Assembly (NCBI RefSeq): GCF_002954445.1
Contig: NZ_MQWA01000001.1
Span: forward strand, 303,935-365,986
Direction: 5' to 3'
DNA from: Rubritalea profundi
Lineage (GTDB): Bacteria > Verrucomicrobiota > Verrucomicrobiia > Verrucomicrobiales > Akkermansiaceae
Length of the DNA: 62,052 nt
This document shows positions 1 to 62,052 of this stretch, one piece after another. The position numbers were made by a program, and so were the translations under genes. The notes beneath the pieces are model-generated. The model was not told the DNA's origin. It saw nothing but the letters and a program-made list of their open reading frames with translations, and made no database searches. Position 1 is the first letter of the stretch, and the number at the start of each line of letters is the position of its first letter.

Positions 1-153
1 CAGGTTAATATCAAGACTAGTGCAGACCCCGAACTCGGTGAATAGCTCCTTCGCATGTTCGCCCTCTTCTGCCATTGCATGACCGCAAGCCAATGATGCT
101 AGGCAAGATGATAATAGTCCCTTGGTGAAGTCTCGTCTGTTTAAATGATTCAT
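1..153 (-). CDS. Secreted protein, possible TIM-barrel sugar isomerase/epimerase (N-terminus only)
   Basis: This is the first 51 codons of a gene that runs off the left edge. The N-terminus reads MNHLNRRDFTKGLL, a twin-arginine type leader (R-R-D-F) followed by a short hydrophobic stretch and a possible A-M-A cleavage site near residue 28, so the product is probably exported. The mature start continues into FGVCTSLD. That resembles the first beta strand of xylose-isomerase-like sugar phosphate isomerase/epimerases, which are often Tat-exported in this phylum. The family call rests on about ten residues and is weak; the coding call and the exported nature are firmer. No ribosome-binding site is visible before the ATG. 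Confidence 0.5.
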   Translation of the reverse strand, partial: MNHLNRRDFTKGLLSSCLASLACGHAMAEEGEHAKELFTEFGVCTSLDINL

Positions 154-783
154 AGTCACAATACCGGGCCCATATTCTAAAACTATCATCACGTCTACAC
201 CATTATTTGAATAGTCCAGCCTTCTAAAAAGCAGAAATTGTCACCTCCGCCCCGCCTCACCAGCTAAAGGGAGGACTAAATCTGATATTATACCACTTAA
301 AGCTCCAGAAGAGACAAACGTTGTTTTTTTGGGTTTTAAGGGAAGTGCGCTTCGCGGAACGAATGAGATACCGGTGGCTTTCTTGCTAAATCAGCGTTTC
401 TCCTCAGTCATGGTGCCCGCACCACTCCTTCGTCGTGCCTTGATTCATCAAGAAATCACTCCGGCATTAGTCTCTTTTCAAACTCTAAGTGGTATTATAG
501 CAACTCCATTGAGCTCCGAGAGGTGTTGGGTTTTAAGTGTTATGCCCACCCTTGGTGTGGAAATTACAAACGATGGAGCGTAGCAGTATAGATCCGTTCG
601 TATAACTGAAAAAATAGCAGCGCGAAGTTTGGTATAAAAAGAGTACCTATCCTGGATGAAAAGTTTTTCTGCACATCGCTTCGTAGCTTTCCGTTCACGT
701 CTAGCTTTGACTGATTCGGCCAGTGGGTTCTTCACTGTCAAATTATCCTTTGACACACGGATATCCAGTGCGTTGTTTGAATT
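154..783. other. Intergenic region without a supported gene
   Basis: These 630 bases separate the two divergently transcribed genes at either side. Short open frames exist on both strands (about 84 and 104 codons), but they show no recognisable motif, no composition typical of the neighbours and no start context. I see no RNA gene, terminator or clear repeat. Promoters for both flanking genes should lie here but I cannot place them. Confidence 0.4.
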
Positions 784-2468
784 ATGAGGCACTGTTTCAA
801 AAAAAAAATTTGGACAGTAGCTTGTCTGTCACTTTCATATCTTCCTGCTATGGCCGAAAAAAACTCGATTGCTGAATTCACTCCAAAGGAGGCTGACTCT
901 CAAGGATGGCGCGTTGTTGATGATGGTGTGATGGGTGGACTTTCCAAAGGGAAAATCGAGATCTCGAAAGATGGCATTTTAAATTTCTATGGCAATCTCT
1001 CCCTTGATAACAACGGCGGATTTTCCTCCCTAAGGACGAGCAAAATGAATTTAAATTTAAGTGGTGCCGAAGGTTTGGTGGCACGAGTCAAAGGCGATGG
1101 ACGCACCTATCAGATGAGATTCAACACTGATGCTCGATTTCGCGGTAGGGAAGTTTCTTTCAAGTCAGATTTTGAGACCAAGAAGAATCAGTGGATCGAA
1201 ATCAAAGTTCCGTTTGAGGATTTCTCAGGAAGCTTTCGCGGGATGAACCTTAAGAAGGAGAAGTTTGATCCGGCCAAGATCCAAAGGATTGGTCTTTTAC
1301 TTGGGGATAAAAAAGCTGGACCATTTGAACTCCAAGTTGATTGGATTCGAACCTACGGAAACAAGGCTGGCTCCAGTGACATCGTTTCAGCGGCTCTCGC
1401 CGACGGACGATTTGGAACACTCGCTACCGCCCTTACCGAGGCAAAACTAGTGGCAACTCTGCAGGGCAAAGGCCCATTCACGGTTTTTGCTCCAACCGAC
1501 AAAGCCTTCTCCAAGTTACCTAAAGATACCGTTGCTACTCTTCTAAAACCAGAGAACCGTAAGCAACTCCAAGCAATACTCACCTATCACGTCCTCTCTG
1601 GTTCAGTCGATCTGGCTGGAGCGCTCGCAGCAAAGCAGGCTAAGACTGTTCAAGGTGCCTATGTTAAAATTGGTTTTAGTGATGGCAGAGTCCGGGTCAA
1701 CGACGCGGCCATACTCAATGCTGGCATCAGGTGTTCGAACGGAATAATCCACGTGATCGACTCGGTTATTCTCCCACCTGAACCTTCTAATGATATCGCT
1801 AGCGTGGCTAAGGAAGCCGGTAGCTTTAAGACTCTGCTAGCAGCCGTCGAGGCTGCCGGCTTAACGAAGGTCCTTACTGGTGAAAAGCCTGTCACAGTTT
1901 TCGCACCTACCGACCAAGCTTTCGCAGCCTTACCTGATGGCACAGTAGAATCACTTTTAAAACCTGAAAACCGTGACCAACTGATTGCCATTTTGAGTCT
2001 TCACCTTGTTTCTGGCAAGGTTTCTGCCGGTGACGCATTGAATACAAAGAAAGCGAAGTCCCTTAGTAATGGTGCTTTGAAATTTGGAATCATCGATGGA
2101 GTCTTTAAGGTGAACAACGCCACGATCGTCAAGACGGATGTTCTTTGTGATAACGGGGTGATTCACGTGATTGATTCCGTACTTCTGCCTAAAATGAAGG
2201 CTGCGCCTGAAATATCAGCCATAAAGCGCATCAAAAAAGCGATTGATAAAGGCGTGCCAATCTTCAACGGCGGCAACCCTGGCAAATGCGCCGATATTTA
2301 CCGCGACTGTCTGCTGGCTATTTCAAAGGCTCAGAACTTGACGCCAGTGCCGCAAAGATGCTTGATGAGGTGCTACAGCGTGCTGAAAAAATGAATGACG
2401 ACACCCAACGTGCGTGGGTGCTGAGAAAAGGGCTCGATAAAGCCTATTCGATACTCGCAGGGAAATAG
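784..2468 (+). CDS. Secreted CIA30-FAS1-FAS1 protein, one apparent -1 frameshift near the 3' end
   Basis: A signal peptide (about residues 1-24) is followed by a CIA30-like jelly-roll domain (about 35-190, with WRVVDDGVMGGLSKG), then two fasciclin/FAS1 domains (about 200-332 and 338-470). Each FAS1 domain carries the TVFAPTDxAF and HVIDSVxLP motifs. FAS1 domains act in adhesion or surface binding, and CIA30 is a carbohydrate-binding-like fold. The initial frame stops at 2394. A better C-terminus lies in the -1 frame to 2468: after AISK at about 2328 it reads GSELDASAAKML and continues with helical, conserved-looking sequence. Restoring one G in the GG at 2328-2329 would join the two into a protein of about 561 residues. 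I infer a single-base deletion or sequencing error rather than a working frameshift. No close operon partners. Confidence 0.8.
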
Positions 2469-2686
2469 ATTTCTTTTGATTCTTTTAGAAAGAATTTCAT
2501 CACGGCTAGCACGAATTTCCACGAACCTATGGACTGGGATGTTTCTCCGAAACGCACGGCTAGGTTGACTCAAACTTCTGAATAATCTTCTAAATTTACC
2601 GTCGAATTATGAGTTATTCTTTCGGACTGGCGTACTGATGACGCTCATCTGGGCTCCAACAAAGACTTAACATTCTAAAATAGTAT

Positions 2687-2815
2687 TCACTCTTCGACCA
2701 CAGAGGGCACTCGGATCCCATCCTTTATGCCGTGGATTTTTTTCTTATCCGCGGGAACGATAGTTGCCAGTGTGCCGCCGAGTTTGTTTCCTCCGTTCTT
2801 GGCGGTGAAACATTT
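2687..2815 (-). pseudogene. Fragment of the 3' end of the ATP-grasp-like gene at 13057-14328
   Basis: The minus strand reads FTAKNGGNKLGGTLATIVPA then DKKKIHGIKDGIRVPSVVEE and a stop. That matches the last roughly 40 residues of the intact gene at 13057-14328, which ends LGGTLATIVPADKKKIHGMK and VPCVIEE. By hand alignment about 103 of 121 bases agree. Upstream of this stretch one base is missing relative to the intact gene and similarity ends near 2822, so it is a gene-end remnant. It has the same orientation as the intact copy 10 kb away. The rest of the 2469-2828 gap shows nothing else that I recognise. Confidence 0.85.
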
Positions 2816-2828
2816 GGACATTTGCCAT

Positions 2829-3647
2829 TTACATACCGTTTTCTGGCCGCTGATGCGGGGGTAACGCCGCTATGGTTTCGCCGATGCGCTCCAGGCTTTC
2901 AACACCGACACCAATCCTTCCACGCTGCGGTCGGTTCACGTCCATGATTACCATGAGGATGGCTCCGATGAGAAGTCCCAGCGCCATGATCGCTTTGCGC
3001 CCGCCTTGATTTGCCGCGCCGAAGGCCCAAGCCAGAAACCCTATTGATAGAGCCGCGACAGCAAAGAGCAGTATAATCAGTGGTGCCGGTAAATAGTTCT
3101 CAATGGACGCGAGCCGTAACTCGTGGATGTCGATCACCTCGTTGGTGGCGGTTATCAACGAGCCCATGACCGCATTGCTTCGGTCAGGTTGGTTGGCTCG
3201 CTCGACCGTTGACCACAGCGTGGCGTGCATAGATTCACTTTTACTACGGGCGTTCCGAAGGGTGGAGAGGTCTGTCCTGGACCCACCTAGCGCGATACGG
3301 GCGTCCGTGTAAGTGCGCAGCGCATCCCGCAGGTCGTCGCGCAATGGCTGTTCAAGTAGTCCGGCCCGCAACCAGAGGGTGCCGATGGCGTTGGCCTCGT
3401 TGACAATCACGTCACGCCGCGCATCCCAGCGGGAAACCGCCATGGACAGGGAGAAACCGAGTAGCAGTCCGAGCAGCCCGAGCATAGCGGCACCCGTGCC
3501 GCTCATCAGAGATCGGAAGGAATCCTTCGATTTGCGCTTCTGGGCCCCTCGACGGAATCCAATTTCACCAGCAGCTGCGATCAGCGCAACCATTGCGAAG
3601 ACAATCAGTCGGTGGTCTACCAGGTAAAATTCCACGTCGAAATTCAT
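2829..3647 (-). CDS. Bestrophin-like (DUF4239) membrane protein
   Basis: This 272-residue protein has two N-terminal membrane segments (about 10-30 and 48-70), a cytoplasmic stretch with VNEANAIGTLWLRAGLL, and two more membrane segments (about 185-212 and 218-240). The order and the NEAxAxGxLWLRA signature fit the DUF4239 bestrophin-like family, integral inner-membrane proteins of unknown bacterial function. The ATG at 3647 has AAAGGA about ten bases upstream, one of the few Shine-Dalgarno-like sites in the window. It is the last gene of the GC-rich minus-strand cluster, 58 bases after the phosphatase gene. Distant bestrophins are anion channels, but channel activity here is not shown. Confidence 0.7.
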   Translation of the reverse strand: MNFDVEFYLVDHRLIVFAMVALIAAAGEIGFRRGAQKRKSKDSFRSLMSGTGAAMLGLLGLLLGFSLSMAVSRWDARRDVIVNEANAIGTLWLRAGLLEQPLRDDLRDALRTYTDARIALGGSRTDLSTLRNARSKSESMHATLWSTVERANQPDRSNAVMGSLITATNEVIDIHELRLASIENYLPAPLIILLFAVAALSIGFLAWAFGAANQGGRKAIMALGLLIGAILMVIMDVNRPQRGRIGVGVESLERIGETIAALPPHQRPENGM

Positions 3648-3705
3648 GGATCTATGTTCCTTTCTTATGTGATGGCTTCTTCATTTTTATGATCTTGAGT
3701 GACAC

Positions 3706-5412
3706 TCAAGGCTTCTGCCCCACTACTTCCAATAGCACCTCGCCAGCAGCACCAGAAGGTGGTCGCGTTCCGATGGCTGTGGCCAGAGTGAGCGCCACAT
3801 CTACGGTATGGACGCGGCGCGAAACTTTCTGTGGCTTGATCCCGTTCCCGGCGAAAATGATCGGCACATAGGTGTCATACCGCCAGGGTGAGCCGTGCAC
3901 ACACGCAACCGATAGCCCGTCTAGATCGTTGATGAACCAGCCGGGATTGAAAACGACGTAGATGTTTCCAGATCGCGCAGGGTTGTAGTTATTAAGAACG
4001 GCTCGCGTTAGTATGTTTTCAGGAACCGTGCCTCGCTCGAGCGAGGTGCTGGGCACCGCGTAGGACACGGAGGGAAAGGCAACGAGCTCTTTGGCGATCA
4101 TGGTCTCCAGCGCTGCGAGGTCGATCTTGGGGTCTTTGATAATCTCGCTGGTCAGGTAGATATAGGGATGGTCGTAGCCTTCGATCATCTTGCCTTCGAT
4201 GCCGAACTTTTTCTTGATCCGTGCGATCACCGGTTTCTTGTCCCATTTGTCGGGCGAAACATAGTCGGCGGGGATCCCCAGGCTCTTCAGGTATCCCGGT
4301 GACTCGGGGCAGCCATGATCGGCAGAGAGCACGATCAGGGTGTTCTCGAGACCAACCTCCTTATCCACGTAGGCAAAGAGATCGGCGAGGGTCCGATCGA
4401 GTCGCAGGATATTATCCTCGGCCTCGAGGCTCGAGGGGCCGAAAAAATGACCGATGTAGTCGGTCGCGGAGTAGCTGACGCCGAGGAAGTCTGTGATCGG
4501 GTCATCCCCCAGACCCTCCTTGTCGATGACGGTTTTAGCGAGATCCGTGGTCATCTCGTCGCCCACGGGGCTGATCGTGAGAAAGGTCGAGAAATACGGA
4601 TTCTTGGGTGTTGTGAACTTGTGGGGGAAGGTGCGCCCGTAGCTATCGAGTGAGGATTCCCACTCCTGATCATCACGGTCACCAAAAAGGTAGCTTTCGA
4701 TCGGGAGCATCAATTCCCAAGCAGTATTCGCATAACTCTCAGGAAGTTTTTTGGCGTTCCAGTCAACGATCCACTGGGGGTATTTATCGTAGTAGTAGCT
4801 GCTGGTTACAAACTGGTTCGATGCCTTGGAAAACCAGAAAGCCTTGCCTGCATGACCCGCCATCGAAACCGCTCCTCGATCCTTGACTGAGACGCTGAAG
4901 ATCTTGGCCTTGCCTGCAGTGAGCACGGCGAGCTCGTCGGCGAAAGTGGTGGTTAGAATCGCCTTAGGCGAGCGGCCGTCGCTGGTGGCAGCTTTCTGAG
5001 TGGGGTCGATCTCGGTAGCCGCGTCCACATCCGCGCCCTTGGTTAGAAGGTGATAGTCGGGGTCCTCGATATTGTAGGTGGTGGCACCCGTCGCGCGATC
5101 AAACCAGAGGTTGCCGATCATTCCGTGGGCCGCGGGGTGAGCGCCCGTTGCCAAGGTCACATGGCCGACAATGGTTTCTGTGTTGGCATGGGCATGATGG
5201 GCGTTGTTGTAGTGAATCCCCTTTTCCAACAGATATCGTAAACCACCCTTGCCGAGTCGGTCGATGTAGCGCGTTGGCAAGTCGCCCCGTAACTGGTCGA
5301 CGGTGATCTGGACAATAAGCCGGGGTTTCTCGTGCGTCGGAGATGGTGCCGCCGCGGACGGGAGAGCCAAGGCCACGCCGAGCATGGATACCAAAGTCAG
5401 GTGTTTCGTCAT
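3706..5412 (-). CDS. PafA-type alkaline phosphatase/phosphodiesterase family protein, secreted
   Basis: A 568-residue protein with a signal peptide ending in S-A-A-A near residue 22. It belongs to the alkaline phosphatase superfamily: the first metal motif is IVQITVDQLRGD, the likely Thr nucleophile lies in NTETIVGHVTLATGAHP, and metal-ligand motifs LSADHGCPE and an H-G-S-P segment near the C-terminus are present. This arrangement is that of PafA/NPP-like periplasmic phosphomonoesterases or diesterases, which release phosphate from organic esters. It follows the DUF1254 gene in the same cluster with an 82-base gap. Substrate cannot be read from sequence; a sulfatase-like role is also possible given the alkylsulfatase in the cluster. 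Confidence 0.8.
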   Translation of the reverse strand: MTKHLTLVSMLGVALALPSAAAPSPTHEKPRLIVQITVDQLRGDLPTRYIDRLGKGGLRYLLEKGIHYNNAHHAHANTETIVGHVTLATGAHPAAHGMIGNLWFDRATGATTYNIEDPDYHLLTKGADVDAATEIDPTQKAATSDGRSPKAILTTTFADELAVLTAGKAKIFSVSVKDRGAVSMAGHAGKAFWFSKASNQFVTSSYYYDKYPQWIVDWNAKKLPESYANTAWELMLPIESYLFGDRDDQEWESSLDSYGRTFPHKFTTPKNPYFSTFLTISPVGDEMTTDLAKTVIDKEGLGDDPITDFLGVSYSATDYIGHFFGPSSLEAEDNILRLDRTLADLFAYVDKEVGLENTLIVLSADHGCPESPGYLKSLGIPADYVSPDKWDKKPVIARIKKKFGIEGKMIEGYDHPYIYLTSEIIKDPKIDLAALETMIAKELVAFPSVSYAVPSTSLERGTVPENILTRAVLNNYNPARSGNIYVVFNPGWFINDLDGLSVACVHGSPWRYDTYVPIIFAGNGIKPQKVSRRVHTVDVALTLATAIGTRPPSGAAGEVLLEVVGQKP

Positions 5413-5494
5413 GATTGATTGATGGTTTTATGTTAGCTTTTGATAGGTTGGTCTCTATGCTTTGGCGGATCTTGGCTCTTGGGACGTAATGGGA

Positions 5495-6541
5495 TTACTT
5501 TGCCTCGACCGGAGCCGGGAACTTCCAACTGCCGTCGAGGACCTCCTTCTTCGGCCGGTAGAGCCTCACGATGTAGTTCCAGCCCTTCTCGATCGGCAGG
5601 AAGTTGTCCGCCTTGGGATCGCCGCCGAAGTGAATGGTGATGCTGCCGTCCTTGTCCTTCTTGGCGGTGACGTTATTGAACGAGTAGGCCTTGTACTTGT
5701 TGAGTGGTATCCAACCCTCCTCGTCGTAAAGGGTCACGGACCAGAAGGCGCCCACCGGGACGTCTTTCGCGGTGAGGGTGTAGGCGGTCTTGCCGTCGTT
5801 CTTTTCGGGGACCACATTCACATAACTGGCAGCCTCTGCCGGCAACCCGCCCCAGCCGAGAGCAGCGCCCAGCAACCAGTAGACCTGATCCAGTTCCTCT
5901 TTCTTGCCGAACATCTTTCCCGCATCCGTGACCGTGGAGGCAACCACATTGATCGTGGCTCGCATCTTCTCCACTTCCTCCTTATTCCAAGCGGGCAGTT
6001 CGAATTTTCCGATATCAGCCTGCTTGACGCTGACCGCATCCTGGAGCAAGTGCGCCGCCTTCACGTCCTTCTCATCGTTCGGATCCATGAAGGTCCGCAT
6101 GACCAGACACACAAAGCGCGTTCCCACCTTCTCCTCGGTCAGGACACCTGTCTTCGGGCCGTAGAGCCCCCAGATCGAATGATCCTGGCTCACGATCATC
6201 AAGGATTGATAGCGCCCTTCGGTTTCCGGAAGCGTGACCGTGAGCGGAGACCTCAGGTCAAACACCCCAAACGAGTAGAGGGTGTCCCGGTTGCCCCGAA
6301 CGGTCACCTGGATATCCACGTCGTAGGGCTTCCGGAAATGCTCGAACTTTCCAAAGTTCTTGTAGCTCTCGACGTAGCCGATCATTTGGATGTCCGACTC
6401 GGCACGGACGTAGTTGTTGGCCGTGACCTTGGGGGCCTCCGCCGCATGAGCCGTCGCCAGGGCAGAGATGGAAATTCCTGCGGCAAACAGGGCTTGTAGG
6501 GTTCGTTGTCGTTTCATTGTCGTTTTCATTGTCGTTTTCAT
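5495..6541 (-). CDS. DUF1254/DUF1214 secreted protein, paralog 1
   Basis: A 348-residue exported protein. After a signal peptide (cleavage near A-H-A-A-E, about residue 34) comes a DUF1254-like region starting NNYVRAESDIQM, followed by a C-terminal DUF1214 region with DVPVGAFWSVTLYDEEGW and FLPIEKGWNYIVRLYRP. It closely resembles the gene at 10029-11066 (shared MKRQRTLQALFAAGISISAL leader), so the two are recent paralogs. The 5' end contains a 12-base tandem repeat, ATGAAAACGACA twice and then ATGAAACGA, giving three in-frame ATGs in ten codons. It lies 10 bases downstream of the next DUF1254 gene, so it is co-transcribed. The biochemical role of the family is unknown. Confidence 0.8.
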   Translation of the reverse strand: MKTTMKTTMKRQRTLQALFAAGISISALATAHAAEAPKVTANNYVRAESDIQMIGYVESYKNFGKFEHFRKPYDVDIQVTVRGNRDTLYSFGVFDLRSPLTVTLPETEGRYQSLMIVSQDHSIWGLYGPKTGVLTEEKVGTRFVCLVMRTFMDPNDEKDVKAAHLLQDAVSVKQADIGKFELPAWNKEEVEKMRATINVVASTVTDAGKMFGKKEELDQVYWLLGAALGWGGLPAEAASYVNVVPEKNDGKTAYTLTAKDVPVGAFWSVTLYDEEGWIPLNKYKAYSFNNVTAKKDKDGSITIHFGGDPKADNFLPIEKGWNYIVRLYRPKKEVLDGSWKFPAPVEAK

Positions 6542-6550
6542 ATTCGTTGT

Positions 6551-8035
6551 TTACTTGACCAACTCCAGGTCCGGCATCTTGAACGTTTTGTCGAAAAAAG
6601 CATCGGTAGGGCCATAGAAGCGAACATACAGAGTCGGTTTCTTGCCTGCCGTTGGAATCCAGTAATCCTCAAGCCCTTCAGGGGCCTTCGGGCCGAAGTA
6701 CAAGGTGACGCTTCCATCGTCGTTCTTCTTCTTCTTTTCCATGTCGTAGCAGGAAAGCCCATGGCGATCTTCTTTGTTATAGATGAACGCCATGGTGTAA
6801 TAATCATAGATCGTCAGCGACCAGAACTGCTTCACCGGCATATCGGCGGGAAAGTTGAGCGAATAGGTTTTGCCTGCCTCCAATTCATTCCCGTCTTTGT
6901 CAAGAACCCCACCCAGATATACGGTGGCCGGCTTTTCCGGGAGCTTGTTCGGCGCGTAGGTCGCCCAATGGTAGAAGTGAAGAGCCCGTGCCTCGGTATC
7001 GAGCAGGTCATCCGTTTCCCAGGAAAACCCTCTGTTGGAATCGGAATACTGGGCCCAACGCCATTGCCTGTCTTCGTAATACGGTTCATCAGGCTCTCCC
7101 ACCAAAAACGTTTCTTTCATATAAAAGAAGGCGTCGGCGGCCGCGGCCCTCATCGCTTTTTGGGTCTTCTCGTCCGGCTTGTAGGGTTTGCCCTTTTCAA
7201 TGCCCAGCGAGGCCAGCATCCCCATCATCACCTTGTCGCGAGGATAGGCATTCTCAACACTGAAGATCTGATACAGATCGTCGAAGAAGTCTTCATCATA
7301 AGGTGGTAAGGTTGAAAAACGCATGTCGATGGGATCCACAAACTGGGTGGGTTTGGGATTCGGAAGCTCCGACAAGTAGTACATCTTCAGTGTTTTAGAA
7401 TACTCGTAAGCCCGCTCGACGGTGCTGTCCGGCCCTGGTATTGAGCGAAACGCAAAGTTCACTTTGTAACTGGGGCTCTTCACATGGATGTAACCTTCAG
7501 GGATCTTCTCGCTATATCCTGGAGGAGTTAGCTGGATTTTTCCTCCCTGGCCCTTGTCGATACCGGAAGGGCCGGCATCGGCTATAGTGACCTGCCAGTG
7601 ATCCACCACCTGGCCAAACAAACTGGCATCTTCAGATGCCGCAGGAAGTTCCAGCACCGCTGGGCCATTGCGCAGATCAGTATAAGCAAGAATGTAAGGA
7701 GTGACGGTGTTCGCAGTCAGGAGTTCAGCTTTCTGTCTCGCAGGACCGGAATAAGCCAAAATGACATTGTCTCCGAATCCCAACTCTTTCGTGCCTTTTT
7801 CAAAGCCATAGATGCCAACGGCAGGAATACCCCAAAGTACGGCCTCGAAGGCGCGCTGGTACTTCAGCTGGTAGTCCAGATCCTTCACCGAAGGCTTTGA
7901 CCCCGCTGGCGGTTGGCCGCCGATCGGATCGGTTGCTATCTTGGATGATTGCGCCGACGCTGAGGTCAGCATGCTGACGCACATCAGCGCAGTCAGCGCA
8001 GTCAGGGCGGTTGTAATAGTTCGTTTTGTTTTCAT
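6551..8035 (-). CDS. DUF1254-DUF1214 secreted protein (long form)
   Basis: This 494-residue protein carries both halves of the family. The N-terminal DUF1254 region (about 40-200) includes FEAVLWGIPAVGIYGFEKG and the motif YILAYTDLRNGPAVLELP. The C-terminal DUF1214 region (about 380-490) includes MPVKQFWSLTIYDYYTMAFI and WIPTAGKKPTLYVRFYGP. A signal peptide ends near A-S-A-Q-S at residue 29. An AAGGA sequence about 11 bases before the ATG is a plausible ribosome-binding site. The gene is in the minus-strand cluster between the alkylsulfatase-like gene and paralog 1. No enzymatic activity is established for this family; it often occurs beside hydrolases. Confidence 0.85.
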   Translation of the reverse strand: MKTKRTITTALTALTALMCVSMLTSASAQSSKIATDPIGGQPPAGSKPSVKDLDYQLKYQRAFEAVLWGIPAVGIYGFEKGTKELGFGDNVILAYSGPARQKAELLTANTVTPYILAYTDLRNGPAVLELPAASEDASLFGQVVDHWQVTIADAGPSGIDKGQGGKIQLTPPGYSEKIPEGYIHVKSPSYKVNFAFRSIPGPDSTVERAYEYSKTLKMYYLSELPNPKPTQFVDPIDMRFSTLPPYDEDFFDDLYQIFSVENAYPRDKVMMGMLASLGIEKGKPYKPDEKTQKAMRAAAADAFFYMKETFLVGEPDEPYYEDRQWRWAQYSDSNRGFSWETDDLLDTEARALHFYHWATYAPNKLPEKPATVYLGGVLDKDGNELEAGKTYSLNFPADMPVKQFWSLTIYDYYTMAFIYNKEDRHGLSCYDMEKKKKNDDGSVTLYFGPKAPEGLEDYWIPTAGKKPTLYVRFYGPTDAFFDKTFKMPDLELVK

Positions 8036-8103
8036 TGGGACAGTTTCCTTTTTGCTTTCAGGGTGTTTTTCTGGCTGAGGTGAAGGTGAATCAAGCTGAG
8101 CCC

Positions 8104-9952
8104 TTAGTTGTGCAGGTGATCAGGAGCGACCGTATTCTTGGCGATCTTATCAAAGGAACCGATGACTTCGTCTAATGCTTCACGGCTACCCTTGACCTTG
8201 GCGGCGCCCGCTTCGATCTGCTTGGGCAACGTGGTATCACCGGCCATGATCTCAGCAAGATTCCGGAAGGGGATCTCGATGGTGGCATCGACTTTCTCCG
8301 GCACAGTCGCACTCACCTCCGCCACACCCCGTCGCACGTGAACGGCGTATGATGCTTTCTTGTCGGTGAGTTTAATCTCAACGATGCGGTTAACCTTTAC
8401 GCTCTTGATCGGGTCGATGTTGATCTCAAGCATTTTAAGCGTCTGGAGAGGATCAGCCGCCAAGATGCTGTCCACGGTCGCTTCTCCAAATAACAGCATG
8501 GCAGGCGGCTTGTTCCAATCCAGCTTGCCTTCCAGGTGCAAAGCCTCCGTCAGCATGAAATTGCGCGTCTGGATGCCGGATTTCGTCGTGTAGGCCATTT
8601 GACGCAGAGCATCGGCTTTCAGTTGCTTCGCCTCCTTGTTCTCTGGTTCCGCAGCGATGACGTAGAAAAGCAGCTTGGCAGACAGGTTGTATTTCTTCTC
8701 AGCAAAGGCCGACTTCGCCTCGGCGATTAATTGATCAACTCCGCCGGAAAGTTTGATGATTGTTTCCCCCATCTCCTTGTCCGTGGGCGGATGAAGGTCG
8801 GCCGTATCCTCCTGGAACCAACCGGCGATTCCACGATATTGGCCGCGCACGTTGTACTCGTGATCGACATAGGCGGGGAAGAGCCCGGGGTTGTCGCGCA
8901 AATGCGCGGGCAGACGGGCTGCCTCGACCATTTGCTCGGCGTTCATCCCCTTGTTCAAGCTGCGGACCGCTTGGTTGAAGGTAAATGCGTAGGCGTCACG
9001 TTGAGCTGTCAAGTGCTCCGCCGCGTCCTTGCCGCTGAGCGGAAGTCCGTGGACTCCAATCACATATTTTGCATTCAGGCTGCGCAATTTATCGATGCTG
9101 GCCACCATATCGACCGGGGTGCGATAGTAATCGCCACGCAGAGTGTAGAGCGAGAATAGCAGGTCCGTGACGGCGGTGTTGTGCAGCGCCAGATCCAGCT
9201 CCGGAAAGTAAGCAATAATACTGTCGCGAGTATCTGACACCACGTGGTGAAAAACGACCTTAAGGCCATCGATGATGACTTCCTCACCATCTTTGACCGG
9301 GTGGGTGACTGGCAGGTGACCGTGGGCATTGAGTGCGGCATCCTTAAAATGAGGTTCAGCCGGACCATAGGCCGCGTCAGGACCCTTTCAGGGGCAGATA
9401 AAGACCAGCTTGAATTCCGGTCCGGCGGTTTTGCATAGGGCCTAACAGACCGGAAGACGATGCCAGATTTTTGTCAACGTCAGGGTGACCGTAGACATCC
9501 ATTTTTTTGTCTGGGTTGCTTGCCGCATAGGCTTTGGCACCGCCGGTATAATGGAAATGAGAGTAGATGATGGCCACGACCGGCTTGTTCACCTTTTCCT
9601 GAATCATTTTCAACACCGTCTGCCCCATTCCGATGTTAGCGCCAGTATCAAACGCAATGAGGCCCGTCTTGCCCTCGACAAAGGTGTAGTTGCTCAGGCT
9701 GTAGCCGGCAACGCTCCAAACTCCTTTGCTAACCTCGATGATCTGCGTACCACCAAAAGAGCCTTCTGACACGAACTTCTCATACTGGGCATTGGCCTTG
9801 GCGCCGTTGGGAGCTTCGACGATCTGGTCATCTAACCCACCTCGGTAAAAGGGCTTTTCAGTCTGGGCGCCTAATTGAGATCCCAGGCAGAGGCTCAGGG
9901 CGGCGCCCATCGCACAACGCAGGGCTGTTGTAATGGTTTGTTTTGTTTTCAT
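8104..9952 (-). CDS. Alkylsulfatase-like MBL-fold protein, interrupted by one +1 frameshift
   Basis: Two frames, 9952 to 9377 and 9387 to 8104, together encode one alkylsulfatase (SdsA1/BDS1-like) of about 615 residues. The N-terminal half has a signal peptide (to about L-G-A-Q) and the MBL region with IIYSHFHYTGGAKAY and YGHPDVDKN. The downstream half has the alkylsulfatase dimerisation signature (ARLPAHLRDNPG, RGIAGWF, LHPP) and a C-terminal SCP2-like domain. The frame breaks at about 9385, where one extra G in AAAGGGTCC leads to a TGA; removing it gives LPLKGPDAAYGPAEPHF and an uninterrupted join. The canonical HxHxDH metal motif is replaced by HFHYTGG, so activity toward alkyl sulfates is doubtful. 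It lies between DUF1254 genes, in the TetR-led cluster. Confidence 0.75.
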
Positions 9953-10028
9953 TGTGATAATTTTCTTTTTTGTGTGGATGGCCGGACCATCCCCGCGACG
10001 CGCTGGCGTCGCCGCGAAGTGATAATTC

Positions 10029-11066
10029 CTATTTGACCTCTTTCGGAGCCGGGAACTTCCAGGTGCCATCGATGATCTCCTTCTTCGGCTGATACAGCCT
10101 CACGATGTAATTCCAGCCTTCCATGATGGAAAGGTGGTTGTCCGCCTTGGGGTCACCTCCGAAGTGGATCGTGATGCTGCCATCCGCAGTCTTCTTGGCC
10201 GTGATGTTGTTGAAGGCATAGATGTCCCGATCATTTTTCACCATGAAGCCCTTACTGTCGTAGAGGGTCACCGACCAGAAGCCATCCACCGGCACGTCCT
10301 TCACAGTGAGGGTATAGGGTGTCTTGCCGTCGTTCTTCTCCGGAACAGCATTGATATAGATTGCGGCTTCCTTCGGGTTTCCACCCCATCCATAGGCACA
10401 GCCCATCATCCAGTGGATGGGATCGAGATCTTCCTTCTTGCCAAAATACCCGGTGGTATCCGTGATTGTGGCGGCCAGAACGTTGACCGCTTCGCGCAAG
10501 GTCTCGACACCCTGCTTGTCCCAATTAGGGAGTACGAGTTTGCCGATGTCGGCCTGTTCAACCTTGATTGCATCCTGCAGCGCATGGGCGGCCTTGATGT
10601 CGGCGGGGTCATTGGCAGCTGCAAAGGTTCGAATTCCAATCAGGATATAGCGGGATCCGATTTCCTCCATCGTGAAGGTCTTTTTGGTCGGGCCGTAGAT
10701 GGTGGGCAGGATGGAGTGATCCTGGTTGACCACCGCCATGCTCTGGAAACGATCTCCCGGATCCGGCAGTGTGATGGTGAGGGGCGAGGTCAGGTCGAAG
10801 GTCCCGAAGGAGTATATCGTGTCACGATTCCCGCGAATGGTGACCTGATTATCGACGTCATAGTGCCCCCGATTGTGATTAAACTTGCCGAAGGAGTCCA
10901 TCCCCTCGGCGTAAACCTTGATTTGAAGGTCGGTCTCGGCACGGACGTAGTTGTCGGCGGTGACCTTGACGGCATCCGCCGTATGAGCCGATGCCAAGGC
11001 GGAGATTGAGATCCCCGCTGCAAACAGGGCTTGTAGGGTTCGTTGTCGTTTCATTTGTGTTTTCAT
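10029..11066 (-). CDS. DUF1254/DUF1214 secreted protein, paralog 2
   Basis: A 345-residue paralog of the gene at 5495-6541, with the same leader and matching motifs (DVPVDGFWSVTLYDSKGF, SITIHFGGDPKADN, GWNYIVRLYQPKKEIIDG). It encodes an exported protein with DUF1254 and DUF1214 regions. It is the first structural gene after the tetR-like gene, 15 bases downstream of its stop, so the TetR protein most likely controls it. Both paralogs end in a WKFPAP motif. Function unknown; the repeated occurrence of this family in one cluster suggests related but distinct substrates or partners. Confidence 0.8.
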   Translation of the reverse strand: MKTQMKRQRTLQALFAAGISISALASAHTADAVKVTADNYVRAETDLQIKVYAEGMDSFGKFNHNRGHYDVDNQVTIRGNRDTIYSFGTFDLTSPLTITLPDPGDRFQSMAVVNQDHSILPTIYGPTKKTFTMEEIGSRYILIGIRTFAAANDPADIKAAHALQDAIKVEQADIGKLVLPNWDKQGVETLREAVNVLAATITDTTGYFGKKEDLDPIHWMMGCAYGWGGNPKEAAIYINAVPEKNDGKTPYTLTVKDVPVDGFWSVTLYDSKGFMVKNDRDIYAFNNITAKKTADGSITIHFGGDPKADNHLSIMEGWNYIVRLYQPKKEIIDGTWKFPAPKEVK

Positions 11067-11081
11067 GATGTTTTTTGGTAT

Positions 11082-11743
11082 TTATGTTCTTACGAGATTC
11101 GAGCTGCGTTTTTCGACCCACTCACTTCCGTAGAGGGTGGAAATCCGGATTCTCACTAGAGCCTCATGGACTGGCTCGGGCTTGCTTCTTGGGTGTTTAC
11201 CAAACGCTTCAATAACCGTGTGGGCATCGAGACGGTTGAGCGCGAAGGCAACTGGGCGAGGCTCGAACCTAGCAATCAAACCTTGCTTCTGGTCAGCTTC
11301 AATCCGAGAACAAGCGGCGTCATCAAAGGCTCCGAGAAAATCCGACCAATCCTGTTCAAAGCGGTCGTCGGTCGTTGCTGCGTCAGATATGGCTCGGAGA
11401 AAAGGACCTCGTTGGTAGCAAACATGAACCATTCCTTCTAGGCTCTCATGGGTCAAAGCAACAGGATCTCCAACACCTGCAATCCATGGTTTCGCGGCAG
11501 CAAAAATCTCCTCTGCCAACATATCAAGCAGCTCTTTCATCAACTGGTGGATATCCTCAAAATACTGATAAAATGCTGAGCGACTGATGCTCGTTGTGGC
11601 CATCAGGGAGCTGACGCTCATTTCACGAAACGGGCGCGACCATACAAACTCGAGCGCGGCATTGAGAATGTCTGCCCGCGTCCGATCAGATTTGATGATC
11701 CTCTCAGCTGACTTCGGATTGACACGTAAATGATCTGAACCAT
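11082..11743 (-). CDS. TetR/AcrR-family transcriptional repressor, start codon out of frame by one base
   Basis: The frame encodes a TetR N-terminal helix-turn-helix, with RTRADILNAALEFV, MSVSSLMATTSISRSAFYQY and FEDIHQLMKEL, followed by a helical ligand-binding domain. The HTH begins well upstream of the first in-frame ATG (11621), so that ATG cannot be the start. The frame is open back to a TAA at 11745-11747 and holds no ATG, GTG or TTG there. An ATG at 11743 becomes in-frame if one G is restored, giving MGSDHLRVNPKSAER and about 220 residues. I infer a single-base deletion in the consensus. The gene heads the minus-strand cluster and has a 17-bp palindrome just upstream. Confidence 0.75.
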
Positions 11744-11751
11744 TTTACATA

Positions 11752-11768
11752 TCTGACACAGTGTCAGA
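11752..11768. promoter_or_regulatory. Palindromic operator of the TetR-family regulator
   Basis: TCTGACACAGTGTCAGA is a perfect 8-1-8 inverted repeat, 8 bases upstream of the probable tetR start. A TTGACA hexamer lies on the minus strand at 11787-11782, so the palindrome would overlap the core promoter. Size, symmetry and position are typical of TetR-family operators and predict autorepression plus control of the downstream cluster. Confidence 0.7.
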
Positions 11769-11902
11769 AAACGACATTCATTGTCAAGTTTCTAAGCGGC
11801 GTATCAACGACACCACAAGGCCATCGAGCTCTCCACCTAAAGAGATGAGCCAACGCCGTCACCATCAAAGTCATAGACTTGTAAAATACGGCAACTCATC
11901 AT

Positions 11903-12859
11903 TTATGATTTTGGGGTTATCATGTGAACATCGCGTTGAGGGAAAGGTATCTGGATGTCATGATCTTTAAATTTCTTCCATATGGAAAAGAGGACATCAC
12001 TTCGTGGTCGTCTGCGGCCTACGGCAATGTCATCGACCCAGAAATTGAGCGTGAAATCCACCGAGCTATCCCCAAAATTAACCAGAAAACACTCTGGGGC
12101 AGGGTTTTGACTACATCTGGGATTTTCGTTCGCCGCTTCCAAAATCAGTTCAGAGACTTGATTTAAATCCGAATCATACGAAACCCCAACATCAATGGAT
12201 ATTCGCCCCTGATTGCTGCTAAATGTCCAACTGGTCACCCTGTTAGTTATGAAGTCCTCATTAGGGATCATGACCTCTCTTCCTTCGAACGTCTCAACCA
12301 AGGTATACCTAGCTCCCGTTTCCCTTACGAAACCTGATAACCCTTCATTCATCTCAATCAGATCTCCTTCATTAATCGATTTTTCAAAAAGTATGATGAG
12401 GCCACTGATGAAATTTGATGTGATTTTTTGGAGGCCGAAACCCACACCTATACCAATTGCTCCGCTAAAAATAGCGAGCCCCGTAAAATCGATACCTAAC
12501 ACCTGTAACCCGATCAGCAATGCTGTGAAATACACTGCGGCTTGATAAGCCTTGGCTAATAATGATCGGCTATTGCTATTGATCTTTCGAATGGAGCGGA
12601 TTCGATTTTTTCCAAATTTAGCAATAATACTAGTCACCCAAAAAAGCACCAGTATCACTAACAGGTTTTTTATTACCATGAACGCTGAAAAACGCATGCC
12701 ACCTAGCCAAAATGACATTTGATCAGAGTCCAAAAGCTCTCTCACTGGGTTAATATAATTGAGAGCCCCCAAAAACAGTGAACCTCCCACCACACATAGA
12801 ATAAACACCATGCCAACCCAAATGCGTGGAGTTAAAAAGAATTTGGTCATTTTCACCAT
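11903..12859 (-). CDS. MscS-family mechanosensitive channel
   Basis: A 318-residue inner-membrane protein with about four hydrophobic segments. The pore-lining TM3 and the start of the beta domain are clear: AIFSGAIGIGVGFGLQKITS followed by NFISGLIILFEKSINEGDLI, the family signature. A cytosolic beta and alpha/beta domain follows, ending in IQIPFPQRDVHM, the usual C-terminal strand. Such channels release solutes during hypo-osmotic shock. The start at 12859 (ATG GTG AAA ATG) gives a short basic N-terminus. The gene is AT-richer than the cluster to its left and transcribed on its own; the 130-base gap on the tetR side holds no terminator I can see. Confidence 0.9.
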   Translation of the reverse strand: MVKMTKFFLTPRIWVGMVFILCVVGGSLFLGALNYINPVRELLDSDQMSFWLGGMRFSAFMVIKNLLVILVLFWVTSIIAKFGKNRIRSIRKINSNSRSLLAKAYQAAVYFTALLIGLQVLGIDFTGLAIFSGAIGIGVGFGLQKITSNFISGLIILFEKSINEGDLIEMNEGLSGFVRETGARYTLVETFEGREVMIPNEDFITNRVTSWTFSSNQGRISIDVGVSYDSDLNQVSELILEAANENPRCSQNPAPECFLVNFGDSSVDFTLNFWVDDIAVGRRRPRSDVLFSIWKKFKDHDIQIPFPQRDVHMITPKS

Positions 12860-13056
12860 AACAATATGACACTAACTAAACTAGAATCGATTGTCATTGG
12901 TAAACTCAAGGGAGTCTCCGTCAACAGTTTCAATAAATTACCTTAAATATAACATGACACATTAATCCTCAATAGAATATGGAATTATATTTTCAGATTG
13001 TTGAGCCTTATCGAAGAACAGGTCTGTGTTTTTAACCACACATTCTATATTAGCTA

Positions 13057-14328
13057 CTACTCCTCGATCACACAAGGCACCAGTATACCATCCTTCATGC
13101 CGTGGATTTTTTTCTTATCCGCAGGAACGATAGTGGCCAGTGTTCCGCCGAGCTTTGTTTCTCCGTTTTTGTCGGTGAAATAATAGGGACAGAGTCGCAC
13201 ACGGCCCTTCATAATTTTTTCTTCGCCGGTTTCTTGATCGAAGTACGGATGCTCGACCACGCGGCCTGCGTGGTACTGCTGCATGACCCATGGCTGGTGA
13301 TCAAATTCTGAGGTTGCATGCTTAATAGCAGCGGCCCATTCATCACGTGGCATGTCGTGACCTATCTTCACACTCTTGGAGCCCCAAGCTAGCTCGCTGA
13401 AGCCACTAATCTTGACGACAAGGCGTCGGTCTTTTTGACTAAACTCGCCGACGTCCGACCATTGGTTGACATCAAGTCGAGGCAAGGCTGCGTGTGGTGG
13501 AAGCTCAACCGGATCCATCATCCAACCAAAAGGAACAATCTCTTTGACACGTTCAAGGTGCTTGCCGCGCATGGCCTCTTGCCAAAACCATTTTAGCGCT
13601 GGCGTCCAAAGCAAGGCGAGCCATAGCTTTTCCTCAAGGTGCGGTTTGCATGGCGTAGTGAGATTCGCCTGAGCGGCCAGCTCTTTGGCGGCAGAAATAT
13701 TTTCCCAATCGAACCATTCGAAGAAGCGGTAGGAAGCCTCATCCGTTGCCTCGGCTGTTTCTGCGGTTTCGACGCGGAAGCCGTCCCCTAACTGCTCGGC
13801 TAACCATTCCATCTCAGGTCGGTAGTCAGCGCTTTCTTCGGAGACTAAAATGCGTCCACCGTCTGGCATCAGTGATTTAAAGCCCTCGGTGACACCATCG
13901 CGTCCACCAAGGATATCAAAGCCCGCGTCTGCATAAAGGTGACTCAACCAAGTGGTGATTCCCATACCACCAGGAACACTATCCAGCTCGGTGAGCGCGA
14001 AACCATTTTCCGTGAGGATCAGATCGGGACGGATCACCCCCGGCAATGCATCGCGCAGCTTCTCTGAGCGTTGTTGATCGATCAACCATTGCGGCTTCCC
14101 TGCATCTAACACCTCAGAAATCCAGCGTGGGACTCTCCCCATCGCAGATCGCTGATAGAGCGTGTCACTTGCGCGCTGGAAGTTCGCCAATACATGGCCG
14201 AGCGAGGACACTTTACGCGCCTCCTTTTTACTCAGCACGAAAGGTTTTGGAGAAAACAACCATTGCGCTCCATCTCGAAGTTTCGAGTCGGGCAGCGCCT
14301 TTTGGATGTCAGATAATGAGAGTTTCAC
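13057..14328 (-). CDS. Conserved ATP-grasp-like protein (GTG start)
   Basis: A 423-residue soluble protein with no signal peptide. Motifs include LTENGFALTELDSVPGGMGI, which resembles an ATP-grasp preatp region, and later PWVMQQYHAGRVVEHPYFD and KGRVRLCPYYFTD, which look like acid/arginine-rich catalytic strands. I recognise it as a conserved protein of Verrucomicrobia and related phyla rather than a characterised enzyme; the glutathionylspermidine-synthase/ATP-grasp assignment is an inference. The start is GTG at 14328, since no ATG occurs upstream in frame. A decayed copy of its last 40 codons lies at 2687-2815. The gene stands alone between mscS and a palindromic repeat. Confidence 0.55.
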   Translation of the reverse strand: MKLSLSDIQKALPDSKLRDGAQWLFSPKPFVLSKKEARKVSSLGHVLANFQRASDTLYQRSAMGRVPRWISEVLDAGKPQWLIDQQRSEKLRDALPGVIRPDLILTENGFALTELDSVPGGMGITTWLSHLYADAGFDILGGRDGVTEGFKSLMPDGGRILVSEESADYRPEMEWLAEQLGDGFRVETAETAEATDEASYRFFEWFDWENISAAKELAAQANLTTPCKPHLEEKLWLALLWTPALKWFWQEAMRGKHLERVKEIVPFGWMMDPVELPPHAALPRLDVNQWSDVGEFSQKDRRLVVKISGFSELAWGSKSVKIGHDMPRDEWAAAIKHATSEFDHQPWVMQQYHAGRVVEHPYFDQETGEEKIMKGRVRLCPYYFTDKNGETKLGGTLATIVPADKKKIHGMKDGILVPCVIEE

Positions 14329-14375
14329 TTTATATATTGGTCGCTAAAAATGAATAATTCAAAGAAGTATTCTTA

Positions 14376-14450
14376 CCACGAATCACACTAATTCCACTAA
14401 TAGTAAATACACATCTAACTATTCGTGTCTATTTGTGAAATTCGTGGCCA
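14376..14450. repeat. Intergenic imperfect palindrome (CCACGAAT ... ATTCGTGG)
   Basis: The left side CCACGAATCACACTAATTCC and the right side ending GTGAAATTCGTGG form an imperfect inverted repeat with internal similarity (ATTCGTGTCTATTTGTGAAA). Sequences of this form recur between genes in many environmental genomes. It lies between trpG and the ATP-grasp-like gene and could act as a terminator-like structure, but it lacks a T-run. Confidence 0.6.
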
Positions 14451-14462
14451 ACAGAGTATTCC

Positions 14463-15026
14463 TTAGATATCCAAGAAATTCTGAAGCATCTCTCTACCGT
14501 GCTCGGTAAGGATCGACTCTGGATGGAACTGCACTCCGTGGATTTCTAGTTCTTTGTGGCGCAAGCCCATGATCACTCCATCATCTGTTTCAGCAGTGAT
14601 CTCTAAGCAATCGGGAAGCGTCTCACGCTTCACGATCAGAGAATGGTAGCGGGTCGCAGTGAATGGACTAGGAAGACCTTTGAAGACACTCTTCCCCTGA
14701 TGGTAGACTTTAGAAGTCTTGCCATGCATCAATTTCTCAGCACGGATCACATCACCACCAAAGACCTGTCCCATAGACTGGTGTCCAAGACAGACCCCAA
14801 AGATTGGTATTTTGCCAGCAAAGTGCTCTATCACCTCACAGCTAATGCCCGCTTCAGTAGGTGTGCATGGACCTGGTGAAATACAGATATGTGTCGGCGC
14901 GAGCGCTTCGATGTCTGCGATGCTGAACTTGTCATTACGCACCACCTTCATCTCCTGACCAAGCTCGCCAAAATACTGGACGAGGTTGTAGGTAAAGGAG
15001 TCGTAGTTATCGATTACTAAAAGCAT
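14463..15026 (-). CDS. trpG: Anthranilate synthase component II / aminodeoxychorismate synthase glutaminase
   Basis: A 187-residue class I glutamine amidotransferase. It starts [19 protein letters not shown], has the oxyanion strand ISPGPCTP, the nucleophile motif [11 protein letters not shown] and the His-Glu pair in [12 protein letters not shown]. It supplies ammonia to the chorismate-binding subunit for anthranilate (tryptophan) and possibly p-aminobenzoate (folate) synthesis. It lies 11 bases downstream of trpE on the same strand, so the two form an operon. Many bacteria share one such subunit between TrpE and PabB; no pabB is in the window. Confidence 0.93.
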
Positions 15027-15037
15027 GGTTCGTTCGG

Positions 15038-16540
15038 TTATTCGCTCTTGATGGTTTTAGCTAGCTCTACAGCACGCAACATTCCCATCGCTTTGTTGCA
15101 AGTTTCTTCAAATTCGTAGGTTGGATTGCTGTCCGCCACCACACCAGCACCCGCTTGCACGTAGACTTTTTCGTCTTTCACCAAGCAAGTCCGCAGCGTG
15201 ATACAGCCGTCATGGCTACCATCCCAGCCGAAGTAGCCAACCGCTCCAGAGTAGGTACAGCGCTTGTTCTTCTCGAGGCTATTGATGATCTGCATGGCGC
15301 GGATTTTAGGTGCACCACTCACTGTTCCAGCGGGGAACGTGGAACGAAGGACATCGTAGGCGCTGAAGCCATCTGCTAGATCGCCGTGGACATTAGAAAC
15401 AATGTGCATCACATGGCTGTAGCGCTCGACGATCATGAAATCGTCCACCGTCACACTCGCGTGCTTGGCAATCCGTCCAACATCATTTCTAGCAAGGTCG
15501 ACTAACATCAAGTGCTCGGAGCACTCTTTAGCGTCGGCTAGAAGGTCAGCAGCAAGCGCATCATCTTCCTCCTCCGTCTTCCCTCTCCAGCGAGTGCCAG
15601 CAATCGGACGAATGTCAATACGACCTTTGACCGAGCGCACATGCACCTCAGGAGAACTGCCGACTAAGCAAAACCCGTCGAGCTGGAGAATGAACATGTA
15701 GGGAGATGGATTCACATGGCGAAGCGCCCTGTACAGATTCAGAGAAGAACCCGTGTAGTCAGCCTCGAAGCGTTGGCTAGGAACCACCTGAAAGGCATCC
15801 CCCGCAGCGATATATTCCTTGGCCTTTAGCACCATTGCCTCGTACTCGTCTTGCGTCGTGTTGCTCTTCGCTTCAGGTTTAGCGTATTCCACCAAACCGT
15901 TAAGAGGAGCCACATGCACTGGCACATCGAGCTTCTCAATCAATGCTTCAATCTTTGTCACAGCATCCGCGTAGGCTGCATCTGGAGATTCGAACGCATC
16001 GAGCAACGCATTCGATACAACCAACAAACGGCGAAGTTTGTGATCAAAAATGAGCATCGTTTCAGCAAGCATGAACACCGCGTCAGGCAGGCCCAAATCA
16101 TCTTCAGGCGTCTCCGTGATCGTTGGCTCAAATTGCTGCACAGCATCGTAACCCAAGTAACCGACCATGCCGCCATAGAACGGAGGGGCATCGCCGTGAG
16201 TCACCGGCTTGTATGGAGCCATGAGCTTCTCTAGCTCAGCGAGCACATCTTGCTCAGCTGTAAAAAATTGAGTGTCATTACCAACTTGCCACTCTATCTC
16301 TTTTCCATACGCTTTAAATACAGCACGGGGTTCGCTACCTACAAAGGAATAGCGACCACCAGCGTCAGTACTCTCAGCGCTGTCTAACAAGAATGCTCCA
16401 TTTTCACCAGCGATCTTAAGATACGCGGAGACTGGAGTTTCAAAGTCGGCAGCAAGCTGAGCATACACAGGAACGACATTTCCGCGCTTAGAAAGCGTAC
16501 GAAACTCGTCGAGACCAGGTTTTACAGGCAGTTGGTTCAC
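15038..16540 (-). CDS. trpE: Anthranilate synthase component I (GTG start)
   Basis: A 500-residue protein matching TrpE length. The N-terminal regulatory domain contains [10 protein letters not shown] and [19 protein letters not shown], related to the tryptophan-binding LLES site. The C-terminal chorismate-binding domain has [61 protein letters not shown] and [19 protein letters not shown]. It converts chorismate to anthranilate with TrpG. The start is GTG at 16540, as no ATG precedes the conserved region. No leader peptide or tandem Trp codons are visible in the 166 bases upstream, so there is no sign of classical attenuation. Confidence 0.94.
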
Positions 16541-16706
16541 GCCCCAAACAATGCGTTTCCTCCCAAAACTTGCAAGTGAGAATTCAGTCTTGGCAATGAT
16601 TTAACCATTCACGACCCGCTCATTCCTCTATAATTTTAAAAATGCCCCGTTTTTTCCAACTAAGTGCTATGAGATTCGCCAATTTTCATTAATAGTAGAT
16701 CAAACG

Positions 16707-17873
16707 ATGCGACCACTCACTATAGCCACCACTTTATTGCTGTTCAGCCCGCTCAGCCACGCCGAAGTCCCAGCGGCCAAGCATAGTAGTGTCGCTCCCC
16801 CCGCCTATGAAGCCACAATGCAGGCAGCTCCATTTCTCAAGATCTTAGAGAAATATATTCAGAGTGCTTTCGAAGACACCGAAAAACCCGTCGATGTCGA
16901 CGGCCTCTTTGCCGCTACAGGCCTTAAGAACCTGAACACCATCCAGCACAGCAACCGTCAAGTCGCGGACACATGGATCAACACCTTACGGCTGCACACA
17001 AAACAGCCTAAACCTGGAATATTCAAACTGTTAGGTACAGCCTCGCCAGAACTCAATGAGCCATTCTATGCTCCAGCCAGCAGTGATATAGCAGCGCAGC
17101 TTTCTCTCGAACTCGGCCACCTTCCAGGCCTACTCACCGCAATCAGTGAGCAAACCCAGCAACAGAAACAGACCAAGACCTTCCTCGAACAAAAAATTGG
17201 GGAGAGAACGCTCAAGGACCTCCTCGAGAAGAACCGTGCCCGCCTTCATCTTGCCGTTGATTTCGACGACAAGGTCCCCTTCAACCTCGGTCGTGTGCAA
17301 ATTGGCCGACCACATGTGCTACTGCGAATCGATGGCATCAATCCACTCATTGAGGAACTGATTGAACACTACATCAAAACGCGCAATGTCCTACTCAAAC
17401 GAACTGAGGAAAACGGCCATATTGTCTACCGACTTCCCAAATATTTCATACTCGCTAGTGCTGGATATTTACCAGTCATCACCCTAGACCCGACCGCCAA
17501 CACCACTACTATAGCAAGTTCACAAATGGTGTTAGACCGAGTACGTAATTCCAAAACAACGCTGGCAGACGACCCACAATTCCTCCAAACATGGCAAAAA
17601 ATGCCAGCCAAAAGCTCGGCTCAACTCTATATTTCAAAACGTCTACTCAACAGCACCGAAAAGATCTATAAGCGAGCCCTCAAGGAAGAATGGACAGATA
17701 ACCCGCAATTTCTAGCCAATCAAGCGATCATATCTCAGCTCATACATGATCTCAATAGCTCTACATCAGGAATTGCATTCAGCCATGTGAGTAAAAAGGA
17801 CCAGCAAATAATGAGTCTGAAAGCTCCCTTTCCCAGCATTCTAATACTGTTAGCTATTGCGCTGCAAAACTAA
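16707..17873 (+). CDS. Secreted protein of unknown function
   Basis: A 388-residue protein with a clear signal peptide (MRPLTIATTLLLFSPLSHA, cleavage near residue 19). The mature part is mixed alpha/beta with no cysteines in conserved spacing and no motif I recognise. Stretches such as LHLAVDFDDKVPFNLGRVQI and SSAQLYISKRLLNS suggest a soluble periplasmic domain. The C-terminus ends in a hydrophobic run (PSILILLAIALQN), which may be a tail anchor or sorting feature. It is nine bases from the exonuclease gene on the same strand, which suggests co-transcription. Confidence 0.6.
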   Translation: MRPLTIATTLLLFSPLSHAEVPAAKHSSVAPPAYEATMQAAPFLKILEKYIQSAFEDTEKPVDVDGLFAATGLKNLNTIQHSNRQVADTWINTLRLHTKQPKPGIFKLLGTASPELNEPFYAPASSDIAAQLSLELGHLPGLLTAISEQTQQQKQTKTFLEQKIGERTLKDLLEKNRARLHLAVDFDDKVPFNLGRVQIGRPHVLLRIDGINPLIEELIEHYIKTRNVLLKRTEENGHIVYRLPKYFILASAGYLPVITLDPTANTTTIASSQMVLDRVRNSKTTLADDPQFLQTWQKMPAKSSAQLYISKRLLNSTEKIYKRALKEEWTDNPQFLANQAIISQLIHDLNSSTSGIAFSHVSKKDQQIMSLKAPFPSILILLAIALQN

Positions 17874-17881
17874 CATCCTTC

Positions 17882-18481
17882 ATGCGCATCTCCGAAACAA
17901 CCTTTACTGCTATCGACTTTGAATCGGCAGGGACAGCCCCCGGTAAAACCGACGCTCCGGTACAGATTGGCACCTGCACTTGGAACACCGAGCAGGGTGT
18001 GAGCGATACCTGGATTTCCTATATCCACACAATCCAAGACATCACCTGGTCTGCTCAAAAAGTCCACGGTATCACCCACGTAGACCTGCGTGATGCACCA
18101 AAACTCATGCTACTCTGGCCTAAAATAAAGCGCCGACTGAAGGGGTGCGCAGTGGTTGCTCACGGCCACGGCACAGAGAAACGCTTCCTCCACGCATTCC
18201 CCGGACATGGCTTTGGTCCATGGATCGATACTCTTCAGCTCTCCAGAGCTGCATGGCCAGAGCTCCCTAGCCATTCACTCGGCGACCTCTGCGTAGCACT
18301 CGAACTCGAAGATAAAGTGAGTGAAATCGTCCCTGAGAAAACTTGGCATGATGCACTCTATGACGCCGTGGCCTCTATCATCTTACTAGAAAAAATCATC
18401 GCGGATTTCGCACTGACAAACGAGCCACTCAGCCATTTAGAAAATCCGGATACCCGCATCTGGCATAAACTACGTGGATAA
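17882..18481 (+). CDS. DnaQ-like 3'-5' exonuclease (DEDDh-type)
   Basis: A 199-residue protein related to the epsilon-subunit exonuclease fold. Exo I is visible as FTAIDFESAGTAPG (D and E), and Exo III as WHDALYDAVAS (H and D, DEDDh type). Exo II reads VVAHGHGTEKRFL: the usual aspartate of the HNxxFD motif is not at the expected place, with T or E there. It may therefore be a weakened or specialised nuclease. It follows the secreted protein gene by nine bases and precedes DUF3500 on the same strand. Not the replicative epsilon subunit judging by length and divergence. Confidence 0.75.
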   Translation: MRISETTFTAIDFESAGTAPGKTDAPVQIGTCTWNTEQGVSDTWISYIHTIQDITWSAQKVHGITHVDLRDAPKLMLLWPKIKRRLKGCAVVAHGHGTEKRFLHAFPGHGFGPWIDTLQLSRAAWPELPSHSLGDLCVALELEDKVSEIVPEKTWHDALYDAVASIILLEKIIADFALTNEPLSHLENPDTRIWHKLRG

Positions 18482-18526
18482 AAATTCTCTGGATAGGCAA
18501 TCCATTTGCTCCTACTCTCTCCACTT

Positions 18527-19414
18527 ATGAAGCTAGTCTTACGTCACACTATTACGCTATTCCTCTGTCTGTTCACTCAGTTATCTGCGGAGAATTTCGA
18601 AGCGCACTTTGCAAAGCAGACCGGGCTCTTTTTAGACAGCCTAGATGCCACACAAAGTAAGCAATGCTTGCTAGCAAATGACGACCCACTCCGCTGGAAA
18701 ATGCAATACACCGGAGGCAAACGAGCTGGTCTCGAGATAAGTAAGCTTAATGACAAACAACGCACTCTCTTCGAATCCACCATAAAGCTCGTCCTCTCTA
18801 ATGAGGGCTGGGAAATGGCTAATAAAGTAGCTAAGCAGGATGGCGAAATAGGCCTAGGCAAATATTTTGTCGCTTGCTTTGGCGACCCTAGAAAAAAGGA
18901 AGGCTTTGCTTTCCGACTCGCGGAACACCATCTCACCATCGTCAATTTTTCAGTCGCTGAGGGAACACTTAATGAATTTGGTCCCATCTTATTAGGAGCC
19001 AACCCTCCAGAACTGTGGAAAAAAGACGAAGAAGCATTACTCAAACTCTGGCAAACCATCAATGACCCAGCAGTATTGGTCAAAAACAAGAAAGCAATCG
19101 CTAGTAAAGCCATGGCTGAAGACCAAGGCGTCGATTTTTCTGAACTCAATCCAAAGGCACAAGCTCAACTAGCCCACACATGGAAGCAACGACTCAGCAT
19201 CTTTACTCCAGCGATGCGTCAAAAAATTGAAACCCTGCATAACAGCCGAGGCGGCCTCAAAAATTCGCGCATCGCATTTTACAACGAGCCACCCACCAAA
19301 CGCTGCACCGACGGCGGTAAATGGGACTTCAAATGCGGACTCCCCGGTATGGTCTGGGACTATGAAGGCAGCCGAGGCCACATTCACCTGAGCCTCTGGA
19401 TAAAGCCTAACTAA
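18527..19414 (+). CDS. DUF3500-like secreted protein
   Basis: A 295-residue exported protein from the ATG at 18527; a TTG seven codons upstream is in frame but lies before the natural signal peptide MKLVLRHTITLFLCLFTQLS. The body resembles the DUF3500 family: FRLAEHHLTIVNFSVAEG corresponds to the family's GHHLSL strand, and FGPILLGANPPELW to its PxFLGANPA motif. The C-terminus GSRGHIHLSLWIKPN has a His-rich strand as in the family. Function unknown. Its stop codon overlaps the stop region of the convergent fusion gene by four bases, so no terminator separates them. Confidence 0.7.
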   Translation: MKLVLRHTITLFLCLFTQLSAENFEAHFAKQTGLFLDSLDATQSKQCLLANDDPLRWKMQYTGGKRAGLEISKLNDKQRTLFESTIKLVLSNEGWEMANKVAKQDGEIGLGKYFVACFGDPRKKEGFAFRLAEHHLTIVNFSVAEGTLNEFGPILLGANPPELWKKDEEALLKLWQTINDPAVLVKNKKAIASKAMAEDQGVDFSELNPKAQAQLAHTWKQRLSIFTPAMRQKIETLHNSRGGLKNSRIAFYNEPPTKRCTDGGKWDFKCGLPGMVWDYEGSRGHIHLSLWIKPN

Positions 19415-22283
19415 AGCCCCAAGGCCCTCACATGTGCCTCTACGCAGTTTGCTAGAATCGTTGGTTCGTATCCACCTTCAAGAACCGACACCAAGCGACC
19501 ACCACAATATTGCTCCGCGTAGCCGCAGACCAATTTGGTGAGCTCGGCAAAGCCAGCGGGGGTAACCAACATCTCCGCGAGAGGGTCACCAGCGGCAGCA
19601 TCAAAGCCTGCACAAACGAGGATTAGCTCTGGCTGAAAACTCTCCAAAGCGTCTCTCAATGGCTCTCTCCAAGCAGACAGAATTTCCTCGTCTCCAGCTC
19701 CCGCCTTGAGTGGGATATTGAGAGTTGTTCCTTTGCCTTCTCCTTCACCAATATCATCGGGGTCTCCACATGAATAAAAATGCCCTTCTTGGTGTGTTGA
19801 GAAATAGAAGACACTCGGGTCACTGTAAAACGTCTCTTCAGTACCATTTCCGCAATGCACATCCCAGTCGACGATCGCCACCTTCTTTATGCCATATTCT
19901 TTTTGCGCGTAGCGGGCGGCAATCGCTGCGTGATTGAAAATACAAAACCCCATTCCTAAGTCTGGAGTCGCGTGGTGCCCCGGTGGACGCACGGCACAGA
20001 AAACTTTATCGACGGCGCCACTCATCACTGCATCCACAGCATTCAACACACCCCCAGTCGACAACACTGCAGCATCATAGGAGTGTTCACCAATGGCGGT
20101 GTCACCAGTGCGTAAATTCTCAGCGAAATTCTCTACATCCATCTTCACCATGTCGTGATAATGCGCTGAGTGCACTAAAGTGATTTCCTTAACCGACGCG
20201 ATTCGGTCGTCGATCCTCTCCAACTGAGAGAAAGCATTTTCGAGCCGATCCAGCACAGATTGATAACGCCTTGGCGACTCAGGATGCCCCGGGCCAGTAT
20301 CGTGCTTGAGCAATTCTTCAGAGCTCCAAATGGCAACTCTTGATGCCTTTTTCTTCTTCTTCGGCGTAGCGCGCGTCTTCACCGCAGCTTTCCTAGGCTC
20401 ATTCACCTCAATATTCTTGCGCGTTTCACTCGCCTTTTTCTCCTCCCAAGCTATCGCCTGTTTCACTAGATCGTCCACGTCCATGGTGAACTCATCGCTG
20501 TCATCACCCGCAATCCGCTCACGCTCAGCCCCGCGACTCATGAAGAGCTTTACCATTGGTTTATTGCGCTTCTGAACTGATGCCCAAAACGTTTTGACTC
20601 CTCGTTCCTGCGCAATTTTTGCAATTTCTGAAAGCAAGTAGTTCGCAATCCCTTTTCTCCGCGCTTTCTCATGCACCAAGAAAGCAACCTCCGCCGTCTT
20701 CCCTCCACCATCCAGATAGAATCGTCCAACGGCACGCAATAACTCGCGGTGGTTGTCGCGATAGAACACCCCGATTGCGAGGTCTTTTGACTGATCCACT
20801 GCCGACATCCTATAAGCAGAACCTTCGTCTAACATCGGCATCGCGTGGCCGTAACGCAAACGAATGGTTTCTTCGTCCTGCGCATAAAAAAACTGCTGCA
20901 ACGAGCGCACATCGCTAGGATGCATAGGCCTACTCATGTATTGAATACTGCCAAAACTCACCCGTTTGATGTCGATTCCAGCATCCTCATCATGGATACC
21001 TGATGGATTAAATCCATAGATTTCTGGGATCCATTTTTGCATTCTGGCTCCCTCTAGCAAGGACTCACGCACATCTGGGTGTGCAATTTCGACGAGTCGA
21101 AGAACTCGTTGCCTAATCGTCTGCCCCACTAGATTAGCCACACCGTATTCAGTGACCACATAGTGCACGTCTCCCCGTGAACTGCAGACACCACTCCCCG
21201 AGGTCAGTCCAGTCACGATACGGCTGGATCCGTCGGCATCCCTTGATGCAAGCGCTATAATAGGGCGCCCGCCATTACTCATAGCAGCCCCACGAATAAA
21301 ATCCTGAGTGGCTCCAATACCGCCATAAAACCGATGGCCACGGGAATCACGCACCACCTGACCAGTAAGGTCAATTTCACGCGCACCATTGATCGAAACC
21401 ATTTGCCTATTTTTTGCAATTCTATGCGGGTCGTTACACCACTCACTTTTATGAAGCTCAATCTCCTTATTCTGGTTCACAAAATCACAAAGAGCTTGAG
21501 AGCCGAGGCAGTGACTGGCGACACTTACCCCCTTATGATAAGCCTTCATACTATTATCAACAGCACCAGCCTTCACTAGCTCCATCATCTCATCCGTAAA
21601 ACAACCCGTATGAATTCCCAGATGTTTATGCTTAGTCAAAGACCTCAAAACTGCTTGAGGACTATTTCCCATGCTGACTTGCAAAGTGGATCCATCTTCA
21701 ATCAATTGCGCTGCATACTCACCAATTTTTTTATGGTGATCAGCATAATCCCAAGATTCTAAAGTAGGAAGCTCGGCGTCCTGCTCGACATAATAATCAA
21801 TCGAAGCCATCGAGATCCGCGTGTCACCATACGTTTGCGGTACGTTTTTATTGATCTGTGCCACCACCTTTTTCGCAGACTTCACTGCGGCGCAGATCAC
21901 ATCAGCACTCAGACCTAGCGACACATAACCGTCAGCATCAGGTGGACTCACCTGTATCAAAGTAGCATCAAGTGTGATAACCCCACTCTGAAATAAGCGC
22001 GGAATCTCTGATGTCGGACACGGAGTGTAGTCAGCCCAGCCCTCCCCCACGGCCTCACTCATCCTGCGAGAAAGGAAGAAACTGTTGGTTCGGAAACTGC
22101 CTTCATACTTGGGGTCCACCCACGCAGATCGCCAAGTGTGTGAATATGCAGTAGCTCCACATCCTGAAAGGACTCATGCTTAGACAGCAGACTATCCATC
22201 AGCGCAAAGGGAACCATCGCTCCACCTCCAATAAAAACTCGACCGCCATTCGGCACAATTTCTTTCCACGGCAATGACTGCAT
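19411..22283 (-). CDS. Trifunctional fusion: acetyl-CoA hydrolase/transferase - GNAT - histone-deacetylase-like, one apparent -1 frameshift
   Basis: About 957 residues in three modules. Residues 1-435 are an acetyl-CoA hydrolase/CoA-transferase (DPKYEGSFRTNSFFLS, FYGGIGATQDFIRGA, VTEYGVANLVG). Residues 440-605 are a GNAT acetyltransferase with the acetyl-CoA loop motif EKARRKGIANYLL. A Lys-rich linker (606-650) leads into an HDAC/acetoin-utilisation deacetylase (650-957) with intact zinc and catalytic residues: RPPGHHA, DWDVHCGNGTEE and CAGFDAAAGDPL. The first 55 codons are in another frame: MQSLPWKEIVPNGGRVF starts at 22283, and the frame shifts by -1 near 22119 in a GGG, consistent with one missing G. 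Such a protein could make or use acetyl-CoA, acetylate lysines and remove acetyl groups. Possibly expressed alone. Confidence 0.85.
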
Positions 22284-22420
22284 ACAAATGAACTAACACG
22301 TAGATATCTCATCGACCATCTTGAATGATTTATCTTCGAACTCATCTGCCACTAATCCACTCAAACTCAGAGCCATTAGGGAAAGTTAAAAGAAATACAA
22401 GTTATCCACCGAGATTTCAA

Positions 22421-22449
22421 TTGACAGTTCACTAGCTGGCTCCTAGTTT
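22421..22449 (+). promoter_or_regulatory. Probable sigma-70-type promoter of rplM-rpsI
   Basis: TTGACA (22421-22426), a 17-base spacer and TAGTTT (22444-22449) lie about 75 bases before the rplM start. The -35 is perfect and the -10 weak. The spacing and position support a housekeeping promoter for the ribosomal protein operon. Confidence 0.45.
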
Positions 22450-22523
22450 GCCCGCCCTTCCCCGTGACTAGAACGACAACTCGTCTTAGCCTCGACATAA
22501 GGACAAACAAGAAATTTATAATA

Positions 22524-22955
22524 ATGAAAACATTTTCAGCCAAAGCTCAGGACATTGAGCGCAAATGGTATGTGATCGACGCAGCAGACAAAGTGCTCGG
22601 TCAAGTCGCACGTGAAGCCGCAGTTCTACTTCGTGGCAAGCATAAGCCAATCTTCACACCCCACGTTGACTGTGGAGACCACGTCATCGTCATCAATGCT
22701 GAGAAAGTTCGCCTTACAGGCAACAAAGAGACTCAGAAAATTTACACCGCTTACACTGGATACGTTGGTAACCAGAAAATCGAGACTCCTAAGAAAGTCC
22801 GTCAGCGTCACCCAGAGCTCCTCGTTGAGCGCGCGGTAAAGGGCATGATCCCACACAACAGACTTGGAAGCGCTATCTACAAGAAGCTCCACGTCTATGC
22901 AGGTACTGAGCACGCTCACGTGGCACAGAATCCAGAAGCTTTTGAAATCGCTTAA
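22524..22955 (+). CDS. rplM: 50S ribosomal protein L13
   Basis: A 143-residue protein of standard L13 length. Family motifs are [40 protein letters not shown], the [10 protein letters not shown] strand and the [13 protein letters not shown] signature. L13 is an early-assembly large-subunit protein. The ATG at 22524 is chosen because it begins the conserved domain; an in-frame upstream start would add 20 unrelated residues. It is followed 27 bases later by rpsI, the usual bacterial rplM-rpsI pair. No Shine-Dalgarno sequence precedes it. Confidence 0.97.
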
Positions 22956-22982
22956 TTTTTAATACACTAACATTTTATCACT

Positions 22983-23381
22983 ATGAGCGAAGCAAACGTA
23001 TATAGCGCAACAGGCCGTCGTAAGAACGCCGTTGCACACGCATGGATCACAACTGAAGGCACTGGAGAAATCTCCATCAACAAGCGCCAGTTCGAAGAAT
23101 ACTTTCCTACACTTACTCAGCAAAATGCAATTCTCGCACCGTTCGAGATCAGCAGCCTCAGTAAGAAGTTTGACGTACGCGTCTCCACCAATGGTGGCGG
23201 ACTCAACGGCCAAGTCGGAGCAATCCGCCTTGCCATCTCACGCGCACTCATCCAGTTCGATCCTGAACTCCGTCCAGCTCTCAAAGCTGCACTCCTCCTT
23301 CGTCGTGACCCACGTATGAAAGAGCGTAAAAAAGCTGGTCGTCCTGGTGCACGTAAGCGCTTCCAGTTCTCCAAGCGATAA
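22983..23381 (+). CDS. rpsI: 30S ribosomal protein S9
   Basis: A 132-residue S9 starting MSEANVYSATGRRKNAVAHA. The central GGGLNGQVGAIRLAISRALI and the C-terminal DPRMKERKKAGRPGARKRFQ then FSKR are diagnostic; the Ser-Lys-Arg tail reaches the P-site tRNA anticodon. It is co-transcribed with rplM and followed by a strong intrinsic terminator. The start lacks a purine-rich ribosome-binding site, as for most genes here. Confidence 0.97.
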   Translation: MSEANVYSATGRRKNAVAHAWITTEGTGEISINKRQFEEYFPTLTQQNAILAPFEISSLSKKFDVRVSTNGGGLNGQVGAIRLAISRALIQFDPELRPALKAALLLRRDPRMKERKKAGRPGARKRFQFSKR

Positions 23382-23418
23382 TACGCAACACGGACACGGA
23401 TCACTCCGGTTCTTTTAC

Positions 23419-23454
23419 AAAAATCCACATCTGCTCGCAGGTGTGGATTTTTTT
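23419..23454 (+). terminator. Intrinsic terminator of rplM-rpsI
   Basis: AAAAATCCACATCTGC and GCAGGTGTGGATTTTT form a 16-bp stem (one G-T pair) around a two-base loop, followed by more T residues. It begins 37 bases after the rpsI stop and is a textbook rho-independent terminator. Confidence 0.9.
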
Positions 23455-23469
23455 CGTTTAAAAACCTAC

Positions 23470-23549
23470 GTAGAAGCGTGCTTCCAGCCGCTTTTTTCTT
23501 ATAACCAGAAATGCAAGCATGATGCAAGCGGCTGGAAGCACGCTTCTAC
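23470..23549. repeat. Long-arm palindromic repeat, family member with two perfect arms
   Basis: The arm starting GTAGAAGCGTGCTTCCAGCC (24 bases, 23470-23493) is repeated as its exact reverse complement at 23526-23549, with a 32-base spacer. Each arm also contains a smaller palindrome, GAAGCGTGCTTC. Related single or paired arms occur at 50681-50791, 54678-54702 and 61512-61536. It lies between the rpsI terminator and a small gene. Confidence 0.85.
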
Positions 23550-23611
23550 GGCACAACTCAGGATTTCCTCTGATCCTCCCAAATGAGAAATAATCGTATC
23601 AATCACTCCCT

Positions 23612-23902
23612 CTAACGGATAAAGTTGAGCTCATCCTCAGTGAGGTGCTCGCCATGCACATACTGAACCAACACCATTTTCGCATCTATGTCTTGCCGCT
23701 CCGTGCGCTTCCAGCGGTAACCCCAGCGCGACTCGTCATCTTCACGAGCCTCGTAGACCCAACCATCAGAATCGATCACTAGGTACTCACACTCACGCAC
23801 ATCACACCACTCCAAGCGACGGTTGGTTTCGACCAGTGAACTGGTAATACCCAACCATCCCTCTCGATTCACATCGTAATATTTCAGCGTCGATATCTCC
23901 AT
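23612..23902 (-). CDS. Small conserved-looking protein of unknown function
   Basis: A 96-residue acidic soluble protein (MEISTLKYYDVNREGWLGIT at the N-terminus). It is rich in Trp and charged residues (WGYRWKRTERQDIDAKMVLV) and ends HLTEDELNFIR. It has no signal peptide or membrane segment. I do not recognise a family. The ATG at 23902 is the only plausible start, and composition matches neighbouring genes. It lies upstream of nothing on its strand and downstream of the SSP411 gene by 82 bases, so it has an unclear operon. Confidence 0.55.
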   Translation of the reverse strand: MEISTLKYYDVNREGWLGITSSLVETNRRLEWCDVRECEYLVIDSDGWVYEAREDDESRWGYRWKRTERQDIDAKMVLVQYVHGEHLTEDELNFIR

Positions 23903-23984
23903 GGCTCTAAATCAATGATTACCATATACATAGCACCCTAGAAGGCATGTGGGAATAGAAATCTAGGAAGTCCACGCACACATA

Positions 23985-26105
23985 TCACTTCCAGAGCAAT
24001 TTCGGATCGGTGACAGGGGCCTGACAAGTTTCGCCTTCGCAAAGGTAGCCCGTCGTCTTCTCACCCTTCGCTTTCAAACCTTTTTCAAAGTCATCCACCA
24101 GCCCCTTATTCCCCATCAGCGTGAGGTTTGGTCGGTATCCAGCGGCTATTTTAGCATAAAACCCAGCGTCTCCATTGGCCCCCACAGCCAGCACCAAGCG
24201 CTGCCTCTTCGAGTGGTATAAATCCAAAGCCTGAAGCATGCTTGTCAGCGAAGTCGGTGCAAGCATCATCAGCTCACCATGCGCCCTAAAAGTCCCCTCA
24301 GCAATCTTCTGGAAATCTTTTCTCCCAGTAATCTCAGAGAGTTTCAGAAACTCCATCACAGCAATCGAGCTCGCAGTGGGCATCGCTCCATCATAGCTCC
24401 CTTTCAAGCGCACAATCACATCATCCGCTACCGCACTTCCAAAAAATCCACCCTTTTTAGAATCGTGAAATAAAGCAATTGAAGCCTCAGCCAAATCGAC
24501 AGCAAATTCCAACAACTCAGGATCCAAGGTCATTTCGTAACAACGGCGACTCGCCTGCAACATAAGCAAATAGCTCTCAGCCTGTTCCGACGCGTCTAAG
24601 CCGTCAGCATGCCAGCGGTGCGCTAGTCGCTTACCGTCCCACATTTCCTTCTTCACAAAAGCCATAGCCTTGTTAGACGCAGCAGAATACTTCTTTTCAC
24701 CCAGCACTATGCCAGCTCGCTGTAACGCCCCGATCATCATCCCGTTCCAAGAGGCCAAAACCTTATCATCGGTGCTCGGACGAATACGGCTAGATCGCGC
24801 CACTTGCATTTTTTTAATCCCGCTCAGAACCAATGCTTCGCGCCCGGGTTTTTCACCTAGCCACTTTTCTCCCTTCACCAGAGAAAGTACATTTTGTGCC
24901 TTCAATGCCTCTGGGTCACTATGGTCATAAAAATTCCCCTCATCCGTGACTCCAAAATACGCACAGATCTCAGTGAATTCGTCAGGATTTAACAGCGACT
25001 TCAGCTCGCTAGTAGTCCAGCAGAAATACTTACCTTCCTTCCCCTCACTTTGTGCATCTTCAGCACAGTAAAACGCCCCACCTTCAGCACGCATAGCTCG
25101 TAGCACATACCCACATATCGAATCCGCGACATCTGCGTATTTCTGCTTTCTAGAAACCTGATACAGGTCCAGGTAAAAATCTAACAACTGAGCCTGATCG
25201 TAGAGCATCTTTTCAAAATGTGGCACCAACCACTTGCCGTCGACAGTGTACCTATGAAAGCCACCTCCCAGATGGTCATGGATACCACCCTTAGCCATTT
25301 CTCTGGCTGTTAGCTCAACGAAATCAAGCACCTTAGAATCACCACTACGCTTCCAAGAACGCAGCAGGAAACGAAGATGCGACGGCATAGGAAACTTCGG
25401 GCCCTTATCCCATCCCCCTTTTTGGGCATCGCCACTCTCCATCAACAACTGAGCCGCCATACCTAAAACCTCAGCATCTGGCACAGTCTTAGTCAGTTTA
25501 CCGGCTACAGAGCTATCCAGCATGTGCTGACGGAGCTCTTTGGCAGACGCCAGCACTTGCTCTTGTTTATTACCCCACGCATCCTTGAGCTGCAGCAGAG
25601 CATTCTTAAATCCAACACGATCACCACGGTCAGTTGGCGGAAAATAGGTCCCACCGAAAAAGGGCGTCAAATCCGGTGTCAGAAACATATTCAATGGCCA
25701 GCCACCAGTCTGACCCGTCATTGTGTGATATGCCGTCATATACACTTTATCCACATCTGGCCGTTCTTCTCGGTCCAGCTTGATCGCCACGAAGTGCGCA
25801 TTCAGAATTTTAGCGATCTCCTTATTCTCAAAACTCTCACGCTCCATCACATGACACCAATGACAAGTCGAGTAACCAATACTCAGTAAAATTGGCTTAT
25901 TTTCCTTCTTTGCTTTAGCGAATGCCTCCTCACCCCACGGGTACCAATCAACCGGATTCTTGGCATGCAGGCGCAAATACGGCGAAGCTTCCTTAGCCAA
26001 TCGATTCTCTTTCACCTGCCCAGCATCCGCGGCTGGATCGGCATCACAACTCACCGCCAAAAAAATCAGCGCAATAACCCCCAATAAATGTCGTACAGCC
26101 TTCAT
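23985..26105 (-). CDS. SSP411/YyaL-type thioredoxin-domain protein (DUF255), lipoprotein signal
   Basis: A 706-residue protein. The N-terminal thioredoxin-like DUF255 domain (about 35-195) contains [20 protein letters not shown], the WYPWGEEAF motif, the redox motif STCHWCHVM and [16 protein letters not shown]. The remainder is an (alpha/alpha)-barrel similar to six-hairpin glycosidase/epimerase folds, with [17 protein letters not shown] and [12 protein letters not shown]. The leader [20 protein letters not shown] has a lipobox (L-A-V-S-C), so it is probably membrane-anchored outside the cytoplasm, unusual for the family. Human SPATA20 is a homolog. Function is unknown; a thiol-redox role is inferred from CHWC. 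Single-gene unit on the minus strand. Confidence 0.88.
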
Positions 26106-26255
26106 GCTTTGAACATAGCGCTAGCATCTTTGTCCACAAGTCCAGTTCTCCGAGTTCTCACGTTTTTTAATCTAGGCTTAACTATCCATAAAATCACGAT
26201 AAAAAATCCACCGCTACCCTGTATTGAAAGCTAGACACCGTCTGCCCACCTTATA

Positions 26256-29200
26256 ATGAACCGACTACTCACCCTTGCCTGCGGCACCTTATTTTTAGCA
26301 TCCTGCTCAGATAAAACCACTACTCAACCCAAGCAGCCCAGCACGCAAAAATCGAGTAGCGAAGTAGTTCAAAAAAAAGGAGACTGTGCTCCCCTCAAGA
26401 ATATCTTTCAACGAGCACATCCAGCCCATCCTCTCGGCCTCATGCTACCATTGCCACGGACCGGACTCTGGCACCCGCTACCCAGAGGACGAACCACTCA
26501 GGCTCGACCAAGAAGAAGGAGTCTTTAGCGCCAGAGAAAGCGGTAAACCCGTCATCATCAAGGGCGATCCAGACAATTAGTTTTTACTCCAACTGATGGA
26601 GAGCCAGGATGCGGATGTCGTCATGCCACCACACCCGAGCAAGAACCCACACGGAAAAATCATGGATCCAGCGGAAATTGCCATGGTCCGCCAGTGGATT
26701 AAAGAGGGTGCAGAATTTGAGGCGCATTGGGCCTACATCGCCCCGAAGAAAGCACCCCTACCGGCCATTCAATCTGAAGAATGGGCGCGTAACCCGATCG
26801 ACCACTTCATCGGGAAAAAACTCGATGAAGCGGGGCTCAAACCAAATGAAGAACAAGACAAATCGAGACTCCTTCGCCGTTTGAATTTTGACCTCACTGG
26901 GCTCCCTCCAACTGCCGAAGAGGCACAAAGCTTCCTCAATGACAAACGTGACTTCGAGTCCGTCTACGCTGAAAAAGTGGACCAACTACTCAAAACTGGC
27001 GCTTACGCTGAGCACTTCGCTCGACACTGGCTCGATGTTGCGCGCTACGCGGACACCCACGGTATTCACAACGACAATTATCGCTCGATCTGGCCCTATC
27101 GTGACTGGGTCATCAACGCGTTCAAAAGCAACATGCCCTTTGACCAATTCACCCGCGAACAAATTGCGGGCGACATGATGCCCAACGCCACCATGGACCA
27201 GAAGATCGCATCTGGATTCCACCGCTGCCTCCCCACCACTGGTGAAGGTGGTGCTATTGCTGAAGAATATGACGCTATTTACGCTCAGGACCGCGTCGAC
27301 ACCACCTCGGCAGCTTGGCTGGGACTCACCGCAGGCTGCGCGGCATGCCACGATCACAAGTTCGACGCGATCTCCACCAAAGAGAACTACCAACTCACAG
27401 CATTCTTCCGCAATACTACGATGAAAGCTCTGGACCGCAATAGCGCCACTCACCCGCCAAACCTTCTGATTCCCACCCCAGACGACCTAAACCGCTATAC
27501 CGTTATCGATAAAGAAATCAGCGAGGCTGACAAAGCCACCCAATCATATAAGAAGGAAAACGAGCCACAATTCCAGAGCTGGTTTAAATCCGACAAAACA
27601 ACGGATAACTCAAAAATTGCCAAGCAAGCTCGCCTCATCAAACTCCCACTCACAAACAAAACAAAAGGACTAGTCGACACCTTTGGCAAAAGCTACACCA
27701 GCAAATCGCCACTCGAATGGGTAAGCAGCTCCGGTGGCGAAGCCGTGCTATTCAACAAGCAAAACAACATCAACCTTGGCAACCAAGGTGACCTTGAGAA
27801 TAATGACAAGTTCAGCTTCGGTGCTTGGATCAAGACCCCTCATAACATTTCCGCTGGAGTCATTTCTAAAATGGATATTGGCGACTCTCACCGCGGATAC
27901 GACCTCTGGGTTGAAAACGGTAAGCTCGCAGTCCACCTGATCCACTCATTGCCGCAAAACTACATCAAAGTCACCACCAAACAAAAAGTGGCTGAGAATG
28001 AATGGACCCACGCATTCGTCACCTACAATGGCTCCAAAAAAGCCAGGGCGTGAAGATCTATATCAACGGCAAAGAACAAAAGCTAGAGATCAAGAGCAAC
28101 AAGCTCACTGAAACGATGAAGAACAAGGCCCCTCTATTGCTAGGGTCTCGCCACGATGGACAACACTTCACCAACGGCCAGCTTCACAGCTTCCAGCTTT
28201 TCAATAAAACCCTCACCACCGAAGAAATTGTTGCGATATCCATCAATGGTCGCATCAACAACCTTCGCGAGTCATCCAAACAGGATCCAAAGCTCGTCGA
28301 ACAGATCCGTAGCTACTACTTCACACACATCGACAAAGCCACCAAAAAGCTCAATGACAAATCCATTGCCCTTAAGAGCGAAAAAAAGCGATCGAAAAAC
28401 GTGGCACCTACACCCTAGTGATGCAAGAGAAAGCAGACCTGAAGCCCACTGCACACATCCTCATCCGCGGCCAATACGCGGTGAAAGATAAAGAAGTACT
28501 GAGCCCTGATGTACCCGCCTCACTTCCTCCAATGACCGCTGAAATGCCAAGAAATCGTCTTGGCCTAGGCATGTGGCTTTCCGAACCAAGTAACCCACTT
28601 CCCGCTCGTGTCACAGTCAACCGCTATTGGTACTACCTCTTCGGTAATGGCATCGTGGAATCCACCAATGACTTCGGCGTCATGGGAGCCCGCCCTAGCC
28701 ACCCGAAACTACTCGACTGGTTGGCTAGCGATTTTGTTGAAAATGGATGGGACTTCCACCTCCTCCTCAAAACGATCGTCACCTCATCCACCTATCGTCA
28801 GTCTGCCACCTTCACGGATTAGAAACTGGAGCAGGACCCGCTCAACAAGCTTCTCTCTCGCGGCCCGCGCTACCGTCTCGCGGCAGAACAAATCCTCGAT
28901 CTGGCACTCAGTTCGTCAGGACTCCTCAGCAAGGATATGGGTGGCCCCTCGGTCAAACCGTACCAACCAATCAACGTCTGGGAATCCGTTGCCATGAAAG
29001 GCTCCAACACTAGACACTACAAGCCAGACTCAGGATCCAAGCTCTACCGTCGCTCGCTCTACACCTTCTGGAAGAGAACGGCCCCCCACCCATCGATGGA
29101 GATCCTCAACGCCCCATCACGGGAAGTAAGCTGTGTAAGGCGCGAGCAAACAAACACACCACTGCAGGCATTTGTGGTCATGAATGACCCACAGTTTGTC

Positions 29201-29498
29201 GAAAGCTCACGCCAGCTCGCTGCCCACGCCCTCCTCAACTGCAAAGAAAAACCCACAATCCTCCAGTTCATCGCAGCTCGCCTACTCAACCGTGAACTCA
29301 CCACCAGAGAGATAGAGATTGTGAATCAAACTCTCGACTTCAGCTACGCCAAGTTCAAAGCAGCCCCCCGACAAAGCCACAGCGCTCATCTCAGTCGGCG
29401 AATCCAAAGCACCAGCAGAACTAGACCCAGCTCAACTTGCGGCCTGGACACTCATCGCCAACCAAATCCTCAATATGGATGAAACGCTTAACAAATAA
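26256..29498 (+). pseudogene. Decayed copy 1 of the PSCyt1-DUF1549-LamG-DUF1553 lipoprotein
   Basis: This is a full-length relative of the gene at 30026-33270 with many lesions. An extra A in the A-run at about 26372-26379 shifts the frame just before the CYHCH heme motif. TAG at 26578 replaces a Ser codon. One G is missing at about 28050 (GGG against GGGG) and one base is missing in an A-run near 28386. TAG at 28820 replaces a Glu codon, and an extra C occurs in CCCCCC near 29370. Fragments in between are still very similar to copy 2 (for example YHCHGPDSGTR, HWLDVARYADTHGIH, EILNAPSREVSCVRR). Similarity stops right after the stop codon, and no DUF1501 partner follows, so the duplication covered one gene only. 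Confidence 0.93.
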
Positions 29499-30025
29499 TC
29501 GATTGCCCCACCCTACTACCTCCAAAAAACAATAACAAGAGACATCGGACAAATGACGTCTTCAAATGGAGTACGGTTCAAAGCCGAGGTATAAACAGCG
29601 CGGCCCCAGAGGTCTGCCCCTTAGTGCACTTCCGGCTCTCATCAAAAATCTCTGCGGCTCTGCGGCTCTGCGCAAGGCTTTGAATTCATTTCTCGCGCAG
29701 AGGCGCAGAGGCGCAGAGGCGCAGAGCAAAACTTGATGATTCGGATTTAGGACTTCGTCATTCTTTGGGTCTTTGGCTAATTCGCCATTTCCGCCCTCTC
29801 GACTTCAAGACTCCGGCGCCACGCCCACGATGAACTAAATAAATAAACGAATAAACAAACAGACTAATAGCCTCAATAAGCCTAACTCCTAGAGCCACAT
29901 GTTTTTTTAAAAAAAATCACCCTGAAAGGAACATCTCAATTTCACAGCTAGGCACAAAAATAATGATAGAATAAACAGCTAAAGCCTGTAGTCTAAGTCA
30001 TAAACTTCGAATGTTGTCACCTTTT
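29499..30025. other. Intergenic region between the tandem copies, with a GCGCAGAG hairpin repeat
   Basis: No gene is supported in these 527 bases. The main feature is a hairpin: CTCTGCGG-type repeats at 29650-29673 face four exact tandem copies of GCGCAGAG at 29695-29726, separated by about 21 bases. The 3' part (29830-29990) is AT-rich, with AAATAAATAAACG-type runs, and probably holds the promoter of copy 2. Confidence 0.6.
29650..29726. repeat. Hairpin of inverted CTCTGCGG/GCGCAGAG tandem repeats
   Basis: The right arm is an exact four-fold tandem of the octamer GCGCAGAG; the left arm is CTCTGCGGCTCTGCGG and so on (three imperfect units). Together they can form a very stable cruciform or RNA hairpin. 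Sequences of this kind are scattered in intergenic DNA of many environmental bacteria. It sits downstream of the dead gene copy. Confidence 0.8.
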
Positions 30026-33000
30026 ATGAAGAACCGACTACTCACCCTTGCCTGTGGCACCTTGTTTTTAGCATCCTGCTCAGATAAGCCCACGACCCAT
30101 ACCAAGGACACCAGCGCACAAAAACCGAGTAGCGAAGTAGCGCAAAAAAAGGTGACTGAGCTCCCCTCAAGGATATCATTCAACGAGCACATTCAGCCCA
30201 TCCTCTCGGCTTCATGCTACCATTGTCACGGACCAGACTCTGGCACCCGCTTCCCCGAGGACGAACCACTCCGACTAGATCAAGAAAAAGGAGTCTTCAG
30301 CGTCAGAGAAAGCGGTAAACCTGTCATTATCAAGGGTGATCCGGACAACTCATTTTTACTCCAACTGATGGAGAGCCCGGATCCGGACGTTGTCATGCCG
30401 CCACACCCGAGCAAGAGCCCACATGGCAAAATCATGGACCCATCGGAAATTGCGATGGTCCGCCAGTGGATTAAAGAAGGTGCAGAATTTGAGGCGCACT
30501 GGGCCTACATCGCCCCAGAAAAAGAACCCCTGCCGGCGATTCAATCTAAAGACTGGGCGCGCACCCCAATTGACCACTTCATCGCTAGCAAGTTTGAAGA
30601 AGCTGGACTCAAGCCAAATGGTGATCAAGATAAAGCCCGCCTTCTGCGTCGCCTGAACTTTGACCTCACAGGCCTCCCGCCCACCGCTGAAGAGGCAAAA
30701 AGCTTCCTCAATGACAAACGTGACTCCGAGACCGTCTACCAAGAAAAAGTAGATCAACTCCTCAAAACTGACGCTTACGCCGAGCACTTCTCTCGACACT
30801 GGCTCGATGTGGCACGCTACGCGGATACCCACGGCATTCACATCGATAATTACCGCTCAATCTGGCCCTACCGTGACTGGGTAATCAACGCGTTCAAAAG
30901 CAACATGCCTTTTGACCAATTCACCCGCGAACAAATTGCGGGCGACATGATGCCCAATGCCACCATCGAGCAAAAAATCGCCTCCGGTTTCCACCGCTGT
31001 CTCCCCACCACTGGTGAAGGTGGAGCCATCGCTGAAGAATATGACGTCATTTACGCTCAGGATCGAGTCGACACTACCTCGTCAGCTTGGCTAGGTCTCA
31101 CCGCCGGCTGTGCAGCCTGCCACGACCACAAGTTCGACGCTATCTCCACCAAAGAGAACTACCAGCTCACGGCATTCTTCCGCAACACCACAATGACAGC
31201 GCTAGACCGAAATAGCGCCACTCACCCGCCAAACATCCTCATCTCAACCGACGAAGACAGGACGCGTTACGAGAACATCGACAAAGACATCAAGACAGCT
31301 GAAGAAGCATACAAAAAATATAAATCTGAGCACGAAACTCAGTTTCAGACTTGGCTCAAATCTGAGAAAAAAACTGACAACTCCGATGTCGCGAAAGATG
31401 CTTTAGTCATGAAGCTCCAGCTCACGAGCAAATCAAAGGGACTAGTCGACACTTCAGGGAAGACATACAAGAGCAAAAAACCTCTCGAGTGGGTCAGCAG
31501 TCCAGACGGTGAGGCCGTACTCTTCAACGCTCAAAACAACATCAACCTCGGAAATGTCGGTGACTTCGAAAATGACGACCATTTCAGCTTCGGTGCCTGG
31601 ATAAAAAACCCAGGAAAAAACAGGGCCGGTATCATCTCAAAAATGGACATCGAGAACTCATACCGCGGCTATGATATTTATGCCGAAAATGGTAAAATTG
31701 CTGTCCACTTGATCCACGCGTTTCCACAGAACCATGTTAAAGTAACCACCAAAAAAGCACTCCCTGACAATGAATGGAACCACGTCTCATCACCTACAGA
31801 GGATCGAAGAAAGTCTGGGGCGTGAAAATCTACATCAACGGCGAAAAACAGGAAGTCACTAAAAATAGCAATAAACTCACTAAAACAATCAAAACAAAAG
31901 CACCCTTCTTGTTGGGATCTAGACATGAGGGACAATACTTCACCAATGGCCAACTCCACAGTTTTCAGCTATTCAATAGAGCACTTACAGAAGAAGAGGT
32001 TATCGCAACTTCAATCAATGGTCGCATCAACAAGCTCAAGAAATCTGCAAAACATTCCCCCAAGCTGGTCGATCAAGCCCGTAACTACTACTTCATTTAC
32101 GAAGACAAGGCAGCCAATGACCTCAATGACAAATTGGTTGCTATTAAAAACGAAAAATCAGCGATCGAAAAACGTGGTACTTTCACTCTGGTGATGCAAG
32201 AGAAAGCTGACACTAAGCCCACAGCTCACATCCTCATCCGCGGCCAATACGCCGTGAAGGATAAAGAAGTTCTGAGCCCCGGAGTTCCCGCCTCACTTCC
32301 ACCAATGACGGATGAAATGCCAAGAAACCGACTTGGCCTAGGCATGTGGCTTACAGCTCCAGAGAACCCACTGCCAGCCCGGGTCACAGTCAACCGCTAT
32401 TGGTACTACCTCTTCGGTAATGGCATCGTGGAATCCACTAATGACTTCGGCGTCATGGGCGCCCGTCCAAGCCACCCGAAGCTACTCGACTGGCTGGCTA
32501 CCGACTTTGTTGAAAATGGATGGGACTTCCACCACCTCCTCAAAACAATCGTCAGCTCATCTACCTATCGCCAATCGGCCACATTCACAGATGAAAAACT
32601 GGAAAGAGACCCACTCAACAAGCTTCTATCCCGAGGCCCACGCTACCGTCTCGATGCTGAACAAATCCGAGATCTAGCACTCAGTGCGTCAGAATTACTT
32701 AATACCAAAATAGGTGGGCCATCAGTCAAACCGTATCAGCCGACTAACATCTGGGAGTCAGTCGCCATGGCTCAGTCCAATACCAAAAACTACAAACAAG
32801 ACACTGGCGAAAAACTCTACCGTCGTTCACTCTACACTTTCTGGAAGAGAACAGCCCCCCACCCATCGATGGAGATTCTCAATGCTCCATCACGGGAAGT
32901 AAGCTGTGTAAGGCGCGATCTAACAAACACACCACTCCAGGCCTTTGTGGTGATGAATGACCCACAATTTGTAGAAAGCTCACGCCAACTCGCGGCAAAC

Positions 33001-33270
33001 GCTCTGCTCAACAGCAAGGAGAACCCCGCAATCCTGCAGTTCATCACGGCTCGCCTACTGAACCGTGAACTCAACACCACAGAGATAGAGATTGTGAATC
33101 AAACTCTCGACTTCAGCTACGCCAAGTTCAAAGCAGCTCCAGATAAAGCCAAAGCACTCATCTCAGTTGGTGAATCTAAAGCACCAGCAGAACTAGACCC
33201 CGCTCAACTTGCGGCCTGGACACTCATCGCCAACCAAATCCTCAACATGGATGAAACTCTTAACAAATAA
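30026..33270 (+). CDS. PSCyt1-DUF1549-LamG-DUF1553 heme-c lipoprotein, copy 2 (one apparent single-base deletion)
   Basis: About 1081 residues when joined. MKNRLLTLACGTLFLASC is a lipoprotein leader (lipobox LASC). A PSCyt1 domain has heme-c motif CYHCH (residues 64-68). DUF1549 follows (LLRRLNFDLTGLPPTAEE, HWLDVARYADTHGIH) with a second CxxCH, CAACH, at about 362-366. A LamG/concanavalin-like domain comes next (FSFGAWIKNPGKNRAGIISK) and the C-terminal part is DUF1553 (NRLGLGMWL, EILNAPSREVSCVRR). The frame breaks near 31790: NEWNHV continues as ITYRGSKKVWGVKIYING in the next frame, needing one extra T as in copy 1 (AFVTY). With the DUF1501 partner nine bases downstream it forms the usual Planctomycetes/Verrucomicrobia pair, often near polysaccharide-degradation genes. 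Copy 1 lies directly upstream. Confidence 0.88.
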
Positions 33271-33279
33271 ACGATTGCC

Positions 33280-34776
33280 ATGAATTTCGAAGACATCATC
33301 AAATCAGTCGACCTTCAGAACAAATCTGTCAGTCGCCGCCAATTTTTCCGTCACAATGCCATGGGCCTTGGCGCGGCGGCCCTCTCCTCACTGCTCCCCA
33401 AAGAAATGATGGGAGCTTACGACCAAGCAACAGCCAAATCACACTTTGAACCCAAAGCGAAGCGGGTCATCTACATCTCCCTCATTGGTGCTCCATCTCA
33501 GCTTGAGATGTATGACTACAAGCCTCACTTGAAAAAGGAATTCAAGAAAGACATCAAAGACTTCCTCGTCAAGTCTGGTCAGAGGCTCACTGGTATGACT
33601 GCCAACCAAACCGCATTCCCAGTCGCCCCAGCATTCTGCGACTTTAAACAACACGGAGAATCCGGAGCCTGGGTTTCAGATATCTTGCCGCATACTGCTA
33701 AAATGGTCGATGACATTTGTATCATCAAATCGATGCACACTGACGCCATCAACCATGAGCCAGCTAACCAATTGATGTACACTGGCTCAATGCAAAACGG
33801 TAAAGCCTCTATGGGCTCATGGCTTTCATATGGTCTGGGCTCGCTCAATAACGACCTCCCCACCTTTTGTGTGCTCCACGCCCAGCACTCCAGCCCCTAC
33901 TCAAACGTCCAGGCAATCTCATCACGCCTTTGGGGCTCAGGCTACCTCCCAGGCAAGCACTCAGGCGTCAACCTTCGCTCGCAAGGAGATCCAGTTCTCT
34001 TCCTCAAGGATGCCCCAGGCATTGACCGTGACATGCGCCGCTCCATGCTCGATGGCTTATCCCACCTCAACCAACAAACTCTTGAAAGTGTTGGCGACCC
34101 GGAAATCCAAACCCGTATCCAACAATATGAGATGGCATACAGGATGCAAATGTCAGTCCCAGAGCTCACCGACATGTCAGGCGAATCTGAAAGCACCTAC
34201 AAGCTTTACGGACCAGACTCTAAAAAGTCCGGCACCTTCGCACACACCGCTCTCATGGCACGCAGACTGGCGGAACGCGGAGTTCGATTCACCCAGATTT
34301 TCCACCGAGGCTGGGACCAACATGGTTCGCTCCCTCGTGATATTAAGTCACAATGTGGCGACATCGACCAAGCATGCTATGGCTTGATTCAAGACCTCAA
34401 ACAGCGTGGACTGCTCGAAGACACGCTCGTAATTTGCGGCGGTGAATTTGGACGCACCGTCTATTCACAGGGTGCCTTAACTGATACCAACTATGGCCGT
34501 GACCACCACCCACGCGCCTTCTCACTCTGGATGGCTGGTGCAGGTGTCAAAGGCGGCATGGTCTACGGTGACACTGACGATTATTCCTTCAACATCACCA
34601 CTCCAGACCAGAAAGTTCACGTCCGCGACCTCCATTCCACCATCCTTGAACGCTGCGGTCTAGACTACCACAAATTCTCCTACCTCTATCAAGGACTCGA
34701 ACAAAAGCTCACTGGCGTGGAACCATCCAGAGTCGTCACTGACATCCTCAACGGATCACACCTCGCCAAGCATTAG
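33280..34776 (+). CDS. DUF1501 protein with twin-arginine leader
   Basis: A 498-residue Tat-exported protein. The leader SRRQFFRHNAMGLGAAALSS carries the twin Arg motif. The body is the DUF1501 family, an alkaline-phosphatase/sulfatase-like fold: AKRVIYISLIGAPSQLEMYD, HTDAINHEPANQLMYTGS, LVICGGEFGRTVYSQG and RDHHPRAFSLWMAGAGVKGG. It starts nine bases after the DUF1553 gene, so the two are translated from one mRNA. The pair is typical for the phylum and is inferred to act together on the cell surface or periplasm; the substrate is unknown. No lesions are seen, which argues that the upstream gene is functional in reality. Confidence 0.9.
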   Translation: MNFEDIIKSVDLQNKSVSRRQFFRHNAMGLGAAALSSLLPKEMMGAYDQATAKSHFEPKAKRVIYISLIGAPSQLEMYDYKPHLKKEFKKDIKDFLVKSGQRLTGMTANQTAFPVAPAFCDFKQHGESGAWVSDILPHTAKMVDDICIIKSMHTDAINHEPANQLMYTGSMQNGKASMGSWLSYGLGSLNNDLPTFCVLHAQHSSPYSNVQAISSRLWGSGYLPGKHSGVNLRSQGDPVLFLKDAPGIDRDMRRSMLDGLSHLNQQTLESVGDPEIQTRIQQYEMAYRMQMSVPELTDMSGESESTYKLYGPDSKKSGTFAHTALMARRLAERGVRFTQIFHRGWDQHGSLPRDIKSQCGDIDQACYGLIQDLKQRGLLEDTLVICGGEFGRTVYSQGALTDTNYGRDHHPRAFSLWMAGAGVKGGMVYGDTDDYSFNITTPDQKVHVRDLHSTILERCGLDYHKFSYLYQGLEQKLTGVEPSRVVTDILNGSHLAKH

Positions 34777-34844
34777 CGATTAAATCAATCACATCCCATC
34801 AAGTTGATGGAATAATTTGCAATCTTAAGTATCTTACGCACACT

Positions 34845-35372
34845 ATGAAGAAACCCATACTCTATGGCTTCATTTCCGCCGTGGCCATTATATCGGGCTT
34901 AGCACAAGCGGAAGACGCCAAGAAACCCGCCACCGAGCAAGCTGCAGTCGACGTAGCCAAGACTTTAGAAGGCAATCTCCAGATCCTTGACGGCGATAAA
35001 TACGCGCCAGCTAAGGTCGACCCAGCAGTCAGCCACTACGTGGTCTATTACACCGCGAGTTGGTGACCACCCTGCCGCGCCTCGGTTTCACAGTTAGTGA
35101 AATCTTATAACGACAAAATCGGCCCTCTCAAAAATGTAGAGCTCGTAATGATGAGCTACGACAAATCCAGCGATGATGCTCTAGCATGGGCCAAGGAAGA
35201 GTCCTTCCCATGGCCTACTGTTCTTGGTGAAGACAAAGAAAAAGTCCACTTCGGCAGCGTAGAGGTGCTCAGTATTCCCACTTATATTCTTTTCGATAAA
35301 GACGGAAAAGTCGTCACCAAAGGCAAGGAAAAAATATTTGCCGAAATAGCTAAGATGAAAGAGACCAACTAA
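34845..35372 (+). CDS. Thioredoxin/nucleoredoxin-like periplasmic selenoprotein candidate (in-frame TGA in a UPPC motif)
   Basis: One open frame of 175 codons interrupted only by TGA at 35064-35066 (codon 74). The context is YYTASW-TGA-PPCRASVSQL, so the TGA sits exactly where thioredoxin-fold proteins have the first Cys of WCxxC; the resolving Cys77 is intact. The frame continues with a normal fold: VELVMMSYDKSSDDALAWAK, FPWPTVLGED and the cis-Pro loop LSIPTYILFDKDGKV (Pro145). A signal peptide (MKKPILYGFISAVAIISGLA, cleavage about residue 22) predicts export. A stem-loop at 35084-35104, with a G at the second loop position 27 nt after the TGA, fits bacterial SECIS rules. I infer Sec insertion (UxxC redox centre), most like tryparedoxin/nucleoredoxin domains. 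A nonsense mutation is the alternative. Transcribed alone, with its own terminator. Confidence 0.8.
35084..35104 (+). promoter_or_regulatory. Bacterial SECIS-like stem-loop inside the coding region
   Basis: GGTTTCAC and GTGAAATC pair as an 8-bp stem (one G-U pair) around the five-base loop AGTTA. The stem begins 18 bases after the TGA, and the loop G (35093) is 27 bases after it. Bacterial SECIS elements lie directly downstream of the UGA within the ORF, with a small apical loop having G at position one or two, which SelB recognises. Size, distance and loop fit. Confidence 0.7.
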
Positions 35373-35393
35373 TCGCGCTTTGAAGTTTATACC

Positions 35394-35437
35394 AAAACCC
35401 TTATCTAGCAGCCACTAGGTAGGGGTTTTCCTTTTTT
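35394..35437. terminator. Intrinsic terminator after the selenoprotein gene, possibly bidirectional
   Basis: AAAACCCTTATCTAG pairs with CTAGGTAGGGGTTTT around a short loop, with one mismatch/bulge, and is followed on the plus strand by CCTTTTTT. It lies 22 bases after the stop at 35372 and just past the 3' end of the convergent aqpZ, so it may serve both. Confidence 0.8.
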
Positions 35438-35444
35438 AAATTTA

Positions 35445-36134
35445 TTACTTCTTCTTACTGCCCATCAAACGGTAGACCAAAGCTCCTAGAGCCGCACCAA
35501 TGATGGGAGCGACCCAGAATAACCAAAGCTGCTTGACTGCCCAACCGCCCGCAAAGATTGCAACACCTGTACTGCGGGCTGGATTCACCGAAGTGTTTGT
35601 CACAGGAATACTGATCAAGTGAATCAAAGTAAGACCTAGCCCAATCGCGATCGGCGCTAGCCCAGCCGGAGCACGCTTGTCGGTCGCCCCAAGAATGATG
35701 ATCAAAAACATCATCGTCATCACGACTTCACAGATAAAACCCGCAGTCATCGAATAACCATTAGGCGAGTGCTCACCGTAGCCATTTGAGGCAAAACCAC
35801 CATCAAGGCTGAAATTTTCATTTCCTGAAGCAATCAAATAAAGAACCCCTCCTGCAACGATCGAACCAACCAATTGCGCCACGATATAGGGAACCAGTTC
35901 TTTTTTATCAAAACGACCACCAAGCATCAAACCTATCGAGACTGCTGGATTTAAGTGGCAACCAGAGATGTGGCCAATCGCAAATGCCATCGTCAGCACA
36001 GTCAAGCCAAAGGCCAACGCCACTCCCAAATAACCAATACCCACGTCGGGAATACCCGCAGCCAATACGGCACTACCACAGCCCCCCAGGACCAACCAAA
36101 ATGTCCCAAAGGACTCTGCTATATATTTGTTCAT
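35445..36134 (-). CDS. aqpZ: Aquaporin Z-type water channel
   Basis: A 229-residue MIP-family protein with six membrane segments and two NPA motifs: [20 protein letters not shown] and [18 protein letters not shown]. The residues before and after the second NPA (SVNPARS, followed by [19 protein letters not shown]) match AqpZ-type water-selective channels rather than glycerol facilitators, which have D-x-x-R after the second NPA. It starts [20 protein letters not shown], as in AqpZ. Single gene, convergent with the selenoprotein gene. Confidence 0.93.
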
Positions 36135-36298
36135 ATCTCTATTTGTGTTGCAAGGAAAACCCCCACTGACTTACAACTAACAAAAAAATGAATGCACACC
36201 AGAAGCATTTACAAACAACCCAGTCACGCTTCACCAAAGAAAACAAAATGAGTTCTAGTTCGCTAAGGTAAGACTTAGTAACCACCTAACTAATCGCC

Positions 36299-36690
36299 CT
36301 GCTAGTGTCTCCAAATTAAACACTCCTCCACTCGACAAAACTGGACACAAATACACAAAAAGGCCCCATTCCAATAAGAGTGAGGGTATTAAAGAAGCAC
36401 TTCGCTTTAAACAATTCGCCAGAACTTAGCTGCCTGTTTTGGGCGTACGATTCTTGGGGTTTTCAGCCTACTTCATCTCGCCTGGGGCTGCCCCATTTGA
36501 CGGTTGAGAGTATTCACCAGGATTTTTGCCTCGGCATCAAGACAGTAGTAAAGAACTGATAATTCACATCTGGGTATTCGAGCTAAGAAGGCTTAATAAC
36601 TTCAACTGCCTTCACATCACTGAACATTTCACCCTTGTGTCTTATATTGAACGACAAAAACAAGTAGTTAAGACTCCGGTAGAAGTTGTC
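36299..36690 (-). pseudogene. Decayed, internally deleted copy of yidC
   Basis: Two blocks match the intact yidC at 37543-39444 in the same orientation. Bases 36299-36485 match its 3' end and downstream terminator: the minus strand reads APGEMK-stop-AENPKNRTPKTGS, against AAGEMKQAKKPKKQNPKTGG. Bases 36525-36650 match codons about 230-265: MFSDVKAVEVIKPS-stop-LEYPDVNYQFFTT, against MFSDAKAVEVIKPSSLEYAG. Both blocks have in-frame TAG, and roughly 1.2 kb of yidC is missing between them. It is a dead duplicate about 1 kb from the intact gene. Confidence 0.9.
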
Positions 36691-36705
36691 CGACATCCTA
36701 CACTC

Positions 36706-36744
36706 AAAAAAAAGAAGCCCCGTGCCATAAAGGCACGAGACTTC
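36706..36744 (-). terminator. Strong intrinsic terminator of the lost VWA-like gene
   Basis: On the minus strand GAAGTCTCGTGCC pairs with GGCACGGGGCTTC (13 bp, two G-U pairs) around TTTAT, followed by eight T residues. It sits 52 bases after the stop codon of the fragment at 36796-37035 and marks the original end of that gene. Confidence 0.85.
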
Positions 36745-36795
36745 CCCCAACTATATGAAAAATTGCTTTTACGGATTACTTGTCGTATTCCTTAC

Positions 36796-37035
36796 CTACG
36801 ATTTACCGACCATAAACTGGTCGCCAGTAAAATCAGCGAGAGAATTCATGGCGTCAGGTGCTAATGAATCATTCGCGATGGTAAGACTAGTATTAATGCA
36901 CTTTAGATTTTGTGCAACTCTTTTCGAAATTTTCTCAAAAAAAGCACCACAAGCACCACAAGCACCATCAGCCATAAAGAAGATCACTTCTGGTTGATGC
37001 TTCATATTAAGTGCCATTTCCAAAGAAGTCTAACA
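36796..37035 (-). pseudogene. C-terminal remnant of a VWA-like protein
   Basis: The minus-strand frame reads SLEMALNMKHQPEVIFFMAD, then GACGACGAFFEKISK and NDSLAPDAMNSLADFTGDQF. The beta-strand IFFMADGA, the later INTSLTIAN and the LADFTGDQF end resemble the last third of von Willebrand A-type proteins common in this phylum (strand, polar loop, helix, GGxF end). A TAG stands directly before TSLEMAL, and nothing of the N-terminal two-thirds is present, so it is a truncated remnant. A 9-base repeat (GGTGCTTGT) encodes the GACGACGA run. The terminator at 36706-36744 belongs to it. Family assignment is by eye. Confidence 0.5.
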
Positions 37036-37156
37036 AGCCGATCAGTAAGCGAGTGGCGGCTAGTTAATCTGAATGGCTGAAAGTGACTCTTCAAAAATAT
37101 CCTTATACCCCTTCAACTAAAATGGACTGCCCAATTTTGAACCTTTTGCCTGTCAG

Positions 37157-37288
37157 TTATGCGCGCTTTGCGAGCCAATCATACTCACGTCCGTCGTACT
37201 CCACCAATGCGGACTTTCTAGTCTCAGCCATTGTAACTTCAGATCCGTCAAGTACTGCTTCTGCGATGATTCTTGAGTATCTACTCAT
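37157..37288 (-). CDS. 43-codon ORF, possible small protein or gene remnant
   Basis: MSRYSRIIAEAVLDGSEVTM, followed by AETRKSALVEYDGREYDWLA and KRA-stop. Composition is like a real soluble protein (balanced charges, few rare codons). Its ATG overlaps the TGA of the preceding 25-codon ORF as ATGA, a typical translational-coupling arrangement. I do not recognise it. Located in decayed DNA, it may be what is left of a larger gene or of a phage-type small gene pair. Confidence 0.35.
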   Translation of the reverse strand: MSRYSRIIAEAVLDGSEVTMAETRKSALVEYDGREYDWLAKRA

Positions 37289-37362
37289 ATGTGTAAATGT
37301 TTAAAGGCGCTCAGAGCTTCGTCTTCAGTAAACGCACCAACCTGGACGAGTATTCTACCCAT
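37285..37362 (-). CDS. 25-codon ORF coupled to the next by ATGA overlap
   Basis: MGRILVQVGAFTEDEALSAF then KHLHI-stop. The stop overlaps the start of the 43-codon ORF by four bases (ATGA). No ribosome-binding site is evident, and nothing similar is known to me. Listed because the overlap suggests a former or present operon. Confidence 0.25.
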   Translation of the reverse strand: MGRILVQVGAFTEDEALSAFKHLHI

Positions 37363-37478
37363 TCACAAAAGTTCTTTAACTTATAGCACCAAAATCTCAG
37401 CGAGTGATCGAAGGTGCTCTAGCATCTCAAAAAGTAACACTACTCCACTCAACAAAACTGGCCGCAAATACACAAAAT

Positions 37479-37504
37479 ACCCCCACTCCAATAAGAGTGA
37501 GGGT
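37479..37504 (-). terminator. Terminator-like hairpin after yidC
   Basis: On the minus strand ACCCTCACTC and GAGTGGGGGT form a 10-bp stem around TTATTG, followed by ATTTTG. It lies about 40 bases past the yidC stop. A degenerate copy of the same hairpin persists in the yidC remnant at about 36366-36393. Confidence 0.65.
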
Positions 37505-37542
37505 ATTAAAGAGTCACTTCGCTTTAAACAAAGCGCTAGAAC

Positions 37543-39444
37543 TTAGCCGCCAGTTTTAGGGTTCTGCTTTTTAGGCTTCTTCGCCTGTTTCATCTCACCG
37601 GCTGCGGGATTCGACGCTTGTGAGTTTCCTCCTGGCTTGCGGCCGGCTGCAACTTCCTGCTGGCGTTGCACATCTTCCATCCGCTCAGCAAGCTTCTCAA
37701 ACATTCCCTTCTTACGTGGCTTGCCATCGTCTTTGCCTGGCTTCTCAGACTTTTCATTAAGCTCTGGCTCAGGAAGCTTTTTCATGAGTAGCGTCTGAAC
37801 GATAGACACGATGTTCTGAGTCGACCAATAGAGCGCGAGCGCTGCGGCGTAGTTGTAACAGAAGAAGAAGAACATCAGCGGCATCAACATGAAAATACGA
37901 CGCTGCATCTTATCTCCAGACTGAGGTGTGAGACGCATCTGGAACACCATTGTGATAGCCATCACAATCGGCAGAAGGTTGATAGGGTAACCGAGGATGT
38001 GTGCTACTGTGTCAGGACGAGCAAGATCACTCACCCAGAGAAATTCAGCTCCACGTATTTCCACCGCGGAACCAAGCATTTTGAAGACACCGAAGAAAAT
38101 AGGAATCTGCACCAACATCGGAAGACAGCCACCCATCGGGTTCACCCCATAGGTTTTGTAGAGCTTCATTGTCTCCTGGTTGAGCTTCTGCGGGTTGTCC
38201 GCATACTTCTCACGCATTTCCTTCATGATCGGCTGCAGCTTGCCCATACGCTTCATGGTGCGTGTGGACTTGTTGTGCAGCGGCCAGATAATGATACGGA
38301 TGAAGACTGTGAGAAGGATCACTGAAACACCCCATGCCCAGCTAGCAGCACCAAACCATCCGTGAATGGTATTGAGAGCCCAACTCATAAACGTAGCTAC
38401 AGGTATAAAAATGAACCATCCGTAGTTCATAACCGCCTCCGTATTCACAGCTACATTACTGATTATTTCACGCTGCTTTGGCCCCATGTAAACATCGAGA
38501 CTGTAAGTTTGCTCGCTTCCAGCATTGAGCATCTGGTGAGGGAAATTTACTCCCATGGTGAAGACCCAGCGCTTGAGCATCTTCTCATCCTCTTGGATGT
38601 CACGCTCGACACCGGTCGCCCAAATGGAATCAGCTTGAAAGCCTTTAGGCATGAAGAAAGTGGTGAAAAATTGGTTATTTACACCTGCATATTCGAGAGA
38701 TGAAGGCTTAATAACCTCCACAGCTTTAGCGTCACTAAACATGCCCCCTTTGAATGGTCCCTGTTTATCAAATTCAAAAGATCCATCTTCGTAATAGAAC
38801 CAGCCCGCTTTGTCCTGCATTTCTTTGCCGTGCAATGGCGCTGCAGTACCCGTGTAAACTCCATAGTCAGCTAGATTGATTGCAGCGGATGATGCATTCT
38901 TGAAATGTACATTAAGTGTGAGTTGATACCCTTTTGCTTCCTCTTTTTCTACAAGCTTCCAAGTTTTTGTGACCTCTAGGCCACTAGCTAGCTTCCCCTT
39001 GTAGGTCACAGAACTTTTGCTCTTCTCTACGAGTTCATAAAACGAGCCATCGATTTTTCGGTAGTCCGAAGCAATCGCGCCAACTGGATAGCTTGATAGT
39101 TTATTGAGTTCGATGTGGCCTTCACCATAAATCGTCTTCTGTTGCGGAAATTCTGCAGTCTTCACACCGCCACCGAAACTGGTGAATGTGTAGATCACGT
39201 CAACCACCTCACCATCTTTACCGACCAGTGTGTGTGGCTGATCTTCTTTAGGTTCTGGGAGCGTAGGCTTCTCGGTGACAAACTCGGTTTCTGGTCCCGA
39301 CTTCTGCACTTCTGCTATTTGCTCCTGTTTCTTTTCTTGTAGCTCCAGTTGTTTGCGAGCCTTGTCAGTATCTCCCATAAACATGGTATTAGCGACGAGG
39401 CCTATACCACAGAGAATGAGGATGATCCATGCTTTACGATCCAT
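37543..39444 (-). CDS. yidC: Membrane protein insertase YidC/Oxa1
   Basis: A 633-residue YidC of Gram-negative type. An N-terminal signal-anchor (MDRKAWIILILCGIGLVANT) is followed by a large periplasmic beta domain (about 60-340), and a conserved Oxa1 core (about 345-560) with FGAASWAWGVSVILLTVFIR, MKRMGKLQPIMKEMREKYAD, GVNPMGGCLPMLVQIPIFFG and QNIVSIVQTLLMKKL. The C-terminal tail is Lys-rich and ends in PKKQNPKTGG. It inserts and folds inner-membrane proteins with or without SecYEG. It ends the rpmH-rnpA-yidD-yidC operon. A decayed duplicate lies at 36299-36690. Confidence 0.96.
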   Translation of the reverse strand: MDRKAWIILILCGIGLVANTMFMGDTDKARKQLELQEKKQEQIAEVQKSGPETEFVTEKPTLPEPKEDQPHTLVGKDGEVVDVIYTFTSFGGGVKTAEFPQQKTIYGEGHIELNKLSSYPVGAIASDYRKIDGSFYELVEKSKSSVTYKGKLASGLEVTKTWKLVEKEEAKGYQLTLNVHFKNASSAAINLADYGVYTGTAAPLHGKEMQDKAGWFYYEDGSFEFDKQGPFKGGMFSDAKAVEVIKPSSLEYAGVNNQFFTTFFMPKGFQADSIWATGVERDIQEDEKMLKRWVFTMGVNFPHQMLNAGSEQTYSLDVYMGPKQREIISNVAVNTEAVMNYGWFIFIPVATFMSWALNTIHGWFGAASWAWGVSVILLTVFIRIIIWPLHNKSTRTMKRMGKLQPIMKEMREKYADNPQKLNQETMKLYKTYGVNPMGGCLPMLVQIPIFFGVFKMLGSAVEIRGAEFLWVSDLARPDTVAHILGYPINLLPIVMAITMVFQMRLTPQSGDKMQRRIFMLMPLMFFFFCYNYAAALALYWSTQNIVSIVQTLLMKKLPEPELNEKSEKPGKDDGKPRKKGMFEKLAERMEDVQRQQEVAAGRKPGGNSQASNPAAGEMKQAKKPKKQNPKTGG

Positions 39445-39470
39445 AATGATTACTATCTAAAATTCTAAAA

Positions 39471-39725
39471 TTACGATGATTTCTTTGGTGGAACTGGGTC
39501 ACACCCACAGCCGCCCCACGGGTGGCAACGACAAAGGCGGTAAATCCCAAGCCAACTGCCGTACAGTGCTCCATGGGTATTTACCGCCTGATAAAAATAA
39601 TGCGAGCAAGAAGGTGAAAATCGACAACCGCCATATGGCCCACTCACTGCTCGCAAAATAGGATTCAGAAATTTCTGATATCCGCGAATTCCGAGTTTTA
39701 TACATGTCACTGGCAATCGTTTCAT
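39471..39725 (-). CDS. yidD: Membrane protein insertion efficiency factor YidD
   Basis: An 84-residue YidD protein with the family signature IRGYQKFLNPILRAVSGPYG, GGCRFSPSCSHYFYQAVNTH, YGSWLGIYRLCRCHPWGGCG and an acidic-proline tail CDPVPPKKSS. It assists YidC-dependent membrane insertion. The start overlaps the end of rnpA by four bases, so the two are translationally coupled, and yidC follows 26 bases later. Confidence 0.95.
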   Translation of the reverse strand: MKRLPVTCIKLGIRGYQKFLNPILRAVSGPYGGCRFSPSCSHYFYQAVNTHGALYGSWLGIYRLCRCHPWGGCGCDPVPPKKSS

Positions 39726-40078
39726 GAAAGTTCGGTTTTTAGCACTCCCAGCTTTCGCGCTAGTTTAAGCCATTCGCGCTCGAGTTCCTCATAGCTTGCC
39801 TCGGAGGCTCGCCAACGCGCAATAGTCACGATGTAGTAATCATCACAGATCAACTCACCATGGTTTTGCATTATTGAACGAAAGACTCGCCGAAAGTAAT
39901 TACGCTGATGCGCTTTGCCTACTTTCTTGGTGGTTATGAGTCCGTACTTGAAGTGATCAAGCTCGTCTGAACGCAAGACACTAACAACAAGATAGCGCCC
40001 CGGACGCGACTTACCATGTTCTCTCACACGGGCAAATTCTGACCGGTGACTAATTGAGAACTTTCTGGGAAGACGCAT
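39722..40078 (-). CDS. rnpA: Ribonuclease P protein component
   Basis: A 118-residue RnpA protein: MRLPRKFSISHRSEFARVRE at the N-terminus, the ITTKKVGKAHQRNYFRRVFR signature (RNR-type motif in the left-handed crossover, here Q-R-N-Y-F-R-R) and the usual small alpha/beta fold. It is the protein cofactor of RNase P, which matures tRNA 5' ends. Located between rpmH and yidD in the conserved order. Confidence 0.95.
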   Translation of the reverse strand: MRLPRKFSISHRSEFARVREHGKSRPGRYLVVSVLRSDELDHFKYGLITTKKVGKAHQRNYFRRVFRSIMQNHGELICDDYYIVTIARWRASEASYEELEREWLKLARKLGVLKTELS

Positions 40079-40158
40079 GGGGCGCTTCTCTCACCGTAGT
40101 GATTAGTGCTATCTGAGCGAAACCAGAGTGGCTTCGCTCAATTCACACTAAAGCAATA

Positions 40159-40341
40159 CTAGGTGTGTTGCTTGGTGTGACGCTTGAAGTGGATTTCAGC
40201 GCCCTTAGGGATAAGACGTGTGCGACCCTTTTGACGACGACGGCGAATACAATCGCGGCCAGCTTTAGTAGCCATACGTGCACGGAAGCCGTGCTGACGC
40301 TTGCGAACACGCTTAGATGGTTGGTAAGTTCTTTTGCTCAT
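40159..40341 (-). CDS. rpmH: 50S ribosomal protein L34 with C-terminal extension
   Basis: [20 protein letters not shown] is the L34 signature, followed by [21 protein letters not shown]34 is usually about 44-46 residues; this one has 60 because of a basic tail ([20 protein letters not shown]). The gene heads the rnpA-yidD-yidC operon. An AGGA ten or so bases before the ATG is a possible ribosome-binding site. In many bacteria dnaA/oriC lies upstream of rpmH; here a GNAT gene is there. Confidence 0.95.
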
Positions 40342-40528
40342 GGTGATGTTCCTGTTGGAATATTAAAGATTTCCAATCTACCTACTCAGAGGCAAATGGA
40401 ATGGCGGGCAACCTAAGTATTTAGACGCCTTTGTCAACACGTCATTCTCATTCCTTGCTCTTTTTTTCGAATATGTCGGGTTTTTCGTGGCTGAACCTAA
40501 AAATCACCGTAGAGTCCCCCTGTCAACC

Positions 40529-41023
40529 ATGAGCGAATCCAACACAATCACCCCATCCATACAGTCCAGCGACGCCCCACGCGTCGAAACAGCAACGATC
40601 GAAGATCTCGATCAGATCACGGAACTAGTAATGGAACTTTTCGAACTGCAAGACGATTTTGATGTGGATAGAGAAATCCAGCAACGAGGACTACGGTTGA
40701 TCTTAGAACAGCCAGCTAGGGGCCGCATCTTCGTATTAAGAAATGATCACAATATTTTCGGCATGGTAAACTTACTCTTCACTATCTCAACAGCCCGCGG
40801 CGGAATGGTCATCTTATTAGAAGATTTCATCATCCACCCCACTCATCGAGGTCAAGGCTACGGATCGATCTTAGTGGATCACGTCAAACAATTCGCCAAC
40901 ACCAAGGACTTTTCTCGCATCACATTGCTAACTGACAAAATCAGCGCAGACTCACAGAAGTTCTTCCAAAAACTTGGGTTCAATTATTCTAGCATGATCC
41001 CCATGCGCCTCAATTTAGACTAG
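40529..41023 (+). CDS. GNAT-family N-acetyltransferase
   Basis: A 164-residue acetyltransferase from the ATG at 40529; a GTG 14 codons upstream is in frame but precedes non-conserved sequence. The GNAT core has the acetyl-CoA pyrophosphate loop in IIHPTHRGQGYGSILVDHVK (R/Q-x-x-G-x-G type) and a late KFFQKLGFNY strand-helix typical of motif B. The acceptor cannot be predicted: members acetylate amines on small molecules or proteins. The gene is divergent from rpmH and convergent with the lipoprotein gene at 41038. Confidence 0.88.
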   Translation: MSESNTITPSIQSSDAPRVETATIEDLDQITELVMELFELQDDFDVDREIQQRGLRLILEQPARGRIFVLRNDHNIFGMVNLLFTISTARGGMVILLEDFIIHPTHRGQGYGSILVDHVKQFANTKDFSRITLLTDKISADSQKFFQKLGFNYSSMIPMRLNLD

Positions 41024-41037
41024 TGCTCTCACTGACT

Positions 41038-41613
41038 TTAGCGGCCCATCATAGAATTGGTATCACTCACACCAATTCCATTCGCCTGATCCAGGCTATA
41101 GACGGGTGGCGCTGGATAATTACTTTTTGAGGCTGACTTAGCATCACTAGGACGCACTACCGCATTGCCACGGTTAGCCGCTCCAGTGTTTCCAGCATAG
41201 CCGGAAGTTGCATAATTTTCTCCTCCCGCAGCGGCATTCTGACCTTGGGCATTCGCTTGCTGCTGCACAAAGTGAGGTGAATGCTGGAACCGGCTACCAT
41301 TCTTGTTGCCTGAGAAATTCTTGGCATTGAAATCCTTGTTGTTCCCCCAGCGTTTTGATCGATAGTTTTTCTTACTATAGTCTTCGCCACTATAGCCTTT
41401 AGCTCCAGCATACGTTCCCCTGCTATCGAACTGGCTGCGTTTGTCGCTATCCGGCCGCACATTGCCTTCCTCATCGGTAACATACCGCACGTCACTCATA
41501 TACTTATCAAGACCTCTAGCTTCAGCCTTTTCATAGGTGATTTTGCGCTCACTTGCACAGGAAACCATAAAAATAGGAATCAGCAGGTAATAAATTGAAA
41601 GCCCAGTGCGCAT
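41038..41613 (-). CDS. Low-complexity lipoprotein of unknown function
   Basis: From ATG 41613 the product has 191 residues with a lipoprotein leader (MRTGLSIYYLLIPIFMVSC). The mature part is rich in Asn, Gly, Ser, Ala and Lys (GAKGYSGEDYSKKNYRSKRW, NAQGQNAAAGGENYATSGYA) and looks disordered. Nothing catalytic is visible. It may be a cell-envelope or matrix protein. An upstream in-frame start would place 14 polar residues before the leader and is less likely. No operon partner. Confidence 0.65.
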   Translation of the reverse strand: MRTGLSIYYLLIPIFMVSCASERKITYEKAEARGLDKYMSDVRYVTDEEGNVRPDSDKRSQFDSRGTYAGAKGYSGEDYSKKNYRSKRWGNNKDFNAKNFSGNKNGSRFQHSPHFVQQQANAQGQNAAAGGENYATSGYAGNTGAANRGNAVVRPSDAKSASKSNYPAPPVYSLDQANGIGVSDTNSMMGR

Positions 41614-41686
41614 AACAGTCGATGTAACCAATGCTAATTGGCATGGCAAGCACACAAAATCGCACTCACACGACCAAGTCGCGAAC

Positions 41687-41977
41687 TTACGCGTCAGTCA
41701 CTGTATCTATCCTAGTTGCCATTTCTATATCAGCTTCTGTTACACCACCAATTTCGTGAGTGATAAGAAGTAATTTCACTTTTGAGTAGCGAATATCGAT
41801 ATCAGGATGGTGGAAAGCGGCTTCGGCAATATCAGCAACCACATTCACAAACTCCATAGCATCCCCAAAACTCTCAAATTCCCAGGTCCTAGAAATCCCA
41901 TCTCCATCCACTTCCCATTCAGGACAACGTTTCAGCTTACAGGACAGCTCGATAGGGGAAATTACTTCTTCAGACAT
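41687..41977 (-). CDS. phhB: Pterin-4a-carbinolamine dehydratase
   Basis: A 96-residue protein with the complete family motif: EAAFHHPDIDIRYSKVKLLL then ITHEIGGVTEADIEMA, with the two active-site His and the Pro-Asp after them. It dehydrates 4a-hydroxy-tetrahydropterin, recycling pterin cofactor; in bacteria it often accompanies aromatic hydroxylases or molybdopterin/folate genes. Start at MSEEVISPIELSCKLKRC. No hydroxylase gene is in the window, so its partner is unknown. Confidence 0.92.
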   Translation of the reverse strand: MSEEVISPIELSCKLKRCPEWEVDGDGISRTWEFESFGDAMEFVNVVADIAEAAFHHPDIDIRYSKVKLLLITHEIGGVTEADIEMATRIDTVTDA

Positions 41978-42109
41978 AATATAGGCGTTATAATTCACCT
42001 CATATAATACTATGGGTCAAATACTTTCGACAAGTCAGATCGAATAAAAAAACGATCGAACCAGCTACTCTATATTGAAATTTCCTACCGATCCATGTAA
42101 AGTAAATAC

Positions 42110-42532
42110 ATGATTCATCGGATCTTAACCATAAGCATAATTCTAGTGGGAGCCTTTACGCTTAGCAACTGCGCTACAAACCCACGGCAAAAACGCATTG
42201 CTAAAAACCAAGACATGTTCACTCAACTCACCCGAGATCAGCAAGTATTAGTCCAGCAAGGGCAAATCAAAAAGGGCATGGATAAAAAAGCGGTTTACCT
42301 CGCCTGGGGTGACCCATCACGTAGCTCAAAGGGCGCTGACAATGGAACGAGTTTTGAAAAGTGGTATTACTACCTCTACTCTCCCACATACTCAGGTGGA
42401 TTCTTCGGTGGCTACGGCCACAGAGGATATTATGGCACATCAATCACGCGAACTAACGATTACACCCGCGAACTAGAATCCAAAGTAGAATTCCGTAAAG
42501 GCCGTGTCTACAATTGGGAAAATGCCAGGTAG
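42110..42532 (+). CDS. Small lipoprotein, BamE/SmpA-like core
   Basis: A 140-residue lipoprotein: MIHRILTISIILVGAFTLSN then C-A-T. The mature part has VQQGQIKKGMDKKAVYLAWG, which resembles the helix-turn-strand of BamE/SmpA-like small lipoproteins (KGM..xxVxxxWGxP), and a Gly-Tyr-rich segment (FFGGYGHRGYYGTS). I infer an outer-membrane-associated role, without specificity. It precedes the L,D-transpeptidase gene on the same strand by about 76 bases and may share its message. Confidence 0.65.
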   Translation: MIHRILTISIILVGAFTLSNCATNPRQKRIAKNQDMFTQLTRDQQVLVQQGQIKKGMDKKAVYLAWGDPSRSSKGADNGTSFEKWYYYLYSPTYSGGFFGGYGHRGYYGTSITRTNDYTRELESKVEFRKGRVYNWENAR

Positions 42533-42608
42533 CTAAAGAGTGGCATATTCTTTACCTACGATTTTTCTATTGCACCGATTGCTAGATACAGCTTTAATGC
42601 ACTCTAAC

Positions 42609-43277
42609 ATGAAAAAGCAGATACTTGTTCTATTCGGTGTTGCCTGCGTTGCTCTTCTGAGCTCTTGCCAACAAACCCCTAGCCTCGGAGCGTACGATGC
42701 GTACAACCGTCCAGCTTCCAAGCCATCTAACCCAAACAATGTCCGAGTTAAGGTTTCTACTAGCAACCAAATGGCCTACGTTATGGAGGGCAACAAAGCT
42801 CTTCTCGTAATGCCTATTTCTGTTGGCACGGCCTCGACCCCGACCCCCAAGGGCAACTTCACGATCTACAGCAAGCAAGAATACCGCCGAGCACAAACCC
42901 ATGGCTACTATGTCTACGGTAATGGTCAGTACGGACAAGGTTACCTTAGGAATAAGCCAGCTGGTACTAGCTTTGTTGGAACTCCAATGCCCTACTGGAT
43001 GGAGTTTAAATCAGCCTACGGATTCCACACTGGCTGGATGAAAGACCGCCCATGCACGCACGGCTGTATCCGTATGCACCACAACGTAGCTCCTAAGTTC
43101 TTCGCTATCGTCAAAACCGGCACTCCAGTCAGCATTTCTAGCTCACAGCCTGAAGATGCAACGATCGGACGCAATATTCCACGGCCTCCAGATGCCTCTC
43201 CGCTTCCAGACTTCCCACTTGACTACATGGTCACCAATAAAGTCTACAAGCGACACAAATCACCTATTTTCAACTAA
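42609..43277 (+). CDS. L,D-transpeptidase (YkuD) lipoprotein
   Basis: From ATG 42609 a 222-residue protein with lipoprotein leader MKKQILVLFGVACVALLSSC. The YkuD domain is complete: PISVGTASTPTPKGNFTIYS, FHTGWMKDRPCTHGCIRMHH with the catalytic H-G-C-I-R-M, and a substrate-binding strand before it. These enzymes make 3-3 peptidoglycan crosslinks or attach lipoproteins to the wall, using Cys. An in-frame upstream start would add 23 residues that do not look like a leader. It is followed by a clear terminator. Confidence 0.92.
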   Translation: MKKQILVLFGVACVALLSSCQQTPSLGAYDAYNRPASKPSNPNNVRVKVSTSNQMAYVMEGNKALLVMPISVGTASTPTPKGNFTIYSKQEYRRAQTHGYYVYGNGQYGQGYLRNKPAGTSFVGTPMPYWMEFKSAYGFHTGWMKDRPCTHGCIRMHHNVAPKFFAIVKTGTPVSISSSQPEDATIGRNIPRPPDASPLPDFPLDYMVTNKVYKRHKSPIFN

Positions 43278-43307
43278 CAAGAACAATCAACTCAACAATC
43301 TAAATTG

Positions 43308-43337
43308 AAAAGCCTGCGACACTCTCGTAGGCTTTTT
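43308..43337 (+). terminator. Intrinsic terminator after the L,D-transpeptidase gene
   Basis: AAAAGCCTGCGA and TCGTAGGCTTTT pair around CACTC, with one G-T pair, followed by TT. It begins 31 bases after the stop codon. Confidence 0.85.
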
Positions 43338-43700
43338 TGTGTCCTAAATTCACATAGAACCTCATCGCTGAAAAAAATAATTGCCAAGATGGGATTCAGC
43401 AGGCAGCATGTATAAGTCGTCACGACACGAAGAGGACATTGAACCACTTCGGGATTTCCTGCACTAAACTCTTTTAGCTGCACCGCATCGTCACTATTCC
43501 CAATGACCTACTGCGTAAGAAGATTTCCACTGACACGTGCAATAGCACAATACGTGACACTCCTGCATCTATCACCAACGATATTTCTATTTCCGACGCA
43601 TTCCGGTATCATTCCGTCTTGTGCCCCAAATCCAATGAGTGGCAATGATCACTCCTGACCGTAATTTTCATTACGGTGACACTTTATCTACAATTACACT
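43338..43700 (+). other. Leader region of rho, with a short hairpin before the start codon
   Basis: No protein gene is supported. A 50-codon plus-strand frame (43503-43655) has no motif. CCGTAAT and ATTACGG (43659-43676) form a 7-bp hairpin with loop TTTC, 24 bases before the rho ATG. Since rho genes are often autoregulated through their leaders, this could be a control site, but nothing more specific can be read. No promoter consensus is clear. Confidence 0.4.
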
Positions 43701-45542
43701 ATGAGCGAAGAAGGTTCCAAGCCTGAGGACGTAATCAACGTCAAAACAGCCGTTGCCAAGAAGGCAGCTAAAAAAGCAGCGAAGAAAACAGCGAAGAAAA
43801 CAGCGAAGAAAGCTACTGCTAAAAAAACGGCCAAGAAAGCAGCAAAAAAAACGACTGCTAAAAAGGCCGCTAAAAAAGTAACCGCAAAGAAAGCGACAGC
43901 AAAGAAAGCGGTGAAGCAGGCAACTCCTGTGGTCAGCTCAACTCCTGTAATCAGTTCTACACCTGTGGCGACTCCTGCTCCTGTAGCTCAGCCAGCTTTT
44001 ATTCAAAAGCCAGCTTCCACTCCTACCTCCTCAAATACCGACGAAGCCCCGCAGCAAAGCTCCGCACGCTCAGAGTCTGACAACCAGCCACAAGACGGCA
44101 ACAGACGCAGACAGAACAATCGCAACCGCAAGCAACGAAATGGCCGAGTGGAAGGTGGCGGACCAGTCCACCAAAACAACCGCGATAATAACAACCGCGA
44201 TAATAACAACGATCACAATAACAACGATCACAATAACAATGATCGCAATAACAATAGCCGTAACCGCAACAATCGGAATAACCGCGACAATAACAACGAT
44301 CGGAACAACAACGATCGGAACAACAATAACCGCGGCAAAGGCAAAAACAACCGTCGCAACAATAACGACCGTCGGGGACCTAAAGAGCACCAAGAAGCTA
44401 AACCTGTAGTATTCACAGGCCCACCTGTAGCAGTGAGCGGCATTCTCGAACTCAGCCCGAAAGGATTTGGTTTTTTACGCGAACTCTCAGGCGATCTAGA
44501 GCAATCTAACAATGACGTTTTCATCTCCCCTGACGTTGTTCGCGTCAATGGATTACGTGTTGGTGTCTGGATTGATGGAATCGCCCAGCAAGGCCCACGT
44601 GGACTTCAAGTCACTGAGCTTAAGAAGATCAATGGTATGCCACCAGAAAAGGCGCGTAGGCTCCCACACTTTGACGAACTCAAAGCGGTAAACCCAAATA
44701 AGCGGATTCCGTTTGAAACAACATCTGAGCGATTCACCACACGCGTACTCGACATCATGGCTCCTGTCGGCCGAGGCCAGCGCGGCCTCATCGTCTCCCC
44801 TCCGCGCTCTGGCAAAACAACCATGATGATGCATATGGCTGAAGCCATGCAGCAAAAGTACAATGAGGACATGCACCTCATGATTTTATTGGTTGATGAA
44901 CGGCCGGAAGAAGTCACAGAATTTAAAATGAGTTTACCTGGCGCTGAAATCTACGCCAGCTCTAACGACTCAGGAGCAAAGAACCATTGCCGCGTTGCCG
45001 AACTATGTATCGAACGCGCTAAGCGCCTTGTCGAAGCCGGCGAACACGTCTTCCTCATGATGGACTCCATCACCCGCCTCGCTCGCTCATACAACACCGT
45101 GATGGGTGGCAGCAAACAAGGAAAAGGTCGCGGCATCCAATCTGGTGGTATCGTCGCTGGCGCTTTAGAAATGCCACGTCGCCTCTTCGCAGCAGCACGT
45201 AACACACGCTCTGCAGGCTCACTCACCATCGTTGCCACAGCATTGGTCCACACCAATTCGCGTGCTGACGATGCCATCTTCCAAGAATTCAAAGGAACTG
45301 GTAACATGGAGCTCGTACTCGACCGCCGTATTGCAGAACAGTACATCTATCCAGCAGTGGATATTTTTAAATCAGGAACCCGCCGTGAGGAACTCCTCAT
45401 GCCCGAACACCTGCTTCATAAAATCCACCTCATCCGACGCGGACTCTCCGGAGCACGCCCGCACGAAGCGATGGAGCGACTCCTTTTCTTCCTCAAACGA
45501 TTCCACAACAACGCACAAATGTTGTTAGAAATCAAAGGATAG
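43701..45542 (+). CDS. rho: Transcription termination factor Rho with Lys-rich and Asn/Arg-rich N-terminal extension
   Basis: A 613-residue Rho. The C-terminal 370 residues are canonical: RNA-binding cold-shock-like domain (GILELSPKGFGFLRELSG, NDVFISPDVVRVNGLR), Walker A GQRGLIVSPPRSGKTTMM, Walker B LMILLVDERPEEVT, Q-loop GGSKQGKGRGIQSGG and R-loop region EFKGTGNMELVLDRR. The first 240 residues are unusual: AKKAAKKAAKKTAKKTAKKA-type repeats (about 15-72), a Pro/Ser/Thr/Val stretch (75-110) and a long Asn/Arg/Asp tract (about 130-228, DRNNNDRNNNNRGKGKNNRR). The usual N-terminal helical Rho_N part is not recognisable. The extension is likely disordered and RNA-binding. gluQ follows 13 bases later. 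Confidence 0.96.
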   Translation: MSEEGSKPEDVINVKTAVAKKAAKKAAKKTAKKTAKKATAKKTAKKAAKKTTAKKAAKKVTAKKATAKKAVKQATPVVSSTPVISSTPVATPAPVAQPAFIQKPASTPTSSNTDEAPQQSSARSESDNQPQDGNRRRQNNRNRKQRNGRVEGGGPVHQNNRDNNNRDNNNDHNNNDHNNNDRNNNSRNRNNRNNRDNNNDRNNNDRNNNNRGKGKNNRRNNNDRRGPKEHQEAKPVVFTGPPVAVSGILELSPKGFGFLRELSGDLEQSNNDVFISPDVVRVNGLRVGVWIDGIAQQGPRGLQVTELKKINGMPPEKARRLPHFDELKAVNPNKRIPFETTSERFTTRVLDIMAPVGRGQRGLIVSPPRSGKTTMMMHMAEAMQQKYNEDMHLMILLVDERPEEVTEFKMSLPGAEIYASSNDSGAKNHCRVAELCIERAKRLVEAGEHVFLMMDSITRLARSYNTVMGGSKQGKGRGIQSGGIVAGALEMPRRLFAAARNTRSAGSLTIVATALVHTNSRADDAIFQEFKGTGNMELVLDRRIAEQYIYPAVDIFKSGTRREELLMPEHLLHKIHLIRRGLSGARPHEAMERLLFFLKRFHNNAQMLLEIKG

Positions 45543-45555
45543 AACAACTAACTAG

Positions 45556-46416
45556 ATGGCCAAGGATAGCGCACAGATGATCACTCGCTTTGCTCCCTCC
45601 CCTACTGGCCATCTCCATCTCGGTCACCTTTACGCCGCCCTTTTTGCTCGCGATCTCGCAACCAAAAATGGCGGTCGTTTTTTGCTCCGATATGAAGACA
45701 TCGATATCACGCGCGTCAGAGACATCTACTACACTCAGATAGAAGAAGACCTTCATTGGGCTGGATTGGAGTGGGAGAGCCCAGCTCTGCGTCAAACATC
45801 GCGTGTCAGCATCTATAGAAATGCTTTAGAGAAACTCAAAGTCCTCGGTGTCGTCTACCCCTGCTTTTGCAGCCGCAGGGACATCCAGCGCGAGCTCGAC
45901 AACCTAACACGCGCACCACATGGCTCAGACGGACCACTCTACCCTGGCACCTGCAAACAACTCACGCCGGACGAAATCGTCGCAAACATCTCAGAAGGAA
46001 TCGAACCATCGTGGCGGCTCGACTCTGTGGTAGCGCAAAAAATCACAGGAGCACTCACTTTTACCGATAGCAGACTCGGCAAACAAAGAGTGAACCATAG
46101 CATGTTAGGTGATGTGGTTCTCTCGAGAAAAGACATCGGCACCTCTTATCACATTGCCGTAGTCGTGGACGATGCCTTTCAAAATATCACTGATGTGACA
46201 CGCGGAAAGGACCTGCTAGAGTCCACCCATATTCACAGAATATTACAGTCGCTACTAGGGCTACCCCAGCCACGCTACCATCACCACGATCTCGTCTGTG
46301 ATTCTCAGGGCAAACGCTTAGCCAAGCGCGACAATGCGCTCGCCATCAAACAGCTCAGAGCTGAAGGCATTACGCTAACAAAGCTCCAACAGCACATTGC
46401 CGAACACAGTTGCTAG
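45556..46416 (+). CDS. gluQ: Glutamyl-queuosine tRNA(Asp) synthetase
   Basis: A 286-residue GluRS-like protein lacking the anticodon-binding domain, the size of GluQRS. The class I motifs are TRFAPSPTGHLHLGHLYAAL (HIGH-like) and QGKRLAKRDNALAIK (KMSKS-like). The Cys residues in YPCFCSRRDIQ and YPGTCKQ match the zinc site typical of GluQRS. It attaches glutamate to queuosine in the wobble position of tRNA-Asp. Full-length discriminating GluRS has over 450 residues. The gene follows rho and ends overlapping the convergent cysE by four bases. Confidence 0.93.
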   Translation: MAKDSAQMITRFAPSPTGHLHLGHLYAALFARDLATKNGGRFLLRYEDIDITRVRDIYYTQIEEDLHWAGLEWESPALRQTSRVSIYRNALEKLKVLGVVYPCFCSRRDIQRELDNLTRAPHGSDGPLYPGTCKQLTPDEIVANISEGIEPSWRLDSVVAQKITGALTFTDSRLGKQRVNHSMLGDVVLSRKDIGTSYHIAVVVDDAFQNITDVTRGKDLLESTHIHRILQSLLGLPQPRYHHHDLVCDSQGKRLAKRDNALAIKQLRAEGITLTKLQQHIAEHSC

Positions 46417-47246
46417 ATCAGACCACTTTCGAAGCACTGGTTCATATCCAGAGCAGGGGTATTCGCCTTGCCACGTATTTTTGCTGGCACACCAGCGACG
46501 GTGACATGCTCAGGCACATCAGTTAGAACAACACTCCCCGCTCCAACCTTAGCGCAACGGCCGATTTCAACGCGTCCAAGAATCTTAGACCCGGCACCGA
46601 TCATAACGCCCGAGCGAACAACCGGATGACGGTTGCCACTGATTTTACCCGTACCACCGAGAGTGACCTCATGAAGGATAGACACATTATCTTCGACGAT
46701 TGCTGTCTCACCGATAACGACACCGGTCGCGTGATCTAATAGTAATCCACAGCCGATTTTCGCCGCAGGGTGAATATCAACTCCAAAGACCTCACTACAG
46801 ATACTCTGGAAATAGAGAGCCAATGGCTTGCGGTCATTATGCCACAGATGGTGTGCTATCCTGTACGTTGTAATCGCCATGAATCCTTTGAAAAATATCA
46901 TCGGCTCCAAAGGTGACTTACACGCAGCATCGCGCTCAAAAATCGCCATCATGTCAGCTGCGGCACTTTGTGTCACTCGTGGCTGGTTCACAAAAATATC
47001 AGCTAACAATGGAGTCAATTCTTCACGATTCATCTCTTCTCTAGACAGTTTCCTTGAGAGGCGAGCGGCTAGAGCCTCGCCGAGGCTGGCTCGATTAAGC
47101 ACAACATCGTAGAGCAAGGCCGTTAGCTGAGGTTCGCTATCAGCGATCTCCTGAGCATGGTCTCGCACCTGAAGCCAGACTTCTTCCGTTGATACATTAG
47201 TACTCTTACAGAGATTGTGAGGTTTAATGCTCGATTTATTGGACAT
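46413..47246 (-). CDS. cysE: Serine O-acetyltransferase
   Basis: 277 residues from MSNKSSIKPHNLCKSTNVST. The N-terminal helical domain (about 25-155) is followed by a left-handed beta-helix of hexapeptide repeats: GVDIHPAAKIGCGLLLDHAT, GVVIGETAIVEDNVSILHEV, TLGGTGKISGNRHPVVRSGV, MIGAGSKILGRVEIGRCAKV. The catalytic His in LLLDHATG and the acetyl-CoA site are conserved. It makes O-acetylserine, the precursor of cysteine. The 5' end faces an Rrf2-family regulator 20 bases away, which very likely controls it. Confidence 0.95.
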   Translation of the reverse strand: MSNKSSIKPHNLCKSTNVSTEEVWLQVRDHAQEIADSEPQLTALLYDVVLNRASLGEALAARLSRKLSREEMNREELTPLLADIFVNQPRVTQSAAADMMAIFERDAACKSPLEPMIFFKGFMAITTYRIAHHLWHNDRKPLALYFQSICSEVFGVDIHPAAKIGCGLLLDHATGVVIGETAIVEDNVSILHEVTLGGTGKISGNRHPVVRSGVMIGAGSKILGRVEIGRCAKVGAGSVVLTDVPEHVTVAGVPAKIRGKANTPALDMNQCFESGLI

Positions 47247-47266
47247 GATATGGTGTGGATGTGTGC

Positions 47267-47680
47267 GTGAGAGTATCCCAGAAATTAGAATACGCATGCC
47301 GGGCTATGGCGCAGCTAGCGAAGCAAGCCGATGCTAAGACCATTACACGACTTGATGAGATAGCACAACGCGAAGCTGTGTCTTCAAACTTTTTGGTGCA
47401 AATTCTCAATGATTTAAGGAGGTCAGGTCTAGTGACGAGCAAGCGCGGCAAATTTGGCGGATATTTACTTTCTGGCAAGGTTGATGATATAACACTTTTC
47501 GATATTGTGCAATCAGTAGAACCAACATTATTGGAGGACACAACCAATACAGAGGGTGCCTCTGGAGCTGCTGTCAACAAAGCTTGGAGCTCTGCTAGTA
47601 CAATTTTTGCTGCAAGCCTCAGAACTATCAAACTCACAGATCTGACCGAGACTGATTCAGGACCAATGTTTTATATCTAA
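47267..47680 (+). CDS. Rrf2-family regulator without Fe-S cysteines, probably CymR-like (GTG start)
   Basis: A 137-residue winged-helix Rrf2 protein: RVSQKLEYACRAMAQLAKQA, the recognition helix region DEIAQREAVSSNFLVQILND and wing LRRSGLVTSKRGKFGGYLLS. It has only one Cys (in YACRAM), so it lacks the three-Cys Fe-S site of IscR and NsrR. Divergent location beside cysE suggests a role like CymR of Firmicutes, which represses cysteine synthesis and senses O-acetylserine through CysK. That is inference from position. Start chosen at GTG 47267; a GTG four codons earlier is also possible. Confidence 0.8.
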   Translation: MRVSQKLEYACRAMAQLAKQADAKTITRLDEIAQREAVSSNFLVQILNDLRRSGLVTSKRGKFGGYLLSGKVDDITLFDIVQSVEPTLLEDTTNTEGASGAAVNKAWSSASTIFAASLRTIKLTDLTETDSGPMFYI

Positions 47681-47686
47681 TCTCCT

Positions 47687-48337
47687 TTATTCAATAGGCA
47701 CCCCGTCATATTCCAGCATCGTCTGACGGAAGGTGAAACTTTTCGAACGGTTAGTGTTTGGTAAAAGGGCAAAATTGACCCACTCCGACTGAGTGCCTTT
47801 CTCAGTGGTGACTACAATTTTTGCCGCGACAACGACCTTTCCGTCAGCTTTCGGATAGAGTTGGAAAGTATCTGGCAATGTGTAGCTCGCCAACCAGCGT
47901 GGTTTTTTAGCGAGCATAGCAGCATCGCGCTCCAGTTCTTCTTTCGACTTTTTCTTGAAGCTACGTTTCGGCTTTGGCAATTTCTCCAAGACAAACGCAC
48001 TCTCGCCACCTAACATTGAGTGAGGAATTTTCACTGATCGCTTAGTGCGAGATGTCGATATTTGCATTCTATCGACTCTCATTGTGAGGTGTTCCCCCTG
48101 AGTCCCTTCAGCCATGAACTGCCAACGCAACGGCCCGTCAAAGTTCTGAGTGGAAGCCCTATAGATCAACTTCTCCTTCTCGATCATACCGACCCCCTTC
48201 AAAGCTTCGACATTGCTAAAAACCTCAGCACCGTTGACCCAGGCTCCTGGAGATTTACGCCACACACCGCTGGTTGCTGGGTCATTAGTTGCGCAGCTCA
48301 CAAACAATAAAGGCAATAGGAACAGGAAACATTTCAT
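47687..48337 (-). CDS. Lipoprotein of unknown function
   Basis: A 216-residue protein with lipoprotein leader MKCFLFLLPLLFVSCATNDP (lipobox F-V-S-C). The mature part is a beta-rich domain (LRWQFMAEGTQGEHLTMRVD, KVVVAAKIVVTTEKGTQSEW) with a Lys-rich loop (KPKRSFKKKSKEELERDAAM). No family recognised. It is convergent with the Rrf2 regulator gene and has no operon partner. The ATG at 48337 is the natural start because it begins the leader. Confidence 0.6.
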   Translation of the reverse strand: MKCFLFLLPLLFVSCATNDPATSGVWRKSPGAWVNGAEVFSNVEALKGVGMIEKEKLIYRASTQNFDGPLRWQFMAEGTQGEHLTMRVDRMQISTSRTKRSVKIPHSMLGGESAFVLEKLPKPKRSFKKKSKEELERDAAMLAKKPRWLASYTLPDTFQLYPKADGKVVVAAKIVVTTEKGTQSEWVNFALLPNTNRSKSFTFRQTMLEYDGVPIE

Positions 48338-48424
48338 ACGTGTCAGAAGTTAACAAATGAAAGCAGTCTGCCAACACCATATTTCGGGCTTGCATGCTTT
48401 GCGAGATACCCTCTACTCCCAGCC

Positions 48425-49687
48425 ATGAATAACACTTTGGGCATCATCATCGCCATTTCACTGTTCGCACTCTGGAATCTCGATCTTATCTCCACCCTTC
48501 TCAACCTCAAGGCGCTCCAACCAAAGCTCCCCACTGAATTCAAAGGGATCTTCACTGAAGACAAATTTGCCGAGTCCCAGCACTACACCCGCGTCAACTC
48601 GAAGTTCGATGTCATCCAGACAACATTTTCGCTCGGAATCACCCTCATCTTCTGGTTCACCGGAGGATTCGGCTACCTAGATCAGTGGGCTCGTGGGCTT
48701 GGATATGGCGAAATCATCACTGGTCTCGTCTTCATGGGCATTCTATTTGTTGGTCAAACTCTCATCGGCATCCCCTTCCAGCTCTATTCCACCTTCATCA
48801 TCGAAGAAAAATTTGGCTTCAATAAAACCACCTCAAAAACATTCATCGTCGACCAGATCAAAGGACTCATCTTGATGGTACTCATCGGTGCCCCTATCCT
48901 CTCGCTCATTCTCTGGATTTTCAACTCGATCGATAACGCTTGGCTCTGGGCATGGATTTCCTTCACCGTCCTCCAATTACTACTCACCTACCTGGCCCCG
49001 ACATACATCCTGCCACTCTTCAATAAATTTGAACCGATGGCTGAGGGTGAACTAAAATCCGCGATCAATGAACTGGCCAAGAAGTGTGACTTCCCTCTCA
49101 CCGAGATCTGCGTCATGAACGGCTCCAAGCGCTCTACCAAATCCAATGCGTTCTTCACTGGGTTTGGAAAGAATAAGAAAATTGCCCTCTACGACACACT
49201 GATCGAAAACCATACCACCGAAGGACTCGTTGGAATTCTCGCCCACGAAATTGGCCATTTTAAATGCAAGCACATCATCCAGCGCATGGTGGTAGGTATC
49301 CTCCAGAGTGCCGTGCTTTTCTTCCTGATTGGCATCGCAACCGACAAGGACGGAGCATTCTCACGCCTACTTTTCGATGCATTCTACGTGGAGAAAATTT
49401 CGGTCTACGCCGGCCTCATCTTCTTCTTCATGCTCTTCTCACCGATCAACAAGATCCTCAGTATTTTCTCCAACATGAGCAGCCGCAAACACGAGTTCGA
49501 AGCCGATGCCTACGCCGCCAACGCCCAAGAATCTCCAGAGCACCTCATCGGCTCTCTCAAGCAACTCTCCGCTGACAATCTAGTCAACCTCACCCCCCAC
49601 CCATTCCCAGTCTTCATGGAATACTCACACCCGCCAATGTTGACGAGAATCGAGGCCCTCAGAAAAATAAAGTTTGAGACCAAGTAA
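48425..49687 (+). CDS. CAAX prenyl protease 1-like M48 metalloprotease (Ste24 family)
   Basis: A 420-residue integral-membrane protease. The zinc motif LAHEIGHFKCKH (HExxH) lies at about 275, and the third ligand is in HEFEADAYAANAQ. Before it is the Ste24-specific N-terminal region (about 55-100: FAESQHYTRVNSKFDVIQTT) with several membrane segments. Bacterial members have no known prenylated substrates and probably degrade or process membrane proteins. The gene starts ATG 48425 without Shine-Dalgarno sequence. It is followed by a small lipoprotein frame. Confidence 0.93.
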   Translation: MNNTLGIIIAISLFALWNLDLISTLLNLKALQPKLPTEFKGIFTEDKFAESQHYTRVNSKFDVIQTTFSLGITLIFWFTGGFGYLDQWARGLGYGEIITGLVFMGILFVGQTLIGIPFQLYSTFIIEEKFGFNKTTSKTFIVDQIKGLILMVLIGAPILSLILWIFNSIDNAWLWAWISFTVLQLLLTYLAPTYILPLFNKFEPMAEGELKSAINELAKKCDFPLTEICVMNGSKRSTKSNAFFTGFGKNKKIALYDTLIENHTTEGLVGILAHEIGHFKCKHIIQRMVVGILQSAVLFFLIGIATDKDGAFSRLLFDAFYVEKISVYAGLIFFFMLFSPINKILSIFSNMSSRKHEFEADAYAANAQESPEHLIGSLKQLSADNLVNLTPHPFPVFMEYSHPPMLTRIEALRKIKFETK

Positions 49688-49714
49688 TGGTTTCAACTAC
49701 AGTCCTCGCTGACC

Positions 49715-50214
49715 ATAAACTCGTTCGTAAAGGCCCTCCTCATCACAGTTAACATTGTGACTCTTTGCATTGCTGACTACACAGCGCTCACTATTGGTGG
49801 ATGCGCCACTGTGGTTGGTGTCGCAGCCTATCAGGCATCCAAACTTCCTGATTGCGCCAATGCCACCACTCTATCAAAAAGCTACGGCACCGACTTTGAC
49901 TCCATCACCCAATCTCTCGAACAAGATGTCTCTCTGAAATTCTCAGACAAGAAGGTCACACTCAACGACGACATCCTAGCAATCATCGCCGAGGTCAACG
50001 CCAGTGATGTTGACATCTACAAAAATACGATGATGCCGAACTCAATGGCCACGTCGCACTCAACAACGCGGGAACTGGCAGCCTTCTATTGAACGGAAAA
50101 CCCACCACCTGCCTCCTCTACGTCATTGAGTGGAACGAAGTAGACTACTTGGTCTGTATCAAGGACTCTTTCAAAAGTAAGGCGAAAAAAGAAGCCCTCG
50201 AGCCAAACAACTAA
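49715..50214 (+). CDS. Small lipoprotein-like frame, broken start and one apparent single-base deletion
   Basis: The reading frame from about 49715 has a hydrophobic leader (FVKALLITVNIVTLCIADYT) ending in the lipobox-like TIGGCATVVGVAAYQAS, then SLEQDVSLKFSDKKVTLNDD. At about 50028 the frame shifts by -1; restoring one A in the AAAAA run joins DVDIYK to KYDDAELNGHVALNNAG and then LLYVIEWNEVDYLVCIKDSF to the stop at 50214 (about 166 residues). The natural start position reads ATA, not ATG; the only in-frame alternative start is GTG at 49757, inside the leader. So either the start codon is mutated or the gene is dying. Family unknown. Confidence 0.5.
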
Positions 50215-50680
50215 CTGATAGTAGGGCCTATAGAAATACTGATAATTTTTTCATTTTGTGAGAAATTTCAGTTTTGAACTAACCCAGCTATTAAGACTAA
50301 CTCCGTCCTCAGTACTCTATGCTGATAACCTTCTGTGGAGAGTCGGCTCGACTCTGAGTAAGAATTTACCTGAATAGGGTTTATCTGGCTCTTCAACACT
50401 GCGCCTTGAAAAGTGATCATATCCTTCAATCCAACCACCTCTTCGTGGAAGATCTCGACTTGATGCCAAATCTAATAGGAACGTCGAATATCGGTAGTAG
50501 AGTCTTGCGCTGACGGCTGTTCACATAAAACAGTATTTCTCATTGGCTACTCCTTTCGTATTTTTCACGGTAGATCACCCCACCCCCAGTAACCATTCGT
50601 GGGATTAGTGAGATCCTTGGTAGAAAATTTTCAGCGTCCTCGCAGTTTTAAATGTGCTTCATAGCTTTGATCGTATTTTA
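50215..50680. other. Intergenic region without recognised gene
   Basis: About 466 bases between the broken lipoprotein frame and the repeat before nspC. Stops are frequent in all frames. I find no hairpin with T-run and no RNA gene signature. The 3' part has short CACGG-type sequence similar to dispersed intergenic repeats but nothing I can define. Confidence 0.4.
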
Positions 50681-50791
50681 GTAGAAGAGGCTTCCAGCCT
50701 CTTTCTCGCAGGTGTATAGCTGTCGGAGATTATTCGTACACCACCTCATGTCTGTTTCCGTACAACCAAAGAGGCTAGAAGCCTATTCTAC
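50681..50791. repeat. Palindromic repeat pair whose right arm lies inside the nspC reading frame
   Basis: The left arm, starting GTAGAAGAGGCTTCCAGCCT (50681-50704), is matched in reverse complement by 50768-50791 (AAAGAGGCTAGAAGCCTATT and so on) at 22 of 24 positions. It belongs to the same family as 23470-23549. The right arm encodes residues KRLEAYST of NspC. Confidence 0.8.
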
Positions 50792-51932
50792 GCCGCGCTA
50801 CATCATTGATCTCGCAGCTCTCCGCAGGAACCTCGCGATTCTTGCCGAGGTGAAACAACTAGCCGATTGTAAGATCGTGCTTGCCCTCAAAGGCTTTGCT
50901 CTTTGGAAAACATTTCCAGTGATCGCTGAATACCTCGATGGTTGCTGTGCCAGCGGACTGTGGGAAGCGAAGCTCTCTCACCAAAAATTCGGCAAGCACA
51001 CCCTCAGCTATTCGCCCGCCTATAAAGAACAAGAAGTCGCTGAGTTGTTAGAAATTACTCACCATCTCGATTTCAACTCGGCCAGCCAATGGCAACGCTT
51101 CCGTGAAATGGCCACCAGCCACCCACGCTACATCTCTGGCGAACTCAAATACGGCATCCGCCTCAACCCCGAACACTCGACTGGCCAGACCCCCATTTAC
51201 GACCCCTGCGCTGCAGGATCACGTCTTGGAGCCACAGCCAAATCCCTCGAAGGCGTCGATCTCACTGGCATCAGCGGTTTCCACTTTCACACACTCTGCG
51301 AGCAAAACTCTAACGCCCTCGAAACCACCCTCGATGCACTCGATGCACATTTTGGTGATCTGCTTCGCCGACCAGAGATCAGCTGGCTCAACATGGGAGG
51401 TGGACATTGGATCACCAAACCCGAATATGACCGCGAACGCCTTGTCCGACTCATCCAACAAACTCGCGAGCGCTATGGACTCGATGAAATCTGGCTCGAA
51501 CCTGGTGAAGCCATCGCCATCCACACAGGCGTGTTAGAAGCTTCAGTCATCGACATCGTTGAAAACGCAGGACTGAAGATTGCCATCCTCGATGTCTCAG
51601 CCACCTGCCACATGCCCGACGTGTTAGAGATGCCCTATCGCCCAGGTCTCTTTGGACCCGATGGCTCACTAGCCACCACAGCGGGAGAACACCTATACCG
51701 ACTCGGCGGTCCGAGCTGTCTCGCGGGCGACATCATCGGCGACTACGCATTTACAAGCGCCCTAAAGGTCGGCGACACCCTCACCTTCGATGACATGGCG
51801 CACTACACCATGGTGAAAACCACCACATTCAACGGAGTCCCCCACCCTGCCATCGCCCTCAAACACGAAGACGGCAGCATAGAAACAGTCCGAGAGTTCA
51901 GCTACTCAGACTTTCGAGATAGGCTTTGTTAG
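50748..51932 (+). CDS. nspC: Carboxynorspermidine/carboxyspermidine decarboxylase
   Basis: A 394-residue PLP enzyme of the alanine racemase-fold decarboxylases. Conserved parts are TPRYIIDLAALRRNLAIL, the PLP lysine in KIVLALKGFALW, GISGFHFHTLCEQNS, LNMGGGHWITKPEYDRERLV, WLEPGEAIAIHTG and PSCLAGDIIGDYAF (the C-x-x-G-D-x-x-x-x-Y motif). It makes (nor)spermidine from carboxynorspermidine. The usual partner, carboxynorspermidine dehydrogenase, is not in the window. The ATG at 50748 gives the family-typical length; residues 8-15 are encoded by a repeat arm. No Shine-Dalgarno site. Confidence 0.92.
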   Translation: MSVSVQPKRLEAYSTPRYIIDLAALRRNLAILAEVKQLADCKIVLALKGFALWKTFPVIAEYLDGCCASGLWEAKLSHQKFGKHTLSYSPAYKEQEVAELLEITHHLDFNSASQWQRFREMATSHPRYISGELKYGIRLNPEHSTGQTPIYDPCAAGSRLGATAKSLEGVDLTGISGFHFHTLCEQNSNALETTLDALDAHFGDLLRRPEISWLNMGGGHWITKPEYDRERLVRLIQQTRERYGLDEIWLEPGEAIAIHTGVLEASVIDIVENAGLKIAILDVSATCHMPDVLEMPYRPGLFGPDGSLATTAGEHLYRLGGPSCLAGDIIGDYAFTSALKVGDTLTFDDMAHYTMVKTTTFNGVPHPAIALKHEDGSIETVREFSYSDFRDRLC

Positions 51933-52512
51933 ACCCACTCTCGGCTCCAAAACGAAATAAAAGTCTCAACCACAGATTACACAGATTTTTTCTCAACCAG
52001 TGCGAGCGAAGCTCGCACAGCTCAAGCATAAAAATTCTGTTCATCTTGTAAATCGTGTCAAAAAAAACACTGCACCCGAATCTGTATATTCAGTGAAATC
52101 TGTAGTAAACTCCCTCGAAGCGCAGAGCCCCAGCTCGGCAGCAATCAGCATCTGGACTGCCGTGGCTTGACACAGCTCTGCGGCAGGGTCGGCTTGACGA
52201 CCGGCGGGATTTCATCGTGCGGGCGGTCAAGGGGCTTGGTACGATGAAGCGACTTCCAACCACAGATTACACAGATTACACAGATTTTTTCTCAGCCAGT
52301 GCGAGCGAAGCTCGCACAGCTCAAGCATAAAAATTCTGTTCATCTTGTAAATCGTGTCAAAAAACCACTGCAACGGCATCTGTAAAATCAGTGTAATCTG
52401 TGGTGAAAAAACTCCACCTATCAGCGTCCCCCAATAGAAAATCAGAAAACCACGCACGGCAATCTTCAATTTTTTTATCGTAAGTTCACTGTGGATTGTG
52501 CTTTTTAGGCAC
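51933..52512. other. Intergenic repeat cluster between nspC and the dienelactone hydrolase gene
   Basis: Almost the whole gap is repetitive. Two direct copies of a 140-base element (51969-52107 and 52259-52405) flank a GC-rich 150-base core (52108-52258). No gene is supported; a minus-strand 95-codon frame (52227-52514) runs through the repeat and is judged spurious. The last 90 bases should carry the promoter of the hydrolase gene. Confidence 0.6.
51969..52405. repeat. Direct pair of CACAGATTACACAG-type elements around a GC-rich core
   Basis: Each copy starts ACCACAGATTACACAGATT, continues through GTGCGAGCGAAGCTCGCA (itself palindromic) and ends with a complementary tail (AATCTGTGGTGAA in copy 2), so each can fold as a large hairpin. 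Copies agree closely over about 100 bases. The core between them (52108-52258) is GC-rich, reads like another dispersed element, and has no start or stop structure. This kind of sequence is common in intergenic DNA of diverse bacteria. Confidence 0.8.
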
Positions 52513-53250
52513 ATGACCGTGACTCAATCATCCATCGATCTAACGACTAGCACAGGAACCATGCGTTGCAGCGTGGTGAGACCAACCAACGATGGTGCAT
52601 TTCCCTCTGTCATTTTCTACTCCGAAATATTCCAAATCACGGAACCTATTGCCCGTACAGCTTCCTATTTAGCTGGCCACGGATACGTCGTCATCGTTCC
52701 TGAGGTTTTTCACGAACTCAATGAGATCGGCACCATTCTAGCCTACGATGATGTCGGTAAGGACAAAGGTAACGATGACAAGTTCACCAAACCTCTCACC
52801 AGCCATGACTCAGACACAGCAGCCATCGTCGACTGGGTCGATACGCAAGCATTTTGCAATGGCCGCATCGGTAGTTTCGGCGTCTGTCTAGGTGGTCACT
52901 TAGCCTGCCGCGCCGCGCTCCACCCACGGGTCCAAGCCGCAGCCTGCCTGTACGCTACTGACATCCATTCTTCGACCATGCCTGCCGGCACAAAACCTCA
53001 AACCATTGAGATTTTAGAAAATATCTCCGGCGAAATCATGTTCATCTGGGGAAGACAAGACCCACACGTTTCGTTAAAGGGCCGCAAACTCCTCTATAGC
53101 ACTTTGAACGAAGTGAATGCGAATTACACATGGCACGAATTCAATGCCCAACACGCCTTCATGCGTGACGAGGGAGATCGCTATGATCCAGAACTCGCCA
53201 CAATCTGCCACAGGCTAACTGTCGATCTATTCCACAGGTCCCTGCGCTAG
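52513..53250 (+). CDS. Dienelactone hydrolase family protein
   Basis: A 245-residue alpha/beta hydrolase. The nucleophile elbow is GSFGVCLGGHLACR (Cys, as in dienelactone hydrolases), the acid is Asp in WGRQDPHVS, and the His is in FNAQHAFMRDEG. N-terminal FPSVIFYSEIFQITEPIART, with the conserved Glu before the first helix, matches the family. Such enzymes open lactones of ring-cleavage products, but many have other ester substrates. ATG 52513 is preferred to an upstream GTG. No catabolic gene cluster is nearby. Convergent with DUF3147. Confidence 0.9.
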   Translation: MTVTQSSIDLTTSTGTMRCSVVRPTNDGAFPSVIFYSEIFQITEPIARTASYLAGHGYVVIVPEVFHELNEIGTILAYDDVGKDKGNDDKFTKPLTSHDSDTAAIVDWVDTQAFCNGRIGSFGVCLGGHLACRAALHPRVQAAACLYATDIHSSTMPAGTKPQTIEILENISGEIMFIWGRQDPHVSLKGRKLLYSTLNEVNANYTWHEFNAQHAFMRDEGDRYDPELATICHRLTVDLFHRSLR

Positions 53251-53266
53251 GAATTCTCACTTCTCA

Positions 53267-53626
53267 CTACATCAACGGCACCCCAAACTTCTTCATCACT
53301 AGATGGAGAAGGCCAAAAAGCACCATCGTGCCCACGCAGTAAGCCGCCATGGTCCAGCCGAAATGAATCCCCCTTTTCAGCATCCAAGGGATCACAAGAA
53401 ACATCGGTAGAGTCGGCAGCACATACCAGAACGTGAACCAAGCGTGGTTGCCAATCTTGTCAGTCTGTTCCTGCCCACGCAGTTCTACAAACATCCAGAT
53501 CATCGCAATCGTAGTCACGACAGGTAAGGCTGCAATCAAGGCTCCGAGCTTATCACTACGCTTGGCAAACTCTGAAACGAGCACAATAATGCCAGCGGTG
53601 ATAAGGTATTTTAGAAAAATTGGCAT
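53267..53626 (-). CDS. DUF3147 family membrane protein
   Basis: A 119-residue integral membrane protein with four hydrophobic segments: MPIFLKYLITAGIIVLVSEF, LGALIAALPVVTTIAMIWMF, WFTFWYVLPTLPMFLVIPWM and MAAYCVGTMVLFGLLHLVMK. The spacing and the ALPVVTT and FWYVLPTLPMFLV motifs match DUF3147, small membrane proteins of unknown function. Single gene facing the hydrolase gene at 16 bases. Confidence 0.75.
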   Translation of the reverse strand: MPIFLKYLITAGIIVLVSEFAKRSDKLGALIAALPVVTTIAMIWMFVELRGQEQTDKIGNHAWFTFWYVLPTLPMFLVIPWMLKRGIHFGWTMAAYCVGTMVLFGLLHLVMKKFGVPLM

Positions 53627-53713
53627 AACTTTGAGATTAGGAATTTGAAATCCAGTGCAATTGCAATTAGAAGACTCTTACCTCTTTATCTCAAAGCCTT
53701 CAACTGCTACCTC

Positions 53714-54541
53714 ATGAAATTCGTTCCCATTCTTGCCCTCAGCCTACTACCGCTGCTTTCCTGCTCCTCCACTCAGGCCACCTCGCCCGTTCTAGTTAAG
53801 ACAAACAGTGGGTCAAAATTAAGTCCATCTCAGAAGAAAAAGATTGGTAACAAGATCTGGCAAAATGAATCTGGTGGCTCAATCAATGGACTCACCACTT
53901 GGAACACAGGTGAAGAATTTCCATCGATGGGTATTGGCCACTTCATTTGGTACCCTAAAGGCTTCAATGGACGCTGGACCGAATCCTTCCCGGATTTCGT
54001 ACGCTACGCCCAAGCCTCTGGCCGCAAGGACATCCCAGCATGGGTGCTCCAAGCCAAAGATTGCCCGTGGAATAGTAAGGCTGCCTTCCAAGCCGACTTC
54101 AATGGTGCCAAACTCAGCGGCCTCAGAACTTTCCTAGCTAACAGCGTCACACTTCAAACCGATTTCATCATTCAGAAATCTCAGGCAGCTCTGCCAAAAA
54201 TGCTCAAAGCCGCTCCAGCTGCAAACCGCCAGCGCACCCAGACGAACTACCACCTAGTCGCCACGACCACCAATGGCACCTACGCCCTCATCGATTACGT
54301 CAACTTTAAGGGAGAAGGAATCAATCCACGTGAGCGCTACAACAATCAAGGATGGGGGCTCCTCCAAGTGCTATCTAACATGCGCCCCAGCAAAGGTGGT
54401 CAGGACTCAGCCAGAGCATTCGCTGACAGCGCCAAACTCACACTCAACCAAAGAATCAAAAACTCCCCAGCAGAGCGTGGTGAGAAACGTTGGAAGGCGG
54501 GATGGCATAATCGTTGTGAGACTTACGCTAGAGCTTTTTAA
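53714..54541 (+). CDS. Lipoprotein with lysozyme-like core, function unknown
   Basis: 275 residues from ATG 53714. The leader MKFVPILALSLLPLLSC has a lipobox. The core is KIGNKIWQNESGGSINGLTT then WNTGEEFPSMGIGHFIWYPK; a Glu in the NESGG loop followed by SMGIGHFIWYP reminds of lysozyme/transglycosylase folds, though this is by eye. The C-terminus ends EKRWKAGWHNRCETYARAF. A duplicated trace of the 3' end occurs at 54755-54843. An upstream in-frame start would put basic residues before the leader. Single gene upstream of a broken NlpC/P60 gene. Confidence 0.65.
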   Translation: MKFVPILALSLLPLLSCSSTQATSPVLVKTNSGSKLSPSQKKKIGNKIWQNESGGSINGLTTWNTGEEFPSMGIGHFIWYPKGFNGRWTESFPDFVRYAQASGRKDIPAWVLQAKDCPWNSKAAFQADFNGAKLSGLRTFLANSVTLQTDFIIQKSQAALPKMLKAAPAANRQRTQTNYHLVATTTNGTYALIDYVNFKGEGINPRERYNNQGWGLLQVLSNMRPSKGGQDSARAFADSAKLTLNQRIKNSPAERGEKRWKAGWHNRCETYARAF

Positions 54542-54843
54542 GTGTTCCGCTTTCAGTGTTCCCTTTTCCGACTCGGAAGATGCTAGTGGACGATGAAGTG
54601 GATCTACCGCGAAAGATTCGAAAGGAACGAAAGCTTTGCACTATAAGCCCAGTAAAGCACGGATCGGCTAATGATTCGTAGAAGAGTGCTTCCAGCCTCT
54701 TTGTTCTACGCGGGGCTAGGTTGTTTCTTTCACCACAGATTTCTGGAGAACGGTCTGGCATAATCGTTGTTAGACTTACGCCAAGGCATTAAGATTTTCT
54801 GCTTTCGGTGTTTCATTTTCCGACTAGATGGATGCAGACTCAA
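54500..54843 (+). repeat. Duplicated 3' end of the lysozyme-like gene plus its downstream sequence
   Basis: The segment 54500-54597 (last 14 codons, WHNRCETYARAF, and about 55 bases beyond) recurs at 54755-54843. The second copy reads WHNRC-stop-TYAKAL, so it is the tail of a lost paralog with a TAG in place of Glu. A single repeat arm of the dispersed palindrome family lies between them at 54678-54702. This is the remains of a tandem gene duplication. Confidence 0.75.
54678..54702. repeat. Single arm of the dispersed GTAGAAG...CTTCCAGCC palindrome family
   Basis: GTAGAAGAGTGCTTCCAGCC followed by TCTTT. It matches the arms at 23470 and 50681 apart from two or three bases and contains the inner palindrome GAAGAGTGCTTC. 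Confidence 0.75.
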
Positions 54844-54844
54844 G

Positions 54845-55576
54845 ATGAAACTCATGACTAAGCTACTCCCATCGAAAAATCTTGCCTGGGTTTTATTATT
54901 GTTAGGTATTGCAGGTATCAGCCTTCTCTATCAGGTAGCTTTGCACAGCAAGCGGCTATGCATCAGCGTGGTCCTGAGTGCGCTCATCGTCTGGTGTTGT
55001 GCACTACAACTCCTCTCGACCTATAGAAAAGTATTCTAGACTCTCATTTCTCTCTCTTCACTCACTGTAGCAGCGCTGCTCTTCTGGCCATTAGCTCATT
55101 ACGACAAGCAAGCTATCCATGCGAGTTACCTACAAAACCTAGTAAAGTATGAGGGCGTTGACTACCACTGGGGAGGAGAGAACCACCAAGGGATTGATTG
55201 CTCTGGACTCCCTAGGCGAGCTTATCGTGACGCTCTTGCCGCAGAGTCGATTAAGCAAATGAATCCAGCACTGGGCCGCGAAGCGCTCTTACAATGGTGG
55301 CAAGATACTAGCGCCAAGTCATTATTAGGCAGCTACCGAAATAATACCACAGCCCGAGGGACTTCAGGCCTCATCAAGAATTTTGAACCTAATGACGCCC
55401 AAGCCAGAGACCTAGCAGTCACAAAAAGCGGCCTCCACGTGATCGTCTACCTTGGTGACTCTCGCTGGATTCAAGCCGATCCAGCAGAGGGTAAAGTACA
55501 CACTTCATCAAACACAGGTGACAGTATTTGGTTCCACATGCCAGTGGAAATCCTCCATTGTATTCTGTTAGACTAA
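54845..55576 (+). pseudogene. NlpC/P60-type peptidase gene interrupted by an in-frame TAG
   Basis: A continuous frame of 244 codons has one lesion, TAG at 55037-55039 (codon 65). The first part has two membrane segments (WVLLLLGIAGISLLYQVAL, ISVVLSALIVWCCALQLL). After the TAG the frame continues LISLSSLTVAALLFWPLAHY, then the NlpC/P60 motif YEGVDYHWGGENHQGIDCSG with the catalytic Cys. The later GLHVIVYLGDSRWIQADPAE provides the catalytic His region. No start codon lies between the TAG and the catalytic Cys. Such enzymes cleave peptidoglycan stem peptides. Without readthrough the peptidase is dead; a consensus error is possible. Confidence 0.75.
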
Positions 55577-55677
55577 ACTCTATGTGCGTTATTTAAGATC
55601 TGGCGACTTCAGAGTTCTGCCATTTTTCGTTACTTTCGCGTCTTTCGCGGTAGAAACTGTTTCTTCTAACTGCTGAA

Positions 55678-56295
55678 CTACCCTTCAGGAGTCAGCTCGC
55701 TGATCGCCTGCATGACCCTGTTAGAAATTTTCTGGTAACCATCTTTGCCGCGGAGCTCTTTGAACTCTTCTTTAGTGAAATGAATTGGGTCGCCGACAAC
55801 GATGTCGATTTGGTTGCACTTCATCTTTCCTGATCCACGCGGTAGTGCATCATAAGCTCCGAAAATACGCATTGGTTGAACAACTGCTTGAGCCTTTGAA
55901 ATAATTAAGCCGACACCAGGCAAACCAGGATTGAGTCCACCGTGAAGCGTGCGTTCACCCTCAGGAAACATCACGACTTTTTTGCCGGCCTTGAGGGCTC
56001 TGATGATATTTTTGAGACCTGTCATATCAGGATTATCCTGATCGATAGGGATAGCATCCCACTGGGTGTAGAGCCACTTACCGAAGCCTGTAAAAAGCGT
56101 CTTTCGGGCGAGGTAGGTCACATTGAGTGGATGGACAATACCGATCAATGGTGGATCCAAAAAGCTTTCGTGGTTGGCGCACATGAGTACGCCACCCTCC
56201 TCTAGGAGCTTATGATCGTTGATAACTCTGCGGTTAAAGAACGCTTTGCCAGCGCTCATAAAAAAGGTGTAACCAATCCAGTAGACAAGTTTCAT
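55678..56295 (-). CDS. plsC: 1-acyl-sn-glycerol-3-phosphate acyltransferase (PlsC-like)
   Basis: A 205-residue membrane-associated acyltransferase. Block I is CANHESFLDPPLIGI (NHxxxxD), block II/III includes VVMFPEGERTLHGGLNPGLP, and block IV has VVQPMRIFGAYDALPRG. It adds the second acyl chain in phosphatidic acid synthesis. It is the last gene of the tyrA-aroA-cmk-plsC row, 19 bases after cmk. The cmk-plsC linkage is seen in other bacteria. Confidence 0.9.
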   Translation of the reverse strand: MKLVYWIGYTFFMSAGKAFFNRRVINDHKLLEEGGVLMCANHESFLDPPLIGIVHPLNVTYLARKTLFTGFGKWLYTQWDAIPIDQDNPDMTGLKNIIRALKAGKKVVMFPEGERTLHGGLNPGLPGVGLIISKAQAVVQPMRIFGAYDALPRGSGKMKCNQIDIVVGDPIHFTKEEFKELRGKDGYQKISNRVMQAISELTPEG

Positions 56296-56314
56296 AGGTA
56301 GTCAGGATAATAAG

Positions 56315-56986
56315 TTAGTTCGCTTTAGCGAGAAGTTCTTCAGAGGCACCACGTTCACGCAGCACAGTCAATGCGGCTTGCACGACCTGCTCGACATCCA
56401 TCTCACTAGAGTCGATCACTACTGCTCCCTCAGCGATCACTAACGGTGAGCTCTTGCGTTTGCTATCTTCCTTGTCGCGAGCAGTTGGGTCATCAATGAT
56501 TCCCTCGGCTGCACGGCGCTTGCGGCGCACTTCCTCAGAAGCATCGATGTACATTTTGAAGGGAGTGTTAGGGAAAACAACCGAGCCGATATCACGGCCC
56601 TCCATCACCACTGAGCCAAGCTCTAGGTAGTCGCGTTGCATACTGACCAACAGCTCACGGACTTCAGAGATTGCGGCGACCTTTGAGACTCGGCTATTGA
56701 CTGCATCTTGGCGAAGCGCATCACCTAGATCGACACCGTCGACCAGGACGGTAGAAAGGTTATTCTCTACTCCACAGGTAAAGTCCACGCGATCTAACAA
56801 ATTGATCACAGCCGCTGAGTCAGCTGGATCCACTCCGTGCTGGATAGTAGCCCATGCCACAGCACGGTACATCGCGCCAGTGTTGACCATGATCAGACCT
56901 AGGCGTTTGGCTAATGTCTTAGCGACCGTACTTTTACCTGAGGCAGCTGGGCCGTCGATGGCTACTGCTATATTACTATTGCTCAT
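56315..56986 (-). CDS. cmk: Cytidylate kinase
   Basis: A 223-residue CMP kinase. P-loop: VAIDGPAASGKSTVAKTLAK. The NMP-binding segment has MVNTGAMYRAVAW, the LID region VMEGRDIGSVVFPNTPFKMY and R-rich helix EEVRRKRRAAEGI with DREDSKRKSSPL-type residues (here DKEDSKRKSSPLV). It phosphorylates CMP and dCMP. It follows aroA by 11 bases in the same operon, a common aroA-cmk arrangement. Confidence 0.95.
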   Translation of the reverse strand: MSNSNIAVAIDGPAASGKSTVAKTLAKRLGLIMVNTGAMYRAVAWATIQHGVDPADSAAVINLLDRVDFTCGVENNLSTVLVDGVDLGDALRQDAVNSRVSKVAAISEVRELLVSMQRDYLELGSVVMEGRDIGSVVFPNTPFKMYIDASEEVRRKRRAAEGIIDDPTARDKEDSKRKSSPLVIAEGAVVIDSSEMDVEQVVQAALTVLRERGASEELLAKAN

Positions 56987-56997
56987 GATTTTGTGAT

Positions 56998-58284
56998 CTA
57001 GGCTTCACTCACGCTCGCGAGTCGTTCAAAAAAGTCTGGGAAAGTTTTCGCCGTACAGCCTGGGTCATTGATGGTGACGCCGCAGTCTGGATCAAGAGCT
57101 ACTAGGGAAAAGCACATTGCTATGCGGTGGTCATCGTAGGTATCGATGGTGGCATGTTGGATTTTCACTGGTGGTGTGATTTCGATAAAATCTTCACCTT
57201 CTACAACTTCAGCACCGACTTTGCGAAGCTCCGTAGCCATCGCGAAAAGACGGTCGGTCTCTTTGACCCGCCAGTTGTAGATATTACGAATGGTCGTCGT
57301 GCCTTTGGCGAAGAGAGCAGTTGTAGCTATCGTCATCGCTGCATCAGGAATATGATTCATATCCTGATCCACCGCTGTGAGTTCGCTGCCATCGACGATA
57401 ATATATTCATCGTACCACTCTACTTTAGCACCCATGTCTTCAAGCACTTTGGCAAATGCTACATCCCCTTGAATGCTTTTCTTACCAATGCCAGTGACCT
57501 TGATTCTGCCACCTTTGATGGCTCCAGCCGCGAGGAAGTAAGAAGCTGATGAAGCATCTCCTTCCACCATGAACTTGCCTGGTGATTGATATTTTTGCCC
57601 AGCTTTCACAAGGAAGCGCTGGTAGTTATCATTTTTCACCTCCACACCAAACTGGGCCATGATGTGGGTAGTGATGTCGATATATGGTTTAGAAACTAGC
57701 TCGCCAACGATCTCGATCTCCATGTCATTTTCAGCATACGGAGCTGCCATCAAAAGTGCCGTAAGAAACTGGCTAGAGATGGTTCCGTCTACTTGCACTT
57801 TGCCACCTTTCAGACCATTCGCTTTGATCAAAAGTGGTGGGTATCCTTCGTTTTTCAGGAAGGTTATATCACAGCCTATTGAGCGTAACGCTTCAACTAG
57901 GGCATCTATCGGGCGTTCTTCCATCCGTTCGATTCCAGTAAGAGTGAACTCACCTTTGCCAAGAGTCATGGCGCCAGCGAGCGAACGCATCGCCGTTCCA
58001 GCATTGCCGAGGAAGAGCTCTAGTTGCTCCCCTGTTCCGAGCGGTCGTCCAAGCCCCTGCACCACGCAGCGTGTACCACCGTCACTCAGTTCGTAACTCA
58101 CACCTAGTGAGGAAAGAGCCTCCAGCATCCGTTGCACGTCATCGCTGTCGAGCAAGTTGCTAATCTCAGTCGTCCCCTCAGCTAGCGCTGCTAGCAAGAG
58201 TGCTCGGTTAGATAGGCTCTTTGAGCCCGGCATGTTTACCTCACCATTGATCTTAGCGATCGGTTCTAAAGTGATAGATTCCAT
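56998..58284 (-). CDS. aroA: 3-phosphoshikimate 1-carboxyvinyltransferase (EPSP synthase)
   Basis: 428 residues from [20 protein letters not shown]; longer in-frame starts add a basic segment unlike the family. Motifs: [37 protein letters not shown] (the [13 protein letters not shown] signature), [35 protein letters not shown] and [20 protein letters not shown] with EDFIEITP, then [13 protein letters not shown]. The Gly-Asn-Ala-Gly-Thr-Ala loop and its Gly are as in class I enzymes. It makes EPSP for aromatic amino acids. Preceded by tyrA. Confidence 0.96.
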
Positions 58285-58309
58285 AGAATAAATTATTTCC
58301 TTAATGTTG

Positions 58310-59151
58310 TTAGATGAGCCCTCTTTTTTGCTTTGCTTCTTCAAGATAGGCATGCATTTGCTCACGGTCATCTTTTTCAAGACAATCCATAAGCTTCACG
58401 AGGTCTGCAATACTCTCACGCATCGAGCGCTGCAGAGCATCACGGTTTTCCATCAAAATTTCTGTCCAGAGTCCAGGGTCACCGCCTGCCACTCGGGTTG
58501 TATCGCGCATTCCACCGCCACTAAGTTCTGCGATGTCATCATATGCGAGCCCTACTGTGGCTCCAACAGATGCTAAAATATGCGGAAAATGGCTGACACG
58601 AGCGACTGCGTAGTCGTGGTCTTCAGCAGTCATGCGCCGCGTCTTGCAGCCTAGGCTTCGCCAAAATCCTTCGAGCAACTCCAGTTGGGATTCCGCGACA
58701 CCATCCTCATTAGTGACCAGACAAGTCGCCCCATCCATCAGATCGACGCGCGCAGCTTCCATGCCTGTTTTTTCTGAACCAGCCATTGGGTGACTGCCGA
58801 TAAACTGCACAGCACTGCCTTTGATCAGTGGAGCAAGCTCGGCGTGAGGGAGGCGCTTCACGCTTCCCACATCAGTTAGCAACAACGGAGTATCCCCCTG
58901 GATCTCCACAATTTGAGCTACTAGATGTTTCATCACTCCCACAGGAGTAGCAAGAATACATAGATCCACACCTGCCACAGCCTCAGCAAGGTCCGTCGTG
59001 ATACGCTCTACCCCCATGCTCTCGCCACTTCTAGCGGTTGCTCACGTCGCCCCCACAATATAAGCTCCAACTCTGGTCGGTGTTTTTTCACAGCCAGAGC
59101 AATCGAGCCACCGAGCAATCCGGGGCCAAGTATGGAAACGCGTTTGATCAT
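58310..59151 (-). CDS. tyrA: Prephenate dehydrogenase, one apparent single-base deletion
   Basis: Two frames make one TyrA of about 280 residues. The first, from ATG 59151, gives the Rossmann start [20 protein letters not shown] and [12 protein letters not shown]. After about 59020 the frame moves by -1 and continues [49 protein letters not shown] and [17 protein letters not shown] with [18 protein letters not shown]. Restoring one A in GAGAGC joins them perfectly. A complete family pattern on both sides and the intact neighbours argue for a sequencing error. It converts prephenate to 4-hydroxyphenylpyruvate. Head of the tyrA-aroA-cmk-plsC operon. Confidence 0.88.
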
Positions 59152-59226
59152 TCGCACCGATATAAAAAGCGCCGAGCCTAATTTGCAAGGCTCGCGCTAT
59201 AAAAAGTAATTTACTCTCAGCTAGGG

Positions 59227-59637
59227 CTAAGGCACGCGGAACTTGTGTGTCATATCGGTGTCATAAGGATCACGCACGAGAGTTCCCTGTGGGATACCGC
59301 GCACATCCACCTGATTTTTGGTGTACGGGTTAAAGACGAAACCTTGTTTACCTGGAACCTTCGTTGCGTACGGGTAAGTCGCGGGTGCTGTTGGAGCTAC
59401 TCCTGTAATGTTAGGGTCTACAGTTGGAAGACCATTTGGCGTGCCGCCATTCTCAAGGCGCAGACGAGCTTCCTCGAGTTGCCTCTGCCCTTCATCATTG
59501 ATTACAGTCTCATCCTTAGGCACTGGTGGAGTCACCGTTTGGTTAGAGTTTTGAGACTGATAGGGTGGATAGTAACAGGAGGTCATCAGACCGCTGAATA
59601 GTACGGAGATCAGAGCGAATATAGAAATTCTCATCAT
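59227..59637 (-). CDS. Proline-rich lipoprotein of unknown function
   Basis: A 136-residue lipoprotein: MMRISIFALISVLFSGLMTS then C-Y-Y-P-P. The mature chain is Pro/Thr/Asn-rich and ends KVPGKQGFVFNPYTKNQVDV then RGIPQGTLVRDPYDTDMTHK. The tail resembles a short conserved motif in verrucomicrobial lipoproteins (P-G-x-x-G-x-V-x-x-P-x-x), so it may be a small outer-membrane protein. Located upstream of tyrA on the same strand with a 75-base gap; co-transcription is uncertain. Confidence 0.6.
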   Translation of the reverse strand: MMRISIFALISVLFSGLMTSCYYPPYQSQNSNQTVTPPVPKDETVINDEGQRQLEEARLRLENGGTPNGLPTVDPNITGVAPTAPATYPYATKVPGKQGFVFNPYTKNQVDVRGIPQGTLVRDPYDTDMTHKFRVP

Positions 59638-59833
59638 GGCTAGGCTTATTTAGATCAGAGTAGTTAGTTAGAAACAGTATGAACTGTTGAGCTGCAAAAA
59701 CAGCACTGGACGATTCTTGCCGCAAGCTCTGATAAAGTCAAGTAGTCGCGTGCAAAAATCATCATATTGCTCTCGTCTCCATAGAGACTTGAACTCTTCA
59801 GCTCGATCGCATTTACTCAACGCGTAAACCAGT

Positions 59834-60883
59834 ATGCAGAATTCATCCCACTCACATGCCTATAAAAACATCCTAGCAGAGATCGAATCCTTCATCCTCC
59901 AGCCTGATATATATGAGGGTAATTTCAACTCCTTAGCCTTGCGACTTTTCCTCTACCAGCTCAAGCATAACTCTGGATATTCAAAAATCTGCACCGCGGT
60001 AAACAAGCGAGAAGCCAATTGCTGGCAGGAAATCCCCTCACTCACCACTGACGTTTTCAAGTTAGACCCCACACCCACTTGCCTCAAAGCTGAAGAAACA
60101 TCGCTCACCTTTATGACATCTGGCACCACTGGGGAGGCTCGCGGATGCCACCACTTTCGCGATACAAAGCTCTACGACTTATCCATTTTGTCAGCTTGGG
60201 AACAACTTGATCTACCCCAACCAAGCAGGTTGTTCATCCTCACGCCTCCCCCCCAGCAAGCTCCGCATTCCTCACTTTCGCACATGATGGAAACCCTGCG
60301 TCAGGCTCATTGCCCAGATGCTTGCTACTTGATCGACAACGGCAAGCTCGACCCAGCCCCATTACTTGAAGCTTTAGCAGCGGACCAACCTGTCAGCTTA
60401 TTGGGAACGGCGCTCGCTTTCCTCAACCTCTTTGAAGTCCTCCCCACTCCGATTCAACTGCCCGCTGGAAGCTGGGCAATGGAGACGGGTGGCTACAAAG
60501 GCAGTGGACGAACTCTAAGCAAAGAAGAACTCTATACCGAATTTGAAACAATGCTCGGTATTTCTAGTGACCTAATCTGGAATGAATACTCCATGACCGA
60601 GCTAAGCTCCCAGTTCTACACCCGCGGCATCGGCCAGCCGCACCAAGCTCCGCACTGGATGAAAATCAAAGTACTCGACCCCGAGACCGATCAAGCCGTC
60701 GCTCCGGGAGAAATGGGCTATCTGGTCATTCACGATCTAGCAAACATCGATTCCGTCTCCGCTTTACGGACGCAGGATCTGGCAATCTACCACGATCCGC
60801 ATAGCTTCACTCTAGTTGGTCGTGACCCTTCTGCCCTTCCCAGAGGTTGTTCCCGCTCAATCGATGAAGCGCTGAATCAGTAA
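59834..60883 (+). CDS. LuxE-like acyl-protein synthetase / phenylacetate-CoA ligase-type adenylation enzyme
   Basis: A 349-residue protein related to LuxE/acyl-protein synthetases. The ATP-binding motif is SLTFMTSGTTGEARGCHHF (T-S-G-T-T-G), and a second core motif ESMT-like region appears as IWNEYSMTELSSQFYTRG. The C-terminal part ends in LRTQDLAIYHDPHSFTLVGR with a D-L and R/G tail typical for adenylating enzymes. The N-terminal helical part (residues 1-75) matches LuxE. No luxC or luxAB is nearby, so a role in fatty acid or polyketide activation is inferred. It is followed 48 bases later by a membrane protein gene. Confidence 0.8.
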   Translation: MQNSSHSHAYKNILAEIESFILQPDIYEGNFNSLALRLFLYQLKHNSGYSKICTAVNKREANCWQEIPSLTTDVFKLDPTPTCLKAEETSLTFMTSGTTGEARGCHHFRDTKLYDLSILSAWEQLDLPQPSRLFILTPPPQQAPHSSLSHMMETLRQAHCPDACYLIDNGKLDPAPLLEALAADQPVSLLGTALAFLNLFEVLPTPIQLPAGSWAMETGGYKGSGRTLSKEELYTEFETMLGISSDLIWNEYSMTELSSQFYTRGIGQPHQAPHWMKIKVLDPETDQAVAPGEMGYLVIHDLANIDSVSALRTQDLAIYHDPHSFTLVGRDPSALPRGCSRSIDEALNQ

Positions 60884-60931
60884 TTCTCTTTACCTCCGCT
60901 AGATCCTAGCTTACCTCTCTCAGCGATTCAT

Positions 60932-61507
60932 ATGCACGCTTACGAAGACATTCCACTCAACCTCGCTGGCTACGCTCTCGCAGCTTGGCTTATTCTTTTA
61001 CATCTCTGGATGTTAGTGAAATCTGACGAAGCCATGGAATTCCTCAAGAAGTTCCCGCGCAATCAGATTGCAGGAGGTATTCTGATGAGCATCGGTATGG
61101 CTTGGTTCTGGTTGCTTATTGTCCCTTTTAAGTCCCCTATCGCAATGGACCTTGGTGAGTTCAATGGCGCCAAAATGATCTTACTCGTTGCAGTTCCCGT
61201 TGTTGCTTACCTCATGATCACAGGCGTGAAAGAATTTCTCGCAGTCCGCGGACTCGGTGTTGTCTCCCTAATGGCAGCCGCTCCACTCCTAGCAGCGGCA
61301 TGGATGGAACCAGCTACCGGCAGATTGCTGGTGCCTATCTTCGCCTACGGGATGCTCACAGTTGGTCTTTTCTGCGTTGGCATGCCTTATCTACTGCGCG
61401 ATGCTATCACTTGGGCTATTGCCAGCTCAGGTCGCTTTAAAGCCCTCGCTTTCGGCGGTTTCGCCTATGGCATTGCGGTGCTCGCCTGCTCCATCCTCTG
61501 GTGGTAA
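60932..61507 (+). CDS. Integral membrane protein of unknown function
   Basis: A 191-residue protein with about six membrane segments, including LAGYALAAWLILLHLWMLV, AGGILMSIGMAWFWLLIVPF, MILLVAVPVVAYLMITGV, GVVSLMAAAPLLAAAWM and FGGFAYGIAVLACSILWW. A short polar loop (KSDEAMEFLKKFPRNQ) follows the first. I do not recognise a family. It is on the same strand as, and 48 bases after, the LuxE-like gene. Confidence 0.65.
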   Translation: MHAYEDIPLNLAGYALAAWLILLHLWMLVKSDEAMEFLKKFPRNQIAGGILMSIGMAWFWLLIVPFKSPIAMDLGEFNGAKMILLVAVPVVAYLMITGVKEFLAVRGLGVVSLMAAAPLLAAAWMEPATGRLLVPIFAYGMLTVGLFCVGMPYLLRDAITWAIASSGRFKALAFGGFAYGIAVLACSILWW

Positions 61508-61511
61508 GCCC

Positions 61512-61536
61512 GTAGAAGCGCGCTTCCAGCCGCTTT
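61512..61536. repeat. Single arm of the dispersed GTAGAAG...CTTCCAGCC palindrome family
   Basis: GTAGAAGCGCGCTTCCAGCC followed by GCTTT, starting five bases after the membrane protein stop. It differs from the 23470 arm by one base and contains the inner palindrome GAAGCGCGCTTC. No second arm is seen. Confidence 0.75.
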
Positions 61537-61593
61537 CATCTGTATGGTAGAAAGTGGCAATGTCGTTTAGCCCAACCCTCAAGTCACCTCACC

Positions 61594-61956
61594 TTAGGAC
61601 ACCAACCACTTTTCGGCGTCATCAAATGCTTCATAAGCAAAGGTCTTGATCTCGGCTCTCAAGAAATGCCGAGCGAGTTTGGGCAAGGTGTTAGCCACCT
61701 TTGCATCGCTCACTATGGCTACTTTTTCGATCTCCTGATGATGGTCTCGCACAAAACGCATATGCCCGATGAATCCCTCAAAATCCTCCCACCCTGGGAA
61801 ATCATCAGCATAAATCATCAGGCCTTTCAATTTCTGGTGACTTGCTAGGTAGGCATCCACAGCCTCGCTCAGTATTACAAAATCTTCAGTACTCAAGGCT
61901 GACTTCGGCCGGACAATTACGATCCCTTTACTTGGGTTGATGGTCTGTTCAATCAT
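61594..61956 (-). CDS. SpoIIAA-like (STAS-fold) protein
   Basis: A 120-residue soluble protein of the SpoIIAA-like family: SPxxG-type strand KGIVIVRPKSALSTEDFVIL, KLKGLMIYADDFPGWEDFEG (the conserved D-F-x-G-W) and VRDHHQEIEKVAIVSDAKVA then FLRAEIKTFAYEAFDDAEKW. The fold is a STAS-like alpha/beta domain; members may bind lipid or act in stress response, with no defined activity. Divergent from the cut ORF at 61974. Confidence 0.82.
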   Translation of the reverse strand: MIEQTINPSKGIVIVRPKSALSTEDFVILSEAVDAYLASHQKLKGLMIYADDFPGWEDFEGFIGHMRFVRDHHQEIEKVAIVSDAKVANTLPKLARHFLRAEIKTFAYEAFDDAEKWLVS

Positions 61957-61973
61957 AGTTATTTGTTAAAATT

Positions 61974-62052
61974 ATGACAAAGAACCTAACTGCTATCGCA
62001 ATAGATGACGACATAAAACTCTCACAGAAGACGTCTATAGCTGTCCTGTTCC
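61974..62052 (+). CDS. Start of an unidentified gene cut by the window edge
   Basis: An ATG at 61974 opens a frame of 26 codons to the edge (MTKNLTAIAIDDDIKLSQKT). There is no hydrophobic leader and no recognisable motif. It faces away from the SpoIIAA-like gene by 17 bases. Coding status is uncertain because it is short. Confidence 0.3.
   Translation, partial: MTKNLTAIAIDDDIKLSQKTSIAVLF

Follow-up and report, generated by a model that had tools for sequence, protein, structure and literature searches.

The locus considered here raises the question of whether a single TGA triplet within an otherwise open thioredoxin-like gene of Rubritalea profundi acts as a stop codon or is read as selenocysteine (Sec). 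The gene is located on the forward strand at positions 34845–35372 of the window, by which we mean the whole analysed stretch of 62,052 nucleotides. Translation of 34845–35369 with TGA read as U gives a protein of 175 residues, followed by a TAA stop at 35370–35372. The sole internal stop of this frame is the TGA at 35064–35066 (+), codon 74, which is positioned between Trp73 and Pro75 in the context ASW-U-PPC-RA and would provide the first residue of a U-P-P-C centre. The resolving cysteine of this centre, Cys77, is encoded at 35073–35075 (+), and the cis-proline of the thioredoxin fold, Pro145 in the segment SIPTY, at 35277–35279 (+). Retranslation thus bears out the original prediction of a 175-codon frame broken by nothing but this TGA, with the TGA between W and PPC of a thioredoxin-like site and with coding intact up to the cis-proline and the C-terminus. 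Our best explanation is a small exported thioredoxin-fold selenoprotein of the tryparedoxin/TlpA-like kind with SECIS-driven insertion of Sec, a reading to which we assign a probability of roughly nine in ten. Residues Met1 to Ala22 (MKKPILYGFISAVAIISGLAQA; 34845–34910, +), which end in AQA, form a probable Sec-pathway signal peptide as judged from their sequence, and lipobox-like N-termini, e.g. LTTLFASMAMVSCGG, are present in several homologs. A product ending at the TGA, with a restart at GTG 35097, was discarded by reasoning, as it would cut the thioredoxin core at the active site. Behind the gene, a pattern scan depicts a terminator-like hairpin with a T run at 35394–35429 (+); by the same scan the region holds 12 such hairpins compared with 8.7 in shuffled sequences. 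The Rfam scan gave just two matches, both below the gathering score and both on the stretch around this terminator, and no tRNA genes were found within the window.

Downstream of the TGA, and separated from it by a gap of 17 bases, lies a predicted bacterial SECIS hairpin at 35084–35104 (+), its stem starting 18 positions past the last TGA base. The 5′ arm GGTTTCAC (35084–35091) and the 3′ arm GTGAAATC (35097–35104) enclose the loop AGTTA (35092–35096). Written as RNA (GGUUUCAC-AGUUA-GUGAAAUC), the element comprises eight contiguous pairs, including one G-U pair, and has a G at loop position 2, in agreement with its first description in each of these details. In a 52-nt stretch with a minimum free energy (MFE) of −8.6 kcal/mol the hairpin is both the MFE and the centroid structure. 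The bSECIS model, as quoted in PMC13188914, employs a loop of 3–9 nt, a stem of 4–16 bp, a G within the first two loop positions, a UGA-to-loop distance of 16–37 nt and an MFE of at most −7.5 kcal/mol. The window hairpin fits this model in shape and spacing, with a 5-nt loop, 8 bp, the G in second position followed by U, and a distance of 25 nt. With regard to the energy limit, −8.6 kcal/mol is obtained with flanks (52 nt) versus −7.2 kcal/mol for the bare 21-nt hairpin, and the bare hairpin is weaker still in some homologs. Taken singly, its stability is close to chance (z = −0.61), since folds at least as good are obtained with 47 of 200 dinucleotide-shuffled versions of the 52 nt. The RNA fold proposed as a check therefore returned the expected hairpin as MFE and centroid structure, but one no more stable than shuffles, and the argument that a chance TGA together with a fitting hairpin is unlikely turns out weaker than claimed. 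Because the lone hairpin matches shuffles, its significance derives from the related genes, and it is the comparison with relatives that bears the case.

A tblastn search with the window protein against 58 genomes, its own included, yielded 81 match rows in 45 genomes. One TGA is found in 39 of these rows and no stop in the remaining 42; TAG does not occur in any of them, and a TAA is additionally present in one of the 39. When read frame by frame, all 39 TGA rows carry U in the common motif S/T-W/T-U-x-x-C within the aligned stretch. They are spread over 27 of the 58 genomes, at genus, family and order levels, and correspond to 38 distinct sequences, L040 being equal to L039 over the compared stretch. 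Fifteen of the 42 stop-free rows were read and comprise 12 CxxC homologs and three frames with neither U-x-x-C nor C-x-x-C; the homologous frames excluded for lacking either motif are L066, L071 and the second frame of L073. The active site of L071 (G003:C45) reads S-A-K-C, with serine in place of Sec or cysteine. Alignment A2 contains 42 of the 50 proteins (31 of 38 with U, 11 of 12 with C), the others having been omitted mostly for long or cut N-terminal frames. In A2 the 11 Cys homologs place their cysteine in the same column as Sec, Cys77 is invariant and Pro145 nearly so. Both kinds of homolog to be looked for, those with a conserved TGA and those with cysteine at this codon, are thus found, while the scattered stops that would have spoken for a decaying gene are not seen among the 81 rows. 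Many Sec homologs, among them L051, L054, L032 and the paralog in the own genome, possess an extension like R-T-W-T-S-x-D-G-x-K-T-F-E-G within their N-terminal 60–90 residues. It received no Pfam name in the three carriers that were scanned (L051, L032 and L109); we take it to resemble SHD1-like domains.

The hairpin was compared across the family in a gap-free alignment anchored at the TGA, in which the loop bases occupy +28 to +32, counted from the T. The loop reads AGTTN in 36 of the 38 distinct Sec genes (21 AGTTA, 14 AGTTG and 1 AGTTT), the other two showing GGTTG and AGGTG. The pattern NGTTN is present in 37 of 38 Sec genes versus none of the 12 Cys homologs examined, and a similar partition is seen in the stem, with an unbroken run of at least 3 pairs in 37 of 38 Sec genes versus 1 of 12 Cys genes, and of at least 6 pairs in 24 of 38 versus 1 of 12. 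Compensatory changes are observed at all eight stem pairs and fill 32 cells, compared with a mean of 8.5 cells after shuffling; not one of 500 shuffles scores as high on any of five covariation measures. As a control, the pairing partner was slid by 1–3 columns, upon which all five measures fall. The two outer stem pairs are formed in just 14 and 13 of the 38 sequences, and a search by energy only favoured a different hairpin in some homologs (e.g. L022, L028, L054, L039 and L060). Covariation within these aligned genes confirms the predicted SECIS element.

Insertion of Sec further calls for a dedicated machinery, and the original prediction had named selA, selB, selC (tRNA-Sec) and selD as the genes to be searched. 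In the own genome (G000; 4.17 Mb in 4 contigs) the tRNA-Sec model scores 49.6 bits versus a gathering score of 47, and ARAGORN calls tRNA-SeC with the anticodon TCA (UCA). The Rfam tRNA-Sec model is unspecific, as it exceeds its cut-off in 38 of the 58 genomes and in 5 of 14 controls, including genomes without selA or selB over cut-off, e.g. G042 and G049 (50.5 bits). Since the model score alone is unspecific, the identity of this tRNA rests on its UCA anticodon; the seven next-best matches of the model in G000 are tRNA-Ser, -Leu and -Cys according to ARAGORN. The selA gene is found at 496 bits, over the cut-off of a family that passes in 1 of 14 controls. The selD gene (376.5 bits, over cut-off) harbors an internal TGA itself. 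This TGA (L018:1531) is part of C-G-G-U-A-S, and the hairpin predicted for it carries the loop GGTCT at +35, unlike the AGTTR of the thioredoxin-like genes. For selB, 267.7 bits are reached with a cut-off of 242. Its coding sequence is distributed over two overlapping frames (L009 1495–2679 and 2472–3401; G000:C1 about 1020800–1022700), whereas most of the 30 genomes that exceed the cut-off have selB as a single open frame of at least 636 codons. If real, this frame break would impair Sec decoding; we suspect assembly indels as the likelier cause because two conserved genes of the window are broken as well. The search for the machinery is accordingly positive for tRNA-Sec, selA and selD, and for selB with the reservation that the gene passes its cut-off but is frame-broken in the assembly.

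Across the genomes, UxxC genes of the family occur in 27 of 58, and selA or selB is over cut-off in all 27 of these, whereas among the 31 genomes without UxxC genes selA or selB is present in 6 and neither in 25 (p = 4.7e-11, a value that overstates independence, the genomes being related). The 27 UxxC genomes include 25 with selA, 24 with selB and 22 with both; the five that do not have both, G001, G003, G007, G008 and G039, have completeness values of 58, 82, 93, 83 and 83%, respectively. The presence of tRNA-Sec, selA and selD also argues against a SECIS-independent general recoding, in which a suppressor or a changed genetic code would let TGA be read as Cys or Trp. Cysteine would be the homologous residue, as found in the Cys forms of the family. 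Nevertheless TGA terminates 5 of the 38 main open reading frames selected by us in the window, it occurs at a single codon of the gene, and it is accompanied by the hairpin in relatives, so that such recoding is hardly conceivable.

The surroundings of the gene were inspected as well. The original prediction described a preceding heme-c/DUF1501 gene pair, of which DUF1501 is indeed the upstream neighbour, while the "heme-c" part consists of PSCyt1-PSCyt2 and PSD1 pieces of apparently one frame-split gene. This PSCyt1-PSCyt2-LamG-PSD1 gene (30011–33270) is seemingly divided between two frames that overlap, with profile positions 4–84 of the LamG match in the first frame and 86–150 in the second. 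A second PSCyt2/LamG/PSD1 gene at 26596–29482 shows a frame change and an in-frame TAG at 28820–28822 and is either a pseudogene or affected by assembly errors. A further thioredoxin-fold protein of the window is the large Thioredox_DsbH (DUF255) protein encoded at 23985–26105 (−). Simple clustering of open reading frames at 77 loci of the family, many of which extend 1.5 kb to each side, revealed no widely recurring partner gene. The commonest neighbour, read as alpha/beta-hydrolase-like, is found in 14 of the 77 loci, and the 12 listed of these 14 belong to Roseibacillus or Akkermansiaceae. Apart from the window's own locus, DUF1501 is near the family gene in three loci (L093, L139 and L070).

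An assembly that seems to hold indels invites the suspicion that the TGA is a sequencing error for TGC or TGT. A substitution error, however, would not turn up in 27 genomes alongside a SECIS, and cultured strains, e.g. Rubritalea marina DSM 17716, show TGA in the motif of family members; we consider an error extremely improbable. The broken frames of the two conserved PSCyt2/PSD1 genes of the window, one of them with the TAG at 28820–28822, and of selB could in the same way suggest that the thioredoxin-like gene is a pseudogene, its TGA being a plain nonsense mutation in a CxxC protein. This explanation is rejected because the TGA is conserved, with 39 rows over 27 of the 58 genomes; furthermore, the hairpin covaries, the frame is undisturbed past the TGA and its product is modelled with high confidence (see below), and the relatives are under purifying selection downstream. 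In the 40 listed of 64 close ungapped pairs of pattern-found loci, which exclude the window gene as it has no close relative, pN/pS 3′ of the SECIS amounts to 0.05–0.35. We therefore regard a nonsense mutation as very improbable. Insertion of Sec, on the other hand, is supported by the TGA motif kept in 39 of 81 rows, by the covarying SECIS and by the presence of tRNA-Sec, selA and selD, and for this gene family the sequence comparisons make it highly probable.

A tree built from 50 proteins explains the distribution of the U and C labels with 2 changes, compared with 10.9 when the labels are shuffled. Inside the Sec clade, the Cys homolog L041, from a genome (G051) with selA, adjoins L048. 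At the place of the SECIS it retains a 6-pair stem, while the loop has changed to ATCTG. L041 thus probably represents a change from Sec to Cys with a fossil SECIS.

The extent of the family was explored with model and pattern scans. In the own genome, a covariance model built on UGA and hairpin picks out the window gene (E = 5e-12) and the paralog C1:149313 (E = 9e-13), both of which belonged to its training set, and the next match has an E-value of 0.07. An exact DNA pattern scanned over the genome contigs gives 78 matches in 77 stretches. Of these matches, 76 are in frame within an open reading frame that fits the family profile; the sample is not independent, in that 29 of the 78 duplicate members of the set of 38 genes, most of which went into the profile. 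Judged by their record titles, the loci are verrucomicrobial in 73 of 77 cases, the remainder being L093, L097, L107 and L149. L107 and L149 do not match the family profile, look like chance pattern matches and were not retained as members. L093, from a planctomycetote, shows a weak family match (E = 2.3e-5); here the TGA and SECIS pattern (L093:84–122) lies in a weakly similar open reading frame with PSCyt2, PSD1 and DUF1501 homologs at most 5 kb away. Strains with the pattern include Rubritalea marina DSM 17716, Roseibacillus persicicus, Roseibacillus ishigakijimensis and Persicirhabdus sediminis. A scan of the genome contigs with six protein patterns, using the protein with C for U, retrieved no relatives; one of the six required C at the Sec position, and the other five were, we think, too gene-specific to find relatives.

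As the SECIS element is part of the coding sequence, its loop also specifies amino acids, and these differ between Sec and Cys proteins. Of the 38 Sec genes, 36 encode glutamine by the first codon of the loop, in every case as CAG, and 36 have TTA or TTG as the following codon. At the glutamine position K (6), S (2) and T, D, H or A (1 each) but never Gln are found in the 12 Cys homologs, 11 of which use CTN for the leucine. The tetrapeptide PQLV is found in 28 of 38 Sec genes, the window gene having SQLV. Given the prevalence of the CAG and TTR codons among the Sec genes (36 of 38 for each) and the absence of Gln from the Cys forms, the helix residues Q-L-V behind the active site are apparently dictated by the RNA element. 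We tentatively extend this, at somewhat less than even odds, to the proposal that the Verrucomicrobiales employ a stereotyped SECIS subclass for an expanded, uncurated family of tryparedoxin-like exported selenoproteins whose residues in the helix adjacent to the active site are fixed by RNA recognition. The subclass would be defined by an unbulged stem, an AGUUR pentaloop and a fixed spacing of 25 nt, and the same SelB would also have to handle the differing GGUCU loop predicted on selD. Near-identical SECIS elements over divergent proteins, together with Cys homologs as controls, constitute a natural system for the constraint that an RNA within a coding sequence imposes on the protein and for the loop requirements of SelB.

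With U treated as C, the window protein matches the Pfam families Redoxin (1.3e-10), Thioredoxin_8 (3.5e-10), AhpC-TSA (1.2e-9) and, more weakly, Thioredoxin (1.2e-5). It passes the curated cut-off of Thioredoxin_8 with 40.5 versus 27 bits, and the same family scores best in four other members that were scanned (L051, L027, L109 and L032). No NCBIfam family is over its cut-off for the window protein or the four homologs scanned; the window protein scores 45.6 of 210 bits for StoA, the best named family, 26.7 of 170 for ResA and 27.6 of 123 for DsbE, thus staying outside all three. The AlphaFold2 model calculated from A2 has a mean pLDDT of 89, with block means of 95–98 over residues 41–170, and depicts a thioredoxin fold. 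The nearest solved structures in a profile search are the thioredoxins 4fyu (Wuchereria) and 2lus, followed by tryparedoxins. In Foldseek tryparedoxins lead (E = 7e-9 to tryparedoxin II; sequence identities of 27% for 1o6j and 34% for 1qk8), with 4grf, a Bacteroides thioredoxin domain, and ResA among the first 20. The modelled fold of the window protein is tryparedoxin-like.

According to the mechanism we propose, SelB and Sec-tRNA would bind the AGUUA-loop hairpin 25 nt past the UGA, and Sec would be inserted as the attacking residue of the U-P-P-C centre, as comparative genomics supports. Once mature, the protein would presumably serve as a rapid extracytoplasmic thiol-disulfide oxidoreductase, most probably working as a reductase. 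Sec74 would attack the substrate disulfide and Cys77 would resolve the intermediate, with a DsbD/CcdA-type membrane protein as the putative electron donor. Two DsbD_TM proteins are encoded, one by an open frame of 721 codons and the other by one of 252, and could supply electrons. We slightly favour this role of a reductase coupled to DsbD. Alternatively, Sec may be inserted into an enzyme of peroxidase-like or isomerase-like function, such as a peroxide reducer related to AhpC/TSA, in place of a reductase relay. The nearly equal scores of Redoxin, AhpC-TSA and Thioredoxin_8 for the window protein are compatible with such an enzyme, but the Sec position in W-[CU]-x-x-C is that of thioredoxins and tryparedoxins as opposed to the TxxU tabulated for peroxiredoxins, and tryparedoxins, ResA and StoA are among the solved structures closest in profile and fold. 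A peroxidase or isomerase is hence rather unlikely, and a thiol-disulfide reductase is preferred.

As for published selenoproteins, the tables of PMC9312934 and PMC13188914 contain UxxC families with PF00578 and PF08534, as well as a thiol-disulfide isomerase-like UxxC family from the Sargasso Sea assigned to pfam13905 (PMC9312934) or cd02966 (PMC13188914). Selenoprotein genes and Sec machinery are described for Planctomycetes from Porphyra in PMC4807772. The string "Verrucomicrobi-" is absent from the main texts of PMC9312934, PMC13188914, PMC2398784, PMC1088965 and PMC12013277, and among the open main texts on selenocysteine in Rubritalea or selenoproteins in Akkermansiaceae none of the titles or abstract openings listed indicates this family. 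Where annotation takes TGA for a stop, genes of this sort will be cut short or missed. Because the pattern scan finds them in dozens of verrucomicrobial assemblies, including cultured strains, existing records may well understate selenium use by these bacteria. The cultured Rubritalea marina holds candidates for exported selenoenzymes of this family, on which the prediction can be tested.

Tryparedoxins of trypanosomatids have a WCPPC centre with cysteine and work with trypanothione. They head the fold matches of the window protein and make up many of its best profile matches; the window protein differs from them by Sec in place of the first cysteine and by its predicted export. ResA, StoA and DsbE are exported TlpA-like extracytoplasmic reductases consisting of a thioredoxin domain with CxxC. 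Although StoA is its best named NCBIfam match, the window protein remains far under the cut-offs of these families and has Sec replacing Cys. The Sargasso Sea thiol-disulfide isomerase-like selenoprotein, compared here by its table description, likewise has a Thioredoxin_8/TlpA-type domain with Sec as first residue of UxxC. The Prx-like thiol:disulfide oxidoreductases (PF00578, UxxC/UxxU) and Redoxin UxxC selenoproteins (PF08534), as tabulated, share the broad Pfam matches and the UxxC centre, whereas four other members of the present family score best with Thioredoxin_8 and the relatives of solved structure are for the most part tryparedoxins. Thioredoxin-like selenoproteins with UxxC are thus already known and the window protein joins that kind; the rigid SECIS of the Verrucomicrobiales clade and the apparently RNA-dictated Q-L-V segment look like the less documented points.
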